DNA of 64,000 bases from Candidatus Zixiibacteriota bacterium (GTDB lineage Bacteria > Zixibacteria > MSB-5A5 > GN15 > FEB-12), in assembly GCA_028289585.1 (NCBI GenBank), contig JANQPI010000042.1, positions 186,001 to 250,000 on the forward strand. The letters run 5' to 3'. The position numbers and the translations under genes were made by a program. The notes beneath the pieces are model-generated. The model ran no database searches and had not been told where the DNA came from. It saw only the letters and a program-made list of their open reading frames with translations. Below are positions 1 to 64,000 of this stretch, one piece after another (position 1 is the first letter of the stretch; every line of letters begins with the position of its first letter).

Positions 1-603
1 GTGATCCTCGCCGTCAGTGAGCAGAAGCAGCACCTTGTGGGTCTCCTCATCCTCAGTCATCGCCTGTCGTGACACGCGGATTGCCTCACCAAGATCGGTT
101 CCCTGGACGGCGACGGCTCGGTTGTCCATCACGCTCAGCAGTAACTCCGCAGCGGAGTAGTCGAGGGTCAACGGACACTGAACAAACGCCTCGCCGGCAA
201 ATGCAACGAGGCCAATGCGGTCACCGCGAAGGCGATCAATGATGCCCCGGATCTCATTTTTTGCCAACTCGAGTCGATTCGGAGGCATGTCCTCAGCGAG
301 CATGGAGATCGAACAATCCAACGCGACAACGATGTCGAGCCCCTCACGTGTCACCCGCTCTTGATGTGTACCGAACTGGAGACGGGCGAGCGCCAGGACA
401 ATGCAGGCTAAAGCAAGACTGGCCAGCAGAACTTTGATCCGTTGGCGACCAAGTGAGATTCCGGGAGAGATTCGCTGCAGCAAGTCACGATCACCAAAGC
501 GCCGCAGGAGTCGCCCCTTGATTGCAATCGCCCAAACCAAGCCAATCGCCAGAAGAAAAACTGCGACGAGAAGCCAGAGAATTGAAGGGTCGAGCCAGCG
601 CAT
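1..603 (-). CDS. batB: BatB-like von Willebrand factor A membrane protein (3' end outside window)
   Basis: The visible 201 residues hold two hydrophobic segments (about 8-28 and 57-73) followed by the start of a VWA domain with an intact MIDAS motif DxSxS at D96, S98 and S100, and a later TDGED element. The frame runs off the left edge without a stop, so the C-terminus and further operon genes are missing. The ATG is one base after the batA stop (TGA-G-ATG), which indicates translational coupling. In Bacteroidota the two VWA proteins BatA and BatB sit in the inner membrane and are linked to oxidative-stress tolerance, but their biochemical role is unsettled. The BatB assignment rests on position after BatA and on the short N-terminal anchor. 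Confidence 0.85.
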   Translation of the reverse strand, partial: MRWLDPSILWLLVAVFLLAIGLVWAIAIKGRLLRRFGDRDLLQRISPGISLGRQRIKVLLASLALACIVLALARLQFGTHQERVTREGLDIVVALDCSISMLAEDMPPNRLELAKNEIRGIIDRLRGDRIGLVAFAGEAFVQCPLTLDYSAAELLLSVMDNRAVAVQGTDLGEAIRVSRQAMTEDEETHKVLLLLTDGEDH

Positions 604-604
604 C

Positions 605-1651
605 TCAGGGAAGTTTCCTCAAGAACGTTCCGTTGAGCAACAGTTCCAAGGCGAGCAGGATGAGCCCGATCCACGCGAAACGAGGAAACAGTTCCTCATA
701 TTCGATCGATGTTGAGATGATCACCTCGGTCCGCTCAAGAGTGTCGATTTCATCGTAGATAGCAGCGAGTTCATCACCTGATCGCGCCCGAAAGTATTTG
801 GCATCGGTGGTGGCGGCAATCTCCTTCAACGTCTCTTCATCAACCTCGGTTGCCTGATACGAGTAGCGCAATCCAAATACCGGATCGCGGCGAGGAATCA
901 TGGCGTTCGCCGAACGGCCCACGCCGATTGTGTAGACGCGAATCCCCTCCGCCTCAGCCAGCCGCGCCGCGGTAATCGGATCGATCTCACCACGGTTGTT
1001 GTCACCATCGGTAAGGAGAATCATGATCTTCGTCTCAGCCGGTGAATCGCGAAGGCGATTGACGCCATTTGCGATTGCCATTCCAATCGCGGTTCCGTCT
1101 TCAACCAGACCGAATTCAACCTGATCGACAAAGTTAAGAAGGACATCGTAGTCGACGGTTAGTGGACATTGCGTAAATGATTGTCCGGCGAAGATGATCA
1201 AACCGATGCGATCCGAGATTCGCTGCTGAACGAAATCCTTGATCTCTTCTTTGGCGACATGCAGGCGGTTGTGCGGCTCAAAGTCCTCGGCCAGCATCGA
1301 CGCTGAGACATCGAGGAGCATCATGATGTCGATGCCGTCGGAGGTGACATCCCGCAGTTCTGTTCCTGCCCGTGGACGGGCAAAAGCGACAAGCAGAAAT
1401 CCGATGGCAATGAGACGGAGTACGGGCAGAAACTGACGTGCCCACGCCCGACCGGAGCGACCGACCCGGGTCGCCAATCGCGTATCCGAATACGTCAGCG
1501 CTGCCGAACGTGCTCGCCTACCTCGCAACCATAACCATGCCAGTAGCAGGAGTAACACCGCTCCCGAGCCAAGGATCACCCATCCCGGAAGGCTGATCTC
1601 GATCCCGTCAAAAAGAGAAACGGAAATGCCGGCAAACTCGAAACGGCTCAT
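605..1651 (-). CDS. batA: BatA-like von Willebrand factor A membrane protein
   Basis: This 348-residue protein has an N-terminal membrane segment (about 24-42), a second one (about 77-91), a VWA domain with MIDAS residues D114, S116 and S118 and the TDGDNN element, and a C-terminal membrane helix (about 325-343). That is the standard BatA architecture, with a metal-binding VWA domain in the periplasm. The ATG overlaps the stop of the upstream BatD-like gene as ATGA, and batB follows after one base, so the three are translationally coupled. VWA proteins beside MoxR ATPases are thought to act as a chaperone or metal-insertion system; that role is inferred here from context. The family call is secure, the function is not. 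Confidence 0.9.
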   Translation of the reverse strand: MSRFEFAGISVSLFDGIEISLPGWVILGSGAVLLLLLAWLWLRGRRARSAALTYSDTRLATRVGRSGRAWARQFLPVLRLIAIGFLLVAFARPRAGTELRDVTSDGIDIMMLLDVSASMLAEDFEPHNRLHVAKEEIKDFVQQRISDRIGLIIFAGQSFTQCPLTVDYDVLLNFVDQVEFGLVEDGTAIGMAIANGVNRLRDSPAETKIMILLTDGDNNRGEIDPITAARLAEAEGIRVYTIGVGRSANAMIPRRDPVFGLRYSYQATEVDEETLKEIAATTDAKYFRARSGDELAAIYDEIDTLERTEVIISTSIEYEELFPRFAWIGLILLALELLLNGTFLRKLP

Positions 1652-2682
1652 ATCGGTGTCACCCGCTCGTGGTGCTGGGGAGGTGAATCGTCTACATGTC
1701 CCTCCGTCTCGATCGTCGCATGACGACGCTGATAGGTTACCCTAAGCCGTTCGATCAGCGAATGAGTGTAATCGAAGTCATCACGACATGACTCGCCAGA
1801 CGGCACCTGACGCGCGAACTTCACCAGGTCGGCCCGTGTGAAGAACGACAGTAACTTAGTTGCCTCCTCGCCAACCAGATCATCGGCCGGAAGTGCATGG
1901 CGGAGTTCATCGGTCGTCATCTCCAGTGCATGATCAACGCTTGTAATGCGTCCGAGGTATGCTTTGATGATCTCGGTTAAACCGAAGTAGTATTCGCGAA
2001 ACTTGCCGTCGGTCGGCAACTGGAGATTCTGCAATCGCGCCAAGTCTTCAAAGGCAATCTCCCACGGCTCCCGGGAGTCAGCGAGGGGGCTTGTCTCTCG
2101 ACGGCGTCGATACCACCAGATAGCGATAGCCGTTAGCAGGAGAGCAAGAATGGCAATACCGATCAGAGGTCGCCAATCGGTCGCAACGTACTCTTCGAAC
2201 TCCTCGGCCGTTGCCTGAGGCATAACAGGTTTCAGATTGGCCGTGTCGAGGTCCGACGGTGCGATTTGTGAGATGATTTCTATTCGTACCGAATCGGACA
2301 GTACAATCGACTCTGTCCCCTGGCGATCGCGCACAAGAACCGGGAACTGCGGTACGGTCTGTGAGCCAAGCTCAAAGGACACGAGCTCAAAGACCGTACG
2401 GGCAATTGTGCGGCCCTCGTCGGTTGCCTCGGGATTGAGGGGACGATACGACCGAAGCTCAAGGGCCCCAAGATCAATTCCACGCGGAGGGGGAATGACA
2501 CTGAATTGCTCGTCATAGGTCACGGAGACCGTCACGGTGATCACATCACCCAAACGTGCTTGAATTGGTTCGACAGATACGGCGACCGCAACACCGGGAA
2601 ATGTAGCAACCGTATCCGGCACGGTCTCAGCCTGCGCAAGAAGCGTCGGCGCCACAAGCAACAACGTCAACCAGCGGATCAT
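1648..2682 (-). CDS. BatD-like / DUF4381-like single-pass membrane protein
   Basis: This 344-residue protein starts with a signal peptide (about 1-18). A beta-rich extracytoplasmic region of about 150 residues follows, then one membrane helix (about 172-190) bordered by a WWYRRRR stop-transfer sequence, and a helical cytoplasmic tail. The same plan (signal, beta domain, helix, helical tail) occurs in BatD-type proteins of Bat loci. It lies between the DUF58 gene, whose TAG stop directly abuts its ATG, and batA, which it overlaps by ATGA. It may bridge the periplasmic VWA proteins and cytoplasmic MoxR. Sequence similarity to classical BatD is not obvious by eye, so the name rests on architecture and position. 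Confidence 0.65.
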   Translation of the reverse strand: MIRWLTLLLVAPTLLAQAETVPDTVATFPGVAVAVSVEPIQARLGDVITVTVSVTYDEQFSVIPPPRGIDLGALELRSYRPLNPEATDEGRTIARTVFELVSFELGSQTVPQFPVLVRDRQGTESIVLSDSVRIEIISQIAPSDLDTANLKPVMPQATAEEFEEYVATDWRPLIGIAILALLLTAIAIWWYRRRRETSPLADSREPWEIAFEDLARLQNLQLPTDGKFREYYFGLTEIIKAYLGRITSVDHALEMTTDELRHALPADDLVGEEATKLLSFFTRADLVKFARQVPSGESCRDDFDYTHSLIERLRVTYQRRHATIETEGHVDDSPPQHHERVTPI

Positions 2683-3558
2683 CTACGGGCGCCGCTCCCG
2701 ACGTTGGAAGAACTCGATCAATGGTTTGACAAATGGCTGATCAGTACGGAGCGACACAAAGTCGAGATTGCGGCGCCGTAACTGACGTTGCAACCAGGCA
2801 TCATCTTCGGCTGCTCGAGACGCAAACGTCCTGGTGAACGCTCGTGAAGACGTATCGACCATGACAACATCACCGGTTTCGGCATCAATGAGCTCGACTA
2901 ATCCGAGGCGATCGAGCGCTTGTTCACGGGGATCGGCAATACGCATACAGACGAGATCATGCTTGCGGCCAGCAACCTCAAGTGGTTGCCAGAAGTCGTC
3001 ATCGAGAAAATCTGACACGAGAAACGCGACTGCCTTGCGCTTCTGTACCCGGTTGAAAAACTCCAGCGCACCAGCAAGATCAGTCTTTCGGCCTGATGGT
3101 GAGAAGAACAGGATATCGCGAATGATTCGCAGTACATGACCACGCCCCTTCTGAGGCGGAACGAAGAGTTCAATCTGGTCGGTGAAGATAATCAGGCCGA
3201 CCTTGTCGTTGTTCTTGATCGCCGAAAATGCCAGCACTGCCGCGAGTTCAGCCGCAAACTCCCCTTTAGTTCGCTCGACGGTACCAAATCGTCCGGACGC
3301 CGATGCATCAATCAACAACATGACCGTCAGCTCTCGCTCTTCCCGAAACTTTTTGATGTATGGTTCACCGGATCGAGCGGTAACATTCCAATCGATCAGT
3401 CGAATGTCATCGCCTGGCTGGTACTGTCGCACCTCTTCGAATTCCATCCCCTGTCCTTTGAATGCGGAATGGTACTCTCCGGAGAAGAGATCATTAACGA
3501 CCCGCTTGGAGCGAATCTCGATGCGGCGGATGTTCTTGAGAATCTCGCGTGGGATCAT
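2683..3558 (-). CDS. DUF58 domain protein (VWA-like, MoxR partner)
   Basis: A soluble 291-residue protein with the DUF58 signature region around residues 40-80 (YQPGDDIRLIDWNVTARSG) and a VWA-like fold with a degenerate metal site, LLIDASASG, near residue 87. DUF58 proteins are almost always encoded directly after moxR, as here, where the moxR stop lies 6 bases before this ATG. They are presumed adaptors or substrates of the MoxR ATPase. The protein has full family length with no frameshift and lacks a membrane segment, unlike BatA and BatB. The family call is secure; the molecular role is unknown. Confidence 0.9.
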   Translation of the reverse strand: MIPREILKNIRRIEIRSKRVVNDLFSGEYHSAFKGQGMEFEEVRQYQPGDDIRLIDWNVTARSGEPYIKKFREERELTVMLLIDASASGRFGTVERTKGEFAAELAAVLAFSAIKNNDKVGLIIFTDQIELFVPPQKGRGHVLRIIRDILFFSPSGRKTDLAGALEFFNRVQKRKAVAFLVSDFLDDDFWQPLEVAGRKHDLVCMRIADPREQALDRLGLVELIDAETGDVVMVDTSSRAFTRTFASRAAEDDAWLQRQLRRRNLDFVSLRTDQPFVKPLIEFFQRRERRP

Positions 3559-3564
3559 TGGCGA

Positions 3565-4554
3565 CTACGGGACCTCAACCGCATCAAAGACTTTCTTGAC
3601 GATCATATCCGCGGTTACCTCTTCGGCTTCGGCCTCGTACGTCAGGAGCACGCGGTGGCGGAGAACGTCAGCACCAACAGCCTTGATATCTTCGGGCGTC
3701 ACGTAGCCACGTCCGCGCAGGAACGCGTGAGCCTTGGCAGCTAAGTTGAGATAGATGGTAGCCCGTGGGGATGCACCAAAACTGATCAGGTCACGGATAT
3801 CACCAAGTCCAAACGTTTCCGGCTCCCTCGTGGCAACGACGAGTGACACGATGTAGTCTTTCACTTTGTCATCGATGTAGATTTCACGAACAACTTTCCG
3901 CGCACGGACAATGTCGTCCGGACTAATGATACGCTCGACTGGCGCCAGTGGAGCGCCGGTGTTGCGGTCCATGATCTCCCGTTCTTCGGCCGGTGTCGGA
4001 TAACCGACAAGCAGATGCAGCATAAAGCGATCAACCTGCGCCTCGGGCAGCGGGTACGTCCCCTCCTGCTCGATAGGGTTCTGTGTCGCCAGCACCAGGA
4101 ACGGCTCATCAAGAGGGTACGTCGTCTCTCCGATTGTCACCTGGCGTTCCTGCATCGCTTCGAGCAGCGCCGACTGGACCTTGGCCGGAGCGCGGTTGAT
4201 TTCATCGGCCAGGATGATATTGGCAAAGAGAGGGCCCTTCTTCACGGAAAACGACGCTGTCTGGGGGTTATAGATCATTGTGCCAATGAGATCGGCCGGC
4301 AGCAGATCGGGAGTAAACTGGAGTCGCTGAAACCGCGTCTGGAGTGCATCCGAGAGAGTCTTCACCGACAGCGTCTTGGCCAAGCCGGGAACACCCTCAA
4401 TCAGGATATGACCATTGGCCAGCAGACCGATGAGCAGACGATCAATCAGATGCGATTGACCCACGATGACGCGATTGATCTCGGCGGTGAGGCGTTCTAC
4501 AAACGATGCCTCGGCTGCCACCGTAGCCTGAAGTTGTTCAATACTGACGTTCAT
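3565..4554 (-). CDS. moxR: MoxR-family AAA+ ATPase
   Basis: A 329-residue AAA+ ATPase with Walker A GVPGLAKT near residue 56, Walker B ILADEINR near residue 116 and the sensor-1 region LATQNPIEQEG near residue 156. MoxR ATPases work with VWA-domain proteins as chaperones for complex maturation or stress resistance. The gene heads the moxR-DUF58-BatD-like-batA-batB run and is preceded by the smaller BatD-like gene at 4577-5476. AAAGGA lies upstream of the ATG at a rather long distance. Length and motifs are typical and nothing is missing. Confidence 0.95.
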   Translation of the reverse strand: MNVSIEQLQATVAAEASFVERLTAEINRVIVGQSHLIDRLLIGLLANGHILIEGVPGLAKTLSVKTLSDALQTRFQRLQFTPDLLPADLIGTMIYNPQTASFSVKKGPLFANIILADEINRAPAKVQSALLEAMQERQVTIGETTYPLDEPFLVLATQNPIEQEGTYPLPEAQVDRFMLHLLVGYPTPAEEREIMDRNTGAPLAPVERIISPDDIVRARKVVREIYIDDKVKDYIVSLVVATREPETFGLGDIRDLISFGASPRATIYLNLAAKAHAFLRGRGYVTPEDIKAVGADVLRHRVLLTYEAEAEEVTADMIVKKVFDAVEVP

Positions 4555-4576
4555 GAATCGTTCGTCGTTCCTTTCT

Positions 4577-5476
4577 TTACTCCCGAAGCAGGCGAATCGT
4601 TTCCGTTATGGTGTGCATCAATCGCTGCGTCGAACCTGGTTCCGGACGGCCGGGCGCAAATCGGGCCGTATCCAGCTCATTCAGGGTCGCCACGATCCGT
4701 TCCTTAATCGCCGGTGACATGCCACTCCGCGTGACCATGTCGACAAGCTCCGGACCCGACTTGGGGGTCAAGTCTCGATGCGAAATGCGTCCCAGAAGCT
4801 GCACCAGCACCGCGTACGCTTCGTGTTGGAACGCTCGCGGATCGTCGCCACGGGACTCTCGAGCTGCGTTCAACGCTGCCAATGCATCGTCGTACGGATC
4901 AGGCGCGGCGGTTGTTCCACGGCGCGTGCGAATCACGAGTGTGGCCACCGCGATTGCCGAGATGACAAGAACGACGAAAGCGATGATCCAAACTGGTCGC
5001 GTAATCAGCTGCGGCGCGGGAGGTGCCTCATCAGGTCCTCTCGGAATACCTCGAATTGAAGCCGGTGCCGTCACCACGTTACCGACAGCACCGTCGCTCA
5101 TCCGCGTCCAGCGAATCACCCGCTCCGGTACGGTCGTTACAGACGCAGAATCGATGCGAATGGAGATCGTATACCGACGCTGACTGCGGGAATCATCAAG
5201 TTCCCGGGTGGCAACCTCCAACCCACTGATCGTAGCTCCCGCGAGCCGAGGAAAGGTCAGGGTCTCGAACTGATACTCCGACGGCCCGCCGGTCCAGGTG
5301 AGATCGAAGATAAGGCGGGTCGCTGATCCGACCGATACTTCCGACTCGTCCAGCCGTTGCTCGAACTCAGGATCAGCCTGGGCCAGAACGGCGACCGGCA
5401 GAAGTGCCACCACCAGCATCACAGCGGCGGCCAAACCGTGTCCCCTCGTCCATCGGGGCGCATCGATCATGTTCAT
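4577..5476 (-). CDS. BatD-like membrane protein, first of two in the bat operon
   Basis: The protein has a signal peptide, a beta-rich region of about 130 residues, one membrane helix bordered by RTRRG, and a helical cytoplasmic tail ending in LRE. This matches the architecture of the second BatD-like protein at 1648-2682, although the two are not obviously homologous end to end. The frame is open further upstream to 5569, overlapping ubiA, but the ATG at 5476 is preceded at 8 bases by AGGA; ATGs at 5491, 5485 and 5470 are alternatives. It precedes moxR by 22 bases. It is probably a membrane partner of the MoxR/VWA system. Confidence 0.6.
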   Translation of the reverse strand: MNMIDAPRWTRGHGLAAAVMLVVALLPVAVLAQADPEFEQRLDESEVSVGSATRLIFDLTWTGGPSEYQFETLTFPRLAGATISGLEVATRELDDSRSQRRYTISIRIDSASVTTVPERVIRWTRMSDGAVGNVVTAPASIRGIPRGPDEAPPAPQLITRPVWIIAFVVLVISAIAVATLVIRTRRGTTAAPDPYDDALAALNAARESRGDDPRAFQHEAYAVLVQLLGRISHRDLTPKSGPELVDMVTRSGMSPAIKERIVATLNELDTARFAPGRPEPGSTQRLMHTITETIRLLRE

Positions 5477-5531
5477 GTATCTCATCCTCATGATCCGATA
5501 TGTCGTAGTACCGGGGCTCGCCCGCAAGGTT

Positions 5532-6386
5532 TCAAGCGGCCGCTGCCAGGACCAGCGCACCGAGGCCAACGACCATGCCGAGCTTCAACACTAATGACGC
5601 GATGCCGAGGAGGGCTCGCTCGGGCCGCAGGGTTGCCGCGATCAACGCCCCAACCGACGGTCCGATGACGCCAAAGAGGACCAGGAACAGATAGGTTCTC
5701 CCAAAAGTCCCGTCGAGGGCGGGTGTAACAGCGAGGAGGGCAAGCGCGATGAATACGGCGAAGGCGGTACCCACCGCCATTGTCGGTCCCACCAGCTGAG
5801 GATAGGTAACAACGCCAACGGCGGCATCCCCCGCCATATCCTCGGTATCCTTAATGATCTCCCGCACGAGATGGAAAAGCAGTCCGAGAACCGCACCCAG
5901 CAGTGGGATCGGCCAGTGCCACGTCAGATCAGCCTGGAAGGCAAGGCTTCCCGTTATCAACGTGAGCCCGGAGAGAAGAGCAATGAGTAGGTTGCCGAGC
6001 AGAGGAATCGCCTTAAGGCCAAAGTTATAGGCAAAGAGCAGGGCAATCGCACTAATACCAACAATGGCCACTGGCCATCCAACCAGGGCTGCGGAGCCAA
6101 CTCCGAAGAGGTTCGCGAGATGCGCCGCCATCCACGCTCTGGGGATAGGTACGAGGCCGCGTGGGAGCATTCGGTCGGGTCGGTTGCGGCGATCGATCGG
6201 CAGATCGACGATATCATTGACGATGTTGCCGGCTCCACAAACGAGAGCGGTAGCGAGCGCGGCCCAGTAGACAGGACCTCCCTCCAGCCGCCATCCAATC
6301 AGCCACGCCCCAACGAAGACACCGATGGCAGCGATGGCACAATTGCCGAATCGTGCCAACCGAAGCAGGTAACCCAGGCTTTGCAC
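5532..6386 (-). CDS. UbiA-family prenyltransferase, DGGGP-synthase-like
   Basis: A 284-residue polytopic membrane protein with about 8 hydrophobic helices and both Asp-rich motifs of the UbiA superfamily. The first is NDIVDLPIDRRNRPDR near residue 57; the second is REIIKDTEDMAGD near residue 175. Both resemble archaeal digeranylgeranylglyceryl phosphate synthase (NDxxDxxIDxxNRPxR and REVxKDxEDxxGD) more than UbiA, MenA or haem O synthase. It would transfer a polyprenyl group to an acceptor within the membrane. The start is GTG with no clear Shine-Dalgarno; no ATG is available nearby. It lies directly upstream of the bat genes. The substrate cannot be read from sequence. Confidence 0.85.
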   Translation of the reverse strand: MQSLGYLLRLARFGNCAIAAIGVFVGAWLIGWRLEGGPVYWAALATALVCGAGNIVNDIVDLPIDRRNRPDRMLPRGLVPIPRAWMAAHLANLFGVGSAALVGWPVAIVGISAIALLFAYNFGLKAIPLLGNLLIALLSGLTLITGSLAFQADLTWHWPIPLLGAVLGLLFHLVREIIKDTEDMAGDAAVGVVTYPQLVGPTMAVGTAFAVFIALALLAVTPALDGTFGRTYLFLVLFGVIGPSVGALIAATLRPERALLGIASLVLKLGMVVGLGALVLAAAA

Positions 6387-6430
6387 CGGGGCAGCTTAGA
6401 TCGGCCGTGCCAATCGGTCAACCGCGATTA

Positions 6431-8056
6431 CTAGAAAGCCTGTCGGAGATCCAGGGCGAGCCGCGGGTCGGCGGACGGCTCGGCTAATGGCCAGGCGAGC
6501 GACAACGACAAGCGCTGGCGCTCTCCTACCAGGCCAAGGGCGATGCCGGCAGCATCGACGTAGCGGTCATCTCGCGATACGCCATCGGAAAGCCGGACCG
6601 GGGGGCGTAAGTACGCTGCTTCGTAAAAAGGGCCCAGCCAGGCTCGAGACGAGCGCCAGCGGAGATCAAACGAGCCGGAGACATACCGCTCGACTGCAAA
6701 CTGATCGTTTCGATACCCACGCAAGGACCCGGGTCCACCGACGAGGATCAACGCCGAAAGTGGTGGCAACGGTTCGGCTGACTCCAGTCCGGCGTAGCGA
6801 CCGCGCAGCCATCCGATTAGCCGCGAGACGAGAGGTGTCGCAGCCTCAACCGTCAGTGATGTAGTCGTTTCGTTAACATTGTCCGTTGTGCGGGACGACG
6901 ACCCCAGATCGAGATACCGTCGGTTGCGATAGGTGATCCCCCACGCCACTCTCCAGCCGGTGCGTGGGGAAATCATGTCGTCTCGTCCATCCCGCTCGAC
7001 CTCTCCCCCAATCTCAAGAACACGATAGCGATCTGGCCCTGTCGCTGGTTCAACGCGACTGAAGACCCCCGTCAGACCAACCGCAACCTCGGGCGAGAGA
7101 CGGGACCGATAACCGGCAGCTAATCGAAACTCGTAAAAGTCGTCCCGGTAATCCCGGGTTTCAACCCGCAGCTGAGCTTCTCCAGTGCCAAGCAGAAAAA
7201 GCGGCTGGCTGAAGCCGATACGGAGTTCGGTTCGGTTATCCTCTCTCCGGGCCGACGTGACCGTGGCCACACGCCCACCGCCGAGGAGATTGCGCAGAGC
7301 GGCGTCGACGCTCCAAACCAATTCAGCGGGAGCGTTGGGGAGATAGCCAACACCACCACCGAAGTCGACCGTCGGTTGCTCTCGAAAGGTCAGTTCCAGA
7401 TCGGCAGCCGTTAGTCCGGGTCGGGGACGGACGGCAAGTGGGGGGACAAACGTGACAAACGGCAGTGTGCGAGCGGAACGTTCCACTCGTTTGAGTTGCT
7501 CGGTCGACAATACTGAGTCTGTGGTAACGCGAAGGTACTTCCTGACCAGCGGTTCGGCCGTTCGAGTAAGACCAGCGATCCGCAGTCTCGCCAGTCGAAC
7601 TTGAGGACCCGGAGCGATCGTCACAAACGCGTGCAACGCTTCCACCTGATCAACAATCAGCAACGAATCAACAACAGCGCGTGGGTAGAGCCAGCCCCGA
7701 TCTTGTAACGCATCGAGATATCGACCAACCGCCTCTGCCACTGCGGTATTGGTAAACGGTTGTCGCTGCGACAGGAGGATAGTGTCGTTCGGTGTAACGA
7801 TCGATAATCGACGCAACTCATAGCGCGGGCCAAGGACAAATCGAGGTTCACCCACAGTATCGACAACGCGTGCGTCCCAATAGCCCTGGTCGATCAGCCA
7901 GGTCAGAATCGAATCACGCAGCTCCGACTGGTCCACAGCCAACTCATTCCATACGATGATCTTTCGATCGAGGGGTATCCGGAGTTCGGGATCGATCGGA
8001 AGATCAGACGCGCTCCCGACCAGGAGTATCGCAACGCAAACAGCAAGCAGGTTCAT
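6431..8056 (-). CDS. Omp85/BamA-TamA-like outer-membrane protein
   Basis: A 541-residue protein with a signal peptide (MNLLAVCVAILLVGSA), a POTRA-like periplasmic region to about residue 215, and a C-terminal beta-barrel. The barrel contains the Omp85 element GGPGSLRGYRNDQF and ends in phenylalanine, as expected for a BAM substrate. The chosen ATG overlaps the stop of the upstream gene as ATGA; an upstream extension to 8179 in the same frame lies inside that gene and lacks a signal peptide. It is smaller than BamA (usually about 800 residues, five POTRAs) and nearer to TamA or short Omp85 proteins. It probably inserts or secretes an envelope protein, perhaps the large beta protein encoded just before it. 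Confidence 0.8.
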   Translation of the reverse strand: MNLLAVCVAILLVGSASDLPIDPELRIPLDRKIIVWNELAVDQSELRDSILTWLIDQGYWDARVVDTVGEPRFVLGPRYELRRLSIVTPNDTILLSQRQPFTNTAVAEAVGRYLDALQDRGWLYPRAVVDSLLIVDQVEALHAFVTIAPGPQVRLARLRIAGLTRTAEPLVRKYLRVTTDSVLSTEQLKRVERSARTLPFVTFVPPLAVRPRPGLTAADLELTFREQPTVDFGGGVGYLPNAPAELVWSVDAALRNLLGGGRVATVTSARREDNRTELRIGFSQPLFLLGTGEAQLRVETRDYRDDFYEFRLAAGYRSRLSPEVAVGLTGVFSRVEPATGPDRYRVLEIGGEVERDGRDDMISPRTGWRVAWGITYRNRRYLDLGSSSRTTDNVNETTTSLTVEAATPLVSRLIGWLRGRYAGLESAEPLPPLSALILVGGPGSLRGYRNDQFAVERYVSGSFDLRWRSSRAWLGPFYEAAYLRPPVRLSDGVSRDDRYVDAAGIALGLVGERQRLSLSLAWPLAEPSADPRLALDLRQAF

Positions 8057-11000
8057 AGGCGCGCGATCACCTCCGCCCGAGCAGTGACCCGACCGGACCG
8101 ATCGTCGGCGTGACGTCCATTGACGGACAGATCGATCCGCAACGATTGACGCAGACGGACCGACCCGGTTGTCGACCACACAATTCCCCGCTCACCCGGC
8201 CGATCACCCGTTAGCAGAAAGACCGACGGAGAGCCGACCGAGCTCGATCGGAGAACCTGACGGTAGCCTTCAATCTGTACCCGAACGTCGCTCTGTCGAG
8301 CAATCGACTGTCGCACCGCGAGGGTAAGAAAGAGACGTCGCGCGGTTGCTCCGGAACGATCGTCTGACCGTCGCCAGCCGACTCGGCCAGTTAACTCCAG
8401 TCGCTGCGCGGATCGTGTGACTTGCAAACGCGAAGCGTAACCATCGATGTCACCCGCTCCGGAGAAATACGAATCCCGTCGAGCCTGAAAGCGCTCGCCG
8501 GTCACCGCCACGAGTAACGGGCCCAGTGCTTGACGAAGCGTCAGAGCCACGAGGTCGTTGGTTCGGCGCCGGTCGAGCTCCGCGATGCGCCGCGATTCAC
8601 GCTCCTCAGTGAAGGCGATGGTAGCCGCATAGAATCCGCGGCGGGGTCCGAGATCGGCCCGTACGTCGGTCTGACGAAGAAAGACCAAATAGTCTAAGTT
8701 CGGATCGTTGTAGAACGGAAGAGCCCACAGCAGCGAGCGATCACCGTCAGACAGGAGCTCTTCGTCTATTCGCGAACTCGCCCGAATCACAACGGGACCG
8801 AGGTCATAGTCAACGGTGACCGTCTTTTCCCCTCGCTGAACTGCCGCCGCATCCGAGAGTAATTCTTCTACCCGGATGAAGTTTCCGTTTGGGTCGGGAA
8901 TGAACTCTCCGTCCTCTTCCCGAAACGACCCCTCACCTACCGGTACCTCAAGAAACGTAACCCCACGGGCATTGCGGCGCTCCTCCGAGACCGTATAGCC
9001 AACCGCCACCGATAACCGTCGTCGCGGATCAAAATAGCGCGCTGTTGTCTGAGCCAATAGCCCGAGTTCTCGACCGAAATCAAATTCGGCCCGCTGGTAT
9101 GTGATCGCAGCGTTCGTCGCCAGATAACCGAACGTACGGCTGATCGTACCGATGATCCGTTGCCGTTCGCGTGACCGCAGCCAGGTACCCGAACTGACAA
9201 CCGTATCTTCTCGATAGTCTTCGATAGCGAGACGGGCGAATGAACTACCGATCTCGAAACGTGCTTCGGTATAGCGACGTGCGGAATCGACCGCTGCATA
9301 GTTTGCTTCACGCGTGTCGTACCGACCACGGATGACCGAGTACCAGCCACGTCCGAGTTCACGGCGAAGCGACGCCTGTAGTTCTGTCGATTCACCGTTA
9401 CCTTCGTCTTGCAACGAGCTTTCGGTCCGGATACCCGACACCTCGAACGACCAGTTCGCCGTCGGTCGTATTGTAGCGTCAGCTCCGAAACGATCAGCAG
9501 TGAACTGGCCCGGAACGTTCCGTCTGCCACCCTGGACAGCAATCGTCAGATTGCGCAGGGCAACTCCGATCCGGCCGTCAACGCGTTGTTCATCCGACGA
9601 CACAGCGCCAAGTGGCAACAGGTACCGGCGGGTGGCATCGGGATCCTGCAGCCGCATCCGAGCGCGGTAGTTGGCATCCTGTGTCTGCCAGTCAATGGTA
9701 CCAAACAGTGGATTGGTATCATCGTTTGCTCGCGTCCATCTAATCCGGGCGAGCACGCCGCTGTTGTCGTCATCATCAAGGTCGGAGAGTCGATTGCGAT
9801 CAAAGCTGGTTGAACTCAGTGATGCCTCGACTACCCCAAGGGTCGGTGACCGATAGGTCAGTCGACTCTCCAGCTCGTTGAGACCAACAGGAGCGGCGAC
9901 CTCCACAATCGGCAGATAATCCCCCCCACCGAAACCAACGAACTCATAAATACCCTGGCCGAGGAACCGATAGTCACCACCGCTCCCAACGCGCGTGAAA
10001 CGGACTCGCAGGTCACCGTTACCAACACCAACGAACTGAACAACTGTATCGGGTAGAAACGTGGAGTCGATGCGGTAGCTTCCCAGTGAGTCGATCGAAA
10101 CGCCACTCCGTGTTGGCGTGGAATCACCGGCAGCGGCCAGGAGATCACGGTCACTCTCGGTTAACTCGCCGATCAAAGACTGGTTGACATCATCCCGTTC
10201 TGTGATTAGGCCAACCGAGAAGCTGAGCGCGGAATCCCGAGTGAATACGGCAGATTCTCCAAGCAGAAGTTCTTGCTCGTAAGCTGTGCGTAACGGCTCA
10301 TAATCAATTTCGATGCGCGAGCGACTGTCGATCGGCTGGCGGACGGAGAAGATGATTTGACCCGTCGCATAGTCAATTGTGTAGTCGAGGTTACTGCCGC
10401 GTTCTAACCGTACGCCGTCCACCCACACCGCATCCGACCCGGGAACGATCGGCGTAAAGCCCGATGCAGACGAAATGTCATACGGCCCTTGAAAGCCGTC
10501 AAGACCGTCGAAACGAGCGGTGGCAAATCGTCCCTTGGGCCGGGCGACCGCGCCTCGAACACGCCAGACAGGAAACGTGACGGCAGCCGACGCACCAAAG
10601 AGCTCCCGCTGACGGGACGGCGCTCCAATGTCGGCAATCGTGATATCGCCGATCGCGCCGGAAACGCTTGGAGACGTTAGGCTGAGATTGAGACGATCGA
10701 CTTCCGAGATACGGCTGTTGGCGGGACCGTAGGCGATGTCGGTACCCCGGTCAGAGATCGTCCCCACGACCTCAACAGAATCACCGAGTCGGCCGACAAG
10801 CGAGAGGTCGAGCGATTGGCCAAACTCGGAGCCACCTTCAGAGCGCGAAATGACACGAAACGTCTTTGTGCCACCAATGCTGATCTCATCCCCAACCACG
10901 CTGGACGCAACGGGTCCTCTCACTTGACCAGAACCGGGTGGGGAGCGCTCCGCGAAACCGGTCGTGGGAAGACCAGGACCCAGCGCTTCTTCAAGCCAAA

Positions 11001-11280
11001 CAGGCAGCGGGGTGTACCAGATCCTGATTGTGTCGCCTGGTGCCGGCGACCATGCGAGCCAGACAACTCGTTGCCCTTGAATCTCGTAGTCAGTAGCAGG
11101 ACGTAGGGTCCGGAGCCCAACCACAAGCGAATCACTTCCAGGGAGAATACGATTTACGGGAAGAATGATTTCGCGTTCGAGCGCTTCACCCGTCAGCTGT
11201 AGGCGAGGCAGCCGTTCGGCTGAACTCAGGGACGGAACCAGGAGACAGACAATCACCGTAAGCCAGCGAAGAACCGGCAT
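8053..11280 (-). CDS. Large secreted beta-rich outer-membrane protein, possibly SprA-like
   Basis: A 1075-residue protein with a signal peptide (cleavage near SLSSA-E at about 22). A beta-rich N-terminal half follows, then a long region of alternating short strands with conserved R/E/D turns, typical of a very large barrel. Around residues 295-312 it carries NLDYTIDYATGQIIF, the DYxIDYxxGxIxF element that recurs in SprA/Sov-type T9SS translocon proteins. SprA is usually more than 2000 residues, so this is at most a short relative. It is coupled by a 4-base overlap to the Omp85 gene and lies in the same block as PorU and PorV. The envelope location is fairly secure; the translocon role is inference. 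Confidence 0.55.
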   Translation of the reverse strand: MPVLRWLTVIVCLLVPSLSSAERLPRLQLTGEALEREIILPVNRILPGSDSLVVGLRTLRPATDYEIQGQRVVWLAWSPAPGDTIRIWYTPLPVWLEEALGPGLPTTGFAERSPPGSGQVRGPVASSVVGDEISIGGTKTFRVISRSEGGSEFGQSLDLSLVGRLGDSVEVVGTISDRGTDIAYGPANSRISEVDRLNLSLTSPSVSGAIGDITIADIGAPSRQRELFGASAAVTFPVWRVRGAVARPKGRFATARFDGLDGFQGPYDISSASGFTPIVPGSDAVWVDGVRLERGSNLDYTIDYATGQIIFSVRQPIDSRSRIEIDYEPLRTAYEQELLLGESAVFTRDSALSFSVGLITERDDVNQSLIGELTESDRDLLAAAGDSTPTRSGVSIDSLGSYRIDSTFLPDTVVQFVGVGNGDLRVRFTRVGSGGDYRFLGQGIYEFVGFGGGDYLPIVEVAAPVGLNELESRLTYRSPTLGVVEASLSSTSFDRNRLSDLDDDDNSGVLARIRWTRANDDTNPLFGTIDWQTQDANYRARMRLQDPDATRRYLLPLGAVSSDEQRVDGRIGVALRNLTIAVQGGRRNVPGQFTADRFGADATIRPTANWSFEVSGIRTESSLQDEGNGESTELQASLRRELGRGWYSVIRGRYDTREANYAAVDSARRYTEARFEIGSSFARLAIEDYREDTVVSSGTWLRSRERQRIIGTISRTFGYLATNAAITYQRAEFDFGRELGLLAQTTARYFDPRRRLSVAVGYTVSEERRNARGVTFLEVPVGEGSFREEDGEFIPDPNGNFIRVEELLSDAAAVQRGEKTVTVDYDLGPVVIRASSRIDEELLSDGDRSLLWALPFYNDPNLDYLVFLRQTDVRADLGPRRGFYAATIAFTEERESRRIAELDRRRTNDLVALTLRQALGPLLVAVTGERFQARRDSYFSGAGDIDGYASRLQVTRSAQRLELTGRVGWRRSDDRSGATARRLFLTLAVRQSIARQSDVRVQIEGYRQVLRSSSVGSPSVFLLTGDRPGERGIVWSTTGSVRLRQSLRIDLSVNGRHADDRSGRVTARAEVIARL

Positions 11281-11284
11281 CGGA

Positions 11285-12250
11285 CTATTCTCCAGGATAG
11301 AGGACGCGCAGAAGAAGCAGGCGATCGTTACCGGAATCGGCGATGAGTAACCGGCCGGTGCGATCCATCGCGATATCGAACGGCTGGCGCAGGGCCGTTG
11401 GCGATCCGGTTAGTACGGGTCCCGTCGTGTAAACAACTCCCCGACGGCGATCGACCAGTCCCAGTTCACCCGTCGTGCGACTGAGAATCCAGACGCGGTT
11501 GTGGTTTGAAGACGGCGCGGCCGCTTGCAAATCTGGCCAGGACTGTAGCGAGGTTTGCCAGTCGACACCCCCCAAATCATCATAGGCAATCAGTCGGCGG
11601 TTGCCGCGATCACAGACCAACATGACATTATCTGGCAAAAGAGAAATATCTTCAGGCATCACGAGGGATCCACCGACGTCCCCAAAGTCCCCGGCATAAC
11701 GATCAAAGGTACCGGCAGCAGAGAAGACGGCGATTCGATTGCGCGACCGATCGACAACCCAGGTATCACCATAGTCGGTCAGCGCAACACCGGCCGGCGT
11801 TCCGAATTCGAATGTGTCGTCCGTCGTCGCCAGAGGAATATCACTGACGAAGTTGAGGCGAGCGTCGTGACGCGTGATGCGTCGATTCCCCTCATCCGCA
11901 ACAACGAGATTGAGATTGTTGTCAACGGCAATGAAGCCGGGTTGCGTAAACTGACCCGATACGCCACCCAATCCCCCCAGGGACTGTTGCAGGTTGCCAT
12001 TAGAATCGAGAGCGAGGATGCGGTTGTTCCCACGGTCCGCAACGTAGATCGTACCGCGATTGTCAACCGCGACACCGGCGGGATCGCGCAGAATCAACTC
12101 GCCAATGCGACCTGAGATTTCGCGTTCGATGATCAGGCCAAGAGGAAGTGCAGAGACCGCTTCCGGTCGCTCCGCTCGTGGCGGCGAGGGACGCGAACAG
12201 CCGATGACCCCCAGCACGAGGACGGCAGACCAGGTCAGGAGACGAATCAC
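11285..12250 (-). CDS. NHL-repeat beta-propeller lipoprotein
   Basis: A 321-residue protein with a lipoprotein signal (lipobox VIGC, Cys about residue 18) and about six NHL-type repeats, recognised by copies of VAVDNRGTIYVADRGNNRI, IAVDNNLNLVVADEGNRRI and IAMDRTGRLLIADSGNDRL. Such repeats build a six-bladed propeller used for protein or ligand binding. It is in one transcription unit with the SprA-like gene (5 bases downstream) and the DUF5683-like gene (3 bases upstream). The lipid anchor places it in the envelope, probably the outer membrane. No catalytic signature is visible. Confidence 0.85.
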   Translation of the reverse strand: MIRLLTWSAVLVLGVIGCSRPSPPRAERPEAVSALPLGLIIEREISGRIGELILRDPAGVAVDNRGTIYVADRGNNRILALDSNGNLQQSLGGLGGVSGQFTQPGFIAVDNNLNLVVADEGNRRITRHDARLNFVSDIPLATTDDTFEFGTPAGVALTDYGDTWVVDRSRNRIAVFSAAGTFDRYAGDFGDVGGSLVMPEDISLLPDNVMLVCDRGNRRLIAYDDLGGVDWQTSLQSWPDLQAAAPSSNHNRVWILSRTTGELGLVDRRRGVVYTTGPVLTGSPTALRQPFDIAMDRTGRLLIADSGNDRLLLLRVLYPGE

Positions 12251-12252
12251 AC

Positions 12253-13044
12253 TCAGGGGAGCAGGTCGGTGACAACGGTTACACGCAGTTGCTCATCCGG
12301 ATCAAGCGGTGTCGTCGATAGCTTCAGGGTCGTTGACTCTGAAACCGACCAGCCATCGTCGATCGTGTTTCGGATTCGACGCCCCAGCAGGACGGCATCG
12401 ATGGTCGAAACGATCCGATTGAGCAACGCCGCGCCTAGCGCGAAGTCGGCCCGACGATACGATTCTCGACTCTCGTTCCGTAACTCGCGGAAGCGTTGAC
12501 GGTCGGCCTCGGACGCCCACCGCCAATAGGTCGAGGGATCATTCGGATCGTAAAACGGCCGCTCGGGGGCGATTACTCGCCCAGCAGTGTTGTACTCATC
12601 CACGGAATTGTAGAATCCGACCAAACCAAGAAACTCGTCATCCTTCCCCTCCAGGGAAGCCCCCGCTCGAGTCTCCCCCAGCCGGATGTAGTCATCCTCT
12701 TTCCAGTCACCGTAGATGCGGAATGCCGCGAACGACGTCCAGATCAGACCTTCCGCGACGAAGAAGTATGTCGCACGCTTACGATGGCCGAGGTAGTACT
12801 CACCGGCACCGGGAAGAAGGAACGAGAGGAGGCCGGCAGTCAGAATCGACTTCTGACCACTCGCGGCCGGAGTCGGACGTTCTTCGGTACCATCGAGCCA
12901 GAGATCGTCATCCGACATCGACCAGTCCGCCAGAAGAGGCTGCCGGATTTCGTCTTGAATTGGCGTCGCGCCGACAGCCTCATGAGCAGCAGCACTTGCC
13001 GTCAGTAGCAGGACGAGACTAAAACCGCCAGCTAACCGTAACAT
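12253..13044 (-). CDS. DUF5683-like membrane protein (paralogue 1)
   Basis: The protein has an N-terminal signal peptide, a hydrophobic pair of helices with the LLSFLLPGAGEYYLG element characteristic of DUF5683 (about residue 75-100), a variable hydrophilic middle and a C-terminal helix. The ATG at 13044 has GGGGAT 8 bases upstream; an in-frame TTG at 13059 is less likely. Its 5' end overlaps the 3' end of the second DUF5683-like gene by 26 bases. The element LLSALVPGAGQFYNE occurs at the equivalent place in that neighbour, so the two are tandem paralogues. Function unknown. Confidence 0.7.
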   Translation of the reverse strand: MLRLAGGFSLVLLLTASAAAHEAVGATPIQDEIRQPLLADWSMSDDDLWLDGTEERPTPAASGQKSILTAGLLSFLLPGAGEYYLGHRKRATYFFVAEGLIWTSFAAFRIYGDWKEDDYIRLGETRAGASLEGKDDEFLGLVGFYNSVDEYNTAGRVIAPERPFYDPNDPSTYWRWASEADRQRFRELRNESRESYRRADFALGAALLNRIVSTIDAVLLGRRIRNTIDDGWSVSESTTLKLSTTPLDPDEQLRVTVVTDLLP

Positions 13045-13999
13045 ACGGTGTATCCCCAAATTGATGCTTGGACTTCAAGCTTGGTTTCACGCGGATCGAC
13101 GAAAAAGCCGACGATCCACCATCAACAGCACGATTGTGCGCGCGGGCCGAAAGGAACGCCTCCACCGCCGAGATCGCCCGGTTCAAGGTTGCCGCGAACA
13201 GCATTCGATCCGCCCAGTCGTACGACGTATTGGCATCATCGCGCATGATTTCGTAAGTCGTACGATTCGCTGATGAGGGGACATTGTTTCCATTCGCAAT
13301 GCGAGGCATCCCACTACCGGGTCCGAAGTCCGCATAGGTTCGTCCGTCGAACAACACGGCATCGTCCCAACCCCAGGCGTACTGATCATACTTGCCAACC
13401 TGCTCGTAATACTGCTGGTCTTCCGGGTCACCCGGAAGCGTGTGTGAAAACTCTCGATAGAGACCGGCCGCCAGCGAATCGGCGTCGTAGGACCACTCCT
13501 CAAAATTTCGATACCGTTCTTCCGACCAATGATCCTTGCGGAACTGCTGGAACTCGTCAGTCATGTCATCGCCGTCGGACTTAAACGAGAAATGAGCAAC
13601 CCAGGCACCGATATCAGCTCCAAGAAAAGCAACGGCCTTGAGTCCCAATCCTTCGTTGTAAAACTGGCCCGCACCGGGGACGAGTGCAGAAAGAAGAAAC
13701 GCGGCAATCGGAGATTTCCTGCCAACGGAGAAAGACTCGCCGGTCGATTCGTCACCAATCCAAGCATCGTCACTCGCCAACATCTGATCGAGGCTGCTCT
13801 CATGACGATACGAGTGGAGTTCTCGGTCGAAATCGGTCGCTTCTAGCAAGTATCGCTCGCCCGAGGGTAAGAGTGGGGTGGGCGATAGATGCGCCTGATT
13901 CGCTTCGGTGACGAGCACCGATGGAGACCGATGATCCGTGTCGGCATCAGCACCAGCAGCGAGAAGACAAAGACATGTTCCGGCAAAGACTACGCGCAC
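13019..13999 (-). CDS. DUF5683-like membrane protein (paralogue 2)
   Basis: About 326 residues from a GTG at 13999, which has an excellent AGGAG six bases upstream and sits 10 bases after the stop of the metalloprotease gene. The open frame extends upstream to 14089, but that part overlaps the neighbour and precedes the signal peptide (VRVVFAGTCLCLLAAGADA). The protein contains the DUF5683 core FLLSALVPGAGQFYNEGLGLKA followed by a hydrophobic helix, then a tyrosine- and aspartate-rich region and a short C-terminal beta stretch. Secreted or envelope-associated. The link to the T9SS genes is positional only. Confidence 0.7.
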   Translation of the reverse strand: MRVVFAGTCLCLLAAGADADTDHRSPSVLVTEANQAHLSPTPLLPSGERYLLEATDFDRELHSYRHESSLDQMLASDDAWIGDESTGESFSVGRKSPIAAFLLSALVPGAGQFYNEGLGLKAVAFLGADIGAWVAHFSFKSDGDDMTDEFQQFRKDHWSEERYRNFEEWSYDADSLAAGLYREFSHTLPGDPEDQQYYEQVGKYDQYAWGWDDAVLFDGRTYADFGPGSGMPRIANGNNVPSSANRTTYEIMRDDANTSYDWADRMLFAATLNRAISAVEAFLSARAHNRAVDGGSSAFSSIRVKPSLKSKHQFGDTPYVTVSWRF

Positions 14000-14009
14000 G
14001 CAGATCTCC

Positions 14010-17000
14010 TCAATTAATGATGGCAATATCGGTAAATGCGGTTTCGGTTGCACCACCAAAGTCGATATCCAACAGACAGCGGTAAACACCCGGAGTGATA
14101 GCCGAGAGATCGAGTTCTATCTCATTGGTCATACCGACCATCGGACTCGTTCCCTCACGAATCAGCTGGCCGGACAGATCGAACAGCCGCCAGGTGATAC
14201 TTTCAGCGGAAGACATCAGGCGATAACGAAGGGTCGTTGATCCATTGGTAACCGGATTAGGATAGACGTAGAATTCGGCGATCTCAGCGACACCGGCACC
14301 CGTTGATGGTGGGTCGAGCCGGGTAGCATCGAACGCAAATGACCCACCGGGCGATGAACCATACATCGGCCAATACGCTTCTGTCTCTGTCATGTCAGTC
14401 CGCCAGAGATAGAACCATCCATCGGCCCCGATGAACCCCAGTACCCCTCCAACCGTGTCGGCAACGTAAATGACCGATCCGTTGGCCGAACCGGTAACCG
14501 TTTCCCGTTCGCCGGACGCCAGCGGGAACCCAACGACAGGACGAGTATTCAGAGCGTGGACGGTACCCACCTGCTTTGTGGTCACAAACTCCTGGTCTCC
14601 TCCCGATTCAATGTCGGCCAGGATCACGGAACCTAACACGAAATCGTTGGGCCATTGATCATCGATGCGTCGCGGAAAATCGGATAGCGAAACCAGATTG
14701 CGATCGAAGGCGTGAATCTCGTTGACGCCTCCGAAAACGATATCGGGGTAATCATCGCGATCAACATCTCCGATCGTCGGATTCGTAACAAACGTGCGTT
14801 CGTAGGTACGATCCCCGCGAATACGAAGATCACCTCCAGCGACGTCCGTTTCAACGATCACCACACGACCATCGCGGCTTCCGATGATGATTTCAGGTTG
14901 GTCGTTGCGATCAAGATCGGTGACCACCGGTCCCAGTGGAACGAGACCATCGACAGAGATCGAGTCAATTGTCGATCCACCGACAGTATAGAGCGTCGTC
15001 GTTGACGAATCCCCGGCGTGCAAAACCAACCGACCACCGATCTGTGCCAGACCATGGTAGATATCATTGGGCAGAGTTGTCACCGTTGGCGCCGCGGTTG
15101 GCGTCGAACGAGTGTAGATATGGCCGTTGGTTGTGAGAATGTGCAACACCGAATCGAAAAGCATCGCGATCGGCAACCCATCGGTCGTGATCGCCGGTCC
15201 AAACTGATCAGCGAAGCCGTTGCTGTTGTTATCGGTTGGCGTCAGCTGGACGACCTGACCGGTGTCACCATTCGTCGACAGTATCGCATACGCGGCAACA
15301 ACCAGCGGAACGGAGCTGCCCGCATAATCTCCCACAACCGGATTGGCCGTAAGAATAAGGTCAGGGACTTCGAAGAAGATCGGCACCGTATACTCGGTCC
15401 CGGGATTGTAATCACTCCATCCGAAGACATTACTCACTGCCGTATCGACATAGGGAGGACAAGTTGCACAGGAGTCGACCTTGTTGAGCAACGATCGTCC
15501 GTTAACATCGAATATGGAGAGGCGGGGTCCACTGGGTACGATAAACTCATCGACACCATCGTTATCCAAATCGTAGCTGATCGGAGAAAGTCCTAGCGGC
15601 GGGACTCCGATTCGCACCGGGCTGCCCTCGACCTTGCCATCGATGGTCAGATCAAACGTCATTACCGTATCAAGAATCGTCCCGGTCGTTGGGTTAACGG
15701 CTCGGCGAATGTCAGTAATCGCGATTCGCGTCTCACCTCCCCGGTTGTTCCGGGTCTGCGGATTCGTCGTCGGCGTAAACGCGTTGTTTCGGTCTTCGCG
15801 GAAGAGATCCTCAGCGCGACCAAAACCAGAGCGATAGAAACCGCCGAAGTTCACGAGACCATCCGCTTCAACAAGCGACAGAAAGCGTCGCGTAGAATCA
15901 TTCAGGAAGAGCTGCAACTGGTTGTCACGGTAGTTGTCCAACCCGTCACCGTCGTAGTCGAGCTGAGCGATCGATTCATCGATGTAGTAAATCGCCAAGC
16001 CGGATCCCGGGAGCAGATTGTCGTACTCTCGGGTGAACTCACCAGTCTCGAAGTCAGCGGGTCCGAGAATGACAGACGTCGCCGAATCGGCGCGTATGGC
16101 CGTATTCTGCTCTGGACCGTCGAGTTCCACCTGACGGTTTTCAATCAGATAGTACTGATGTTCAGATATCGGAATACGAGCGACCTTGATACCCGAAGAT
16201 TCGATGTTGGCGGCCACGATCCGGATATCTGTGCCTTGCCGGAAATCGACAACGTCAACGAATCCGAGGTAGGCGCGACACCAGGCCGAGGGAAAGATCG
16301 GCAGAGCACCAAAAACCGCTCCGTCGGGAAATCCAAAGTCGATACCGGTCCCGAAGCCATTGTTATCCATCAAGCAGAAGTCACCCACCTGGGATAAGAA
16401 ATTCGACGTGCTGTAGATGTCGGGCAAGCCCAGCTGGTGACCGAACTCGTGAGCCAGCACCGCATTGAGTGCGGTCGCCCGATTATCCTGACTGGCCGTT
16501 TCCGGCATCATGAGAGCGGTCTGAACGGTCGTATCACCACCATCGACCGGAATCGGTACGGCGAACCGAATGAATCCGGTAAACAGGTCATTGGGCGTCG
16601 GCGGGAATCCAAAATCGTTTTGTCGATCGGCGCCGGCGTGGAAAAAGAACATCGACTGGTAGTTGGTGAAGTCGATGTCTGGATGGCCCGGGATGGCGAG
16701 ATGCGCAGTGTCGAGAATTGCCACACAGTCAGTGAAATATTTCTCCAGTCCCGGAATGACCTCGGAGAAATCGGCCTTACCGTATTCTGTCATCAGATCC
16801 GGTAACTGGTAAGTCGCGGTATCTCCCGGTGGCCAGATGTCCCAGGTGATCACCAGCCGTCCGTCGGATGCCGTATTCCAGAAGCGATTAAGCGCCCGCA
16901 TGTGTCGATCAAAGTAGAGCGAATCGTGCGGCGGGGGATCAATCAGATTCCCTTCTCGAACGATGTACGCACTGTCCGTAAGCGTATCCAACGGGCGCGA

Positions 17001-17351
17001 GACATCCATGACGCCGCGTCCCGTTGTGGTCGGGATGTCGACCGTTTCGAATTGAAAGTTGAAACGGGCAACGAGGCAGTGGATCGTATCAACACCATTC
17101 GCCGAAAGTCCCGCGGTCGGCAGCGACCACGGATGCTCGCGGGTCAGCCCCAGCGGTCCGGCGCCATCATTGGTCAGTCGCCGCACGTCAGGGGCGAGAC
17201 AGCGATGTCGGACGGTATTGAGGCCGGCGGGTTCTAAACGAACCGGTTCCCCCCTTAACACGGGATCCCCTGTTCGCTCCACCGCGCCAGCACTACCGCT
17301 CAACAGGAGTACTCCAAAGCCCACTACCACTGTACGCACTATCCGATTCAT
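14010..17351 (-). CDS. M6-like secreted metalloprotease with VCBS-like repeats and T9SS type A sorting domain
   Basis: A modular secreted protein of about 1113 residues. It has a signal peptide (MNRIVRTVVVGFGVLLLSG), a metalloprotease domain with the zinc motif HEFGHQLGLPD near residue 300, and a central region with FG-GAP/VCBS-like repeats (DLDNDGVDEFIV, DLDRNDQPEIIIG, DVDRDDYPDIVFG). The last 80 or so residues form a beta domain beginning with the FYVYPNPV motif of T9SS sorting domains. It should be exported by Sec, carried across the outer membrane by the T9SS and processed by PorU, encoded two genes upstream. ATG 17351 is preferred over 17372 because it begins directly at the signal peptide. 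Substrate unknown. Confidence 0.85.
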   Translation of the reverse strand: MNRIVRTVVVGFGVLLLSGSAGAVERTGDPVLRGEPVRLEPAGLNTVRHRCLAPDVRRLTNDGAGPLGLTREHPWSLPTAGLSANGVDTIHCLVARFNFQFETVDIPTTTGRGVMDVSRPLDTLTDSAYIVREGNLIDPPPHDSLYFDRHMRALNRFWNTASDGRLVITWDIWPPGDTATYQLPDLMTEYGKADFSEVIPGLEKYFTDCVAILDTAHLAIPGHPDIDFTNYQSMFFFHAGADRQNDFGFPPTPNDLFTGFIRFAVPIPVDGGDTTVQTALMMPETASQDNRATALNAVLAHEFGHQLGLPDIYSTSNFLSQVGDFCLMDNNGFGTGIDFGFPDGAVFGALPIFPSAWCRAYLGFVDVVDFRQGTDIRIVAANIESSGIKVARIPISEHQYYLIENRQVELDGPEQNTAIRADSATSVILGPADFETGEFTREYDNLLPGSGLAIYYIDESIAQLDYDGDGLDNYRDNQLQLFLNDSTRRFLSLVEADGLVNFGGFYRSGFGRAEDLFREDRNNAFTPTTNPQTRNNRGGETRIAITDIRRAVNPTTGTILDTVMTFDLTIDGKVEGSPVRIGVPPLGLSPISYDLDNDGVDEFIVPSGPRLSIFDVNGRSLLNKVDSCATCPPYVDTAVSNVFGWSDYNPGTEYTVPIFFEVPDLILTANPVVGDYAGSSVPLVVAAYAILSTNGDTGQVVQLTPTDNNSNGFADQFGPAITTDGLPIAMLFDSVLHILTTNGHIYTRSTPTAAPTVTTLPNDIYHGLAQIGGRLVLHAGDSSTTTLYTVGGSTIDSISVDGLVPLGPVVTDLDRNDQPEIIIGSRDGRVVIVETDVAGGDLRIRGDRTYERTFVTNPTIGDVDRDDYPDIVFGGVNEIHAFDRNLVSLSDFPRRIDDQWPNDFVLGSVILADIESGGDQEFVTTKQVGTVHALNTRPVVGFPLASGERETVTGSANGSVIYVADTVGGVLGFIGADGWFYLWRTDMTETEAYWPMYGSSPGGSFAFDATRLDPPSTGAGVAEIAEFYVYPNPVTNGSTTLRYRLMSSAESITWRLFDLSGQLIREGTSPMVGMTNEIELDLSAITPGVYRCLLDIDFGGATETAFTDIAIIN

Positions 17352-17375
17352 GTCACGACATCTCGCGATCATAGT

Positions 17376-20000
17376 CTAGAAGTCAAACCGGAACGACCAG
17401 CGGAAGGTATTCGCCAACGCGACTTCATCGTTCGACGGAATGTAACTCACATCAAGTTTCACAAATTCTACACCAACGCCGGCACCAAAGGCGACCGTTT
17501 TGACGCGACCTTCCTGGTCATAGATATAACCACCACGGAGGGCGAAGAAGTCGGAGTAAGCAAACTCGGCACCAAAGTTCCAGATCACTTCCTCAATCTC
17601 CTGACTGAGGCCGTCATCCAGGCCGACCAGCAGTTTGTTGGCCTCAGCAGTGGCGAGGAAGCGAATATCTTCGGACTGAACCAGATCGTAGGCGACACCA
17701 ATCGCCAGGTTGCGTGGCAGCGGATCCGACTGCTCAGCATCGATGTACGCCATGTCGAAACCGAGATTCGTAATTGCTGACCCAAAGCGGAGACGGTCAC
17801 TAGCCAAGTAGAGCAAGCCGAGATCAATCGCGGCACCCCACGAGGTTCCGCTGCCTCGCTCCACACCGGCACCTTGGTCAGCGAGACGAGAGTGAATGAC
17901 CTTGGCCGAGATACCCGCCTTCAGCTTGTTGGAGAGGGAGGTTCCGAACGATCCGGTAACCGCAATATCGAACGAGCTGAACGTACCCAACGTCTGCCCT
18001 GTTTCACCGGTACGCGTAAACTCACCGTAGTTGATGTAGGCGATGCCACCGGCGAGCGTACCGTTGAGACCCGGGACTGGGTGAGCTATCGCTCCATGAA
18101 CGTAATAGAGATCGTCCGTCAGCTCGGGGAGCCAGTTGACGTACATGAAGGAAAACTCGGTGTTCCCTTCGGCAAAGGCAACGACCCGGTCAGAATTGGC
18201 CCACCAAATTTCGCCGTCGACCGTCGCAACTTCAACGGCATCCCCAGTACCAAGACCGGCCTTGTCAGCAAGTCGATAGCTCCCCGCACGATCCCGAACA
18301 ACCATACCACGCGGAGTGGCAAAATAGGTCATTCCTGTTTGGCGGCCGACCGAGCGAATCGCAAGTCCCGTCGGATTGCGTGGCACCCAAAGCGTAGCAC
18401 CCGAGTCGACCGGTTGATCGACGACGTCGTTGAACGTTCGGATAGCATCAATCGTGAGTTCGGTCGATTCACCGATAATCGCCTCAGCGGAAACAAACTC
18501 GCTAAGCGTATTGTACCCTTCGAACGGAACCGCACGCCACCCGGGGACTGACCATGTGCTGCCATCGAAAACGAGCAGTCCGAGGTCGGTACCGAGATAG
18601 AGCGTGCGATCGGGGCTGACGTGGATTGCATTGATCTCACCTACCAACTCTCCAACCATCGGGACAAAGATGTTCTGACCTGGTGTGAGAGTGATCTCCT
18701 CAAGGGCGGGGACGATCGGGTCGCCGTCGGGGGTATCCGGTGGCTGCACGTTCAACTGACGAAACTTCTCCAGCCACGCCTGCTTCTCGGACTCGGTACC
18801 ATAGATGGCAAAGCGCTGGGCAATACGTTCGGGCGTGTCGTCGAGCTGAACTGTGTACTCGGTCGTGGTGACCCAATCGAGCCCGTTGTGACGGTAGAGC
18901 TCGCCGTCGGCAACGGCAAAGACATTGTCGGAACGATCACCACCGATTGCCTGAATGGTCCCGGTGGGCGCCATATCAATGCGTGTCTCAAATCCGGTCA
19001 CCGACCGACCGAACGCCTTGACAGCGCCGGCATCGGTACCGACGAGCACGGCGAACGGAGCACTGGCGAGTGTCGTGATGTTGTTTGACGGAAGACCGTC
19101 ATCGATCGTCAAGTGCTGCCAGCGCCGACCGTCGTACGTGATAATCCCTTCGGTCGTCCCCACGACAAGATTAGGTCCGGTCGACGCAATAGCGGTGAGC
19201 TCACCGGTAGTCAGCGCACCGTACGGTACAAAGAGCTCCTCCGGAATGAATCGATTCCGAGCTCGTTCGGCAGCAAATGAGATGCGGTCGGCCTCGACCT
19301 CGGCAAGTGAACCATCTTCCAGACCGTCGGCAAGACGATCACGCGTCTCATCAACACGATCCCAGTCGATACGGCACTCCGGCCAGAGGACGACAAGCGA
19401 GTCGAGGTTAGCCGAAAGTTCCGTGCGACGGGAGTAGTCTTCCGGGACCACAGCAAGAATCGAGTCGCGAAGGCTCTCGATCCACTCCAAGTTGTAACGG
19501 CTATTGCGTTCGGCAACCGCTGTTACCGCAGACTCGACCTCGGCATCATTGGTCAGATTGAAATAGGTGCTGACAATCCGGCGCACGGTTTCGTCAGACT
19601 TGGTCGCAAAGACTTCACCATCAGACCACGACTTGTAGTTGTAGCGGACCAGACCAACCGGCGTCAATGCCCAGAGATCGAAACTGTCAAAGCTGCTTCC
19701 CCCCTTAACGCGTAACGGTGCAACACCCCGGAGCGGTCGATACCGTTCAGGAACGCGATCCGAGACGAGGGTTTGCGCCAGCGGCGGGAGGGCCAGGCCA
19801 GCCGGATTCCAGTGTACCGCGGTGGCATCCTCGGCGACAGCAACATACGCCTCTCCCATCGCGGCGGCGCGAGCGCCGGGAGCGATACGGAGGAAGAGCA
19901 CGGCGGCATTGGAGATATCCGCTCGGGCCGGGGTGACGGCAATAAATTCGCCGACAGCCATCAACGCCAGCAGAAGGGAAATACGAATCAGCAGTTTCAC
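17376..20000 (-). CDS. PorV/PorQ-family outer-membrane barrel with a large inserted propeller domain
   Basis: The 874-residue protein begins with a signal peptide and the PorV signature region (FLRIAPGARAAAMGEAYVA then AVHWNPAGLA, residues 36-71). The rest of the barrel resumes at FSFMYVNWLPEL (about 617) and ends with phenylalanine. Between about 75 and 612 lies an insertion of more than 500 residues with propeller-type repeats (VVGTTEGIITYDGRRW, LYLGTDLGLLVFDGSTW) and LysM-like segments (EYTVQLDDTPERIAQRF). PorV normally has about 380 residues and shuttles T9SS cargo from the translocon to PorU, encoded directly upstream. The insertion is in frame and uninterrupted, so it is a real domain fusion. 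The family call is strong; the role of the insert is unknown. Confidence 0.85.
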   Translation of the reverse strand: MKLLIRISLLLALMAVGEFIAVTPARADISNAAVLFLRIAPGARAAAMGEAYVAVAEDATAVHWNPAGLALPPLAQTLVSDRVPERYRPLRGVAPLRVKGGSSFDSFDLWALTPVGLVRYNYKSWSDGEVFATKSDETVRRIVSTYFNLTNDAEVESAVTAVAERNSRYNLEWIESLRDSILAVVPEDYSRRTELSANLDSLVVLWPECRIDWDRVDETRDRLADGLEDGSLAEVEADRISFAAERARNRFIPEELFVPYGALTTGELTAIASTGPNLVVGTTEGIITYDGRRWQHLTIDDGLPSNNITTLASAPFAVLVGTDAGAVKAFGRSVTGFETRIDMAPTGTIQAIGGDRSDNVFAVADGELYRHNGLDWVTTTEYTVQLDDTPERIAQRFAIYGTESEKQAWLEKFRQLNVQPPDTPDGDPIVPALEEITLTPGQNIFVPMVGELVGEINAIHVSPDRTLYLGTDLGLLVFDGSTWSVPGWRAVPFEGYNTLSEFVSAEAIIGESTELTIDAIRTFNDVVDQPVDSGATLWVPRNPTGLAIRSVGRQTGMTYFATPRGMVVRDRAGSYRLADKAGLGTGDAVEVATVDGEIWWANSDRVVAFAEGNTEFSFMYVNWLPELTDDLYYVHGAIAHPVPGLNGTLAGGIAYINYGEFTRTGETGQTLGTFSSFDIAVTGSFGTSLSNKLKAGISAKVIHSRLADQGAGVERGSGTSWGAAIDLGLLYLASDRLRFGSAITNLGFDMAYIDAEQSDPLPRNLAIGVAYDLVQSEDIRFLATAEANKLLVGLDDGLSQEIEEVIWNFGAEFAYSDFFALRGGYIYDQEGRVKTVAFGAGVGVEFVKLDVSYIPSNDEVALANTFRWSFRFDF

Positions 20001-20011
20001 GCGAATGACTC

Positions 20012-23000
20012 CTATTGATTAATCACTACGATTTTGCCAAATGATTCCGTCTCACCCGAAAGACCACCGACCGCCACGGCTTTGAAGAGATAGACGCCGG
20101 TGGCAACGCGGTCACCCGCGAAATCGGTACCATCCCACGCGAGTTCCAAGCGACTATTGGGATAGCGATCAGCCGCAAGATTCGGTGCCGAAAGCGTCCG
20201 GATCTTGCGCCCGGCGACGGTAAAAATGTCGATCGTCATGCGATCGATCGGGGAGGCAAGTTCAAAATGGAAAGTGGTCGCATCGACCATCGGATTCGGG
20301 TACGTAAGCACCTCAGACAACGCATCAGCTCCCGACTCTACCAACGCGAGACGCGTGGTTGCCGTCGATGAATTGTTTGCGTTGTCCCAGGCCTTGACTT
20401 TCACATTCACTTCCCCGGCGGGGAGTGTATCCAATAACAGCGTCGCCTGCCCCACCGTCGCCTGTCCATCATCGTAGACGAACGAGGGTGTCAGATCGAT
20501 CACCCGATCCGGATCGTTGTCAATCTCAACGACCACCTGCTGACCGATTGCTCCGGAAAGGTTGATGCCCGAGGTATCGGCAAGGCGAACAACAAAGGCA
20601 TCGTCGCGTGTAACCCGGTCTCCGGGAGAGAATGATTCCCGTCCTTCGATCGCGAAGCTAATCGCCGGACCGACCGAATCGGTGACCGGCGCGACAGTCG
20701 ATGCGACCGGGATCGAGTCAACCAATCCGGAGGCGTCAACGGTACCGAGATTAGCGTAGGCAACAACACGAGCTCCGGCGGAACCGTAGGCAATGTCGAC
20801 CGGCGTTACGAATGAGAAGGAGAACGTGCCGTTAACGATTGGTGCTGTCCCGCGAAAAAGCGTGGGGCCATTTACATTGTAGGTAACCGACTGAAGACCA
20901 TTGGCCAGCCGATACGTCCGACTCCGGTCCGAGTCGTAAACATCAATCGTCAACTGACCGTTCATCGCCAGGCGTTGACCGTCCAGGTCGACAACCTCAC
21001 CGACAACGGTTTCCCGACCCAGGCCAACGAGCGAATCGGGGGCATCAGTGAAGGTAACACGGTATTCGGGGATGCCGATCCGCAGGAACGGATCGCCGAG
21101 AAGAATATACTGTTCGTCATTCGGAACGCGTTGAAAGCGACCCGTGCGATACTGTCGTTGCAGTTTCGCCGCGTAGAAGATATGGGCGAACGAGAGCGAG
21201 TCGTTCTCGAAGAAGACCTCGTACGCCTTCTTGTTGAATTCAGAGTTGTCGAACGAATAGACCAGTCGCGACGCGGCAACGACACCAATCGCCCCACCAC
21301 CGGGAATTGCCAGCAAGTCTTCGCCCATCGATGATCGCTGCGGATCATCGTAAAATGCAATCGCGCAGGACGCCGCAAAGATCAGCGGCAAGCGATCCCG
21401 ATTGGTCAACCGAGGTATGTCGCCAGCACGATCGAAGACACGCTCATTCGACCAGACATCCGGATTCCCGTGGCCGACATAGTTAACAACGGCAGCGCCG
21501 CTGTTGATTGCCTGCACGATCACGTCATTGACCTCGGGTTTCCGTCGATTCACAAACGGATACTCCCAGAGATAGATCTTTTCCTGTACAATGCGCCGCG
21601 GGATGAAATTCCGAGACAGTTCCTCTGTCTGGGTCGTATGGAACGCTTCGTTCGTAGATGATCCGGCAAACTCATCATCAGCCACCAGGACGACACGATT
21701 GCGCCAGGGTGCGAGGTTCGACGGTGATTCGTACGCAATGACTTTGTCCGTAATGATCTGGACTTCGGAAGACGTTGACACCGGCCACCGGGCGGTCATC
21801 ATATCGAACCCAACCCCCGGGACGTAGGTCGCCGTGTCGCCCAGCAGTGAACCAACTGGACCAAAATACACATAGTTGTCGTCAGAGAATGAAGCCGAGA
21901 TCGCGGCGCGCCCCGGTCGGATGTAGGCCGGGACGATATTCGGTTCCCCGGTACCGAGACGATCGGTGAAATCGTAGTTGGCGTCACCGACGAAGAGAAC
22001 CGCCGCCGGCCGTGGGGCGGGGAATGTCTCAAACGCAAACTTCAGATAGTCGCGAATACCCGTTGGATCCGGGCTACCATAGCCAAAATTACTCGTGATA
22101 TCGGTGACCGTAACGAGGTGCGTCGAAACACCCTGAGTCGATCGGTAGTCTCGATACCGCTGCATTGCCGGAGCCAGTTGTTCCGACGTCACGATAATCA
22201 AGTCGGCCTGGGGTACGGATGAACGTAAATCGGTAACGGTGTTGGTGACGATCGCTCCGACTGGAACGGCGGCCGCAGCTGTTGTTGCAAAAACGCGATT
22301 GGGACCGATTGCGACAAGATCGAGTCCGGCGCGCACCTGCCCTCCGCTCCGGGTGTATCCGGTAAGTCGAACCGGAGCCGCTGGGTCATCGACGCGGAAG
22401 AGCCACGGTTCGCTGCTGAAGAGGTCGGTAATGACAACCTCAGCCCGTCCGGCCGCCACCCCAATAACCAGATCGAGTTTATCTCCCTCCGGACGGAGTT
22501 GCCGCTCGTAGGCAAATTCGGCGTGATCGAAGTAAGGGGGAATCGAGGTCCGCTGCCGACCAAAACTCAAGTCGAAGCGATTGGCACCATCAATCAAAGC
22601 AGTCGTGGAAAACGAACAGTTGAATCGATTACAAATCTTACCCTGGCCCGCCGAACCGTTGATCACTAAATCCATGAAAGCGACCGGTCCACAGCAGTTA
22701 TTCGTCTTTCCGATCAGAAGCATGTCAACTGTGACACCCGGAACGATACCCGGAGTAGGCACAAAGACAGTGAGGCTGGCTTCATTCGTCCAGTGCCACG
22801 CGAAGTAGTCCTCGATGTGGCCGTTGATATCCTCAGATATCAGATTGTCCTGCTCAACGCGCACCCAATCGTCGAACGATGTAATCGTCGTATCCGCCGA
22901 GCCGGGAGCTGCAGCAATCGACGCCATCCGCTGACTGGGGCCGGGAAGAGCCGTCGACACCGTCAGCCAGTAAATCGATTCGTCGGTGTAGATGTTATTC

Positions 23001-23926
23001 TCGTACTGAGGTACCGTATCCGGTCGAAAGAGCCATCGATCGGGAAGTTCGCCAATGAAATAGGCAATATCCGACAGGTCGAACGAGCCGTCTCCACCAT
23101 CCTGGAGGAACAGCGGAACCTCGCGAAAGTCGGGCCGCAACTGAGCAGCATCGGTCGGAATGATGCGATTGTCACCGGCGAACAGGCGAATCCTATCCGA
23201 CGGTATCGGCACCGAGGTCAATCCCGAGGCGGCCAGCTCCGCCCCGGTGAAGCGATAGAGATCGAGTTCATCTCCGCCAAGGTTGGCTGAGAGCCGTAAC
23301 TCAGCCCATGCCGAGGTGAGTGTAAAGGGATGCTCCGGTGTTGTCGCGAGAGCGGTTGCGGAGCGTGCGGGAAACGAGCGCGGCCAGCGCGAGAAGTCTT
23401 CGTAGTTCACAACGGAGGCGGCGAAGATCGGATCGAAGTGGGGATCGGCTGACGGTCGGTCAGTGACCGAACGGTCAGGACCATCAAAACGAATCGTGAT
23501 ATCGAGATGGGAGAGTAAGGTTCCGTTGCGAAGAGGTGCGATCGCCAGGGTAACGAGGCGTGCACCCCGCTGCGTCCAGACAGTCGAGAGCGATGCTATT
23601 GGCAGATCGACGAGATTGGTCAGGGTAAGGTCGGTTGGCCTTGATTCAATGACGCGGAGATCGGCAAGTCGAGGCTGCTTGTTCGGAGGAACACCAATGA
23701 CGAAAGATGTCGTCGCGGCTACGGACGTGTCGTCGACGGTGGAGACGACTACATCGTTCCGCGCATCAGCGATGGTGACACTGAGTCGCAGTCGATTAGA
23801 CGATGACTCAACGACATCAACCGACGCCGACAGAGAGCCGCCAAGAATCACGCAAACGAGAGCTGTAGTGAAAAAGTTCTTCAACGTATATCGTCGGTTA
23901 TCCAGTGCCTCAGGCACCAGTACCAT
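20012..23926 (-). CDS. porU: PorU-like T9SS sortase (peptidase family C25, gingipain-like)
   Basis: A 1304-residue secreted protein with a hydrophobic signal near residues 17-34, a beta-rich N-terminal region, and a C25 caspase-like domain (about 570-950). Catalytic His is H819 in NYVGHGNPD and catalytic Cys is C854 in AASCAIAFYDDP, followed by the PorU-like stretch GGGAIGVVAASRLVYS. The C-terminus is a T9SS-type domain starting at LTYPNPMVDATTF with a FlgD-like fold. PorU removes the sorting domain of T9SS cargo and attaches it at the surface together with PorV, the next gene 11 bases downstream. ATG 23926 is used; a TTG at 23884 begins nearer to the hydrophobic core but lacks a Shine-Dalgarno. 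Confidence 0.88.
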   Translation of the reverse strand: MVLVPEALDNRRYTLKNFFTTALVCVILGGSLSASVDVVESSSNRLRLSVTIADARNDVVVSTVDDTSVAATTSFVIGVPPNKQPRLADLRVIESRPTDLTLTNLVDLPIASLSTVWTQRGARLVTLAIAPLRNGTLLSHLDITIRFDGPDRSVTDRPSADPHFDPIFAASVVNYEDFSRWPRSFPARSATALATTPEHPFTLTSAWAELRLSANLGGDELDLYRFTGAELAASGLTSVPIPSDRIRLFAGDNRIIPTDAAQLRPDFREVPLFLQDGGDGSFDLSDIAYFIGELPDRWLFRPDTVPQYENNIYTDESIYWLTVSTALPGPSQRMASIAAAPGSADTTITSFDDWVRVEQDNLISEDINGHIEDYFAWHWTNEASLTVFVPTPGIVPGVTVDMLLIGKTNNCCGPVAFMDLVINGSAGQGKICNRFNCSFSTTALIDGANRFDLSFGRQRTSIPPYFDHAEFAYERQLRPEGDKLDLVIGVAAGRAEVVITDLFSSEPWLFRVDDPAAPVRLTGYTRSGGQVRAGLDLVAIGPNRVFATTAAAAVPVGAIVTNTVTDLRSSVPQADLIIVTSEQLAPAMQRYRDYRSTQGVSTHLVTVTDITSNFGYGSPDPTGIRDYLKFAFETFPAPRPAAVLFVGDANYDFTDRLGTGEPNIVPAYIRPGRAAISASFSDDNYVYFGPVGSLLGDTATYVPGVGFDMMTARWPVSTSSEVQIITDKVIAYESPSNLAPWRNRVVLVADDEFAGSSTNEAFHTTQTEELSRNFIPRRIVQEKIYLWEYPFVNRRKPEVNDVIVQAINSGAAVVNYVGHGNPDVWSNERVFDRAGDIPRLTNRDRLPLIFAASCAIAFYDDPQRSSMGEDLLAIPGGGAIGVVAASRLVYSFDNSEFNKKAYEVFFENDSLSFAHIFYAAKLQRQYRTGRFQRVPNDEQYILLGDPFLRIGIPEYRVTFTDAPDSLVGLGRETVVGEVVDLDGQRLAMNGQLTIDVYDSDRSRTYRLANGLQSVTYNVNGPTLFRGTAPIVNGTFSFSFVTPVDIAYGSAGARVVAYANLGTVDASGLVDSIPVASTVAPVTDSVGPAISFAIEGRESFSPGDRVTRDDAFVVRLADTSGINLSGAIGQQVVVEIDNDPDRVIDLTPSFVYDDGQATVGQATLLLDTLPAGEVNVKVKAWDNANNSSTATTRLALVESGADALSEVLTYPNPMVDATTFHFELASPIDRMTIDIFTVAGRKIRTLSAPNLAADRYPNSRLELAWDGTDFAGDRVATGVYLFKAVAVGGLSGETESFGKIVVINQ

Positions 23927-24054
23927 AGAGGCCGCTCACGGGCGGCCGGTTATCACGGTTTGCAGTCTCTTAGAGAGGCTGCGCCTTACTGTTGTATCGT
24001 CGTTTTAGGCCGTTAACCGTGAATCGATATACGTCTCCTTATCAGATAATATCC
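23927..24054 (-). promoter_or_regulatory. Structured 5' leader of the porU operon
   Basis: The roughly 128-base untranslated leader can fold into a compact three-way arrangement. A closing stem pairs 23954-23960 with 24015-24021 (7 bp, CACGGTT/AACCGTG). A hairpin lies at 23962-23970/23974-23982 (9 pairs with one G-U in the RNA), and a 4-bp stem joins 23983-23986 with 24007-24010. A separate 6-bp hairpin (23930-23935/23942-23947) lies directly before the ATG. No known riboswitch signature was recognised. Confidence 0.4.
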
Positions 24055-24060
24055 GCCGGG

Positions 24061-24089
24061 AGCATAAAAGGTTCCGGCTTCTCTGTCAA
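24061..24089 (-). promoter_or_regulatory. Sigma70-type promoter of the porU operon
   Basis: On the minus strand a perfect TTGACA (24089-24084) is followed after 17 bases by TATGCT (24066-24061). It is the only strong promoter seen upstream of the eight-gene block that runs from porU down to the Omp85 gene. Confidence 0.7.
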
Positions 24090-24254
24090 TCTGACAACTC
24101 TCTAGCTTGTGGCAAGTTACGGGCCAATAACAATCAAAAACGCCAGCAAACATCAGTTATCAGGCTAAGTGGATGACGCCCCTCCCCCCCAGCTCGTGGA
24201 ACCGGAACGTATACATTCCGCTTCGGACAGCTCAATCCTGCAAGCTTGTGCATA
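24090..24254. other. Intergenic stretch between the tryptophanase operon and the porU promoter
   Basis: Together with the leader and promoter this makes a gap of about 330 bases without a gene. It contains a near-palindrome at 24204-24219 (GGAACGTATACATTCC, one mismatched pair) and a run of C residues at 24181-24190. No convincing terminator with a T-tract follows the lipoprotein gene, so some read-through into the porU block is possible. Confidence 0.3.
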
Positions 24255-24854
24255 CTATCGCCGAAATGGAAACGGACCGATCGCCGGAAGATCCGATTCC
24301 AGGTCATCTCGAACACGATCGCGACGCTCCCGTAATCGGAGCAATCGGTCTCGATAGTCAGCAACCGAATTGGGGAGGAAAAATGTCGCGTTATACACGT
24401 CGTAGTAGAGCTGCGCGTAGCCGGTTAAGGCATCAAGATACGGAGGATCAACCTGACGGGCCGCCCGCATCTCGGCGAGTCCGGCCTCCATCACCGCTTC
24501 GTCGGCCCGAAGATTGGCCAGACGTGGCTCAAGCATCTGGTCCACTTCCGACTGGAGATCAAGACCGGTCGGCTCCTGACCCGAAGACGCCATCTGCTCC
24601 CACTGAGCTGCCACCGATTCACCGGTGAGGAGATATGACTCCGTCACGGAGTCAACGTGACGAGTCCAAAAAGCCATTTGACGCTCGGGGGGGAGTCGCA
24701 GTAGCTGCTCCATCCAGCGTGCGCGCCAGGCCGCAGCCTCATCGCGACTTCGGTCCCTCGCTTCGTCACGCGTCTCCGGTCCAGTATCGATCCGTACCCC
24801 GGAGCAGGCGACCAGTGTCGCAACCGCCAGTGCCAACAACAACACCCGTACCAT
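24255..24854 (-). CDS. Lipoprotein of unknown function, coupled to tryptophanase
   Basis: A 199-residue protein with a lipoprotein signal (lipobox LVAC, Cys at about 17) and a charged, almost entirely helical mature part rich in Arg, Glu and Asp, probably coiled coil in places (about 120-190). Its ATG overlaps the tnaA stop as TGATG, so the two are translationally coupled. Nothing in the sequence suggests an enzyme. It was not recognised as a known family. The link to indole or amino-acid metabolism is positional only. Confidence 0.75.
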   Translation of the reverse strand: MVRVLLLALAVATLVACSGVRIDTGPETRDEARDRSRDEAAAWRARWMEQLLRLPPERQMAFWTRHVDSVTESYLLTGESVAAQWEQMASSGQEPTGLDLQSEVDQMLEPRLANLRADEAVMEAGLAEMRAARQVDPPYLDALTGYAQLYYDVYNATFFLPNSVADYRDRLLRLRERRDRVRDDLESDLPAIGPFPFRR

Positions 24855-26251
24855 CAGCGTACCGAGAGCTTTTGCTCCTCAACCGGAAGCAGGTCAGCCG
24901 TGAAGTGCCGGAGGAACTGCGACTGATAGACGATATCGAAGCCACGCAACGAGTCTTTCGTCTGGACGATTCTCTCAGCGACCTCTCCGATGTAGTCGAT
25001 CTGTGAATTGGTGTAGACTCTCCGCGGGAGAGCCATGCGCACCAGCTCCTGGCGAGCGGGAATTGTTGCCCCGGTATCCGGATCAGTCGTACCAAACATC
25101 AGGGTACCGATTTCGACTGCCCGTATCCCCCCCTCGACATAGAACGCAATCGCCAACGCCTGGCCGGGGAATTGTTCAGCTGGTATGTCTGGCAGCAAAC
25201 GACCGGCGTCAACGAACACCGCATGCCCGCCGGGTGGTTCGACCAGCGGCATGCCGGCGGTGCGAAGCACGTTGGCAAAGTAGTCAACCTGGGCGATCCG
25301 GAAGTCGAGGTAATCATAGCTGAGAACCTCGCGAAGGCCCACCGCGAGGATATCGAGATCGCGACCGGCCAGACCTCCATACGTTGGGAATCCCTCGATA
25401 AGTATCTCCAGCTCGGTGAGACGGCGATAGAGTGACTCGTCATTGAGCGTGATAAAACCGCCCATGTTGGCCAGGCCATCCTTCTTCGCCGACATCATCG
25501 CGCCATCGCAGAGCGAAAACATCTCGGCGACGATCGCCGCGATCTCCCAGTCGCCGTATCCGGCCTCGTCTCGCTTGATAAAATAGGCGTTTTCCGCGAA
25601 CCGTGCGCAGTCGTAATAGAGCGGGATACCGTGCTCGCGACAGATCGCCGCGACATCTTTGAGGTTACGCATCGACACCGGCTGTCCGCCGGCCGAATTG
25701 TTGGTAATCGTCATGATTACCATCGGGACCATGTCGCGTCCCTGATCAGCAATCAGCTTTGAGAGCGCATCGACATCCATATCCCCTTTGAATGGGTGCG
25801 CTTCGTCAGAATGTGCCGCGGCACAGGGCAAATCAACCGGGACACCTCCCTTGTGAAGCACATTTCCTCTGGTGGTATCAAAATGGGTGTTGTTGGGGAC
25901 AAACTGACCCGGCTCGAGAAGAATCGAGAACATCAAGTTCTCTGCCACACGTCCTTGATGACAGGGAATGACAAATCGCTTGGCAAAGAGCTCCTTGACC
26001 GTCTCTTCAAAACGTCGAAACGATTCCGCGCCGGCATACGACTCATCGCCGAGCATCAGGGCAGCCCATTGACGGTTCGACATTGCGGATGTCCCGGAGT
26101 CGGTAAGCAGGTCGAGATAGATCGACGCGGCGTCGAGCTTGAACAGATTGTAGTGAGCCCGCTTGATTCGCTCGGCTCGTTCCTCAGGAGCAAGGAGCGT
26201 AATCGGCTCAACGGATTTTATTCGATACGGTTCTGACGGCTGACGAGTCAT
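24854..26251 (-). CDS. tnaA: Tryptophanase (tryptophan indole-lyase)
   Basis: A PLP-dependent beta-eliminating lyase of about 465 residues, full length for the family. The N-terminus (EPYRIKSVEPI, AMSNRQWAALMLGDESYAG) resembles tyrosine phenol-lyase. However, the substrate-site region reads IRAVEIG, as in tryptophanase, where tyrosine phenol-lyase has its phenol-binding arginine, and FDTT also matches tryptophanase. The PLP lysine lies in MSAKKDGLANMGG. The reaction splits tryptophan into indole, pyruvate and ammonia. ATG 26251 has AAAGG about 10 bases upstream; the frame extends to 26296 without a better start. No tnaC-like leader peptide was seen. Asparaginase lies upstream. Confidence 0.88.
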   Translation of the reverse strand: MTRQPSEPYRIKSVEPITLLAPEERAERIKRAHYNLFKLDAASIYLDLLTDSGTSAMSNRQWAALMLGDESYAGAESFRRFEETVKELFAKRFVIPCHQGRVAENLMFSILLEPGQFVPNNTHFDTTRGNVLHKGGVPVDLPCAAAHSDEAHPFKGDMDVDALSKLIADQGRDMVPMVIMTITNNSAGGQPVSMRNLKDVAAICREHGIPLYYDCARFAENAYFIKRDEAGYGDWEIAAIVAEMFSLCDGAMMSAKKDGLANMGGFITLNDESLYRRLTELEILIEGFPTYGGLAGRDLDILAVGLREVLSYDYLDFRIAQVDYFANVLRTAGMPLVEPPGGHAVFVDAGRLLPDIPAEQFPGQALAIAFYVEGGIRAVEIGTLMFGTTDPDTGATIPARQELVRMALPRRVYTNSQIDYIGEVAERIVQTKDSLRGFDIVYQSQFLRHFTADLLPVEEQKLSVR

Positions 26252-26382
26252 GACATACAACCTTTCGATAATCAGGGAACGACAACAATACGACACGGGA
26301 GTCGTGTGCCGTCATCGTTCCTCTTTTACCTTAAGGCGGCAGAATGCCAGGTCAAATATGCGTTTTCGCGGGCGTATCATTA

Positions 26383-27441
26383 TCAGACTCGGGATAGCGT
26401 GAACGTCGCCCGAATCCTCCCGGTCTGGAGACGGCGATAATTGAAGAGTTTTTTGTCCACGTATTGCACTAGAAACGGATAATCCTCCAGGGAGTCAACC
26501 AGCCCAAGCTGACGCATCACTTCGACAATGACCGGGCCAAGCGCGCGCTCGTTTCCATCGTGAATTTTGACCGCGATACCGATCCCGGGATCGGCCAGAC
26601 CAATACCCTCAATCGCCTCAGCCCCGATCTTGTTGATGATATTGTTCGGCCACGATCGGGCGAGATCATAATCGATTCGCTTCTCCCCCGAGACCATGAT
26701 CGGGAACTCCCAGATCGCATTCCGTAAACGGGTCATAGCGTCTCGCCGTGCCTCACTGTCGGCTTGTCCCGTGGCGAACCGCATGAAGCCAATCGCGAGA
26801 TTAACAAGGGGCATTGAGTAGTTGGGCGCGCTGCACCCATCGGTGCCCCGGGGCATCGACGCTTCATCAAACTGACACCCGTGCGCAAGTTCCGCACGGA
26901 TACGGGTCTGCACCTCGGATTCGGGATCGAGATACGAGTCGGTCGACTCACCAAGCAGCTTGGCAAGAGCCAAGAAGCCCGCGTGCTTTCCTGAACAGTT
27001 ATGGCGGGTTGGATCCTGATCTTCGCCTTGGTGTGGGAACTGGCGATTGAGACGCATCTCAAGCGGCCAATGCGAGCCACAGAGGAGGGCTTCGGCTGGG
27101 TTCTCCGCTTTGGCCAAAATTGACTTGGCCGTTGCCTGATGTCGATCAGAACCGTTGTGCGAGGCACAGGTGAGCGCCAATTCTTCGTTCGTCAGACCAT
27201 ACCGCTCGATCCCCCCAGCCAGAACCAGTGGCATCGCCTGAAATGGTTTAATCGAAGACCGCGTGAAGAAGAATTCGTGAGGATTGCCCAGAGCGTGAGT
27301 CAGATTGCCGTGACGATCAACGACTGCAACACTGGCGTAGTGAATCGCCTCGATTTCATCACCACGCCAGATTTCGACAGCTCGCTCAGCAGGAGATGCC
27401 ATGGCATCAGCCGGGCGTTGAGTTGAGAGAGGATTGGCCAT
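26383..27441 (-). CDS. L-asparaginase, Rhizobium etli (class 3, PF06089) type
   Basis: A 352-residue enzyme matching the R. etli-type asparaginase family and unrelated to the E. coli type. Recognisable elements are FTRSSIKPFQA with the catalytic S-x-x-K pair, CASHNGS, and NCSGKHAG and GTDGCSAP, which supply the Cys and Lys residues of the zinc site in the R. etli enzyme. It would hydrolyse asparagine to aspartate and ammonia in the cytoplasm. It lies 33 bases after a gene for a small secreted protein and about 130 bases before tnaA, all on the minus strand. Length and motifs are complete. Confidence 0.88.
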   Translation of the reverse strand: MANPLSTQRPADAMASPAERAVEIWRGDEIEAIHYASVAVVDRHGNLTHALGNPHEFFFTRSSIKPFQAMPLVLAGGIERYGLTNEELALTCASHNGSDRHQATAKSILAKAENPAEALLCGSHWPLEMRLNRQFPHQGEDQDPTRHNCSGKHAGFLALAKLLGESTDSYLDPESEVQTRIRAELAHGCQFDEASMPRGTDGCSAPNYSMPLVNLAIGFMRFATGQADSEARRDAMTRLRNAIWEFPIMVSGEKRIDYDLARSWPNNIINKIGAEAIEGIGLADPGIGIAVKIHDGNERALGPVIVEVMRQLGLVDSLEDYPFLVQYVDKKLFNYRRLQTGRIRATFTLSRV

Positions 27442-27473
27442 GGCGAAAAGCTAGCCGCCCCGCAGTCGCGCCG

Positions 27474-28160
27474 CTAGTTGTTTTTGGGAAGATCGCGGAG
27501 CCCACCGGTGGTTACCCGCAGGAGCGGTTGCGGCGGGTTTCGGCTCGACCGTTGCCAGCATCGTTCCGGTGGCCCATAGTGCGACGGGAACCCTCGACGC
27601 GGGGCGGGAAAGTTCGGGTCGATGGTCATCTGTACTTCACCGGTCATGACCAGCAAGCTACCGTCGGCTGACGCGATCGTATTGTCGGTGCAGCTTCGCC
27701 ACCACAGCACAATCGGTTGCTCGCCAGCGGCATCGACCGACCGCTTGACAACCAGCTTTGCGAGCAACGTTGAATCAGCAACCTGGACACACTCCGGGCG
27801 CGTCGTATCCGGTCGACTCTTGTAAAGTCCGGTTATTTGTATCAGCGACGGCGGCTCGCCTGGTTCCGATGCTAAACGTCGAACGTCGAAGAAGTCCCAT
27901 CCACACTCCGTATGCAGCTCTCCCGGCAGGACCGTATCGACGATGAGTTGTCGATTGGTTGACGCTACGACGAATTGCCAGGCACCGATTTCCGCCGTAT
28001 CCGACTTCAGATAGAGATCAAGCGTGTCCACCCGTTCACCGGACGGGACAAGTCGCGACTCGACAACCAATTCCAACGGACCGACCGCAAGCGCAGGAAA
28101 TGCAACCGACAACAAAAGGGCGGCCTGTCTGCCGACAAGCCGCCACCACTTAACGGGCAA
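27474..28160 (-). CDS. Secreted protein of unknown function
   Basis: A 228-residue protein with an N-terminal signal peptide (hydrophobic stretch about 10-25), a beta-rich mature part with five cysteines, and a basic, proline-rich tail. The phrases PLELVVESRLV and TAEIGAWQFVVAST resemble cohesin-like beta sandwiches, but this is weak. It starts 8 bases after the stop of the neighbouring secreted protein gene (28169-28780), so the two form an operon from the promoter at 28853-28881. No enzyme motif is visible. Confidence 0.7.
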   Translation of the reverse strand: MPVKWWRLVGRQAALLLSVAFPALAVGPLELVVESRLVPSGERVDTLDLYLKSDTAEIGAWQFVVASTNRQLIVDTVLPGELHTECGWDFFDVRRLASEPGEPPSLIQITGLYKSRPDTTRPECVQVADSTLLAKLVVKRSVDAAGEQPIVLWWRSCTDNTIASADGSLLVMTGEVQMTIDPNFPAPRRGFPSHYGPPERCWQRSSRNPPQPLLRVTTGGLRDLPKNN

Positions 28161-28168
28161 GGTGACGA

Positions 28169-28780
28169 TTACTCCACGACCGTAAACGTGTACGGACCAC
28201 TCCAGCCGGGGAAACCGACTTCGGGATTCGGACCATCGGGATCAGAGTCGCTCGGGAATTTAGACACCTGCCACTTGCCACCGGGCGGGAAGAATGCGGA
28301 GTCGAGAACGATCGTCCCAGGCTCGTCGAACTGGAGCATGACCGCGAGCTTCTTTTCCCAATCGTGAGGTTTCCACCGCTCGTTGACCACGAGTCCGGCG
28401 AAGCCAAACTGCTCAGGTAGGTTCTCATCCCAATCATAGAGGGCCGGCCAGAAGCCGAAATCCCAGACCGATTTGTTCTCCCACCCGTTAAAGCCCAGAA
28501 TCTCGCCCTTTTCCGAGACGGCATTGGGGAGTTCAGGATCAGCAACATGCTTCACCGCAGCAATGTCTTCCGACGTGAGAATGAAACCTGTGACAAAACC
28601 TGCCCAGGTATCGTCATTCTTATAGTAGAAGTCGAAACTTACCGGTTCGCCAGCCTTGATCGTCGTTGAATCGACTGCTCCCGGGCCGGAAATCTTGAGC
28701 ATCACTTCCTGAGCCAGGGTGCTGGATGCCAGCATCAGCACCAGCCCTAACGTGGATAGTGACCGCCACATCATCTTCAT
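28169..28780 (-). CDS. Secreted protein of unknown function, first gene of a two-gene unit
   Basis: About 203 residues with a clear signal peptide (MKMMWRSLSTLGLVLMLAS, cleavage near TLAQ). The mature protein is acidic, beta-rich and contains many tryptophans and aromatic residues (NGWENKSVWDFGFWPALYDW), suggesting a carbohydrate- or ligand-binding beta sandwich. ATG 28780 has AGGAG 7 bases upstream and is preferred over the upstream in-frame codons at 28807 and 28795. It has its own promoter at 28853-28881, divergent from sdh. Family not recognised. Confidence 0.75.
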   Translation of the reverse strand: MKMMWRSLSTLGLVLMLASSTLAQEVMLKISGPGAVDSTTIKAGEPVSFDFYYKNDDTWAGFVTGFILTSEDIAAVKHVADPELPNAVSEKGEILGFNGWENKSVWDFGFWPALYDWDENLPEQFGFAGLVVNERWKPHDWEKKLAVMLQFDEPGTIVLDSAFFPPGGKWQVSKFPSDSDPDGPNPEVGFPGWSGPYTFTVVE

Positions 28781-28852
28781 AGGTCGCTCCTTCATTTCGT
28801 TACCCAATGTCGAATCTCCCGGCGGTTATACCCGGAGGTTCCGGTTCGGCCG

Positions 28853-28881
28853 AGAATACGCAGGTGGAATCAAACGGTCAA
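28853..28881 (-). promoter_or_regulatory. Promoter of the secreted-protein operon
   Basis: On the minus strand TTGACC (28881-28876) and TATTCT (28858-28853) are separated by 17 bases. The predicted leader to ATG 28780 is about 66 bases. Confidence 0.55.
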
Positions 28882-28979
28882 GCGTCGCGTCAGACTCCCC
28901 GCTGGCGGACCGCCGCTAACCTTTTCGTGGGGAGCGAGTTACCAGAGGTTATCAGGAACCGCAGCCAACCTGATTTCGT

Positions 28980-29008
28980 TTGATTCTTCATACCGCGCCG
29001 TCTACACT
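28980..29008 (+). promoter_or_regulatory. Promoter of sdhCAB
   Basis: TTGATT (28980-28985) and TACACT (29003-29008) are separated by 17 bases, placing the transcript start about 20 bases before the sdhC ATG, which has AAGGAG six bases upstream. Confidence 0.55.
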
Positions 29009-29035
29009 ATTTGGCAAATCGCACAAGGAGAGTCT

Positions 29036-29740
29036 ATGTCGACGATGGTCGCCACCAAACCCCCGTCCCTCCCCGCGCGAGTTGTCACCCGCTCGATCGG
29101 TAAGAAATTCCTGATGGCCCTTACCGGAGTCATTTCGTTCGGCTTCATTCTCGGACACATGGCCGGGAACCTGCTCATCTTCGTAGGTCCTGATGCCATC
29201 AACGAATACGGACAGAAGCTCGTTGATCTTGGTCCGGCTTTGTGGGTCATCCGAGCGGCCCTCCTGATTTCGTTTGTCGCACATATCTGGTTAGGCATTC
29301 AGTTAAACGCTGAAAACTCCGCCGCTCGTCCGATTAACTACCGAAAGAAGGCCTATGCCAAGGCGAGCTGGGTGTCTCGGACCATGATCTGGTCAGGACT
29401 CGTTGTTCTTGCCTTCGTCGCCTATCACCTCGCCCACTTCACGTTCCACGCCATCGACCCGGCGTATGCCGGGATGTACGATGCTCAGGGTCGGAAAGAT
29501 ATCTACACAATGCTGCTGACCGGATTCGCCAATCCAATCGTGTCAGTTTTCTATATCATTGCGGTCGGCCTCCTGGCCGGTCACCTCAGTCACGGCGTGG
29601 CGAGCATGTTTCAATCACTCGGCCTCACGACTCTCCGCATGCGGACACTCTTCGATCGTGCCGCCCTGCTTTTCGCAGTGATCGTCTTTCTTGGATTCGG
29701 CTCTATTCCGGTTGCGGTTCTCACCGGCCTGGTCAAGTAA
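29036..29740 (+). CDS. sdhC: Succinate dehydrogenase cytochrome b subunit (fused, five-helix type)
   Basis: A 234-residue membrane protein with five helices, the fused form found in Bacteroidota, Campylobacterota and Deltaproteobacteria. Candidate haem b ligands are the histidines in GHMAGN, AHIWLG, YHLAH and GHLSHG, giving a di-haem anchor. It anchors SdhA and SdhB and exchanges electrons with quinone. The Shine-Dalgarno AAGGAG lies 6 bases before the ATG. It is first in sdhCAB, followed by sdhA after 13 bases. With a di-haem anchor, succinate oxidation by menaquinone would be expected to need the proton gradient; that is family knowledge, not seen here. Confidence 0.93.
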   Translation: MSTMVATKPPSLPARVVTRSIGKKFLMALTGVISFGFILGHMAGNLLIFVGPDAINEYGQKLVDLGPALWVIRAALLISFVAHIWLGIQLNAENSAARPINYRKKAYAKASWVSRTMIWSGLVVLAFVAYHLAHFTFHAIDPAYAGMYDAQGRKDIYTMLLTGFANPIVSVFYIIAVGLLAGHLSHGVASMFQSLGLTTLRMRTLFDRAALLFAVIVFLGFGSIPVAVLTGLVK

Positions 29741-29753
29741 GAGGTGTTAGAAT

Positions 29754-31718
29754 ATGTCAATCACCGTTGAACCACGCACTGCCCCGCGGTCGACTCCGGG
29801 CACCGGAGTCCCGGATGACAAGATTCCGTCGGGTCCACTCGAACAGCGCTGGGAAAAGCACAAAGGTCAAATGAAGCTGGTCGCTCCGGCGAATCGACGA
29901 CGCTATTCGCTAATCGTCGTGGGATCCGGTCTGGCTGGAGCCTCAGCAGCCGCCTCACTTGCAGAAATGGGTTATGGTGTGCGGTGCTTCTGCTATCAGG
30001 ACTCGGCACGCCGCGCTCACTCGATCGCCGCACAGGGCGGGATCAACGCTGCCAAAAATTACCAGAACGATGGTGACTCGGTCTATCGACTCTTCTATGA
30101 CACGATCAAGGGTGGGGACTTCCGTTCACGTGAAGCGAATGTCTACCGGCTCGCCGAAGTCTCAACAGCCATCATCGATCAATGTGTGGCTCAAGGTGTT
30201 CCGTTCGCCCGAGAATACGGAGGGCATCTCTCCAATCGCTCGTTTGGAGGAGCGCAGGTCTCGCGAACATTCTACGCGCGGGGACAGACTGGTCAGCAAT
30301 TGCTGCTGGGAGCATACTCGGCGCTGGCCCGTCAAATCGGCCTCGGGAATGTCGACATGCACCCGCGCACCGAGATGCTTGACCTGGTCGTTGTCGACGG
30401 ACACGCCAAGGGCATCATCACCCGCGATCTCGTAACCGGCAAAGTAGAGCGCTGGGCCGGGGATGCGGTCATCCTCGCGACCGGCGGATACGGCAATACG
30501 TTCTATCTTTCCACGAACGCCAAAGGCTGCAACGTGACCGCCGCTTATCGGGCGTACAAACGCGGCGCCTTGTTCGCCAATCCGTGTTTCACGCAGATCC
30601 ATCCGACCTGTATTCCAGTTTCCGGCGACTACCAGTCGAAGCTCACCCTCATGTCAGAATCCCTGCGTAATGACGGGCGCATCTGGGTGCCCAAAAAGCA
30701 TGGTGATACCCGGCCGGCTCATCAAATTCCCGAAGACGAACGCGACTACTATCTGGAGCGCAAATATCCGAGTTTCGGTAACCTGGCCCCTCGTGACATC
30801 GCCTCTCGTTCGGCCAAGGAAGTTTGTGATGAAGGTCGCGGTGTGGGGCCGGGCGGCTTGGGTGTTTACTTGGATTTTGCCGACTCCATCAATCGGCTCG
30901 GCGAGAAAACGATCGCCGATCGCTATGGTAACCTCTTCCAGATGTACGAGCGAATCACTGGCGAGGACCCGTACCGGCAGCCGATGCGCATCTTCCCTGC
31001 TGTTCACTACACGATGGGCGGTCTCTGGGTCGACTACAACCTGATGTCGAACATCCCGGGCCTGCATGTCCTCGGTGAGGCCAACTTCTCTGACCATGGT
31101 GCGAATCGCCTGGGGGCTTCGGCGCTCATGCAAGGACTGGCCGATGGCTATTTTGTAATCCCCTACACGATCGGCGACTATCTCGCCCGCGAAGGAAAAT
31201 CGGAGGTAACTACCGATCACGACGCCTTCCGCGAAGTCGAATCGCAGACCACCGAACGCGTTGACAAACTGCTGTCGGTCAATGGTCGCCGCTCGGTCGA
31301 TGATTTCCATCGCGAGCTCGGCAAAGTCATGTGGGATTACTGCGGCATGGGGAGAACCCGGGAGGGACTAACAAAAGCACTCGAGCGAATTCCTGAACTT
31401 CGCGACGATTTTTGGAATGATGTCCGCGTGCTGGGGGCTAATGAGGAATACAACACCTCGCTTGAAAAAGCCGGCCGTGTCGCCGACTTCCTGGAGTTCG
31501 GCGAGTTGATGTGTCGTGATGCGCTCGAACGCGAAGAATCATGTGGTGGTCACTTCCGTGAGGAATACCAGACCGAAGAAGGCGAAGCGATGCGCAACGA
31601 CAAAGACTTCACACACGTTGCCGCCTGGCGCTTTCAGGGAGACGGTATCATTCCCACTCGAGAAGTTGAACAGCTTCATTTTGAATTCGTAGAACTCGCG
31701 ACCCGGAGTTACAAGTAA
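29754..31718 (+). CDS. sdhA: Succinate dehydrogenase/fumarate reductase flavoprotein subunit
   Basis: The 654-residue FAD subunit. The dinucleotide-binding motif [12 protein letters not shown] is near residue 58, and the flavin-attachment region [15 protein letters not shown] near residue 90 includes the histidine for covalent FAD. Substrate-site elements such as [14 protein letters not shown] and [12 protein letters not shown] are present. It oxidises succinate to fumarate on the cytoplasmic side. The length and the somewhat longer N-terminus (about 55 residues before the Rossmann motif) fit the Bacteroidota-type enzyme. Its stop overlaps the sdhB start as TAATG. Confidence 0.95.
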
Positions 31719-32464
31719 TGCATCTGACCTTACACGTGTGGAGACAGAAGAACGGGGATGACTCGGGAGGATTCGTTACCTACGACGCTCCCGATGTCTC
31801 TGAGCACATGTCGTTTCTCGAGATGCTCGACGTCGTCAATGAGCAACTGATTACCGACGGAATCGACCCGATCGCCTTCGATCATGACTGCCGGGAAGGA
31901 ATCTGCGGAACCTGTTCCATGGTCATCAACGGATCGCCACACGGACCGGAGCGTGCCACCACGACCTGTCAGCTCCATATGCGGCATTTCAAAGACGGTG
32001 ACGAGATCTGGATCGAACCATGGCGCGCTAAAGCCTTCCCGGTTATCAAAGACCTGGTTGTCGACCGCTCCTCGTTTGATCGGGTTGTCCAGGCAGGTGG
32101 CTTTGTTTCGGTAAACACCGGTGGTGCCCCCGATGCCAACGCCCTGCCGATCCCGAAAGCAGCCGCCGACGAAGCGATGGATGCGGCCGCCTGCATCGGC
32201 TGCGGTGCCTGCGTCGCAGCATGTAAGAATGCATCGGCGATGTTGTTTGTGGCGGCCAAGGTTTCCCACCTCGCCTCCCTGCCTCAGGGTCAGGTCGAAC
32301 GGGAACAGCGAGTCTGGCGTATGGTCGTGCAGATGGACGAAGAGAAGTTCGGCGCCTGCACGAATCAATTCGAGTGCGAGGCCGCCTGCCCGAAAGAGAT
32401 TTCGGTCTCCCATATCGCCAAGATGAATCGCGAGTTTGGACGTTCAGTACGCCGGGTAGGCTAG
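31718..32464 (+). CDS. sdhB: Succinate dehydrogenase iron-sulfur subunit
   Basis: A 248-residue protein with all three cluster motifs. The [2Fe-2S] site is in [11 protein letters not shown] plus a downstream cysteine in TTTCQLH, the [4Fe-4S] site in [15 protein letters not shown], and the [3Fe-4S] site in [15 protein letters not shown]. It passes electrons from FAD to the haem anchor. It overlaps sdhA by one base and is the last gene before a strong terminator at 32491-32518. Confidence 0.95.
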
Positions 32465-32490
32465 CCCCACCAGCTGACAGAACAAAGGAA

Positions 32491-32518
32491 AGCGCCGGTA
32501 GTTCTACCGGCGCTTTTT
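32491..32518 (+). terminator. Rho-independent terminator of sdhCAB
   Basis: A perfect 10-bp stem (32491-32500 with 32505-32514, AGCGCCGGTA/TACCGGCGCT) with loop GTTC is followed by a run of T to 32518. Confidence 0.9.
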
Positions 32519-32560
32519 CGTTCCATCGTTTCCGTGCGACCGCACGTGCAGCGGCTACCG

Positions 32561-32734
32561 TCACGTCCCACCACCACGGAACAGCACGGCCGCGATGATC
32601 CCAAGCGGCAACCAGAGAGCAAGGTTATTTGTCGCCACACCCATGGCAACGCCCAGCGCTACACTTATAGTCGCCAACCACAGTCCTCGTCGTCGTGGTC
32701 GAGTACAATTCGGTCCCGATGTCTGACTCGTCAT
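32561..32734 (-). CDS. 57-residue membrane protein with glycine-zipper-like helix
   Basis: This short frame encodes a polar, arginine-rich N-terminus (TRPRRRG) followed by two hydrophobic stretches (LWLATISVALGVAMGVA and ALWLPLGIIAAVLF) and a glycine tail. Small-residue spacing in the first helix resembles the widespread short glycine-rich membrane proteins annotated only as hypothetical. AGGAG lies about 9 bases before the ATG. Codon use looks coding, with G/C in third positions. It sits alone between the sdh terminator and threonine aldolase. Function unknown. Confidence 0.55.
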   Translation of the reverse strand: MTSQTSGPNCTRPRRRGLWLATISVALGVAMGVATNNLALWLPLGIIAAVLFRGGGT

Positions 32735-33010
32735 TGCTCATCTCTCCTCTCACGGAAAGAACAGCGGCGAACGTCGATTAGTTCTCAGACGTATGGTAAT
32801 CACGTACAGCCGAAACTGATGACTATTCCCACAGCCAAGTCGATGCCGGTGAGACGACTACCAAGGTGGGTGACGCAACACTGACTGAACCATAGTAACA
32901 CCTTCGGGAATTGCGACTATCGTTACCGCCTCTATGTCATTCCCAGGCAAACCGTTGCCCCAAACGAGCGATTGCTCGGTTCTTTTTAGGAAGGGAAAGC
33001 TTTCGGGTGG
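32735..33010. other. Intergenic region downstream of threonine aldolase
   Basis: About 276 bases in which no plausible gene was found on either strand. A short hairpin CGAGC-GATT-GCTCG (32965-32978) precedes TTCTTTTT on the plus strand; on the minus strand the same stem is followed only by TTT, so it is at best a weak terminator for threonine aldolase. Confidence 0.3.
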
Positions 33011-34045
33011 CTATGCGGCTCGTGACAAAACGGTAGCGATCCGCTTGAGTGCCTCCTCGCAGTCGGCAGCCGACAGATCAAGATGAGTGACAAGCCGGAT
33101 TTTGTCAGTACCAAACGGAACAACGAGAACTCCGGCTTCGGCGAGACGAGCAACAACTTCAGTTGGTGATCGTTGGCCCACACGAACAATGACGATGTTT
33201 GTCTCCACAGTGGTGGGGTCGAGCTCGAACCACGAAAGGTTGGACAGCCCGTTAGCGAGTCGACGGGCGTTCTCGTGATCCTGCTGAAGCCGGGAGAGAT
33301 TGTGTTCCAGCGCGTACTCAACAGCGGCGGCGAGGAGTCCTGCCTGACGCAGACCGCCACCGAACAGCTTGCGTTCGCGGCGCGCAGTATCGATGAATGA
33401 TCGCGAGGCTAGAATCGCCGAGCCTACCGGTGCCCCCAGACCTTTGCTGAAGCAGACAGACGCGGAGTCAAACGGGGCGATAAGCTCAGCCAACGGCACG
33501 CCCGAAGCGGCGTGGGCATTCCAGATGCGCGCACCATCGAGATGATAGCGCAAGCCCAGCTCATGGCACGTGTGACCGAGTCGTATCACCTCGCTGTGCG
33601 GCAGAACCGCTCCGCCATGGCGATTGTGGGTATTCTCCACAGTCACGAGCGTCGTTTGGACCGAATGCAATGACTTGGGACGAAGGTTGGCCGTCACCAT
33701 TTCAGGTGTCAGCATCCCCCGTTCTGTTGTCAACAGATTCACCATCACACCCGCATGCTGCACCGGTCCCCCCACCTCGTAGTTGACGACATGACATTCT
33801 CGGTCACACAGCATCTCCTCCCCCGGCTGAGTATGGACCTTGATGCAGATCTGGTTGCCCATCGTTCCCGAGGGCACAAAGAGCGCAGCCTCGACACCAA
33901 AGAGATTAGCGAGTCGCTCTTCCAACCGGTTGACGGTAGGATCATCCGAGAAGACGTCGTCCCCAACCTCAGCTTGCGCAATCGCCTGACGCATACCGGG
34001 CGACGGTCGGGTGACGGTGTCCGATCGGAAATCTAAAGTCTTCAT
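33011..34045 (-). CDS. ltaE: Low-specificity L-threonine aldolase
   Basis: A PLP-dependent enzyme of about 344 residues that cleaves threonine (or allo-threonine) to glycine and acetaldehyde. It begins with the family hallmark [18 protein letters not shown]. The PLP lysine is in [14 protein letters not shown] and the preceding DGARIWNA holds the PLP-binding aspartate. The frame is open upstream to 34087, but the family N-terminus sets the ATG at 34045. There is no Shine-Dalgarno; a candidate -10 element ends 7 bases before the ATG, so the mRNA may be leaderless. Confidence 0.92.
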
Positions 34046-34052
34046 GCCGAGC

Positions 34053-34080
34053 AATATAGGTGGAATTGCCGCGGCAGCAA
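34053..34080 (-). promoter_or_regulatory. Candidate promoter of ltaE giving a leaderless transcript
   Basis: On the minus strand TTGCTG (34080-34075) and TATATT (34058-34053) are 16 bases apart. Transcription would start about at the ATG at 34045, which has no ribosome-binding site. Confidence 0.4.
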
Positions 34081-34099
34081 TCCGCATGGCTAACGCGCC

Positions 34100-34236
34100 G
34101 CCGCCCGACCGGGGTTGATTCCAATCGGGCGGCTGACCAGTATGGCGCGCGGCTTGTGCCGCTGGTGGCGCCTGACGGCGCTCCTATCAAAGGGATCGGC
34201 TGACCCCGACGCCATCCCGTTCCGGGAGCGTTTTTT
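34100..34236 (+). ncRNA. Candidate structured small RNA ending in a terminator
   Basis: On the plus strand three stems follow one another in 137 bases. The first is a perfect 9-bp stem (34100-34108/34125-34133). The second is a 10-bp stem with a TTGT loop and a 5-base bulge (34144-34153/34158-34162 plus 34168-34172). The third is a closing stem (34179-34184/34225-34230) around GGGAT/ATCCC (34192-34196/34214-34218), followed at once by T6 (34231-34236). CGGCTGACC occurs twice (after stem 1 and inside stem 3). No reading frame was found, and it does not match 4.5S, 6S, tmRNA or RNase P signatures. It lies in the gap between ltaE and the cold-shock gene, both on the other strand. No clear promoter was seen. 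Confidence 0.4.
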
Positions 34237-34265
34237 GTCCGAAGAATGCACAGTGGCGGGCAGAT

Positions 34266-34294
34266 AAAAAGAAAGCCACCCGAAAGGGGCGGCT
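34266..34294 (-). terminator. Rho-independent terminator of the cold-shock gene
   Basis: On the minus strand AGCCGCCC and GGGTGGCT (34294-34287 and 34281-34274) form an 8-pair stem with one G-T, followed by TTTCTTTTT. Confidence 0.85.
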
Positions 34295-34320
34295 GTCATC
34301 AGTCACAGTCGGTTACCGGT

Positions 34321-34524
34321 TTAAGAAACCGGCCGCACCGAGCGGGCTTCGGAGCGAGGTTCCCCCGGCGCCACTTCGACCGTTACCTGCTGTCCCGGCC
34401 TCAATGTCTTGAAGCCCTCCATTTCGATTCTCGAATGGTGAACGTACAGGTCATCGGCGTTGTCGACGCTGATAATTCCCCAGCCACGGTGCTCATTGAA
34501 GTACTTCACGGTGCCCTTGGTCAT
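34321..34524 (-). CDS. csp: Cold-shock domain protein
   Basis: A 67-residue single cold-shock domain protein of normal size, starting MTKGTVKYFNEHRGWG. The RNP1-like element is RGWGIIS and the RNP2-like element DLYVHHS. Such proteins bind single-stranded RNA or DNA and act as RNA chaperones. GGAGG lies 8 bases before the ATG and a strong terminator lies downstream, so it is monocistronic. The leader upstream (34525-34618) is short and has no obvious long cold-shock-type structure. Confidence 0.93.
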   Translation of the reverse strand: MTKGTVKYFNEHRGWGIISVDNADDLYVHHSRIEMEGFKTLRPGQQVTVEVAPGEPRSEARSVRPVS

Positions 34525-34618
34525 CTACCAACCTCCCTCGCGATTGGATTAAGGGTATGGTGACCTCATGTCACTCCACCGGTTATACGCACCACCCCCA
34601 ACGAAGCGCTGAGAAAAG

Positions 34619-35248
34619 TTAACCGAATGTTACGATTTTCAGGACGATTGTCATGACGAGTCCGCTCACAATCGGTACCGAGATATTGTCGTCAATGTCG
34701 AACGACAGAGCTTCGACAACAGTGGCCGTTACCGCACCCAGAACCCCTACGGAAAGGGGTAGATCAGGGGTAAACCAGGCAACGAGCAGGGTCCCGGCGA
34801 GACATCCCAGCGACCCCTCTACCGATTTTCGCCCAATCTTGAAGCCACCCAGTGTCCGGCCGATAATCGCGGCAAAGGTGTCGCCGACAATAATAAACGC
34901 GAGGGCAGCGACCGCTATCGGCTTATCGAAAAACGCCACCATCGCGCATGTCGACAGCAGAATATAGAATGCTCCGGTAAAATCTCCCGTACTCTCGTGA
35001 CGTCGAATCATTCCCCCAAAGATCGGACGAAAGATCGATCGCCAGATACGCCAGTCTCCGAGGCGCGCTAAATCGACCATCGTCACGACCAACCAAGCCG
35101 GAATCATGATCGCCAGCATCTGGCCTTTGGAGAGATCGAGCAGATAGTAACTCGCCGGAATGAGCAGCGAGCCCATGTGCACAAGCTTTCGGAGAAGCTC
35201 CTGGAAAAGGGGAATCTCGTCCGATTTCACCGTGGGAGAAGACGTCAT
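34619..35248 (-). CDS. CTP-dependent lipid-alcohol kinase-like membrane protein (dolichol/phytol/diacylglycerol kinase family)
   Basis: A 209-residue membrane protein with about six hydrophobic helices. The family motif VGDTFAAIIGRTLGGFKI followed by GRKSVEGSLGC (about residues 122-150) resembles Dgk1, Sec59 and VTE5-type kinases related to CDP-diglyceride synthase, and the helix VVEALSFDIDDNISVPI near the C-terminus also fits. It would phosphorylate a polyprenol, phytol or diacylglycerol with CTP. The ATG directly abuts the stop of the upstream parvulin gene. The substrate is undetermined. Confidence 0.75.
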   Translation of the reverse strand: MTSSPTVKSDEIPLFQELLRKLVHMGSLLIPASYYLLDLSKGQMLAIMIPAWLVVTMVDLARLGDWRIWRSIFRPIFGGMIRRHESTGDFTGAFYILLSTCAMVAFFDKPIAVAALAFIIVGDTFAAIIGRTLGGFKIGRKSVEGSLGCLAGTLLVAWFTPDLPLSVGVLGAVTATVVEALSFDIDDNISVPIVSGLVMTIVLKIVTFG

Positions 35249-37039
35249 TTACGGCCCGGCAACCGGGCCTTCACGCTCCCAGGTCGGCGGCAACTCGATC
35301 GGGTCGGAGAGCGTCTCCTGCTGCCTAATACCAAATCGAACGTAGAGCGAATCACGAGTCGCAAAGAACGTGTCGCGGTAATGCGTGGTTCGGAGGGTAC
35401 GGCTGATGTCCCCCCTTACGGACTCGTAATTGGCATCGAGACGGGTCGCATTCTTGGCAATCAGCGCCCATCGTCCGGACTCAATCCTCACCGGTTGCGA
35501 TACCTGTCCAACCCGGATACCCAAGGCTGCTCCGTAGCGCAGCTGATCAAGATCGTCACGACCAACCCACCCCAACTCGGTCACTTGAAGCGACTGATCC
35601 AACTCGGAAAATTCCTCCAGAAGCTCCGTGAGCGATCGCCCGGTCGCAGCCTGATCCGCCATGAATACGGCCAGCGCCGAGTCGCCCGTTGTCAACTCGG
35701 TCAGGTTCAGTGGCTGAGGATTACGGAACGAGTCGATTCTCGCCTCGTAGTATGCCTGCATCTCCTCCTCGGTCGGTCGGTAGGCACGGTCGAAGGTTGC
35801 CAGGCTGAGCACCGACTTGATTCGGCCCCGACGAATAACGTCTTCGGCGACCCGGACTTCAGCAAGCGTGTCGATTCCCAGGTCGCGAGCATGCTGGATC
35901 AGCGCCAGGCGCTCCCCAGCAACGGCGAAGAGTTCCGCTTTCTGAGCACTGTCAGTATTAGCCACCTGTGACTGAAGACGAATCAACTCTTCGATCGACT
36001 TTACCTGCATACCCCAGATACTGTCGCGGTCATTCACAACAGCCACCAGCGAGGTGTCGTGGACCCAAAGGAGATTGGTATCCCAATAGACCGGACGCAC
36101 CGCAACGCGCATGGCAGATCGAAGGGAGTCGGTAATCGCCGTGATCGCTTCGGTTTGCCGCTGATCCACGATCGAGTTTTGAGCCGCCGTGAAAACAGAC
36201 GGCGTGTCGAGGGGTACCACCTGTTCATCGATTCGATTGAGAACTTGAATGATGTGCCACCCCTGAGCCGTGAAAAACGGCTCGGACACATCGCCAGAAC
36301 CCAATGCGAACGCGATGGAATCAAAGGGATCGACATACTGCCCACGGCGCGACCAACCGAGATAGCCACCTCGATCTCGGCTTGAGACATCGTGCGAGTA
36401 ACCCTGAGCCAGAGCAGGGAACGGGAAACCAAGCTGCAGAAGTCGGTAGAGGTAGTACGACATGTCGTAGGTGAACGCCGTCACCGCCTCACGGGTCCAG
36501 CCGCGAAATGCGACCGAGTCCGGCCCCAGGGCGACTTGCCGCGGGCCGAGCAACAGGTGAAGAATCTCAACCTGATCCTCGATGCGAAACTGGTCCTGAT
36601 TCTCCTCCCAGTACGCCCGGACGTCCGCGGTATCCCACGAGATCGTGTCGCGCACGGCGCGTTCCCACATCTGCTCAACGAGGTAGCCACCGTAGATCCG
36701 ATCGTAGTCACGCCACTGTGGCGGATGGTTGCGAATATCGACCGTTGCCGCTGAGAGCCACAACAGCGAGTCCACGACGATAGAATCGGCGACCCACTGA
36801 AGTTCATCGATCGGTACGATGCCACCATTGGCTGCTCGGTTGGTTACCAGGAGGCGGGAGAGAAACTCACGATAGGACAACTCGTACCCGTTGTTGCCAC
36901 TAAACAGAGGGCGGTCCGGAGCAACCTCAGAAGTGGCGGGCGCCGGTCCGCCACAGCCGAAAAAGCCGACCGCAAGGCCGATCACGATCGCTAAGGCCGT
37001 GCCGCCCTTCACGATGGACGGAAATCTTGATGTTTTCAT
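35249..37039 (-). CDS. Peptidyl-prolyl isomerase lipoprotein with two parvulin-like domains
   Basis: About 596 residues with a lipoprotein signal (GLAVGFFGC), a SurA-like N-terminal helical part, a parvulin domain (QVEILHLLLGPRQV through RGGYLGWSRRGQYV to FFTAQGWHIIQV) and a second, more diverged parvulin-like segment (LNLTELTTGDS to ELGWVGRDDLDQL). It is anchored in the envelope and probably folds outer-membrane or secreted proteins. ATG 37039 is used because it begins the lipoprotein signal; the frame is open to 37075. It lies 50 bases after the histidine kinase gene and abuts the lipid kinase gene. Confidence 0.8.
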   Translation of the reverse strand: MKTSRFPSIVKGGTALAIVIGLAVGFFGCGGPAPATSEVAPDRPLFSGNNGYELSYREFLSRLLVTNRAANGGIVPIDELQWVADSIVVDSLLWLSAATVDIRNHPPQWRDYDRIYGGYLVEQMWERAVRDTISWDTADVRAYWEENQDQFRIEDQVEILHLLLGPRQVALGPDSVAFRGWTREAVTAFTYDMSYYLYRLLQLGFPFPALAQGYSHDVSSRDRGGYLGWSRRGQYVDPFDSIAFALGSGDVSEPFFTAQGWHIIQVLNRIDEQVVPLDTPSVFTAAQNSIVDQRQTEAITAITDSLRSAMRVAVRPVYWDTNLLWVHDTSLVAVVNDRDSIWGMQVKSIEELIRLQSQVANTDSAQKAELFAVAGERLALIQHARDLGIDTLAEVRVAEDVIRRGRIKSVLSLATFDRAYRPTEEEMQAYYEARIDSFRNPQPLNLTELTTGDSALAVFMADQAATGRSLTELLEEFSELDQSLQVTELGWVGRDDLDQLRYGAALGIRVGQVSQPVRIESGRWALIAKNATRLDANYESVRGDISRTLRTTHYRDTFFATRDSLYVRFGIRQQETLSDPIELPPTWEREGPVAGP

Positions 37040-37089
37040 AGGCGCTAGGGTACGAGCCCCTGCGCATTGTGGCAAGTCGGAAGGAGGAG

Positions 37090-38784
37090 TCAGGCGATTG
37101 CGTACCTCTCCGCTGATTCTTTCGTCTCATCCCCGATCGGGTCGCTGGTCACCGCCAGGTCGAGAGTGAAACGTGCCCCACCATCGGGATGATTATCGAC
37201 ATCAATCGCAAGCTGGAGTGACGTTGCGATTCGATGAACGATCGCCAACCCCAAACCGGTTCCACCGCGCTTGGTAGAGAAAAACGGTTGGAAAAGTTGC
37301 TGCCGAATCTTGTCGTCCATTCCTGGGCCGGTATCGACTATTTCCAACCGCCAGCGATCGCTGCTGCCTTCAGCCGGAGGAAGCAGACGGACCGACACAG
37401 TGCCGGCTTCACGGCCAATCGCTTCGCAGGCATTCAGCAGCAAGTTGAGGAGAAGCTGGCGGAGCAACGTCTCATCGGAAACGATCGTGGGAATAGGTGC
37501 GGGAAGGTGCATCTGAAGTGCGATCGCCGGATGATAGTGATCATGATGACGAACCAGTTCAAACAACTCGCCGATCAGATCGTCAATCGCCAGCGGACTG
37601 ATCTGCGGCTGATCGATACGAGCGTACGTCAGGAACTGATTGAGAATGTCCGTAAGACGATCAGATTCCTTAACGATCAATGACATCAGCCGGGCATTCT
37701 CTCCGGTTGGGAGTAGCTCGCCCTGGAGGACCTCAACCGACCCGGATATCGCAGCCAACGGATTTCGAATTTCGTGCGCGATTGACGCTGAGAGCTCACC
37801 CACTGCGGCAAGACGATCGGCTACCCGGACTTTTGCTTCCAGTTCCTTTGCCTCGGTCAGGTCGGAAAAGATCGAGATGACACCGCGGACGGTTCCATCC
37901 GACTCCGTCAGTACCGACGTTGACAGACCCACCGGCAGCGCGACACCAGTGCTGTCGGTGATTTCGATTTCCCGACGGGGATGTTCAAGCCGACCTGCCA
38001 CGCCATCCATGAGCACCTCGGCGAACTCCGGCATCCGATCATGGAAGACTTCCTCACAGTGCCGACCCCGGACAATTTCTTCCGAGTAACCGAGAATACG
38101 TTCAGCGGATTTGTTGAAGAAGATGAGTTTCCCCTCCGCATCGACCGACAGCAGACCTGACGTCAGATGGCGGAGAATGTCATCAGTCTCCAGGCGGGCG
38201 CGGTGGAGGGCTCGTGAGGTATCCAGCAGCCGCTGATCCTGGTGCCAGAGTCGTTCGGCGAAGTATCCCGCGACAAACGCGACCAGGTACATCAGCAGCA
38301 TCTGTAGGAACACGGGATAGAAGAGCTGGTCCTCGCTCGCCAGAACGCCGCGCCAGGAGGGCATGACCGACTGCTGATCCGGCGACATCAGGCCAAACCA
38401 AACGACCACCGCATAGGCAGCTGACGCCGCCGAGGCGATCCCCAACGTTCCTGCCATCCGATAGGCAAGTGCAGCGGACAGAATCGAGAGGACAAACAAG
38501 GGCGTCAGGGGCGATTGTACGCCGCCACTGTAAGCGACCATCGCGGCGATCAGGATCACCTCAGTGAGCAGCTGAGCCGTTAACGCAATCGATGTCAGGC
38601 GATGGGATCGCTGCGCCCGGGTCGTGGTGACGGTCGCCAGCGCGAGGGTCGCCAGGGCATAAGCAATCAGGGGCACCAAGACCGTGACCGGCAGACGCAA
38701 CCACAGCAGCGACGCAAGCGTGAGTAACCCGAAGCTGATCAGCCGAAGGGGCAGGTACCAGCGCGGGAAGCGTTTGGAACGCAT
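37090..38784 (-). CDS. PilS/NtrB-like sensor histidine kinase
   Basis: About 564 residues: six hydrophobic helices (to about residue 180), a PAS domain (LSVDAEGKLIFFNKSAERILGY), the HisKA H-box ASIAHEIRNPLAAI, and an HATPase domain with N-box LLNLLLNACEAI, G1 DTGPGMDD and G2 GGTGLGLAIV. This is the layout of PilS, which controls pilin transcription through a sigma54 activator. Location directly after pilB-pilT-pilC supports that reading, but no PilR gene is in the window. The ATG lies beyond a 9-bp hairpin separating it from pilC; an in-frame TTG at 38814 lies in that hairpin loop and is less likely. Confidence 0.8.
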   Translation of the reverse strand: MRSKRFPRWYLPLRLISFGLLTLASLLWLRLPVTVLVPLIAYALATLALATVTTTRAQRSHRLTSIALTAQLLTEVILIAAMVAYSGGVQSPLTPLFVLSILSAALAYRMAGTLGIASAASAAYAVVVWFGLMSPDQQSVMPSWRGVLASEDQLFYPVFLQMLLMYLVAFVAGYFAERLWHQDQRLLDTSRALHRARLETDDILRHLTSGLLSVDAEGKLIFFNKSAERILGYSEEIVRGRHCEEVFHDRMPEFAEVLMDGVAGRLEHPRREIEITDSTGVALPVGLSTSVLTESDGTVRGVISIFSDLTEAKELEAKVRVADRLAAVGELSASIAHEIRNPLAAISGSVEVLQGELLPTGENARLMSLIVKESDRLTDILNQFLTYARIDQPQISPLAIDDLIGELFELVRHHDHYHPAIALQMHLPAPIPTIVSDETLLRQLLLNLLLNACEAIGREAGTVSVRLLPPAEGSSDRWRLEIVDTGPGMDDKIRQQLFQPFFSTKRGGTGLGLAIVHRIATSLQLAIDVDNHPDGGARFTLDLAVTSDPIGDETKESAERYAIA

Positions 38785-38799
38785 GAGGAACGATCCGGA

Positions 38800-38827
38800 G
38801 ACCGGCGGAGACAACGCCCCGCCGGTC
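38800..38827 (-). other. Intercistronic hairpin between pilC and the PilS-like gene
   Basis: A perfect 9-bp inverted repeat (38800-38808 and 38819-38827, GACCGGCGG/CCGCCGGTC) has a 10-base loop and no T-run on the minus strand. It may be an RNA-processing or stability element rather than a terminator. Confidence 0.5.
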
Positions 38828-38837
38828 GGATCAGGTG

Positions 38838-40034
38838 TTAGATCTTGCCAATGATGTCGAACATCGGCAGGTACATGGCGATAAGAATACCACCGATGAC
38901 CGCACCCATGAAGACAATGATAATCGGCTCGATGATTGAGGTCAGTGCGGCGACCGCTTCGTTGACCTCTTCATCATAGAAATCTGCAATCTTGTTTAGC
39001 ATCTCGTCGAGGCCACCAGTCTTCTCACCGACACCGATCATCTGAACAACCATCGGCGGGAAGACTCCGGTCTCTTTTAGCGGGCCGGTGATCGTATCAC
39101 CCTCGGCGATCGCCAGGACTGATTTGTTGATCGCTTTTGAAACAACCAGGTTACCGGACGTTTTGGCGGTAATCTCAAGCGCATCAAGAATCGAGACACC
39201 CGATGAGAGCAGTGTCGACAGTGTCCGCGTGAAACGTGCCACCGAAGACTTACGGACGAGATTTCCGATGACCGGCATATTGATCAAGACACGGTCGACC
39301 ATCAACGCTCCCTGCGGAGTCTGCTTGTACCAGACAAAGAGACCAGCCAGCACAATCAGTCCGAGGAACATGTACAGAATGTTTGCCTGCAGGAAGTTCG
39401 AGAGTCCCAGAACAATCTGCGTGGGAGCCGGCAGTTCGGCACCAACACCCGTGAACATCTTGGCAAAGACCGGTACGATGAAGGTTAACATACCGACGGT
39501 TACACCCGCGGCGACAACGACAACCACCGCCGGATAGACCATCGCACCTTTCACCTTCCGGATCAGTGCATCGGCCTTTTCACGATAGACCGCAAGACGA
39601 ACGAGAATCGCATCGAGAGCACCACCAACCTCACCTGCCTCAACCATGTTGCAGTACAACTGGTCGAATACTTTGGGGTGACGGTTCAGGGCCTCAGAAA
39701 GCGTCGCTCCCCCCTGGACGGCATCTTTGATATCCGTCACAATCTTGGCCAGTTCTTTGTTCTCTGACTGAGACGAAAGAATCTCAAGACACTGAACCAT
39801 CGGGAGGCCGGCACCAATCATGGTGGCGAACTGTCGCGTGAACCGCGAGATTTCGACCTTCTTGATACCCGTTCCGATCTTGATGTTGAGATCGGCGGCT
39901 TTGCGATTAATCGACTGAACGACGATCCGATTCTGGCGCAAGACCCGTTCCAGGTCTTCCTTCGAATTCGCCTTCATCGACCCGTTCACCGCGGCTCCGG
40001 CGAGGGTCTTTCCTTTGTACTCAAATACCGGCAT
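38838..40034 (-). CDS. pilC: Type IV pilus inner-membrane platform protein PilC
   Basis: A 398-residue protein of the GspF/PilC family with two T2SSF domains (about 65-195 and 270-390) and three membrane helices (near 170, 215 and 370). The pattern GEVGGALDAIL in the first half recurs as GEKTGGLDEML in the second, as expected. PilC couples the assembly and retraction ATPases to the growing pilus. It follows pilT by 21 bases. Length and motifs are typical. Confidence 0.95.
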   Translation of the reverse strand: MPVFEYKGKTLAGAAVNGSMKANSKEDLERVLRQNRIVVQSINRKAADLNIKIGTGIKKVEISRFTRQFATMIGAGLPMVQCLEILSSQSENKELAKIVTDIKDAVQGGATLSEALNRHPKVFDQLYCNMVEAGEVGGALDAILVRLAVYREKADALIRKVKGAMVYPAVVVVVAAGVTVGMLTFIVPVFAKMFTGVGAELPAPTQIVLGLSNFLQANILYMFLGLIVLAGLFVWYKQTPQGALMVDRVLINMPVIGNLVRKSSVARFTRTLSTLLSSGVSILDALEITAKTSGNLVVSKAINKSVLAIAEGDTITGPLKETGVFPPMVVQMIGVGEKTGGLDEMLNKIADFYDEEVNEAVAALTSIIEPIIIVFMGAVIGGILIAMYLPMFDIIGKI

Positions 40035-40055
40035 GGCTCATCGGTCCTTTCCGAA

Positions 40056-41132
40056 TCACGCGAAGGCGGGTTGCTTGCCCCGCGACAGCATCTCGGAGAG
40101 CTCCTGGGTGTTTCCGGAGTACGCCATCGCATCGTTCAGCGTAATCTTCCCGGTCGTATACAGTTCAGCCAGAGACTGATTCATCGTCTTCATTCCAAAC
40201 TTCTGCCCCGCCTGAATCATCGAGTACAGCTGAGCAATTTTGTCATCGCGAATGATTGCGCGAATGGCAGGGGTTGAGATCATGATCTCCATCGCCATCG
40301 CTCGCCCCCCGCCAATCTTCGGGATCAGCTGCTGCGAAACGACCGCCTGCAGCGAGAACGAAAGCGCGACCCGAATCTGCTCCTGCTGATTGCTGGGAAA
40401 GACATCAACGATACGATTGATCGTTTCAGCGCAGGAGTTAGTGTGCAGCGTGGCGAAGGCAAGGTGACCGGTTTCGGCAATCGTAATGGCCGACTCGATC
40501 GTTTCAAGATCGCGCATCTCACCAACCAGAACGACATCCGGATCCTCCCGCAACGCGTACTTCAACGCGGAGGAGAACGACTCGGTATCAGATGACACTT
40601 CGCGTTGGTTGATCAGTCCCAGTTGATGGCGGTGGAGATACTCAATCGGATCCTCGACGGTCAAGATATGGACCGGACGCTCTCGATTGATCTTATCGAT
40701 CACAGCGGCCAGTGACGTCGACTTTCCGGAACCGGTCGGACCCGTGACCAGCACGAGACCGCGCGGGAGGTTCGCAAACTCCGAAATGACTTTGGGGAGG
40801 CCCAGCTCCTCGAACGTCTGCACCTTGTACGGAATCTGACGGAGAACAACCGCTACGTTGCCACGCTGCATAAACATGTTGGCGCGGAAACGACTCATCG
40901 ATTCGATGCCGAACGAGAAGTCGAGTTCTGAATTCTGCTCGAAGCGAAGCTTCTGTTTCTCGTTGATCATGGAATAGGCGAGCTTACGCGTCTGTTCCGA
41001 CGTGAGAATATCCTGCTGGAGCCGCTGCAGCTTACCATCGACCCGAATAACCGGCGGCGCCCCCGCGGTCAGATGGAGATCGGAAGCATTCATCTTGACC
41101 ATATGTTCCAACAGCTCGCGTAACGAGAGCAT
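40056..41132 (-). CDS. pilT: Twitching-motility ATPase PilT
   Basis: A 358-residue retraction ATPase. Walker A GPTGSGKSTSLAAVI is near residue 131, the Asp box reads DPDVVLVGEMRDLETI, the His box region HLAFATLHTNS is present, and AIRAIIRDDK corresponds to the PilT-specific AIRNLIRE motif. It powers pilus retraction. The ATG is preceded by GAGGAG. A small inverted repeat CGGCAC-TG-GTGCCG (41146-41159) lies just before that ribosome-binding site. Confidence 0.95.
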   Translation of the reverse strand: MLSLRELLEHMVKMNASDLHLTAGAPPVIRVDGKLQRLQQDILTSEQTRKLAYSMINEKQKLRFEQNSELDFSFGIESMSRFRANMFMQRGNVAVVLRQIPYKVQTFEELGLPKVISEFANLPRGLVLVTGPTGSGKSTSLAAVIDKINRERPVHILTVEDPIEYLHRHQLGLINQREVSSDTESFSSALKYALREDPDVVLVGEMRDLETIESAITIAETGHLAFATLHTNSCAETINRIVDVFPSNQQEQIRVALSFSLQAVVSQQLIPKIGGGRAMAMEIMISTPAIRAIIRDDKIAQLYSMIQAGQKFGMKTMNQSLAELYTTGKITLNDAMAYSGNTQELSEMLSRGKQPAFA

Positions 41133-41255
41133 GGGCGTAACTCCTCGGCACTGGTGCCGATTTCGGGTGCAATCGGGCCTTTCTGGAGTTATCGGCGTTG
41201 AGGGGCAATAGCTTGATGGGAAAGGGCGGACGCGGGCAGGAAAGGAGTCAGACGG

Positions 41256-42950
41256 CTAGGCGGACGTGACGGCAAAGACCTCTTCGAGCGAGATAATCCC
41301 CTGTTTCATCTTATCGACAGCGGCCATTCTCAGGGTGAACATCCCTTCCTCCATGGCGACCTTACGAATCTCGGTATCGGAGGCTTTGTCGAGAATCAGC
41401 TTCTCGATCTCCGCGCTGATCGGCATCACCTCGTAGATACCGGTTCGGCCTGATTTGCCGGTGTTATTGCACTGACTGCATCCCTTGCCGGAGAATGCCC
41501 GGATACCGCGAAGCATCTCCTTGGGGACATTGAGGCTCTCGACAACTTCGGGGGTCAGATTGATCTCTTCTTTGCAGTTTGAACAGATCTTCTTCGTCAT
41601 GCGCTGGGCCATGATCAACTGAGTCGCCGATGCTACCAGATAGTTCGGCGTCCCCATATCGATCAGGCGAGTTACCGACGACGGCGCATCGTTGGTATGC
41701 AGCGTCGAGAAGACTAAGTGTCCCGTCAGCGCGGCCTTAATCGCGATCTCGGCCGTCTCGGCATCACGAATCTCACCGACCATGACGATATCCGGATCCT
41801 GACGGAGGAAGGATCGAAGAGCGGCGGCAAACGTCAGACCGATCTCGGACCGGACGGCCACCTGGTTGATTCCCTCAAAGTTGAACTCAACCGGATCCTC
41901 GGCCGTCATGATGTTAACGTCAATTGAGTTCAACTGGGCTAATGCCGAATAGAGCGTGGTTGTCTTACCCGAACCGGTAGGACCGGTCACCAGCACAATA
42001 CCGAACGGCGATTTGATCTTCTTCTCGAACTTCGAGAGGTCTTCCTTTCGGAACCCCAACTTGGTCATATCGACCTTCAGCGCCTGGGGATCGAGAATTC
42101 GCATAACGACCTTCTCACCAAAGATCGTGGGCAGACACGAGACACGAAGGTCAACCTTGCGACCGGCAATCTTGATCTTGATGCGACCGTCTTGCGGCAG
42201 ACGACGTTCAGAAATGTCAAGTTCCGCCATGATTTTGATACGTGAAACGATGGCGGCGCGATACTTGAACGGGAGAGGCGACATCTCCTGAAGTTCGCCG
42301 TCGATACGATAGCGAACACGAATCTTCCGTTCGTACATCTCGAAGTGGATGTCCGAGGCACCCATACGGATCGCATCACCAATGATCGAATCGACGAGTT
42401 TGACCAGCGGCTTGTCTTGAATCTGTGACATGAGATCCGATTCCGTCGGACCGTCGTCAGATTCAACAACCTCAATCCCACTCGAGTCATCAAGGTCAGC
42501 GAGCGCGTCGGAGAGCGACCCACCGTCGCGGTAATGCAGATCAATCGCCTTCTCGATCGCACTTTCAGGAGAAATGACCGGCTGAACGGTACAGCCAGTG
42601 ATAAACTTGATCGCATCGAGAACGTAGATGTTGTTCGGATCGGAGACAGCAACCAGCAGCGTCTTATTGATCTTGCTGACCGCAATGACTTTGAACTTTC
42701 GGGCGATATCGAGAGGAATGAGCTTAACGATGTCGGGATTGAGTTCGACATCGGAAAGACGGAGCGCGCCAATCTTGAGGTGCTTGCCGATAAAGCTCGC
42801 CAGCTCCTGCTCGGATTGGATAGCACCAATCTCGACCAAGACTGATTCGAACTTTTTCTTTTTTTCGCGGACGAGGTTGAGCGCCTGTTCGCTCTGTTCG
42901 GGAGTGATAACTCCCGCCTCGACCAGCATCGCACTAAGCTCGGTGGACAC
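41256..42950 (-). CDS. pilB: Type IV pilus assembly ATPase PilB
   Basis: About 564 residues: an N-terminal MshEN-type domain (to about 150), an ATPase domain with Walker A GPTGSGKTTTLYSAL, an Asp box DPDIVMVGEIRDAET, and a four-cysteine zinc site (CSNCKEE and CSQCNNTG). It drives pilus extension. GTG 42950 has AAGGAG 8 bases upstream; the GTG at 42956 is only 2 bases from it and is less likely. It precedes pilT by about 120 bases and follows the roadblock gene at 43026. Confidence 0.95.
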   Translation of the reverse strand: MSTELSAMLVEAGVITPEQSEQALNLVREKKKKFESVLVEIGAIQSEQELASFIGKHLKIGALRLSDVELNPDIVKLIPLDIARKFKVIAVSKINKTLLVAVSDPNNIYVLDAIKFITGCTVQPVISPESAIEKAIDLHYRDGGSLSDALADLDDSSGIEVVESDDGPTESDLMSQIQDKPLVKLVDSIIGDAIRMGASDIHFEMYERKIRVRYRIDGELQEMSPLPFKYRAAIVSRIKIMAELDISERRLPQDGRIKIKIAGRKVDLRVSCLPTIFGEKVVMRILDPQALKVDMTKLGFRKEDLSKFEKKIKSPFGIVLVTGPTGSGKTTTLYSALAQLNSIDVNIMTAEDPVEFNFEGINQVAVRSEIGLTFAAALRSFLRQDPDIVMVGEIRDAETAEIAIKAALTGHLVFSTLHTNDAPSSVTRLIDMGTPNYLVASATQLIMAQRMTKKICSNCKEEINLTPEVVESLNVPKEMLRGIRAFSGKGCSQCNNTGKSGRTGIYEVMPISAEIEKLILDKASDTEIRKVAMEEGMFTLRMAAVDKMKQGIISLEEVFAVTSA

Positions 42951-43025
42951 CGGCACCTCTCCTTGTCAGCTCATCGCGGCCGCTGCGTGGTGAAACCGGC
43001 AACAGACCGAGCCCCACTCGCTGGT

Positions 43026-43517
43026 CTAGTCCTGAAAGATGTCGTCCAGCTTGCTTGATGCGGCGTCGGTGAAGTCACCGCTGAGCTGCTGCTGGCGCGA
43101 CGATTCCTGTCCCCCCTGTACGGACTCGAAGATTTTGGCGAGTTCGGCTGACGTTTCCTTCGCGTACAGACGGACCATCCCGATCGTCGTCCGATCATCA
43201 AAAATCACCACCAAAATCGAACGTTCGCCCACGATCGACATGTGGATATGGTCTTTCTTGCCCTGGTGGAACAGAACCGAGAACTCAGGCTCACCCACCA
43301 GCTTGGCGATCTCCTTGGTTGACGCGAACGACCCGGCCAGCAACGCCGCCAGCGCGGTCGTATCGAGCGAGTGCGTGAAGCCTTGACGGGTGATGAGATG
43401 CCCGTCTTTGTCAACCAGCAGAGCGCATTTCGCCTCCGCCCCCTTGAGCATGCGACTCATCAGGGCGTCGATCTTGTTTATCTCCTCCTCATAGAGGATC
43501 AAGCTGTCGTCACTCAT
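43026..43517 (-). CDS. Roadblock/LC7 protein, MglB-like
   Basis: A 163-residue Roadblock/LC7 domain protein (about residues 10-125) with the usual pattern: ALLVDKDGHLITRQG, the helix TTALAALLAGSFASTKEIAKLVG, and the strand SILVVIFDDRTTIGMVRLYA. A Gln/Ser-rich tail of about 35 residues follows. MglB-type proteins are GTPase-activating partners of MglA, whose gene lies 17 bases upstream, so this is the best MglB candidate of the four Roadblock proteins here. GGAGG precedes the ATG. Confidence 0.88.
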   Translation of the reverse strand: MSDDSLILYEEEINKIDALMSRMLKGAEAKCALLVDKDGHLITRQGFTHSLDTTALAALLAGSFASTKEIAKLVGEPEFSVLFHQGKKDHIHMSIVGERSILVVIFDDRTTIGMVRLYAKETSAELAKIFESVQGGQESSRQQQLSGDFTDAASSKLDDIFQD

Positions 43518-43534
43518 TCGTGCCTCCAGGACCG

Positions 43535-44470
43535 TTATTTCTTACCAAAGAGCCGCGAGAAGAACCCGCGCTTCTTCTTGGGACGCTCGCGTAATGACGG
43601 CGCCATCTGGGGAGTCGCTTCTGATTCGGTTTCCGCGGTCGCAGCCACATGAGTTTCAGCCGTCGGCGTGGGTTCGTCGACGGTCGCTGCGGCCTCCGCA
43701 ACTGCCGGTTCTTCCGGAGTCACCACCGGCATCTTTCCAGTACCGCTGCCCGGGTAGGGTCGGTACGCCGCGTCGTCGCGGGCGGTCTCAGCCACCGGAG
43801 GAGCTGGAGCGGTCGCCACTCCACCGCTGGCGGATGCTGCCACCGGTTGCTCGACGGCGGTAACCGCGGGAGCCCGCCGGGGAACAGCCGACTGTTTCGC
43901 TTTTTCCAGCACCAACTTGATGATCAACTTGAGCGTATCGAAGACGCCGTTCCCGACTGTCGCCGACGCCTCGAAGTACGGACGGCCCTGCGGGTTGAGC
44001 TGCTTTTCCAGATCCTCGACCGACATCACACCGGGGAGGTCGCGCTTGTTGTACTGAATAACCAGCGGTAGCTCACTCGGGTCGTAGCCGTATTCGCGCA
44101 GGTTCTCTTCGAGATTGGAGAGCGACTCAATATTCTCGTCCATTTTGTCCGGCTGAGAATCGGCGACAAAGACGAGACCGTCGACTCCACGTAGCACGAG
44201 TTTTCGCGTGGCGTTGTAATAGACTTGGCCTGGGACCGTGTACAACTGGAACTTCGCGGTCAGGCCGTTGATCGAACCGATGTTGATCGGCAGGAAGTCG
44301 AAATAAAGGGTCCGATCCGCTTCCGTGGCCAACGAGATCAGCTTCCCACGAGAGTTCTGCGGAACCTTGCTATGGACATACTGAAGGTTCGTCGTCTTCC
44401 CCGACAAGCCGGGTCCGTAATAGACGATCTTGCAGCAGACCTCGCGAGCGGAATAGTTTATTGAGACCAT
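43535..44470 (-). CDS. mglA: MglA-type small GTPase with long C-terminal extension
   Basis: The first 195 residues are an MglA-family Ras-like GTPase: P-loop YGPGLSGKTTN (from 18), TVPGQVYYNATRKLVLRG with the MglA-typical switch region, and the base-specificity motif NKRD (about 141). A roughly 115-residue Ala/Pro/Glu-rich tail follows and ends in a strongly basic amphipathic segment, KKKRGFFSRLFGKK. MglA sets the cell pole for type IV pili and gliding motors; the pilB-pilT-pilC genes lie just downstream. The tail is not part of typical MglA (about 195 residues) and looks like a membrane-binding helix on a flexible linker. Confidence 0.92.
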   Translation of the reverse strand: MVSINYSAREVCCKIVYYGPGLSGKTTNLQYVHSKVPQNSRGKLISLATEADRTLYFDFLPINIGSINGLTAKFQLYTVPGQVYYNATRKLVLRGVDGLVFVADSQPDKMDENIESLSNLEENLREYGYDPSELPLVIQYNKRDLPGVMSVEDLEKQLNPQGRPYFEASATVGNGVFDTLKLIIKLVLEKAKQSAVPRRAPAVTAVEQPVAASASGGVATAPAPPVAETARDDAAYRPYPGSGTGKMPVVTPEEPAVAEAAATVDEPTPTAETHVAATAETESEATPQMAPSLRERPKKKRGFFSRLFGKK

Positions 44471-44498
44471 GACGTATTCAGCTTCCGTTTCGTTCGCG

Positions 44499-44840
44499 TC
44501 AGGCGGTGACTTTCAGTTTGCTGATAGCATTCTTAATCTCAAGACGCACCAGCCCGATGTTGACCTCGGTCTCACATGTCACCACGAGGATTCCGAGTCC
44601 GGCATCGCTGAAAAACAGCTTGGCGTTATCCGCCTCGATCGTCACCTGGGACAGAGGACTCGTATGCAGACGGTCCAGCGACTTCTGCACGTTGCTCGTG
44701 ATCGACGCGGCCAACGCACCGACGGTTTCCCCTTCGAATCCCTCGGACAGATCGGCTGCGATGACAATACCATCGTTTCCAACCACCATCGATCCGGTGA
44801 TTCCGGGTGTCTTGTTGAGTTCGCTTAACACCTCATACAT
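44499..44840 (-). CDS. Roadblock/LC7 domain protein (single domain)
   Basis: A 113-residue protein consisting of one Roadblock/LC7 domain. It starts MYEVLSELNKTPGITG, contains GMVVG-type strands (SMVVGNDGIVIAADL), the helix GETVGALAASITSNVQKSL, and the strand GILVVTCETEVNIGLVRLEI. The ATG lies 8 bases inside the end of the membrane-Roadblock gene, so the two are translationally coupled; the in-frame extension to 44903 is rejected. It lies 28 bases before mglA and may form a heterodimer with its neighbours or act as an MglA regulator. Confidence 0.85.
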   Translation of the reverse strand: MYEVLSELNKTPGITGSMVVGNDGIVIAADLSEGFEGETVGALAASITSNVQKSLDRLHTSPLSQVTIEADNAKLFFSDAGLGILVVTCETEVNIGLVRLEIKNAISKLKVTA

Positions 44841-45840
44841 GGGTCGTTGTCTCCACGGTCGAGGCGAACAGGTCGCGATAGCGCTCATCGACATAGCGAC
44901 CAATCGCCTCCATCGCCTGATTTATGCGGATATTCAGGATATCGTCAGATTGGCGTTCCGCGACCACCATCAATGTCCAAAAACGGTCGCGGGAGCAGAT
45001 GATCCGGCGATCGCTGACCAAAACGTCGATTTTCTCCGGTCGAACCTCCTGCACGCGGGACAATGCCGTTCGATTTGACTCGACCAACAGCAACGACAAT
45101 GGCGCCCATTCGGTTGCGTCGGCATCACCGCGATTGAACTTGGCCAGGAGCAGACCCTCATGGTCGACAACGGCCGCAATGGCAACCGCGCCATGCTCGC
45201 CGATGTATCGGACCGCCTTCTCGAATCCGTTCAGCTCGTAGGTCCGGGCGCGCGGAGTTGTGGCAGCCTTGTTCGGGGTCACCGTACCGGTGTTCTCGCT
45301 TTTCACCGATTCGGACTCGGGCTCCGCTCCATAGACAGCCGCCTGCGGCGTCCAGTCGTCAGCAGCAGTCGCCGCTGCGGCATCGGATACGCCCGCAGTC
45401 GGTTCCGCCGGCATTTCGTCGCCCGATCCATACACAAAGCGGGATGCGCGTTTTTTGCGCGGGTAGATCGAGCTGATGACAAACGGTGCCGTCGCGATAT
45501 GCAGGAAGACTGCCGGCAAATAGCTGAAGAGGCCAAACTGCAGGGCATTGACCAATTCGAGCCGGTAGGCAAAGAAGATGAAGCCGGCAAAGAGCACACC
45601 GATGAGATGACGGTAAACCAGTGCCAAACCCGCGCCGGTCAGAACCGCCCCAAACGATTGGGACCGATTCATGAAGAAGACTATCAGCATGTAATAGACG
45701 ACTTCGATACCAAGCACAAGAAGCGAGAAGCGTCCAAGCGGTAGCCCAAGATTGCTGGGGAACAACACCAATGGTCCCGCCAGCAACACCAGCGAAAACA
45801 GGAGAATCAGACGAGGATTGTTCGATTGCCGTTTTGCCAT
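44833..45840 (-). CDS. Four-helix membrane protein with C-terminal Roadblock-like domain
   Basis: About 335 residues. The N-terminal 130 hold four hydrophobic helices, a low-complexity linker rich in Ala/Thr/Glu spans about 130-205, and the C-terminal 120 look like a Roadblock/LC7 domain (AVAIAAVVDHEGLLLAKFN, a helix through LLLVESNRTALSRV, and RFWTLMVVAERQSDDILNIRINQA). Fusion of a membrane anchor to this domain would tether GTPase regulation to the envelope. The ATG at 45840 has AGGG 9 bases upstream; 45849 is the alternative. It follows the TPR-Roadblock gene and overlaps the next Roadblock gene. Confidence 0.7.
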   Translation of the reverse strand: MAKRQSNNPRLILLFSLVLLAGPLVLFPSNLGLPLGRFSLLVLGIEVVYYMLIVFFMNRSQSFGAVLTGAGLALVYRHLIGVLFAGFIFFAYRLELVNALQFGLFSYLPAVFLHIATAPFVISSIYPRKKRASRFVYGSGDEMPAEPTAGVSDAAAATAADDWTPQAAVYGAEPESESVKSENTGTVTPNKAATTPRARTYELNGFEKAVRYIGEHGAVAIAAVVDHEGLLLAKFNRGDADATEWAPLSLLLVESNRTALSRVQEVRPEKIDVLVSDRRIICSRDRFWTLMVVAERQSDDILNIRINQAMEAIGRYVDERYRDLFASTVETTTHV

Positions 45841-45851
45841 GGTCGTCATCC

Positions 45852-46709
45852 CTATGCGGCCTGATACCGATCAACCAATGCGGCGATCTTCATCCGCAAA
45901 GTGCCAAGGTTAATGCGCTGGTCGCAGGCGAACAGAAACATCCCACCCGCAACGTGCACGAGATAGAGAATCGGCCCCGCCGCCTCGACGAGTATCGACT
46001 GACCTGATCCAAACTGAGCCGCAACGAGATCCGACGTCAGATTGCGATCGAGTTCCGCCATCGTCGCCGCGCAGACGTTGGGATCGAGGCCCAGAGACCA
46101 ATCAGACTCCACGAGAAGTCCCTCACCGTTGATGAACATGACACCATGAACATCACGCATCGTAACGGCATCACGAATGACCTGCCGCGCCGTCAGCCCT
46201 GCTTCGTCAGGCTCCTCGCTGACCTCTCCGCCCTCGGCAGCACTCACCATCGTCGGTTCCGGATCAGGCGTCGCCGGAATGGCCTGCTCCTCGGGAAGTC
46301 GCTGCGCGATATCGAGGAGTTTCTGAATCTGTTCGTTATCAGGGTCGGCATCAGCAAGACGGCTCAGTAGCTTGATCGCCTGGGGAAACTCGCCGCGGTA
46401 GATATAGACCTCGGCCAGCAGCAGTTCCGTGGCTCGGCTTGTACCCTCAAGATCGATCGCTTTTTTCGCCTCGGCCTCTGCCCAATCGTAAAGACCGCGA
46501 TCGAGATTGATCTTGGCCATAACCACGTGAGCCGCGGCATAGGAGGGGTGGATACGCAAACCGGCCTGGCAGACGCGGAAGGCCCGGTCCAGCTCCCCCT
46601 TCTTGCGAAATGCCTCAGCGAGGGCTGCAAAAATTTGGGAGTTCGGATCGGCGTCCAGAATCTTCTGGCACTTTCCAATTCGCTCGTCGAGTTCAGACGC
46701 AACGGTCAT
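45852..46709 (-). CDS. TPR protein with C-terminal Roadblock/LC7 domain
   Basis: A 285-residue protein with three to four tetratricopeptide repeats (about 5-140; for example SQIFAALAEAFRKKGELDRA and AAAHVVMAKINLDRGLYDWA), an acidic linker, and a Roadblock/LC7 domain (about 180-282; VHGVMFINGEGLLVESDWSL and GPILYLVHVAGGMFLFACD). The TPR part would bind partner proteins and the Roadblock part would join the MglA regulatory set. GAGGAA precedes the ATG. It has its own candidate promoter at 46777-46805. Confidence 0.85.
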   Translation of the reverse strand: MTVASELDERIGKCQKILDADPNSQIFAALAEAFRKKGELDRAFRVCQAGLRIHPSYAAAHVVMAKINLDRGLYDWAEAEAKKAIDLEGTSRATELLLAEVYIYRGEFPQAIKLLSRLADADPDNEQIQKLLDIAQRLPEEQAIPATPDPEPTMVSAAEGGEVSEEPDEAGLTARQVIRDAVTMRDVHGVMFINGEGLLVESDWSLGLDPNVCAATMAELDRNLTSDLVAAQFGSGQSILVEAAGPILYLVHVAGGMFLFACDQRINLGTLRMKIAALVDRYQAA

Positions 46710-46776
46710 TGGTGCCTTCCTCGTAACCCCATGACTGCCAGCAAATAACGGAATCCGTCAATTTCACCTTTGGACA

Positions 46777-46805
46777 AAGATAAGAGTCACAGTCGTTTGA
46801 GTCAA
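46777..46805 (-). promoter_or_regulatory. Candidate promoter of the Roadblock-mglA gene run
   Basis: On the minus strand TTGACT (46805-46800) and TATCTT (46782-46777) are 17 bases apart, about 65 bases before the TPR-Roadblock gene. Confidence 0.5.
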
Positions 46806-46817
46806 TTGGTTTGCCGA

Positions 46818-47180
46818 CTACGCCAGAATCCGCTTGGTCTGGAATAGTCCGTACCCGAAGAGAGCGGTCATCACGCCCAAAAGCAGCGGCGCAACCCATT
46901 CGGGCGCGACAAAAACTTCCAGTGCCGCCAGCACCGCCAGCACCTGGCTCACGGCCAGTAGCAGGAATCCGATCAGGAAGACCTGCCACGAACGCGACAG
47001 TTGCCCCCCCTTGACCAGGCCAACGACCTGAGCAGAGAGTGCGCAGCACACGATGGCCGCCAACAGAATGATTACAGCAATTGCGTTCCCCGGCTGGGCC
47101 AGGGCCGCGAAGTTCGCGGCCGAGGATGATTGGCCGACGGCAACGGTACCGATGACGAAACACGTAAGCAGACGAAACAT
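46818..47180 (-). CDS. Small membrane protein of unknown function
   Basis: A 120-residue protein with four hydrophobic segments (about 3-22, 33-55, 66-88 and 93-113). The first may act as a signal. It has no charged motif that suggests a family. It lies 5 bases after the PATAN-domain gene, so it is probably co-transcribed with it, and upstream of the TPR-Roadblock gene, from which it is separated by a promoter. A role as a membrane partner of the polarity module is possible but unsupported by sequence. Confidence 0.7.
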   Translation of the reverse strand: MFRLLTCFVIGTVAVGQSSSAANFAALAQPGNAIAVIILLAAIVCCALSAQVVGLVKGGQLSRSWQVFLIGFLLLAVSQVLAVLAALEVFVAPEWVAPLLLGVMTALFGYGLFQTKRILA

Positions 47181-47185
47181 GACAC

Positions 47186-48391
47186 TTACCCTCGTACGAG
47201 TTTGACAGTCTTATCCGCGGCTTTCAACGAATTGTAGAAGCTCTCCTCAATCCCGAAACGCTTGACCATCTCCCGTCGGGTGGCAAGCGGCGCAGCAATT
47301 TCCTTCTTCACGCTGCCAACAGACTCGCGGAATGACCCCTCACCCAACAGCTGATAAACATAGACCAACTGCTCGGAAAGCATTCGCTCGAGGCTGGAAA
47401 GCACCTGGTAGTAGCGCGTGGCGGCCGGTAACGACCGAACCGCGGCGAGGAACTTGTCGAAGGACGGCATGAGATCGGAATTCGGGTCTACCCCCGGGAA
47501 AAAGTTGAGGATGCCCTGGCGATACTGAGCCGAGAACGAGGGGAACCGTGAATTGTGTTCACCCACCACGTCGGAAACGACCGCGCGGACCTGGAAGAAC
47601 GAATGGCTGAAGAGATCAAAGATGATCCGCATCACCGCTTCTTCCTCATCTTCCTGCTCGATCGACACCTCGCCGTCCCGATGTCCCGCAACTTCAATCA
47701 GCTTGCTGAGGATGAGTCGGTAGAGAGCACGACAGGTGACAAACTCGCCCATCGTTGACATGTTGATCAGATCCGGAACCGTCCGCTCACCATTGATAAG
47801 CGCCAGCATGCGGAACTCGTCCATGGAGATCTTGATCTCCTCGACCGGCACCTTGGGATTCGCCGACAATCTGAGGATAACGTCATCAGGCGGCAGGACC
47901 TTCTGAATCTCCAGCCACTCGTCGATCCGGCGGGTGCCTTCCATGATCACGTTCATGGTCGATAACTCGATCAGGAACGGTGCGTTTTTCGGTTCCTTCC
48001 CTTCGTGGAAGAAGAAGTCACCGTCACGCCAGCTGAATAGATTGTAGACCGTTTCTTCGATCTGCAGCTTGAGACATTCACCGATCTCTTCCTTGTCGAA
48101 GAGACCCATGTCAATAAGCGTCGTTCCGATCTGGCGTCCGGTCTGCTTGTGAAGGGTAATCGCTCGCTCTAGATCCGCCTTGGAGATCTTGCCCCGACGC
48201 AGCAGTAGCTGTCCGAGCATGTCCTCCTGCGAGTTCAAACTCGAGGCGAAGATGATGTTCCCGTCGCGGAAGGCGACCTCTTTCTGACGTGCGGTCGTCC
48301 GGCACTCCAGGATTCCCGATTTCTTGCCGGTAGCCAGCAACTGCAGGATATCCGGAAAAGCGACAGTCTTCAGATTTCCCGAAAGGCTCAT
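47186..48391 (-). CDS. PATAN/DUF4388 domain regulatory protein
   Basis: A 401-residue protein with an N-terminal DUF4388 (PATAN) domain: MSLSGNLKTVAFPDILQLL, GKKSGILECRT, EVAFRDGNIIFASS. A second helical part includes the typical QIEETVYNLFSWRDGDFFFHEG. Most of the remainder is helical. PATAN proteins occur in gliding and type IV pilus regulation in myxobacteria and cyanobacteria and as response-regulator output domains. Here it lies at the head of the polarity gene run. A 19-base palindrome sits 16 bases before the ATG. Confidence 0.85.
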   Translation of the reverse strand: MSLSGNLKTVAFPDILQLLATGKKSGILECRTTARQKEVAFRDGNIIFASSLNSQEDMLGQLLLRRGKISKADLERAITLHKQTGRQIGTTLIDMGLFDKEEIGECLKLQIEETVYNLFSWRDGDFFFHEGKEPKNAPFLIELSTMNVIMEGTRRIDEWLEIQKVLPPDDVILRLSANPKVPVEEIKISMDEFRMLALINGERTVPDLINMSTMGEFVTCRALYRLILSKLIEVAGHRDGEVSIEQEDEEEAVMRIIFDLFSHSFFQVRAVVSDVVGEHNSRFPSFSAQYRQGILNFFPGVDPNSDLMPSFDKFLAAVRSLPAATRYYQVLSSLERMLSEQLVYVYQLLGEGSFRESVGSVKKEIAAPLATRREMVKRFGIEESFYNSLKAADKTVKLVRG

Positions 48392-48406
48392 GCCAATCCA
48401 TCCATG

Positions 48407-48425
48407 GAGCGGGTTAAACCCGCTC
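48407..48425. promoter_or_regulatory. Perfect palindrome upstream of the PATAN gene
   Basis: GAGCGGGTT-A-AACCCGCTC has 9-bp arms around one base, 16 bases before the ATG. It could be an operator or an RNA hairpin controlling translation. No second copy was noticed in the window. Confidence 0.5.
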
Positions 48426-48497
48426 GGTTCGCGGTTGTCTCCTCTTCTCCTAGTCTCTATCGGGAAATTGATGGGGAAACTTGACGCCGATGTCCGA

Positions 48498-50783
48498 CTA
48501 CCGGGAATCGCGACGGATCCATCCGGAGTCGCTCAGGACAAAGGCCGGCATCGGCTCGGAACTCAAACTATGGGCCCAGCCCGTCGTATCGAGTTGGGGC
48601 GGCAGAAAAGGGGCCACGAGAAACGCCGGGGGCTGACGGGTCAGAGCGACCAGTTGATCGACCGGCGGTACGACTCCCGTACCGATGATCAGTCCTCCCG
48701 GGCTGTAGATCGTGGGGTCGGCTACCCACGAACGCCGAATCGAGACCGGATGACCATCGACCGAAACGATAGTCTGATCGGCTCCCGGCACGAGACCGGT
48801 TGCCTCGATCGGCTCTGTTTCAGGATACCACAGCAGTCGGCCGGTGGCAGCGCTGTCGTGATGAACAATCGATGCAAACGCCTGCTCCGAGACCCAGATT
48901 TCCGTTTCCACAAGGGCTTCACGTATCCGAAGAAGCGCTGGCACCGCGGCAAAGTCGAGCCCCATGACCACCACCCGGCGGACCGGATGAGCATCGACAT
49001 CCTCGAACAGCGGGAGCAGAATGCGCTCATCGATTGGATAGTCGCGGGCGGCGAGCGTCGTGATCACGATATCCGATCCGGAGTAGTCCGGTTGCCGAAT
49101 GACGACGACTACCCCGCCCGGGATGCGGGTTGGCTCGATCGTCCACTGCGCCGGTCGGTCGTGGTCCGTGGTACATCGCGCCAGGGTGAACACCGCCAAG
49201 CCGGCAACCAAACCAACCAGTAATCGTCGTGGTCGATGCGATCGAAAAGCAGCCACGGCAAGCATCAGTCCGGCATAGGCAGCTCCAATGACGATAGGCC
49301 AGAATAACGAGGCGCCGGGCGCTGGAAGTGTCCACGCCAGCTCGCCGCTAAGATCGAACCAGGCGAGGACATCGAGGACCAACTGCGCCGGCAGGGCAAT
49401 CAGGCTCCCAACCAGCGGTGAAAGCATCGGCACGACCGATTCGATCGCTAACAAGACCAGACTCCCAATCACGATCAGAGACACCATGGGCACCACGATC
49501 AGGTTGGCCGGCACGGAAAGCAACGGCACACGACCAAAATGGTACGCGATAATCGGCATCGAGACGACTTGGGCGATCACGGCAACGAGCAACGGAAGCG
49601 CCAACCATGTCCAATACCACTGACCGTGATGTTGCGGAAAAAAGCGACTCACGCGCGGAGTGAACCAAATCAATCCACCGGCCACGATGAACGACAGTTG
49701 CCATCCGACATCGAAGAGCTGAGACGGTGAAACGATGAGGATGAGCAACGCGGCAACAAGGATCACCTGCTCCAGATTGACTCGGCGTCCCAGGTGCCGG
49801 GCCAACAGAACCAACCCCGCCATAACTGAGGCCCTCACAACCGACGGTTCCGCGTAGGAGAGCAAGAGGAAGAGCACCAGTACTCCGGCCAGGACGAAGC
49901 GGCGCCCCCCGGCGGTCAGGGGGAATCGTCGCAGGATGATCCAGACGAAGCCGAGCACGAGTGCTACATTCGACCCCGACACTGCCAAAACGTGCAGCGT
50001 GCCAGTATCCCGGAACCGTTCGTAGACAGCGATTGGAATGTCCCGTGTCTCGCCGATCAAAAAACCGGACGCCAACGCCGCAACATCTGCCGGAAGATTG
50101 GAACGGAACGTCGTTACAATCCACGCCCGGGTGCGGTCAACGACACCAAGCCATCCGGAAGTGGCGCGCGGTGCAACTCGGATTGACATGGTGGTGGGGA
50201 GATACGCTAACGCCTGAACCTCCTGCCGCCCGAGCCAACGACGGTAGTCGAAACGCTGGTCAGGCCGATTTTCCGGGAGTCGGTACAGCGTGCTGCGAAA
50301 GGCGACCCGATCGCCTCGCTGCAACACTGTTGTCGTGTCCGTGATCTTGAGCAGCAGCTTCCCTTCCACGACTCGGCCGCCGTCGCGATACCGAAGCGAG
50401 TCGACTGCGATCAGGATGTCAGTCCGCTGGCCACGGATAGTCGGCCAGTCGGCAACTTCTCCGTACACGTGGTAGGCAACACCAGATTCGATCACGCGCG
50501 ACAGATTGTGCTCTCCGACCGGCGAAACCGTCAGGCTGTACTGCCCGGCAGCGGCTGCGGCGAGTGCGATCGAAAGGTTCGCGACAACCCAGCCGGGATA
50601 CTGACGTGCTACCCAGGCAAAGAGAACGGACAGTACGGAGAGTGAGTACCAGATGAGAGCAATCGGTACCCAACGGTCAGCAACCGTCAACGCTACGATT
50701 ATAGCGACGAGTGGAAGAAAAGCTGGCAACGACGAAAGCGGCTTATGACGAAGCTTGGAATCGACGCCGGATGCGTTCGACAA
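48498..50783 (-). CDS. comEC: ComEC/Rec2-family DNA-uptake channel with degenerate C-terminal domain
   Basis: A 761-residue polytopic protein with N-terminal helices, a DUF4131/OB-like soluble part (about 100-210), and the Competence domain (about 230-500) with the family motif LHVLAVSGSNVALV near 263. The C-terminal 215 residues occupy the place of the metallo-beta-lactamase domain but lack the HxHxDH metal motif; the equivalent stretch reads VVVMGLDFAAVPALL. The start is TTG with GGGAGGTGA 9 bases upstream, inside the 3' end of murJ (41-base overlap). ComEC carries single-stranded DNA across the inner membrane, in line with the pilus genes nearby. Confidence 0.88.
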   Translation of the reverse strand: MSNASGVDSKLRHKPLSSLPAFLPLVAIIVALTVADRWVPIALIWYSLSVLSVLFAWVARQYPGWVVANLSIALAAAAAGQYSLTVSPVGEHNLSRVIESGVAYHVYGEVADWPTIRGQRTDILIAVDSLRYRDGGRVVEGKLLLKITDTTTVLQRGDRVAFRSTLYRLPENRPDQRFDYRRWLGRQEVQALAYLPTTMSIRVAPRATSGWLGVVDRTRAWIVTTFRSNLPADVAALASGFLIGETRDIPIAVYERFRDTGTLHVLAVSGSNVALVLGFVWIILRRFPLTAGGRRFVLAGVLVLFLLLSYAEPSVVRASVMAGLVLLARHLGRRVNLEQVILVAALLILIVSPSQLFDVGWQLSFIVAGGLIWFTPRVSRFFPQHHGQWYWTWLALPLLVAVIAQVVSMPIIAYHFGRVPLLSVPANLIVVPMVSLIVIGSLVLLAIESVVPMLSPLVGSLIALPAQLVLDVLAWFDLSGELAWTLPAPGASLFWPIVIGAAYAGLMLAVAAFRSHRPRRLLVGLVAGLAVFTLARCTTDHDRPAQWTIEPTRIPGGVVVVIRQPDYSGSDIVITTLAARDYPIDERILLPLFEDVDAHPVRRVVVMGLDFAAVPALLRIREALVETEIWVSEQAFASIVHHDSAATGRLLWYPETEPIEATGLVPGADQTIVSVDGHPVSIRRSWVADPTIYSPGGLIIGTGVVPPVDQLVALTRQPPAFLVAPFLPPQLDTTGWAHSLSSEPMPAFVLSDSGWIRRDSR

Positions 50784-52323
50784 GTGCTGTCACCTCCCTT
50801 ACCTGGAGGATAGCACATATGACGAGATACGCCAAGCCACCCACAGTGGCTGGGATGATCAGATCGAGCAAACGCTGTACCCAGAGCGGAGCGGTCTCGA
50901 GGGTGGGTACCGGCACGAAGAGGGCGGCCCAGAACACGAGCGAGGCAACTATGATGAGCCGGAACCAACCAAGACCGAGACGCCAGATTGATCCAACTAT
51001 CTCGGCGCGCGCCAAGGCAAAAATGAGTAGGGCGAAGTTGGCGATCGACGACAGCGACGTGGCAGCGGCAAGACCGGCGAATCCGAGCACCTGAATCAGT
51101 GGGTAGTAGAGGGCGATATTGATTACCACCGCGGCGATCGAAGCATACATCGGCGTTCGGGCATCGCCGGCGGCATAGAAGATCGGTGCGGTTACCCGGA
51201 CGGCAGCAAAGCCGATCAGACCGTAGGAATAATGGCGAAGGGCGAAACCGGTATTGGCGATGGCGGTCTGGTCGAACTCGCCCCATCCGTAGAGCAGCGC
51301 GACCGCTGGTTCGGCGAGGAAGGCCAGTGCTGCGGCCGAGGGGATAATGACAAACATCGCCATGTCCACGGCGCGACGGTATAAACCAGACAGCTCATCG
51401 CGCCGCCCGAGAGCAAAAAGTTCCGACGCCTTGGGGAGCGCCACTGTCCCGATCGCGACGGCGAAAACCCCGAGCGGAAAGTGCATGAGGCGATAGGAAA
51501 AACTCAGGTACGCCAGCGCCCCCTCGACCAGAAACGATGCCACCAGCGTTGAAACGAGGATGTTCACCCGTCCGGCAGACAGCCCGAGAACGACCGGACC
51601 AAAGAGTCGCAGCACCGCACGAAAGGCGGGTGACAACCAATCAAAGCGAAGGCGAACTCTTCCCCCCAGTCGCCACAGGGTCGGGATTTGAATGAGCAAT
51701 TGACCCGCACCGCCAATCAGAACCCCCCAGGCCAGGGCATAGATTGGCTGGTTGAACAAATCGAAGAAGAGTACGACTGCGATTACTGAACCGACGTTGA
51801 ACATGACCGGTGCAAACGCGGGCAACGTGAAACGACCGAACGCGTTGAGTATCCCCATTGCCAGGGCCGCGAGTGAGACCAGGAGCAGAAAGGGGAACAT
51901 GATTCGGGTCAGGTCGACGGTCAGCGCAAACTTCTCCGGCATGGCGGTAAAACCGTTCGCGACGACGAAGACGATGGCCGGGGCCGCGAGGATACCGAGT
52001 GCCACCAGTGTACCGACACCCGCGAGCAGAGCGGTGAACGTCGTCTGCGCGAGTCGCTGCGCTTCCCCCTCCCCCGCTTTCACCAGGCGTTCCTTAAACA
52101 CCGGCACAAAGGCCGAACCGAGGGCGCCCTCGGCGAACATGTCACGAAGCAGGTTGGGAATCCGAAAGGCCGCGACAAAGGCGTCAGTCGCCATCGAGGC
52201 ACCGAAGAAGTAGGCGATCACCTGCTCCCGTATGAGGCCTGTGACCCGCGAGCAGGCGGTCCCCAGGGAGACCATACTCGCCGATCGGGCAAGGCCGGGA
52301 GAACGGTGGGAGGAGGTTGACAC
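50743..52323 (-). CDS. murJ: Lipid II flippase MurJ
   Basis: A 526-residue MATE/MurJ-fold protein with about 14 membrane helices and characteristic stretches such as RVTGLIREQVIAYFFGAS, FRIPNLLRDMFAEGALGSAFVPVF and GTVALPKASE. It flips lipid II for peptidoglycan synthesis. The start is GTG with GGAA about 8 bases upstream. It is divergent from rpsT, whose promoter overlaps this start codon. Length and motifs are normal. Confidence 0.93.
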   Translation of the reverse strand: MSTSSHRSPGLARSASMVSLGTACSRVTGLIREQVIAYFFGASMATDAFVAAFRIPNLLRDMFAEGALGSAFVPVFKERLVKAGEGEAQRLAQTTFTALLAGVGTLVALGILAAPAIVFVVANGFTAMPEKFALTVDLTRIMFPFLLLVSLAALAMGILNAFGRFTLPAFAPVMFNVGSVIAVVLFFDLFNQPIYALAWGVLIGGAGQLLIQIPTLWRLGGRVRLRFDWLSPAFRAVLRLFGPVVLGLSAGRVNILVSTLVASFLVEGALAYLSFSYRLMHFPLGVFAVAIGTVALPKASELFALGRRDELSGLYRRAVDMAMFVIIPSAAALAFLAEPAVALLYGWGEFDQTAIANTGFALRHYSYGLIGFAAVRVTAPIFYAAGDARTPMYASIAAVVINIALYYPLIQVLGFAGLAAATSLSSIANFALLIFALARAEIVGSIWRLGLGWFRLIIVASLVFWAALFVPVPTLETAPLWVQRLLDLIIPATVGGLAYLVICAILQVREVTALVERIRRRFQASS

Positions 52324-52344
52324 GCAGCGGATTCCTGCTATACT
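52317..52344 (+). promoter_or_regulatory. Promoter of rpsT
   Basis: TTGACA (52317-52322) and TATACT (52339-52344) are 16 bases apart. The -35 box overlaps the murJ GTG start on the other strand. Confidence 0.75.
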
Positions 52345-52385
52345 AGCGGGCTGAACGAAGAGCCCAGCACTGCTAAGGAGAATCT

Positions 52386-52640
52386 GTGCCCCAGCATAAG
52401 TCGTGTAAGAAGCGAGTCAAAACCTCGGCCGCGGCCAATGAACGAAACCGCGCTTACCGCTCCGAAATGCGGAAAGCGATCAAAGCCGTCCGCACTGAGA
52501 AGACGCGCGAGGCTGCCGAGCCCAAACTTCGCGATACACTCCAGCTTCTCGACCGGGTTGCCTCGAAGGGCATTATCAAGGCGAACACCGCAGCCCGATA
52601 CAAATCGCGCCTGACCCTGCACGTCGCCAAACTCGGCTAA
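52386..52640 (+). CDS. rpsT: 30S ribosomal protein S20
   Basis: An 84-residue basic helical protein with the S20 pattern: MPQHKSCKKRVKTSAAANERN, RSEMRKAIKAV and the C-terminal KGIIKANTAARYKSRLTLHV. It binds 16S rRNA early in 30S assembly. It starts with GTG after AAGGAG, has a strong promoter and ends in its own terminator, so it is monocistronic. One of few plus-strand genes here. Confidence 0.95.
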   Translation: MPQHKSCKKRVKTSAAANERNRAYRSEMRKAIKAVRTEKTREAAEPKLRDTLQLLDRVASKGIIKANTAARYKSRLTLHVAKLG

Positions 52641-52670
52641 CGACAGCAGACCATCGCCCGAAATCACGAC

Positions 52671-52694
52671 AGCCCGGCCTCGCCGGGTTGTTTT
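52671..52694 (+). terminator. Terminator of rpsT
   Basis: CCCGGC-CTC-GCCGGG (52673-52678/52682-52687) is extended by two weaker pairs and followed by TTGTTTT. Confidence 0.8.
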
Positions 52695-52763
52695 GCGTTG
52701 AGAAACCCGCATCGCCATCGTCGCGATAGTATGCCGTCTCCGGTCGCAGATACAGTTTGAAGA

Positions 52764-53237
52764 TCAGGAAATCGAGAGGTCAGAATCGGAGAACGAGATG
52801 TTATCGTCTCCCGGCTCAATCGCAATCGTCCGGCCGATCGGCAGTGACGGTAGCCGATCCGGAGTCCGAAAGACTCGGTTGCGCTCCCGTGTCACATAAT
52901 AGCACGAGATCGCGAAATCCCGCTGGATAGCACTCAACAGGGGCTGCAGCTTCGACGGTAGTGTCGCTGGCCACGCCGCCACAAAAGCCGGGCTCGAACT
53001 GAAACAGTCGACCTGACCGCGCTGCCCCTCCAGGATGTGGGGTCGGAGATAGCCGAGACCCGCCACGGCGGCGAGACATTCCCGCTCAAGAGCGTCGCCG
53101 GTGACCAATCCTCGGAAGAGGATCCCCATCCCCGGGATCGCGAACCCGGCCAGATTGTCGCGAAGATTATCGATTCGAGTGGAACGCATCGTCCCACTAA
53201 TGTAGAGACGAAGCGGTATGGTAAGGTCAGACGTCAT
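52764..53237 (-). CDS. Protein of unknown function
   Basis: About 157 residues, apparently soluble, mixed alpha/beta (TIPLRLYISGTMRSTRIDNL at the start), with an aspartate- and serine-rich C-terminus. It was not recognised. It follows the hotdog-fold gene by a short gap that contains an 11-bp inverted repeat, and converges with rpsT. Start choice is uncertain: ATG 53237 lies just outside the hairpin, while ATG 53243 and GTG 53246 lie within it. Codon use looks like that of its neighbours. Confidence 0.55.
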   Translation of the reverse strand: MTSDLTIPLRLYISGTMRSTRIDNLRDNLAGFAIPGMGILFRGLVTGDALERECLAAVAGLGYLRPHILEGQRGQVDCFSSSPAFVAAWPATLPSKLQPLLSAIQRDFAISCYYVTRERNRVFRTPDRLPSLPIGRTIAIEPGDDNISFSDSDLSIS

Positions 53238-53241
53238 ACCC

Positions 53242-53274
53242 ATCACCGAGCAAGAACGCTGCCTGCTCGGTGAT
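53242..53274. repeat. 11-bp perfect inverted repeat at a gene junction
   Basis: ATCACCGAGCA (53242-53252) and TGCTCGGTGAT (53264-53274) are separated by 11 bases. The repeat spans the stop of the thioesterase gene and the candidate start codons of the next gene, with no T-run on either side. Confidence 0.7.
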
Positions 53275-53708
53275 CAGGTGGCAATTGACTGGGTCAGCTG
53301 CGCGCGTAACTCACCCGTCACCTCGATGCACTTCCCCGTCGCGGATGCGTAAATCGTACCAGCCTCGTCCTCGGCCATCGCCTCGGTGTGGTAGAGCCGC
53401 CGACGCTGACCAGTTTTGCGCCCCCGGACGGTCAATCTTGTCCCGGTGGGGATCGGACGATGGTATTTGACGGTCATTTCGGCCGTGACCGCGTAGATCT
53501 CTTCGGCCAGAAGCACTTTGACCATCACCTCATCCAGTAACGAGCCAATGATTCCGCCATGGAGAATACCGTAGTAGCCTTCGCGCTGTCCCGACGCGAC
53601 AACCGTGGTGGTCGCGAATTCGCCGTCATAGAAGAAGCGGGCCTGGAGGCCCAGCGGATTGAGATCACCACAGATGAAACAGTGATCGTACTTGATGATT
53701 TCCTGCAT
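53274..53708 (-). CDS. PaaI-like hotdog-fold thioesterase
   Basis: A 144-residue hotdog-fold protein with the central motif YYGILHGGIIGSLLDEVM and the following strand VTAEMTVKYHRPIPTGTRL, as in PaaI/YbgC-type acyl-CoA thioesterases. The N-terminus has HCFICGDLNPLGL, a short Cys motif seen in one hotdog subfamily. It probably hydrolyses an acyl- or aryl-CoA. The gene lies between the terminator at 53755-53780 and the unknown gene at 52764. Confidence 0.85.
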   Translation of the reverse strand: MQEIIKYDHCFICGDLNPLGLQARFFYDGEFATTTVVASGQREGYYGILHGGIIGSLLDEVMVKVLLAEEIYAVTAEMTVKYHRPIPTGTRLTVRGRKTGQRRRLYHTEAMAEDEAGTIYASATGKCIEVTGELRAQLTQSIAT

Positions 53709-53745
53709 GGCGACAAGCTGAGTTCAGAAGATAGCATCAACAAGC

Positions 53746-53780
53746 GAAAAGAGAACGGCCCGGCGTGTCAGCCGGGCCGT
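53746..53780 (-). terminator. Terminator of the lipoprotein gene at 53813
   Basis: On the minus strand ACGGCCCGGC and GCCGGGCCGT (53780-53771/53764-53755) form a perfect 10-bp stem with a 6-base loop, followed by TCTCTTTT. Confidence 0.85.
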
Positions 53781-53812
53781 TTGCTGTCGGCGCTGGTGGG
53801 CAGTCGAAGAGA

Positions 53813-54613
53813 TTACTGGCAGAAGACCTGCGTGTAGCTGGCCTGGTTGGTGCCGGACGTCACGGTAGCGGACATGCTGCCGTTGGTAAACGTTCCGACG
53901 ACCGTCCAGTCGCTCTGAGCCGCGGTCTGCGAACCGGACTGGATCTCGGCTTCGACAGTGACACTCGCCGAGCCGACATTCGGGCAGGAAACCCAGTTCT
54001 GACCAGACTTGCTCGCCTGGAAGCCGGTGAGCGTACCGGTGACCGAATAGTCCTCACGGATCGTGGTCGTACCGACGGTCTTCGCATTCATCGTCAGGGC
54101 AACCGTACCGGTACCGGTGGCGGTCGTCTGATCGAGATTGCTGATTGTGAAGAGGACGTTCAGGTTATGGTTTTCGAACGTCTGGGTCGTGTCGGTCGAC
54201 GTCTGCTGCGAAATGTGGCGGACGACGATTTCGTCGGCACCATTCGCCGTCTCCTGGACCACGCCGTTGGCGCGGAACTGGATCGAGTCGATGATCATGG
54301 TGCTGACACCGGCAGCGAGGTTCGAACGCCAGTAGACGGTCCAGCCGTCACCAACGATCGTGGAATCCGGAGCCTCGGCAAAGACCGGCGGCGGCGTAAC
54401 GCCACCCGTGTTATCGAAGCCGGTCGTGGCGGCGTCGAGAAGCTCATCGACAACACCGTTGACCTGATCGGTAACGAGCTGATAAGCGGTCGTCTGGTTA
54501 AACGGGGTTTCACCAGATGTGACATTGTCATCGCCACCGCAACCGACGGCGATAGTCGTGACGGCGGCCAGAGCGGCAACGGTCAGCAGGGTGAAAAGTT
54601 TGCGGGCTCGCAT
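53813..54613 (-). CDS. Lipoprotein of unknown function
   Basis: A 266-residue protein with a lipoprotein signal (lipobox AVGC, Cys about 25, then GGDD) and a Thr/Ser/Val-rich beta-strand mature part with few charges, as in many envelope beta-sandwich proteins. A pair of cysteines near the end (WVSCPN and QVFCQ) may form a disulfide. AAAGGAG lies 9 bases before the ATG. It follows argF after 54 bases and ends in a strong terminator. It was not recognised as a known family. Confidence 0.8.
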   Translation of the reverse strand: MRARKLFTLLTVAALAAVTTIAVGCGGDDNVTSGETPFNQTTAYQLVTDQVNGVVDELLDAATTGFDNTGGVTPPPVFAEAPDSTIVGDGWTVYWRSNLAAGVSTMIIDSIQFRANGVVQETANGADEIVVRHISQQTSTDTTQTFENHNLNVLFTISNLDQTTATGTGTVALTMNAKTVGTTTIREDYSVTGTLTGFQASKSGQNWVSCPNVGSASVTVEAEIQSGSQTAAQSDWTVVGTFTNGSMSATVTSGTNQASYTQVFCQ

Positions 54614-54667
54614 AGTGTGCGACTCCTTTCGTTCCCTCTTTCGGCTCGCCGTCTTTCAAGACTGCCC

Positions 54668-55576
54668 TCAGCTGTGTTCCAGCAGGAAGAGCATAATCGC
54701 CTTCTGAATGTGCAATCGGTTTTCCGCCTGATCGAAGACTACCGATTGAGGACCATCCATGACCTCGTCGGTAATCTCTTTGCCTCGTTCAGCCGGTAAA
54801 CAGTGCATCACCAGCGCCGATCGATCTGCCTCCGCCAACAGCGAGCTATTGAGTTGAAACCTTCTTAGTTTCTGTTCCTTCTCTTCGGCCAGATGCTTCT
54901 GGCCCATCGATGCCCACACATCGGTATAGACTACATCGGCACCCGCCACCGCTTCTTTAGGGTCGCTCGTGACCAGCACTTGTGAGTGTGCGGAGGCCTG
55001 GGCCGCCTTCAGCAGCGCCGGATCGGGGTGGCAGTCGTCGTCGGTCCCAATCCGCAGATCGAGCGGCAGAAGTGTCGCCAGGTTTAGCCAGGAGTTGACG
55101 ATATTGTTGCCGTCCCCGAGGTAGCAGATCGAGTAGCGATCCTGTCCCGGTTTGTGCTCTACGATCGTGAAGTAATCACCCAGAATCTGACAGGGATGAA
55201 GCAGGTCGGTAAGGCCGTTCACCACCGGCACCGAGGCATACTGCGCCAGCTCTTCGACATCTTCCTGCTCGAACGTACGAATCATGATCAGGCCGACATA
55301 GCGCGACAGCACCCGAGCGGCATCGGCAACTGATTCACGCTGACCAAGCTTGATTTCAGCATCGGTAACATAGATCGGTGCACCACCTAACTCAGAGACA
55401 CCAACCTCAAAACTGAGTCGGGTCCGCAGCGACTCTTTAGTGAAAATGAGGGCTGCCGATTTGCCTGCGAGCGGCGTTGGTTGGGTGCGACCCTGCTTCA
55501 TGTCAGCGCATTGGGAGATGACCTGCCGAATCTCGTCGGCCGTGAAATCTGTTTCGCGAACAAACGATCGAGCCAT
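54668..55576 (-). CDS. argF: Ornithine carbamoyltransferase
   Basis: A 302-residue enzyme with the carbamoyl-phosphate site SLRTRLSFE, the HPCQ motif, GDGNNIVNSWLN, DVWASMGQ and HCLPAERG, all typical of ornithine (not acetylornithine) carbamoyltransferases. It makes citrulline for arginine synthesis. Leu in place of Thr in the STRTR motif is a common variant in several phyla. No other arginine gene is in the window. GGAGGG precedes the ATG at a slightly long distance. Confidence 0.93.
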   Translation of the reverse strand: MARSFVRETDFTADEIRQVISQCADMKQGRTQPTPLAGKSAALIFTKESLRTRLSFEVGVSELGGAPIYVTDAEIKLGQRESVADAARVLSRYVGLIMIRTFEQEDVEELAQYASVPVVNGLTDLLHPCQILGDYFTIVEHKPGQDRYSICYLGDGNNIVNSWLNLATLLPLDLRIGTDDDCHPDPALLKAAQASAHSQVLVTSDPKEAVAGADVVYTDVWASMGQKHLAEEKEQKLRRFQLNSSLLAEADRSALVMHCLPAERGKEITDEVMDGPQSVVFDQAENRLHIQKAIMLFLLEHS

Positions 55577-55729
55577 ATGAACCGTGACCCTCCATTTCTG
55601 ACTTATGGTTAAGGCGAAGGTCCTCCGCCCGACCTAAGGTGTCAAGCCCTGTGGATTCGACTTATCTACTTGCCGCGGGCAACCGGAACCGGGATTATGC
55701 CGTACTGGGAACTGGGTAGGCATATTAAC

Positions 55730-56413
55730 ATGAAACGACGACTGCTCTTCGGCCTCATCCTGATCACGATCGGCGTGATCTTTCTACTCCGCGCCACCGG
55801 ACTACTTTGGTTCGACTGGGGTGATTTCTGGAGTCTCGCCATCCCGTTCTCCCTCATCGGGCTCGGCGGCTGGCTGCTCGTCCGTCACCGCCGAACGGAA
55901 TCGCGAGCTCAGATGGAAGCTGACTTTGGGCTGGGATCGGGCGGCTTCGCCGAACAGACTGACGGCACTCGTACCTACTCTTTTACATCGACGTCAGAAA
56001 CCCGAGAGACGAATGCCGAGGCGATGGCCGGTCAGCCAGGCAACAAGCTTCGCTACTCCAAGATGTTCGGTGATCTCAATATCAACTGCAAAGGCCTGGA
56101 AATCGAGGATGTCGAAATCTCCATGTTTCTGGGCGATATACGGCTGGTACTGAGTGACTGTAAACTCGCCAACGGACTCAACCGCGTCATCATCTCGGGA
56201 TTCATCGGCGACATTCTGGTCATCGTCCCCCCCGACCTCCCCGTTCAAGCGACCGGCTCGGTCTTTCTCGGTGAGGTCGAGATCCTGGGGCAGACTTCGT
56301 CGACCCTAGGGGCATCAATAGAAACCAAGACGCCGAACTATACACCGTCTGGACCGCGGGTCTATATCGCCGCCAACCACTTCATCGGCGACCTCAAGAT
56401 CATTACCGCTTAG
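55730..56413 (+). CDS. LiaF-like membrane protein with two N-terminal helices
   Basis: About 227 residues: two N-terminal membrane helices (about 5-22 and 30-49), a linker, and a C-terminal beta domain with repeated short strands (MFGDLNINCKGLEI, MFLGDIRLVLSDC, GFIGDILVIVPPDLPVQ, NHFIGDLKII). This is the pattern of the LiaF/DUF2154 cell-wall-stress family, which senses envelope stress in Firmicutes. ATG 55730 is chosen as it begins the first helix and has AGG upstream; the frame opens at 55670. Divergent from argF and convergent with hslU. Confidence 0.75.
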   Translation: MKRRLLFGLILITIGVIFLLRATGLLWFDWGDFWSLAIPFSLIGLGGWLLVRHRRTESRAQMEADFGLGSGGFAEQTDGTRTYSFTSTSETRETNAEAMAGQPGNKLRYSKMFGDLNINCKGLEIEDVEISMFLGDIRLVLSDCKLANGLNRVIISGFIGDILVIVPPDLPVQATGSVFLGEVEILGQTSSTLGASIETKTPNYTPSGPRVYIAANHFIGDLKIITA

Positions 56414-56421
56414 ACGACGAA

Positions 56422-57759
56422 TCAGAGAATGTAGCGACTGAGATCGGTATCCTCGACAATCGAGGAGAGCCGTTTGCGCACCATCGTTGCCGACACCTTG
56501 ACCTTCTTACGAGCCGGTGGTTCGAAGAGGATGTCTTCCAAGAGCGTGGTCATAACGGTGTGCAGGCGACGGGCTCCGATGTTTTCCTGGGCCGTGTTAA
56601 CCTCGGCGGCGAGACGCGCAATTTCGGCAATCGCTTTCGGATCAAACTCCAGGGTCAACCCCTCACTCTTCATTAACGCCTGATACTGCTTGATCAGTGC
56701 CGATTTCGGTTCTGTGAGAATCCGCTCAAAATCCTCGGCGGACAAGGAGTCGAGCTCAACGCGAATCGGAAAGCGTCCCTGGAGTTCTGGAATGAGATCA
56801 GAGGGTGATGTCCCGTGAAACGCCCCGGCGGCAACAAAGAGCACGTGGTCGGTCTTCACCATGCCGTACTTCGTCGACACCGTAGCCCCCTCGACAACGG
56901 GGAGAATGTCTCGCTGGACACCTTCGCGGCTCACGTCTGGTCCATGCCCGCCGTCACCACCCACGATCTTATCGATTTCGTCGATGAAAATGATTCCGGC
57001 CTCCTGCACCCGCTCGATCGCATCGCTGATCACTTCATCCATATTGACCAGCTTTTCGACTTCCTCGGCGAGCAAATGACGACGCGCGTCGGCGACCGTA
57101 ACCTTTCGACGGCGGGTCCGCTTCGGCATCATGCCGGAGAGCATCTCCTGAAAACTGGAGCCGATCTCCTCCATTCCCTGCGGCGTGAATATCTCGACGG
57201 TGGGATAATGGCTTTGCGGCAATTCGAGCTCAACCTCTCGTGCGTCGAGCTTGCCCGCAGCGAGTTTGTCGCGAAACTTGTCGCGAGTCGAGGGTGCCGG
57301 TTCCGGGTCGGGGGAAGCGTCACCAAAGCCGACGGCAGCGGTTTCCGGTCCCACAAGCAGATCGAGCAATCGCTCGGTCACCTGACGTTCGGCCTGCGCG
57401 CGCACTCGTCGACCCTGTTCCCCTTTGACCATTTGCACGGCGATATCAACGAGATCACGAACCATCGACTCAACATCCCGTCCGACATAACCAACTTCGG
57501 TGAACTTCGATGCTTCAACCTTAACAAACGGGGCGCCCGCGAGATCGGCCAGGCGCCGGGCGATTTCGGTCTTCCCCACACCGGTCGGCCCCATCAGAAT
57601 GATGTTGTTAGGCATGATCTCAGCGCGAATGTCCTCACTCGCCTGCTGCCGCCGCCACCGGTTACGTAGCGCGATCGCCACGGCTCGTTTCGCATCGGCC
57701 TGGCCAACGATGTACTTATCTAAGTGGGCGACAATGTCGCGCGGAGTCGGTGTGGTCAT
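56422..57759 (-). CDS. hslU: HslU, ATPase subunit of the HslUV protease
   Basis: A 445-residue AAA+ unfoldase with Walker [15 protein letters not shown] near 57, an I-domain (about 110-240), Walker [11 protein letters not shown] and the C-terminal DLSRYIL tail that inserts into HslV. It overlaps hslV as ATGA. It forms a hexamer that feeds substrate to HslV. Length and motifs are normal. Confidence 0.97.
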
Positions 57760-58298
57760 GAGAGGGTCTCGACGGAGATATGATGATTGGTGAAGACACA
57801 GATATCGGCGGCAATTTCGAGCGACCGCCGGGCGATCTTATCCGCTGTCGTCTTGGGTGATGCCCAAACAAGTGCACGCGCCGCCGCCAGAGCATACGGC
57901 CCACCGGAACCGATCGCCACGATCTGGTCGTCAGGCTGAACAACATCACCGTTACCGGAGATAATGAACAGCGACTCACGGTCACATACGGCGATCATCG
58001 CCTCTAGTTGCTGAAGTGATTTGTCCGTCCGCCATTCTTTGACGAGTTCTACGGAGGCCCGACGGAGATTGTTGTCATACTCCTCAAGCTTCTTTTCGAA
58101 TAAATCAAAGAGCGTCAGTGCATCGCCGGCCGTTCCGGCGTACCCGGCCAGGATCTTGCCGTCGGCCATCGCTCGGATCTTGGTCGCCGAGCCTTTGAGA
58201 ACCATATCGTCAAACGTTACCTGCCCATCACCAGCGATCGCAGCCGTACCGTTGTGAATGAGTGCCAGAATCGTTGTTCCATGGGGACGTGATGTCAC
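57756..58298 (-). CDS. hslV: HslV, peptidase subunit of the HslUV protease
   Basis: A 180-residue Ntn hydrolase. The catalytic threonine is exposed after removal of MTSRPHG, giving [20 protein letters not shown] and [13 protein letters not shown] are typical. It forms the dodecameric protease core and is encoded between xerC and hslU, with 4-base overlaps at both ends. The short propeptide ending in HG is found in many non-enteric HslV proteins. Confidence 0.97.
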
Positions 58299-59209
58299 GA
58301 TGAGTCTCCCGAGCGCGGATGCGCCTTGCGATAGGCCGCTTTCATCGTTTCGGCCGTTACGTGAGTGTACTGCTGAGTCGTAGCCAGCGACGCGTGTCCC
58401 AACAGCTCTTTGATGAGAAGTAGATCAGCGCCGTTTTCCAGTAAGTGTGTCGCGAACGAGTGGCGGAGCGTATGCGGCGTCATGTCAACACCGTGACGAC
58501 GACCAAATTCCCGCACGCGCCGGTTGATCGTCCGAACCGAAAGCGGAGCGCCATTACGACCAACGAACAGCGCATCTGACCGCAGGTGTCGTGAAGTCAG
58601 CCAGCGGCCTCGCAACGTGATGTAACCACGAAGATCGGCTGCGGTTGAATCGCCTAGCGGGACAGTCCGCTCTCGATTTCCTTTACCGATCACCGTCACG
58701 AGGCCACGGACTAGGTCGAGGTTAGGCAGTCGCAGACCGGCAAGTTCTTCCCGTCGCAGGCCGGTCGCGTAAAGAAGTGACACCATGAGGTAGTCACGCC
58801 AAAGTAAGAATTGATCAGCCGTATCATCCCCCCCGCGTTCCACGAACAACTGGGCGGCCTCGCCCTGCGGTAAGAAGTCCGGCAGGCGTCGGGACGATTT
58901 CAGAGCTGGCAGGTCGAAACAGTAGCGGTGACCGCCACGCTGCTCACCAAGCCAGGCCTGAAACCCACGGACGGCGGAGAGAAAGCGGGTCACCGAACGA
59001 TTGGAAACACCTGCCTGTTGACGCTGCCGCAGGTAGGTGCGAAGCAGGACCGGATCATTGGGGGCCAATGACGGCGTGCGTTGATACTCAGCCTCAAGAA
59101 ACGCTACCCACGGACGTAGGTCACGGCCGTACGATTCCACCGTTCGCGGAGCCAGGCGACGTCTTTCCTGGATGAAACGCAGGTACCTGGGAAGCAGTCG
59201 TGCGAGCAT
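58295..59209 (-). CDS. xerC: Tyrosine recombinase XerC
   Basis: A 304-residue tyrosine recombinase with an N-terminal SAM-like domain (about 1-90) and a catalytic domain with Arg in ATGLRREELAGL, Lys in GKGNRERTVPL, HTLRHSFATHL, LLGHASLATTQ and the nucleophile in QYTHV. It resolves chromosome dimers at dif with XerD. The topA-xerC-hslV-hslU order is conserved in many bacteria and supports XerC rather than a phage integrase. No dif site was found. Confidence 0.93.
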   Translation of the reverse strand: MLARLLPRYLRFIQERRRLAPRTVESYGRDLRPWVAFLEAEYQRTPSLAPNDPVLLRTYLRQRQQAGVSNRSVTRFLSAVRGFQAWLGEQRGGHRYCFDLPALKSSRRLPDFLPQGEAAQLFVERGGDDTADQFLLWRDYLMVSLLYATGLRREELAGLRLPNLDLVRGLVTVIGKGNRERTVPLGDSTAADLRGYITLRGRWLTSRHLRSDALFVGRNGAPLSVRTINRRVREFGRRHGVDMTPHTLRHSFATHLLENGADLLLIKELLGHASLATTQQYTHVTAETMKAAYRKAHPRSGDSS

Positions 59210-59264
59210 GGCCCGACAATAGTCGGTTTGGACTACCGGAGCAACTTTGAGGGAATACGGACGC

Positions 59265-61562
59265 TTAGACCTTTTCCAGGGCCTGTTGCAGCAACCCCTC
59301 TTCGGAGGTTTCGTGCTTGCACTCGGGGCAGCGAAGGAATTCGCCTTTCGCTTTCGACGTTTTCAGCACGACATAGGCGTGCTCGCAAACCGGACATGGG
59401 ATCGGAATGGGGCGATCCCACGACGCAAAGTCGCAGTCGGGATAATTGCTACAGCCAAAGAAGAGGCGACGTGACCGCGTCTGCTTCTCGACCAGGTCGC
59501 CACCGCAGTCCGGCTTCGGACACTTCACGCCGATCAAGAGCGGCTTGGCATTCTTGCAATCCGGATAGCCCGAGCAGGCGAGGAAGCGGCCGAATCGCCC
59601 GGTCTTGATGACCATTGGCGAACCACACTTCTCACAGCTGAAATCAGTCTTTGTTTTCGCTTCGTCTTCGGGAAGCGGCTTAGTCGACTTGCAGTCCGGG
59701 TAACCGGAACAGGCGAGAAAACGACCGTTGCGACCCATCTTAACGACCATCGGCTGACCGCACTTCTCACACGGAATGTCAGTCGTTTCCGTCATCGCCG
59801 CCTTGATCTCGGCCTCTTTTCCCTGCAATGAGGTCAAGGTCGAGTTAAGCGGCGCATACATGTCGTTGATCACGTCGACCCAGTCCTCCGAGCCCATCTC
59901 AACACCGTCGAGCTCCTGCTCCATATTGGCAGTGAAGGCAACATCGAACAGCTCAGGGAAATGCTCCGTAAGGACTTTGTTGACAGCCTCACCGAGGTCG
60001 GTCGGCTTCAAGCGACGCTGCTCGGAATCGACATACTTGCGATCCTTGATAACCGAGATAATCGACGCGTAGGTCGACGGTCGACCGATTCCGTCCTGCT
60101 CAAGACGCTTAACAAGCGATGCCTCGGAATAACGCGGCGGTGGCTTGGTAAACGACTGATTCGAGTCAAGCTTACGCAAGACAAGCGAATCCCCCGCGGA
60201 CATCTTGGGCAGCGCCTTAGCCAGCGGTGTGTCACCGTTCTCGTCGTCGTCTTTGATGTCGGCATAGACACGCAGCCAACCGTCGAATGTCACCGCTTCG
60301 GCCGTTGCACGTAACTCGTACTGTCCGGCGGTGATGGTGACTGTGGTCACGGCGTACTTCGCCGGATTCATCTGCGAAGCGACGAAACGATTCCAGATGA
60401 GCGTATAGAGCTTGAACTCCCGCGGTGCGAGGAACCGCTTCACCTTCTCCGGCGGATGATCGAGATAGGTCGGACGAATCGCTTCGTGAGCATCCTGTGA
60501 CTTTTTGGCTTTGCCGTACTGAATCGGTGACTTGGGCAGGTACTCCGGTCCATACTCGTTTCCGATATGCTTGCGCACAGCGGTCAGAGCCTCGCCCGAC
60601 ACACGCGTTGAATCCGTTCGCATGTAGGTAATGAGACCTGTCTGCCCCTCCTTACCGAGTTCGATCCCTTCGTAAAGTTTCTGAGCGAGCGACATCGTCA
60701 GTTTGGGCGAGAATCCAAAAGCCCGGGCCGCATCCTGCTGAAGTGTCGACGTGATAAACGGCGGCAACGGCTTACGCGTTCGGGACGAACCTTTGATGTC
60801 AGCGACGGTGTAATCGGCCTTCTCAAGATCAGCGCGAATCTTCTTCGCCTGCTTCTCGGAGTCGATGATGACTTTCTTTTTCAGATTGTCGGTGGGGGTA
60901 CCCACCGTGACACCATCGATTTTATGCAGATTGGCTGAGAATTTGGGACCGGTCTTTTTCGGACCGAGGTCAGCAATGATCTTCCAGTACTCTTCGGGCG
61001 TGAAGGCGCGAATCTCAGCTTCACGCTCGCACACGAGACGGAGCGCCACAGACTGCACCCGGCCAGCCGAAAGGTTGCGTGCGACCGTCTTCCACAGAAA
61101 AGGTGAGACCGAGTAGCCAACGAGCCGATCCAGAACCCGGCGCGCCTGCTGGGCGTTGACGAGGTTTTCGTTGATTTCCCGCGGGCTGGCGATTGCCGCG
61201 GTGACCGCACTCTTCGTGATTTCGTTGAAGGTTACACGGTGAACCGGCGACTTGATACCTTTTTCGCGCAACGAGTTAGCCACATGCCACGCGATCGCCT
61301 CACCCTCCCGATCCGGATCAGGTGCCAGGAAAATCGTGTCCGCCTTCTTGGCGGCCTTCCGTAACTCGTTGAGAATCTTCTCCTTACCCTTGATAACCAC
61401 ATACTGCGGTTCAAAGTCATTCTCGATATCCACACCGAGCTTAGACTTGGGCAGGTCGATGATATGGCCAACAGTCGAAACGATGTCGTAATCGTTTCCA
61501 AGAAAACGACTTAACGTCTTCGACTTAGTCGGCGACTCAACGATGACGAGGTTCTTTCCCAT
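59265..61562 (-). CDS. topA: DNA topoisomerase I
   Basis: A 765-residue type IA topoisomerase. The TOPRIM domain starts LVIVESPTKSKTLSRFLG and has PDPDREGEAIAWH; the active tyrosine is in LITYMRTDSTRVSG. The C-terminal part of about 170 residues has zinc ribbons: two nearly identical C4 fingers (CEKCGQPMVVK and CEKCGSPMVIK, each ending in SGYPDC), a third (CPKPDCGGDL to SNYPDC) and a fourth (CPVCEHAY to CPECKHE). It relaxes negative supercoils. Confidence 0.97.
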   Translation of the reverse strand: MGKNLVIVESPTKSKTLSRFLGNDYDIVSTVGHIIDLPKSKLGVDIENDFEPQYVVIKGKEKILNELRKAAKKADTIFLAPDPDREGEAIAWHVANSLREKGIKSPVHRVTFNEITKSAVTAAIASPREINENLVNAQQARRVLDRLVGYSVSPFLWKTVARNLSAGRVQSVALRLVCEREAEIRAFTPEEYWKIIADLGPKKTGPKFSANLHKIDGVTVGTPTDNLKKKVIIDSEKQAKKIRADLEKADYTVADIKGSSRTRKPLPPFITSTLQQDAARAFGFSPKLTMSLAQKLYEGIELGKEGQTGLITYMRTDSTRVSGEALTAVRKHIGNEYGPEYLPKSPIQYGKAKKSQDAHEAIRPTYLDHPPEKVKRFLAPREFKLYTLIWNRFVASQMNPAKYAVTTVTITAGQYELRATAEAVTFDGWLRVYADIKDDDENGDTPLAKALPKMSAGDSLVLRKLDSNQSFTKPPPRYSEASLVKRLEQDGIGRPSTYASIISVIKDRKYVDSEQRRLKPTDLGEAVNKVLTEHFPELFDVAFTANMEQELDGVEMGSEDWVDVINDMYAPLNSTLTSLQGKEAEIKAAMTETTDIPCEKCGQPMVVKMGRNGRFLACSGYPDCKSTKPLPEDEAKTKTDFSCEKCGSPMVIKTGRFGRFLACSGYPDCKNAKPLLIGVKCPKPDCGGDLVEKQTRSRRLFFGCSNYPDCDFASWDRPIPIPCPVCEHAYVVLKTSKAKGEFLRCPECKHETSEEGLLQQALEKV

Positions 61563-61602
61563 AGTTCCTATCCGGGAGTGAGTGGGGTGTGGCTTTGTCC
61601 CC

Positions 61603-61833
61603 TTACATCGACTCCGGTCGTTCGAACTTTACCTTTCCATCAACCAAATCCTTCAGTGCGACCATCGTGATCTTACGCCCATCGATCTCGATCGGTTCGC
61701 CGGAATCCTCCATCCGTTGGAGCAAGGCGAGTCGACGCACATTCAGATGTCGGGCGCGCTGGGATGCGATGATCACCGCCTCGTACGGATTGTTGGTAAC
61801 GGCGGCGAGGTCTTCTGAGGAGAGATGCAGCAT
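61603..61833 (-). CDS. rpoZ: RNA polymerase omega subunit
   Basis: A 76-residue protein with the omega pattern NPYEAVIIASQRARHLN near the start and ITMVALKDLVDGKVKF near the end. Small but with AAGGAGG before its ATG and located right after gmk, the usual place. It supports assembly of RNA polymerase. Confidence 0.88.
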   Translation of the reverse strand: MLHLSSEDLAAVTNNPYEAVIIASQRARHLNVRRLALLQRMEDSGEPIEIDGRKITMVALKDLVDGKVKFERPESM

Positions 61834-61872
61834 GCTGCCTCCTTGAATCGTGTGACGACGGTCTGCCCGATT

Positions 61873-62502
61873 TTAACGGGTGACAGCGTCGAGTTGTTCC
61901 GTGGTCCAGCGGTCACGTCGTCGGGGATGGGCCCGTACGATGGCGAGCACATCGGCAACCGCTTCGGGGAGGGTATCATTAATCACGACGTAGTCAAATG
62001 GATAGTCACGAAAGGCGGACATCTCTTCACGGGCCCGGGCAAAGCGAAGGGCTAACTGCTCCGCTGTTTCCGTGCCCCGTTTGGCGAGACGATCCTGTAG
62101 CGCGTCCAGCGATGGCGGCAGGATAAAGATCGCAATCGCATCCGGATACTCGGTCTTGAGCTGACGCGCGCCCTGGATATCGACATCAAGGAGCATCACC
62201 CCACCTTCACGCACGACTGCTTCGAGAGGCCCCCGCGGCGTTCCGTACTTGTACAGATGCACCTGAAAATGCTCGGCGAAAAAGTCTTGAGCGATCAGGG
62301 AGTCAAACTCGGTGGCAGGTACAAAATGGTACTCGCGTCCGTTCTTCTCCCCCTCGCGCCGCTGACGTGTAGTGTAGGATATTGAGAATGTCCACCCGGC
62401 ATCGCGGCGCTCTGCGGTCAGCAACTCCCGGCAAATCGACGTCTTGCCGCCTCCCGAAGGTGAGGACAAGATCACCAACTGGCCGGAACGGTTACTCGAC
62501 AT
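61873..62502 (-). CDS. gmk: Guanylate kinase
   Basis: About 209 residues with the P-loop LSSPSGGGKTSI, the GMP-binding region SYTTRQRREGEKNGREYHFV and a C-terminal lid helix. It phosphorylates GMP to GDP. ATG 62502 lies inside the end of yicC (11-base overlap); a GTG at 62517 is possible, and AGGAGG lies further upstream behind a small hairpin (GGAGCT-AGCTCC). Confidence 0.95.
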   Translation of the reverse strand: MSSNRSGQLVILSSPSGGGKTSICRELLTAERRDAGWTFSISYTTRQRREGEKNGREYHFVPATEFDSLIAQDFFAEHFQVHLYKYGTPRGPLEAVVREGGVMLLDVDIQGARQLKTEYPDAIAIFILPPSLDALQDRLAKRGTETAEQLALRFARAREEMSAFRDYPFDYVVINDTLPEAVADVLAIVRAHPRRRDRWTTEQLDAVTR

Positions 62503-63367
62503 TCTGAACCAGTTCACGGAGCTTTTCGAGCTCCTCCTTTATAGCGATGACTTCAGACGAGATCGCGTATTCGGCAGACTTCGAACCGATCGTGTTCGCT
62601 TCGCGATTCAGCTCCTGGAGCAGGAAGTTGAGACGCCGACCGACGGCGTCCTTTGACTTCAACGTCGACTTGAACTGCTTGAGGTGGGACTCAAATCGCA
62701 CCATCTCCTCAGTGATATCGCAGCGATCAGCAATGAGTGCGACCTCTTCTTCGAGGCGAAGGGTATCGGGTGCCGGAGCCGACATCAGGTCGGCAATCTT
62801 CTCGCGCAAACGATCTCGGTAGGCAGGGACGGCATCTTTGGACGCCAGTTCAATACGGCTCAGCATCGTCTTGAGAGTTTCCAAGCGCGCCGACATATCC
62901 GTGGCCATCGCCTCTCCCTCCGCCTTACGCATCGTCTGTAGTTCCTTGAGAGCGGACATAACTGCCGACTTGGCGGCGGCCCAGAGCTTCTCATTGTCGA
63001 GGATCGCGGGAGATGAATCGACGATGTCCGGGAGGTGCAGGATATCGGCGACCGTTAACTCGCCGGCAAGCCCGGACTCTTTCTGCAATCGGCGGAGTTG
63101 CTTGAGGTATGTCGCCACCGCGGCCTCGTTGATCTGCCAGCGACCGGGAAGGGAATCGGCCAGCTCGAAGGCTACCTGCAGGGTTACCTTGCCGCGCGCC
63201 AGCTTGTCCGAGAGAAGAGCCCGAATCGGGGGCTCGAAGCTGCTTAGCAGACGGGGTAAGCGAACCGATAGCTCGAGGAAGCGGTTGTTGACGGACGCGA
63301 TTTCGACCGCGATCCGACCGATCGGACGGGTCACTTCAGCGCGCCCAAATCCGGTCATTGAGTTCAT
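62492..63367 (-). CDS. yicC: YicC-family stress-induced endoribonuclease
   Basis: About 291 residues, starting with the family hallmark MNSMTGFGRAEV and ending in the conserved helix SAEYAISSEVIAIKEELEKLRELVQNVE. YicC proteins form hexameric endoribonucleases linked to RNA turnover. The frame is open to 63436 but the hallmark sets the start at ATG 63367 (or 63358). It is coupled to gmk, as in many bacteria. Confidence 0.92.
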   Translation of the reverse strand: MNSMTGFGRAEVTRPIGRIAVEIASVNNRFLELSVRLPRLLSSFEPPIRALLSDKLARGKVTLQVAFELADSLPGRWQINEAAVATYLKQLRRLQKESGLAGELTVADILHLPDIVDSSPAILDNEKLWAAAKSAVMSALKELQTMRKAEGEAMATDMSARLETLKTMLSRIELASKDAVPAYRDRLREKIADLMSAPAPDTLRLEEEVALIADRCDITEEMVRFESHLKQFKSTLKSKDAVGRRLNFLLQELNREANTIGSKSAEYAISSEVIAIKEELEKLRELVQNVE

Positions 63368-63459
63368 ACGGTTAGGCCTCGAAAAGCAAGGCGGCAAGTA
63401 GCGTAGCAGCAGACGAACTGTCAACCACTTTGCCAAGAGAGCTGACGCGAGAGGCAGGG

Positions 63460-64000
63460 TTAGTGGTCAGATGAGCCGAGACCGCAGGGCCAGACGAGCC
63501 GAGCCCTGACTGAGCTGCCCGTGCGGTCAATCTTGAGGCTCGCCCCCCAGACCGCGGCCAGGTCGACAGTGATCTGATCGAGCAGTGAATCACCGTCATC
63601 AAACGCTGACTTAGTGACTGCCCGGGTCGTTTCGATCGCGAGACTTGACGCCTTCGGATGCACTGTCAGCACCAGCTCGGAATCGTCTGGCCGCTTACCT
63701 CGCGAGATAGATGCGAGCATCTCGGCAACGCAGAAGCGAAACGGCCGAAGCAGGAGCGACGTGACCAGTTCACGCGGACCGTCGATTCGCCAGCGTCCCG
63801 CGGCCGCCGCCGTCAGCGAATCGAGTTGCGGCATGACGTCAACCTCCGCAGCCGGTTCGGACAGGGATACATCCGCAGCGCGAGCCTGCAGATCAGCAAC
63901 CGATTCGGTTTGGGCAGCCCATCGAGAGGTCGCTGATAGATCCTGGCCGCCCACTGCGAGATCAACCGCCGCTCGCAGCCGATCCGTCGACAACCGAAGC
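63460..64000 (-). CDS. Partial protein with a degenerate histidine-kinase-like ATPase fold
   Basis: The visible part of about 180 residues is open to the right edge with no convincing start (only a TTG at 63993), so the N-terminus lies outside the window. The pattern RELVTSLLLRPFRFCVAEMLASI, then ELVLTVHPKASSLAIET, then SLLDQITVDLAAVWGASLKI and a final ARLVWP resembles the helix-strand order of an HATPase_c domain, without the N-box asparagine or glycine boxes. The protein is probably a regulatory or pseudo-kinase relative. This reading is an inference from spacing and hydrophobicity. Confidence 0.5.
   Translation of the reverse strand, partial: LRLSTDRLRAAVDLAVGGQDLSATSRWAAQTESVADLQARAADVSLSEPAAEVDVMPQLDSLTAAAAGRWRIDGPRELVTSLLLRPFRFCVAEMLASISRGKRPDDSELVLTVHPKASSLAIETTRAVTKSAFDDGDSLLDQITVDLAAVWGASLKIDRTGSSVRARLVWPCGLGSSDH

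Follow-up and report, generated by a model that had tools for sequence, protein, structure and literature searches.

The region at positions 23927-24054 of the window, the stretch of 64,000 nucleotides analysed here, is best read as the 5' leader of a porU-porV transcript and as a diverged member of a family of leaders, the RNA of which would act as a two-state attenuator of porU. We hold this reading with reasonable though by no means full confidence, and the porU leader is probably a hitherto undescribed on/off switch. In the first of the two proposed states the P1/P2 arm would form, leaving the last hairpin, either a terminator or a hairpin at the start codon, free to keep expression low. 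In the second state an antiterminator-type helix would take up the 3' strand of P2 (families f1 and f4) or the P1' side (family f2), upon which transcription or translation would proceed; this competing helix would overlap the base of the last hairpin. In relatives of the window leader the helices covary, the competing helix is present, terminators abut the start codon and the leaders are linked to porU. From such data we infer that the two states are used as a switch and which of them is the active one; the trigger may be a small molecule, a protein or the ribosome.

The porU gene, specifying the sortase of the type IX secretion system, occupies positions 20012-23926 of the minus strand, and the leader is therefore read on that strand, from 24054 to 23927. 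The porU product matches PorU (NF033707) at 597.5 bits, the cut-off being 420, and its closest named relatives are mostly from MAGs of Candidatus Zixiibacteriota. Translation may start at ATG 23926 or at TTG 23884, the former giving 14 residues more; the TTG start would yield MKNFFTTALVCVILGG, a sequence resembling a signal peptide. A gene of the PorV/PorQ family (17376-20000, minus strand) follows 11 nt downstream and probably forms one operon with porU. Its product has a PorV-like N-terminus (residues 21-70) and a barrel (residues 583-874), with some 500 residues between them. Both upstream neighbours of porU, a reading frame of 199 amino acids with an N-terminus that looks lipoprotein-like to us and a tryptophanase-like gene, are also on the minus strand.

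Read on the minus strand, positions 23927-24054 yield a fold of -40.1 kcal/mol versus -29.3 kcal/mol for shuffled sequences (z = -2.99; 1 of 200 shuffles equal). The minimum-energy structure is the one reported in the initial annotation, with a closing stem, two inner stems and a hairpin at the start codon, except that the closing stem counts 8 bp instead of 7. As the plus strand folds about equally well (z = -2.78), the strand is not fixed by folding energy alone. Extending the leader to 23870 adds an 11-bp helix and lowers z to -4.62, a value equalled by none of 200 shuffles. This helix, P1 (GACGUAUAUCG/CGAUAUACGUU; 24035-24025 with 23893-23883, minus strand), encloses the rest of the structure; its 3' strand, P1', is displaced relative to that of the relatives and reaches into the alternative TTG start codon at 23884. 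The closing stem is P2 (UCACGGUU/AACCGUGA; 24022-24015 with 23960-23953); two compensatory pair changes, each affecting both sides, distinguish it from the family pattern CUACGGUU/AACCGUAG. Its loop (23962-24010) is lineage specific and holds P3a (24010-24007 with 23986-23983) and the P3b hairpin (23982-23962). The three-way junction to which the initial annotation gave prominence is not a conserved feature, since 8 of 10 loops folded contain one hairpin and only 2, that of the window included, contain two. A P4-like hairpin, GGCCGC-CCGUGA-GCGGCC (23930-23947), ends 3 nt before ATG 23926 and has no U-run; relatives carry GGGCCGGGU..ACCCGG or an intrinsic terminator at this position. An additional hairpin, CUGGUGCC-UGA-GGCACUGG (23902-23920), was not seen in the relatives read.

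PorU is present in all 61 genomes searched (the window's own and 60 relatives), in some of them as fragments. The relatives share one order of elements before the gene: a sigma54-like site, a TTGACA promoter, GGAG, UAU(A/C)G, (G)GUUAA, a variable loop, the complementary strands and a GC hairpin located 1-7 nt before ATG. A DNA similarity search of the 61 genomes with the window leader returned the window itself only. The covariance model R1 was built from 26 leaders of families f1 and f4 (alignment A2, restricted to leaders with a typical hairpin). R1 found matches in 43 of the 61 genomes at an E value of 0.1; at 0.01, the 132 genomes of the class gave 56 places, spread over 54 genomes. All 45 places with an E value of 1.9e-5 or better adjoin porU, as judged from coordinates, from tblastn or, at a contig end in genome G024, from the printed peptide; six of the other 11 lie at porU and five do not. 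These five weak matches (G116, G131, G035:C99, G053:C339 and G016:C15; E values of 1.9e-4 to 2.9e-3), at which tblastn detected no PorU, look like fits to the GC hairpin only. Clear leaders are present at porU in six f2 genomes in which R1 misses them; as the model was trained on f1 and f4, the 78 unmatched genomes are no evidence of absence. Via R1, terminator-like hairpins before porU also came to light in two more families of the class, f8 and f9 (L172 and L175). No match above the Rfam 15 gathering cut-off was obtained in the window, in 20 porU loci or in 15 further loci, in line with the initial annotation, in which the conserved bases of no riboswitch class were recognised in the leader. 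The sX9 and ST7-OT4_2 hits from a loose-threshold search of 23850-24270 are chance matches below the gathering cut-off.

RNAalifold returned no structure from a MAFFT alignment of 41 leaders, so the structures were drawn up manually and then assessed by counting pairs and by swapping partner strands. In alignment A3, which was fitted to R1 and holds 48 distinct rows, one of them a probable false match (L014 3294-3361), 84.9 % of the cells are paired compared to 79.0 % after shuffling, and the covariation score is 0.207 versus 0.124, with none of 500 shuffles reaching the former. When the own partner strand was compared with swapped ones in 26 leaders, a test in which shared ancestry is uncorrected, z scores of -10.6 for P1 and -4.6 for P2 were obtained. 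The competing helix, GGCCC..AACCG with CGGUU..GGGCC, scored -3.65 in the same test (1 in 10000), and three control pairings gave no signal. A further helix, P0, is formed between porU codons ~4-8 and the 5' end (UUUAUACAG and its variants): pairing energy in 26 f1 leaders is -14.5 kcal/mol versus -10.8 kcal/mol upon permutation (0 of 5000 as good), four f4 leaders, in which P0 is absent, having been left out of the test. P0 is lost in L013 and weak in some others. In f2-type leaders, 94.4 % of the P1/P2 cells are paired, with double changes in 7 pairs. The f2 antiterminator hairpin is paired in 49 of 49 cells, with double changes in 2 pairs, and does not rise above its shuffles (74 of 500 equal it). 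The covariation among homologous leaders that the initial annotation proposed to look for is thus found in P1, P2, the competing helix and P0. With it, the lack of an Rfam family and the placement of the promoter described below, the suggestion of a structured, regulatory-type leader before porU is borne out.

Among 26 full-length leaders, the P2 state is energetically preferred over the competing state in 18, and in only 11 do the two lie within 5 kcal/mol of each other. As the energies favour P2, a switch would need folding during transcription or a partner. GGCCC:GGGCC could also be a pseudoknot formed alongside P2.

The last hairpin of all seven f2 cases (six of six fetched genomes and L087) qualifies as an intrinsic terminator, carrying 6-8 U residues, and the start codon, ATG or GTG, follows within ~2 nt. 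The exception is L161 (G051), in which no usual porU start is seen at the expected place and ATT follows the U-run. L016 (G014) likewise has no usual start there and carries an in-frame stop after GTG. In L155 and L156, both of family f3, ATG comes after a terminator; f4 members have GGGCCGGG..CCCGG, UUUCUUU or UUUUUUU, and then ATG, as in L146, which ends in CCGGGUU..AACCCGG-UUUUUUU-AUG. In f1 the hairpin is kept and the U-run is often lost. Helices predicted to be mutually exclusive, among them a terminator or start-site hairpin, are seen in the relatives; the window copy has no recognisable antiterminator strand. In f2 a strong promoter and the terminator frame an RNA of ~165-200 nt, as would be expected if the terminator ended a separate small RNA gene and porU had a promoter of its own. 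Such a gene is very unlikely, however: the strong R1 matches all lie before porU, the U-run abuts the start codon and leaves no space for a second promoter, and in f1 porU codons form part of P0.

Upstream of the window leader, a sigma70-type promoter, TTGACA-17-TATGCT, is predicted at 24061-24089 (minus strand). It puts the expected start of transcription near 24054, upstream of 23960, the position downstream of which a start would, according to the initial annotation, speak against the leader. A -35 element occurs at the corresponding place in 58 of 58 leaders examined, a sample from which near-duplicates were merged and L007 and L036 (a run of N) and L098, L101-L104, L107, L111 and L112 (uncertain or outside Zixibacteria) were omitted. 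A predicted leader position, placed strictly before porU by the strong matches, and a covarying structure are both features of a cis-regulatory attenuator. The spacer of the window promoter contains GGAAC, and a motif like it is present in that of 43 of the 58 leaders. We take GGAAC to resemble the -35 element of an ECF-type promoter, and it may mark a second, overlapping promoter. Further upstream lies a sigma54-type promoter-like site, TTGGCCCGTAACTTGC (24112-24127, minus strand). GG-N8-TTGC, which has the spacing of sigma54 sites, is found at a nearly fixed place within 130 nt upstream of the -35 element in 54 of the 58 leaders compared to 3.3 % of shuffled sequences, and 19 of 21 genomes, that of the window included, have a gene for RpoN. 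As a sequence pattern, the conserved sigma54-like site before porU suggests activator-dependent transcription of a T9SS gene. That TAT(A/C)G and GGTTAA are strongly conserved would also suit stems that are inverted repeats in the DNA, bound by a regulator. This explanation is hardly credible, because the arms are far apart, the loop lengths vary, single-sided G-U changes are kept and terminators follow.

The leader starts with a site complementary to the anti-Shine-Dalgarno (SD) sequence: in the window, AAGGAG with its GGAG at 24035-24038 (minus strand) pairs with the 16S tail at -8.2 kcal/mol, and the organism's own 16S rRNA retains CCTCC. In the relatives, 27 of 27 leaders have such a site at their 5' end at -7.3 kcal/mol or better (mean -9.5), 127-165 nt upstream of the start codon. 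An SD at the porU start codon itself is not above chance in these leaders (22 % at -5 or better versus 21.5 % in random sequences); L029 and L048, which are diverged, and L016, in which no plain ATG follows the hairpin, were not counted. For comparison, 69 % of 35 long open reading frames of the window reach -5 or better, a generous figure as the best of several starts was taken. The combination of a strong remote SD and a start without one may reflect a split ribosome-binding site, a decoy site or simple avoidance of false starts. In the first case, the fold would serve to place the distant GGAG beside the porU start, and not to switch; P0, which in f1 pairs the 5' end with codons just past AUG, would suit such a role. 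A precedent is found in genes 38 and 25 of phage T4, in which SD spacings of 22 and 27 nt are reduced to 5 and 11 (PMC3014915). The T4 sites share with the porU leader an SD distant from the start and structure in between, whereas the porU leader would have to bridge 127-165 nt, has a large branched fold and has terminators in relatives. The distance to be bridged is thus far beyond that in T4. The terminators of f2, f3 and f4 and the competing helix would be left unexplained, f4 has no P0, and in L026, L045 and L047 the apparent porU ATG lies, in our reading, inside the P1' strand. Without switching, a split site is accordingly unlikely. In the latter three leaders, P1 could hide the porU start codon.

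At the canonical distance from GGAG (offset 10 from the first G), within UAU(A/C)G, the window has AUC (24026-24028, minus strand). The codon at this spacing is AUA in 36, AUC in 20, AUU in 1 and AUG in none of the 57 leaders, out of 58, that could be placed, a count that is not blind since the register was chosen by us with preference for a following G. A leader-peptide attenuator was rejected: of 61 leaders, 58, 54 and 51, depending on the frame, run into a stop within 15 codons (the register being misplaced in 5 rows), and the peptide is not conserved. The strong SD and the near-cognate AUA/AUC codon, both situated on the 5' strand of P1, might be a decoy ribosome-binding site, at which a docked 30S subunit would start poorly, block P1 and favour the antiterminator, an idea we regard as quite improbable; if true, porU expression would sense free 30S subunits or the fidelity of initiation and not a metabolite.

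Within the two-state attenuator family, the window leader is a deviating case. Under R1 it scores 6.7 bits (E = 0.39 over 8 kb, the best place there) and is missed in whole-genome scans. Its assignment to the Zixibacteria porU leaders is therefore based on position, on the order of the elements and on the P2 compensation, and not on score. It keeps the sigma54-like site, both sigma70 hexamers, GGAAC, GGAG, UAUAUCG, CACGGUUAACG, AACCGUG and the GC hairpin before ATG. No recognisable copy of the antiterminator strand CGGUU..GGGCC is present in it, and its P1' strand is shifted behind the extra hairpin. A direct repeat, GATAACCG (~23953-23946 and 23903-23896), flanks the start-codon hairpin and the extra hairpin, which suggests an insertion or duplication in the window leader. 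With the arm and the start-codon hairpin kept and the antiterminator strand unrecognisable, control in the window is probably translational or otherwise changed. The low score, the lost strand, the extra hairpin and the displaced P1' would equally suit a decayed remnant that folds without function, the leaders of relatives still being used. There is some chance of this, albeit a minor one, as P2 has been kept via two compensatory changes, P1 has arisen anew as an 11-bp helix, GGAG and the two promoter elements are unimpaired, and the extended fold is much more stable than those of shuffled sequences. Conserved P1, the terminators of relatives, the competing helix, P0, the remote SD and the sigma54-like site had all escaped the initial annotation.

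The proposed attenuator shares with riboswitches and attenuator leaders a conserved 5' arm, a competing helix, a terminator or start-codon hairpin and outputs that vary between lineages. It differs from them in having no Rfam class, a single target gene, porU, and a strong remote SD-like site. Orphan structured RNAs from intergenic surveys are of the same sort and were likewise obtained by comparative folding of leaders (PMC2864571; PMC8632094; PMC11109978). The main texts of these three reports do not contain "porU", and "type IX" and "sortase" were not found in those of PMC8632094 and PMC11109978. In the open-access literature on type IX secretion and riboswitches, no porU leader appears in titles or in the beginnings of abstracts, and open-access full texts yielded nothing for Zixibacteria and riboswitch. 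The switch would bring the sortase of type IX secretion under RNA control, in a phylum that is uncultured and of which little regulation is known, and the strong SD distant from an SD-less start poses a concrete puzzle on how structured leaders recruit ribosomes. Leaders with GGAG-TATCGA and a terminator-like hairpin before porU were also observed in two MAGs assigned to Ignavibacteriales (L103) and "Bacteroidetes" (L098), and a wider family is possible on the basis of these resemblances.
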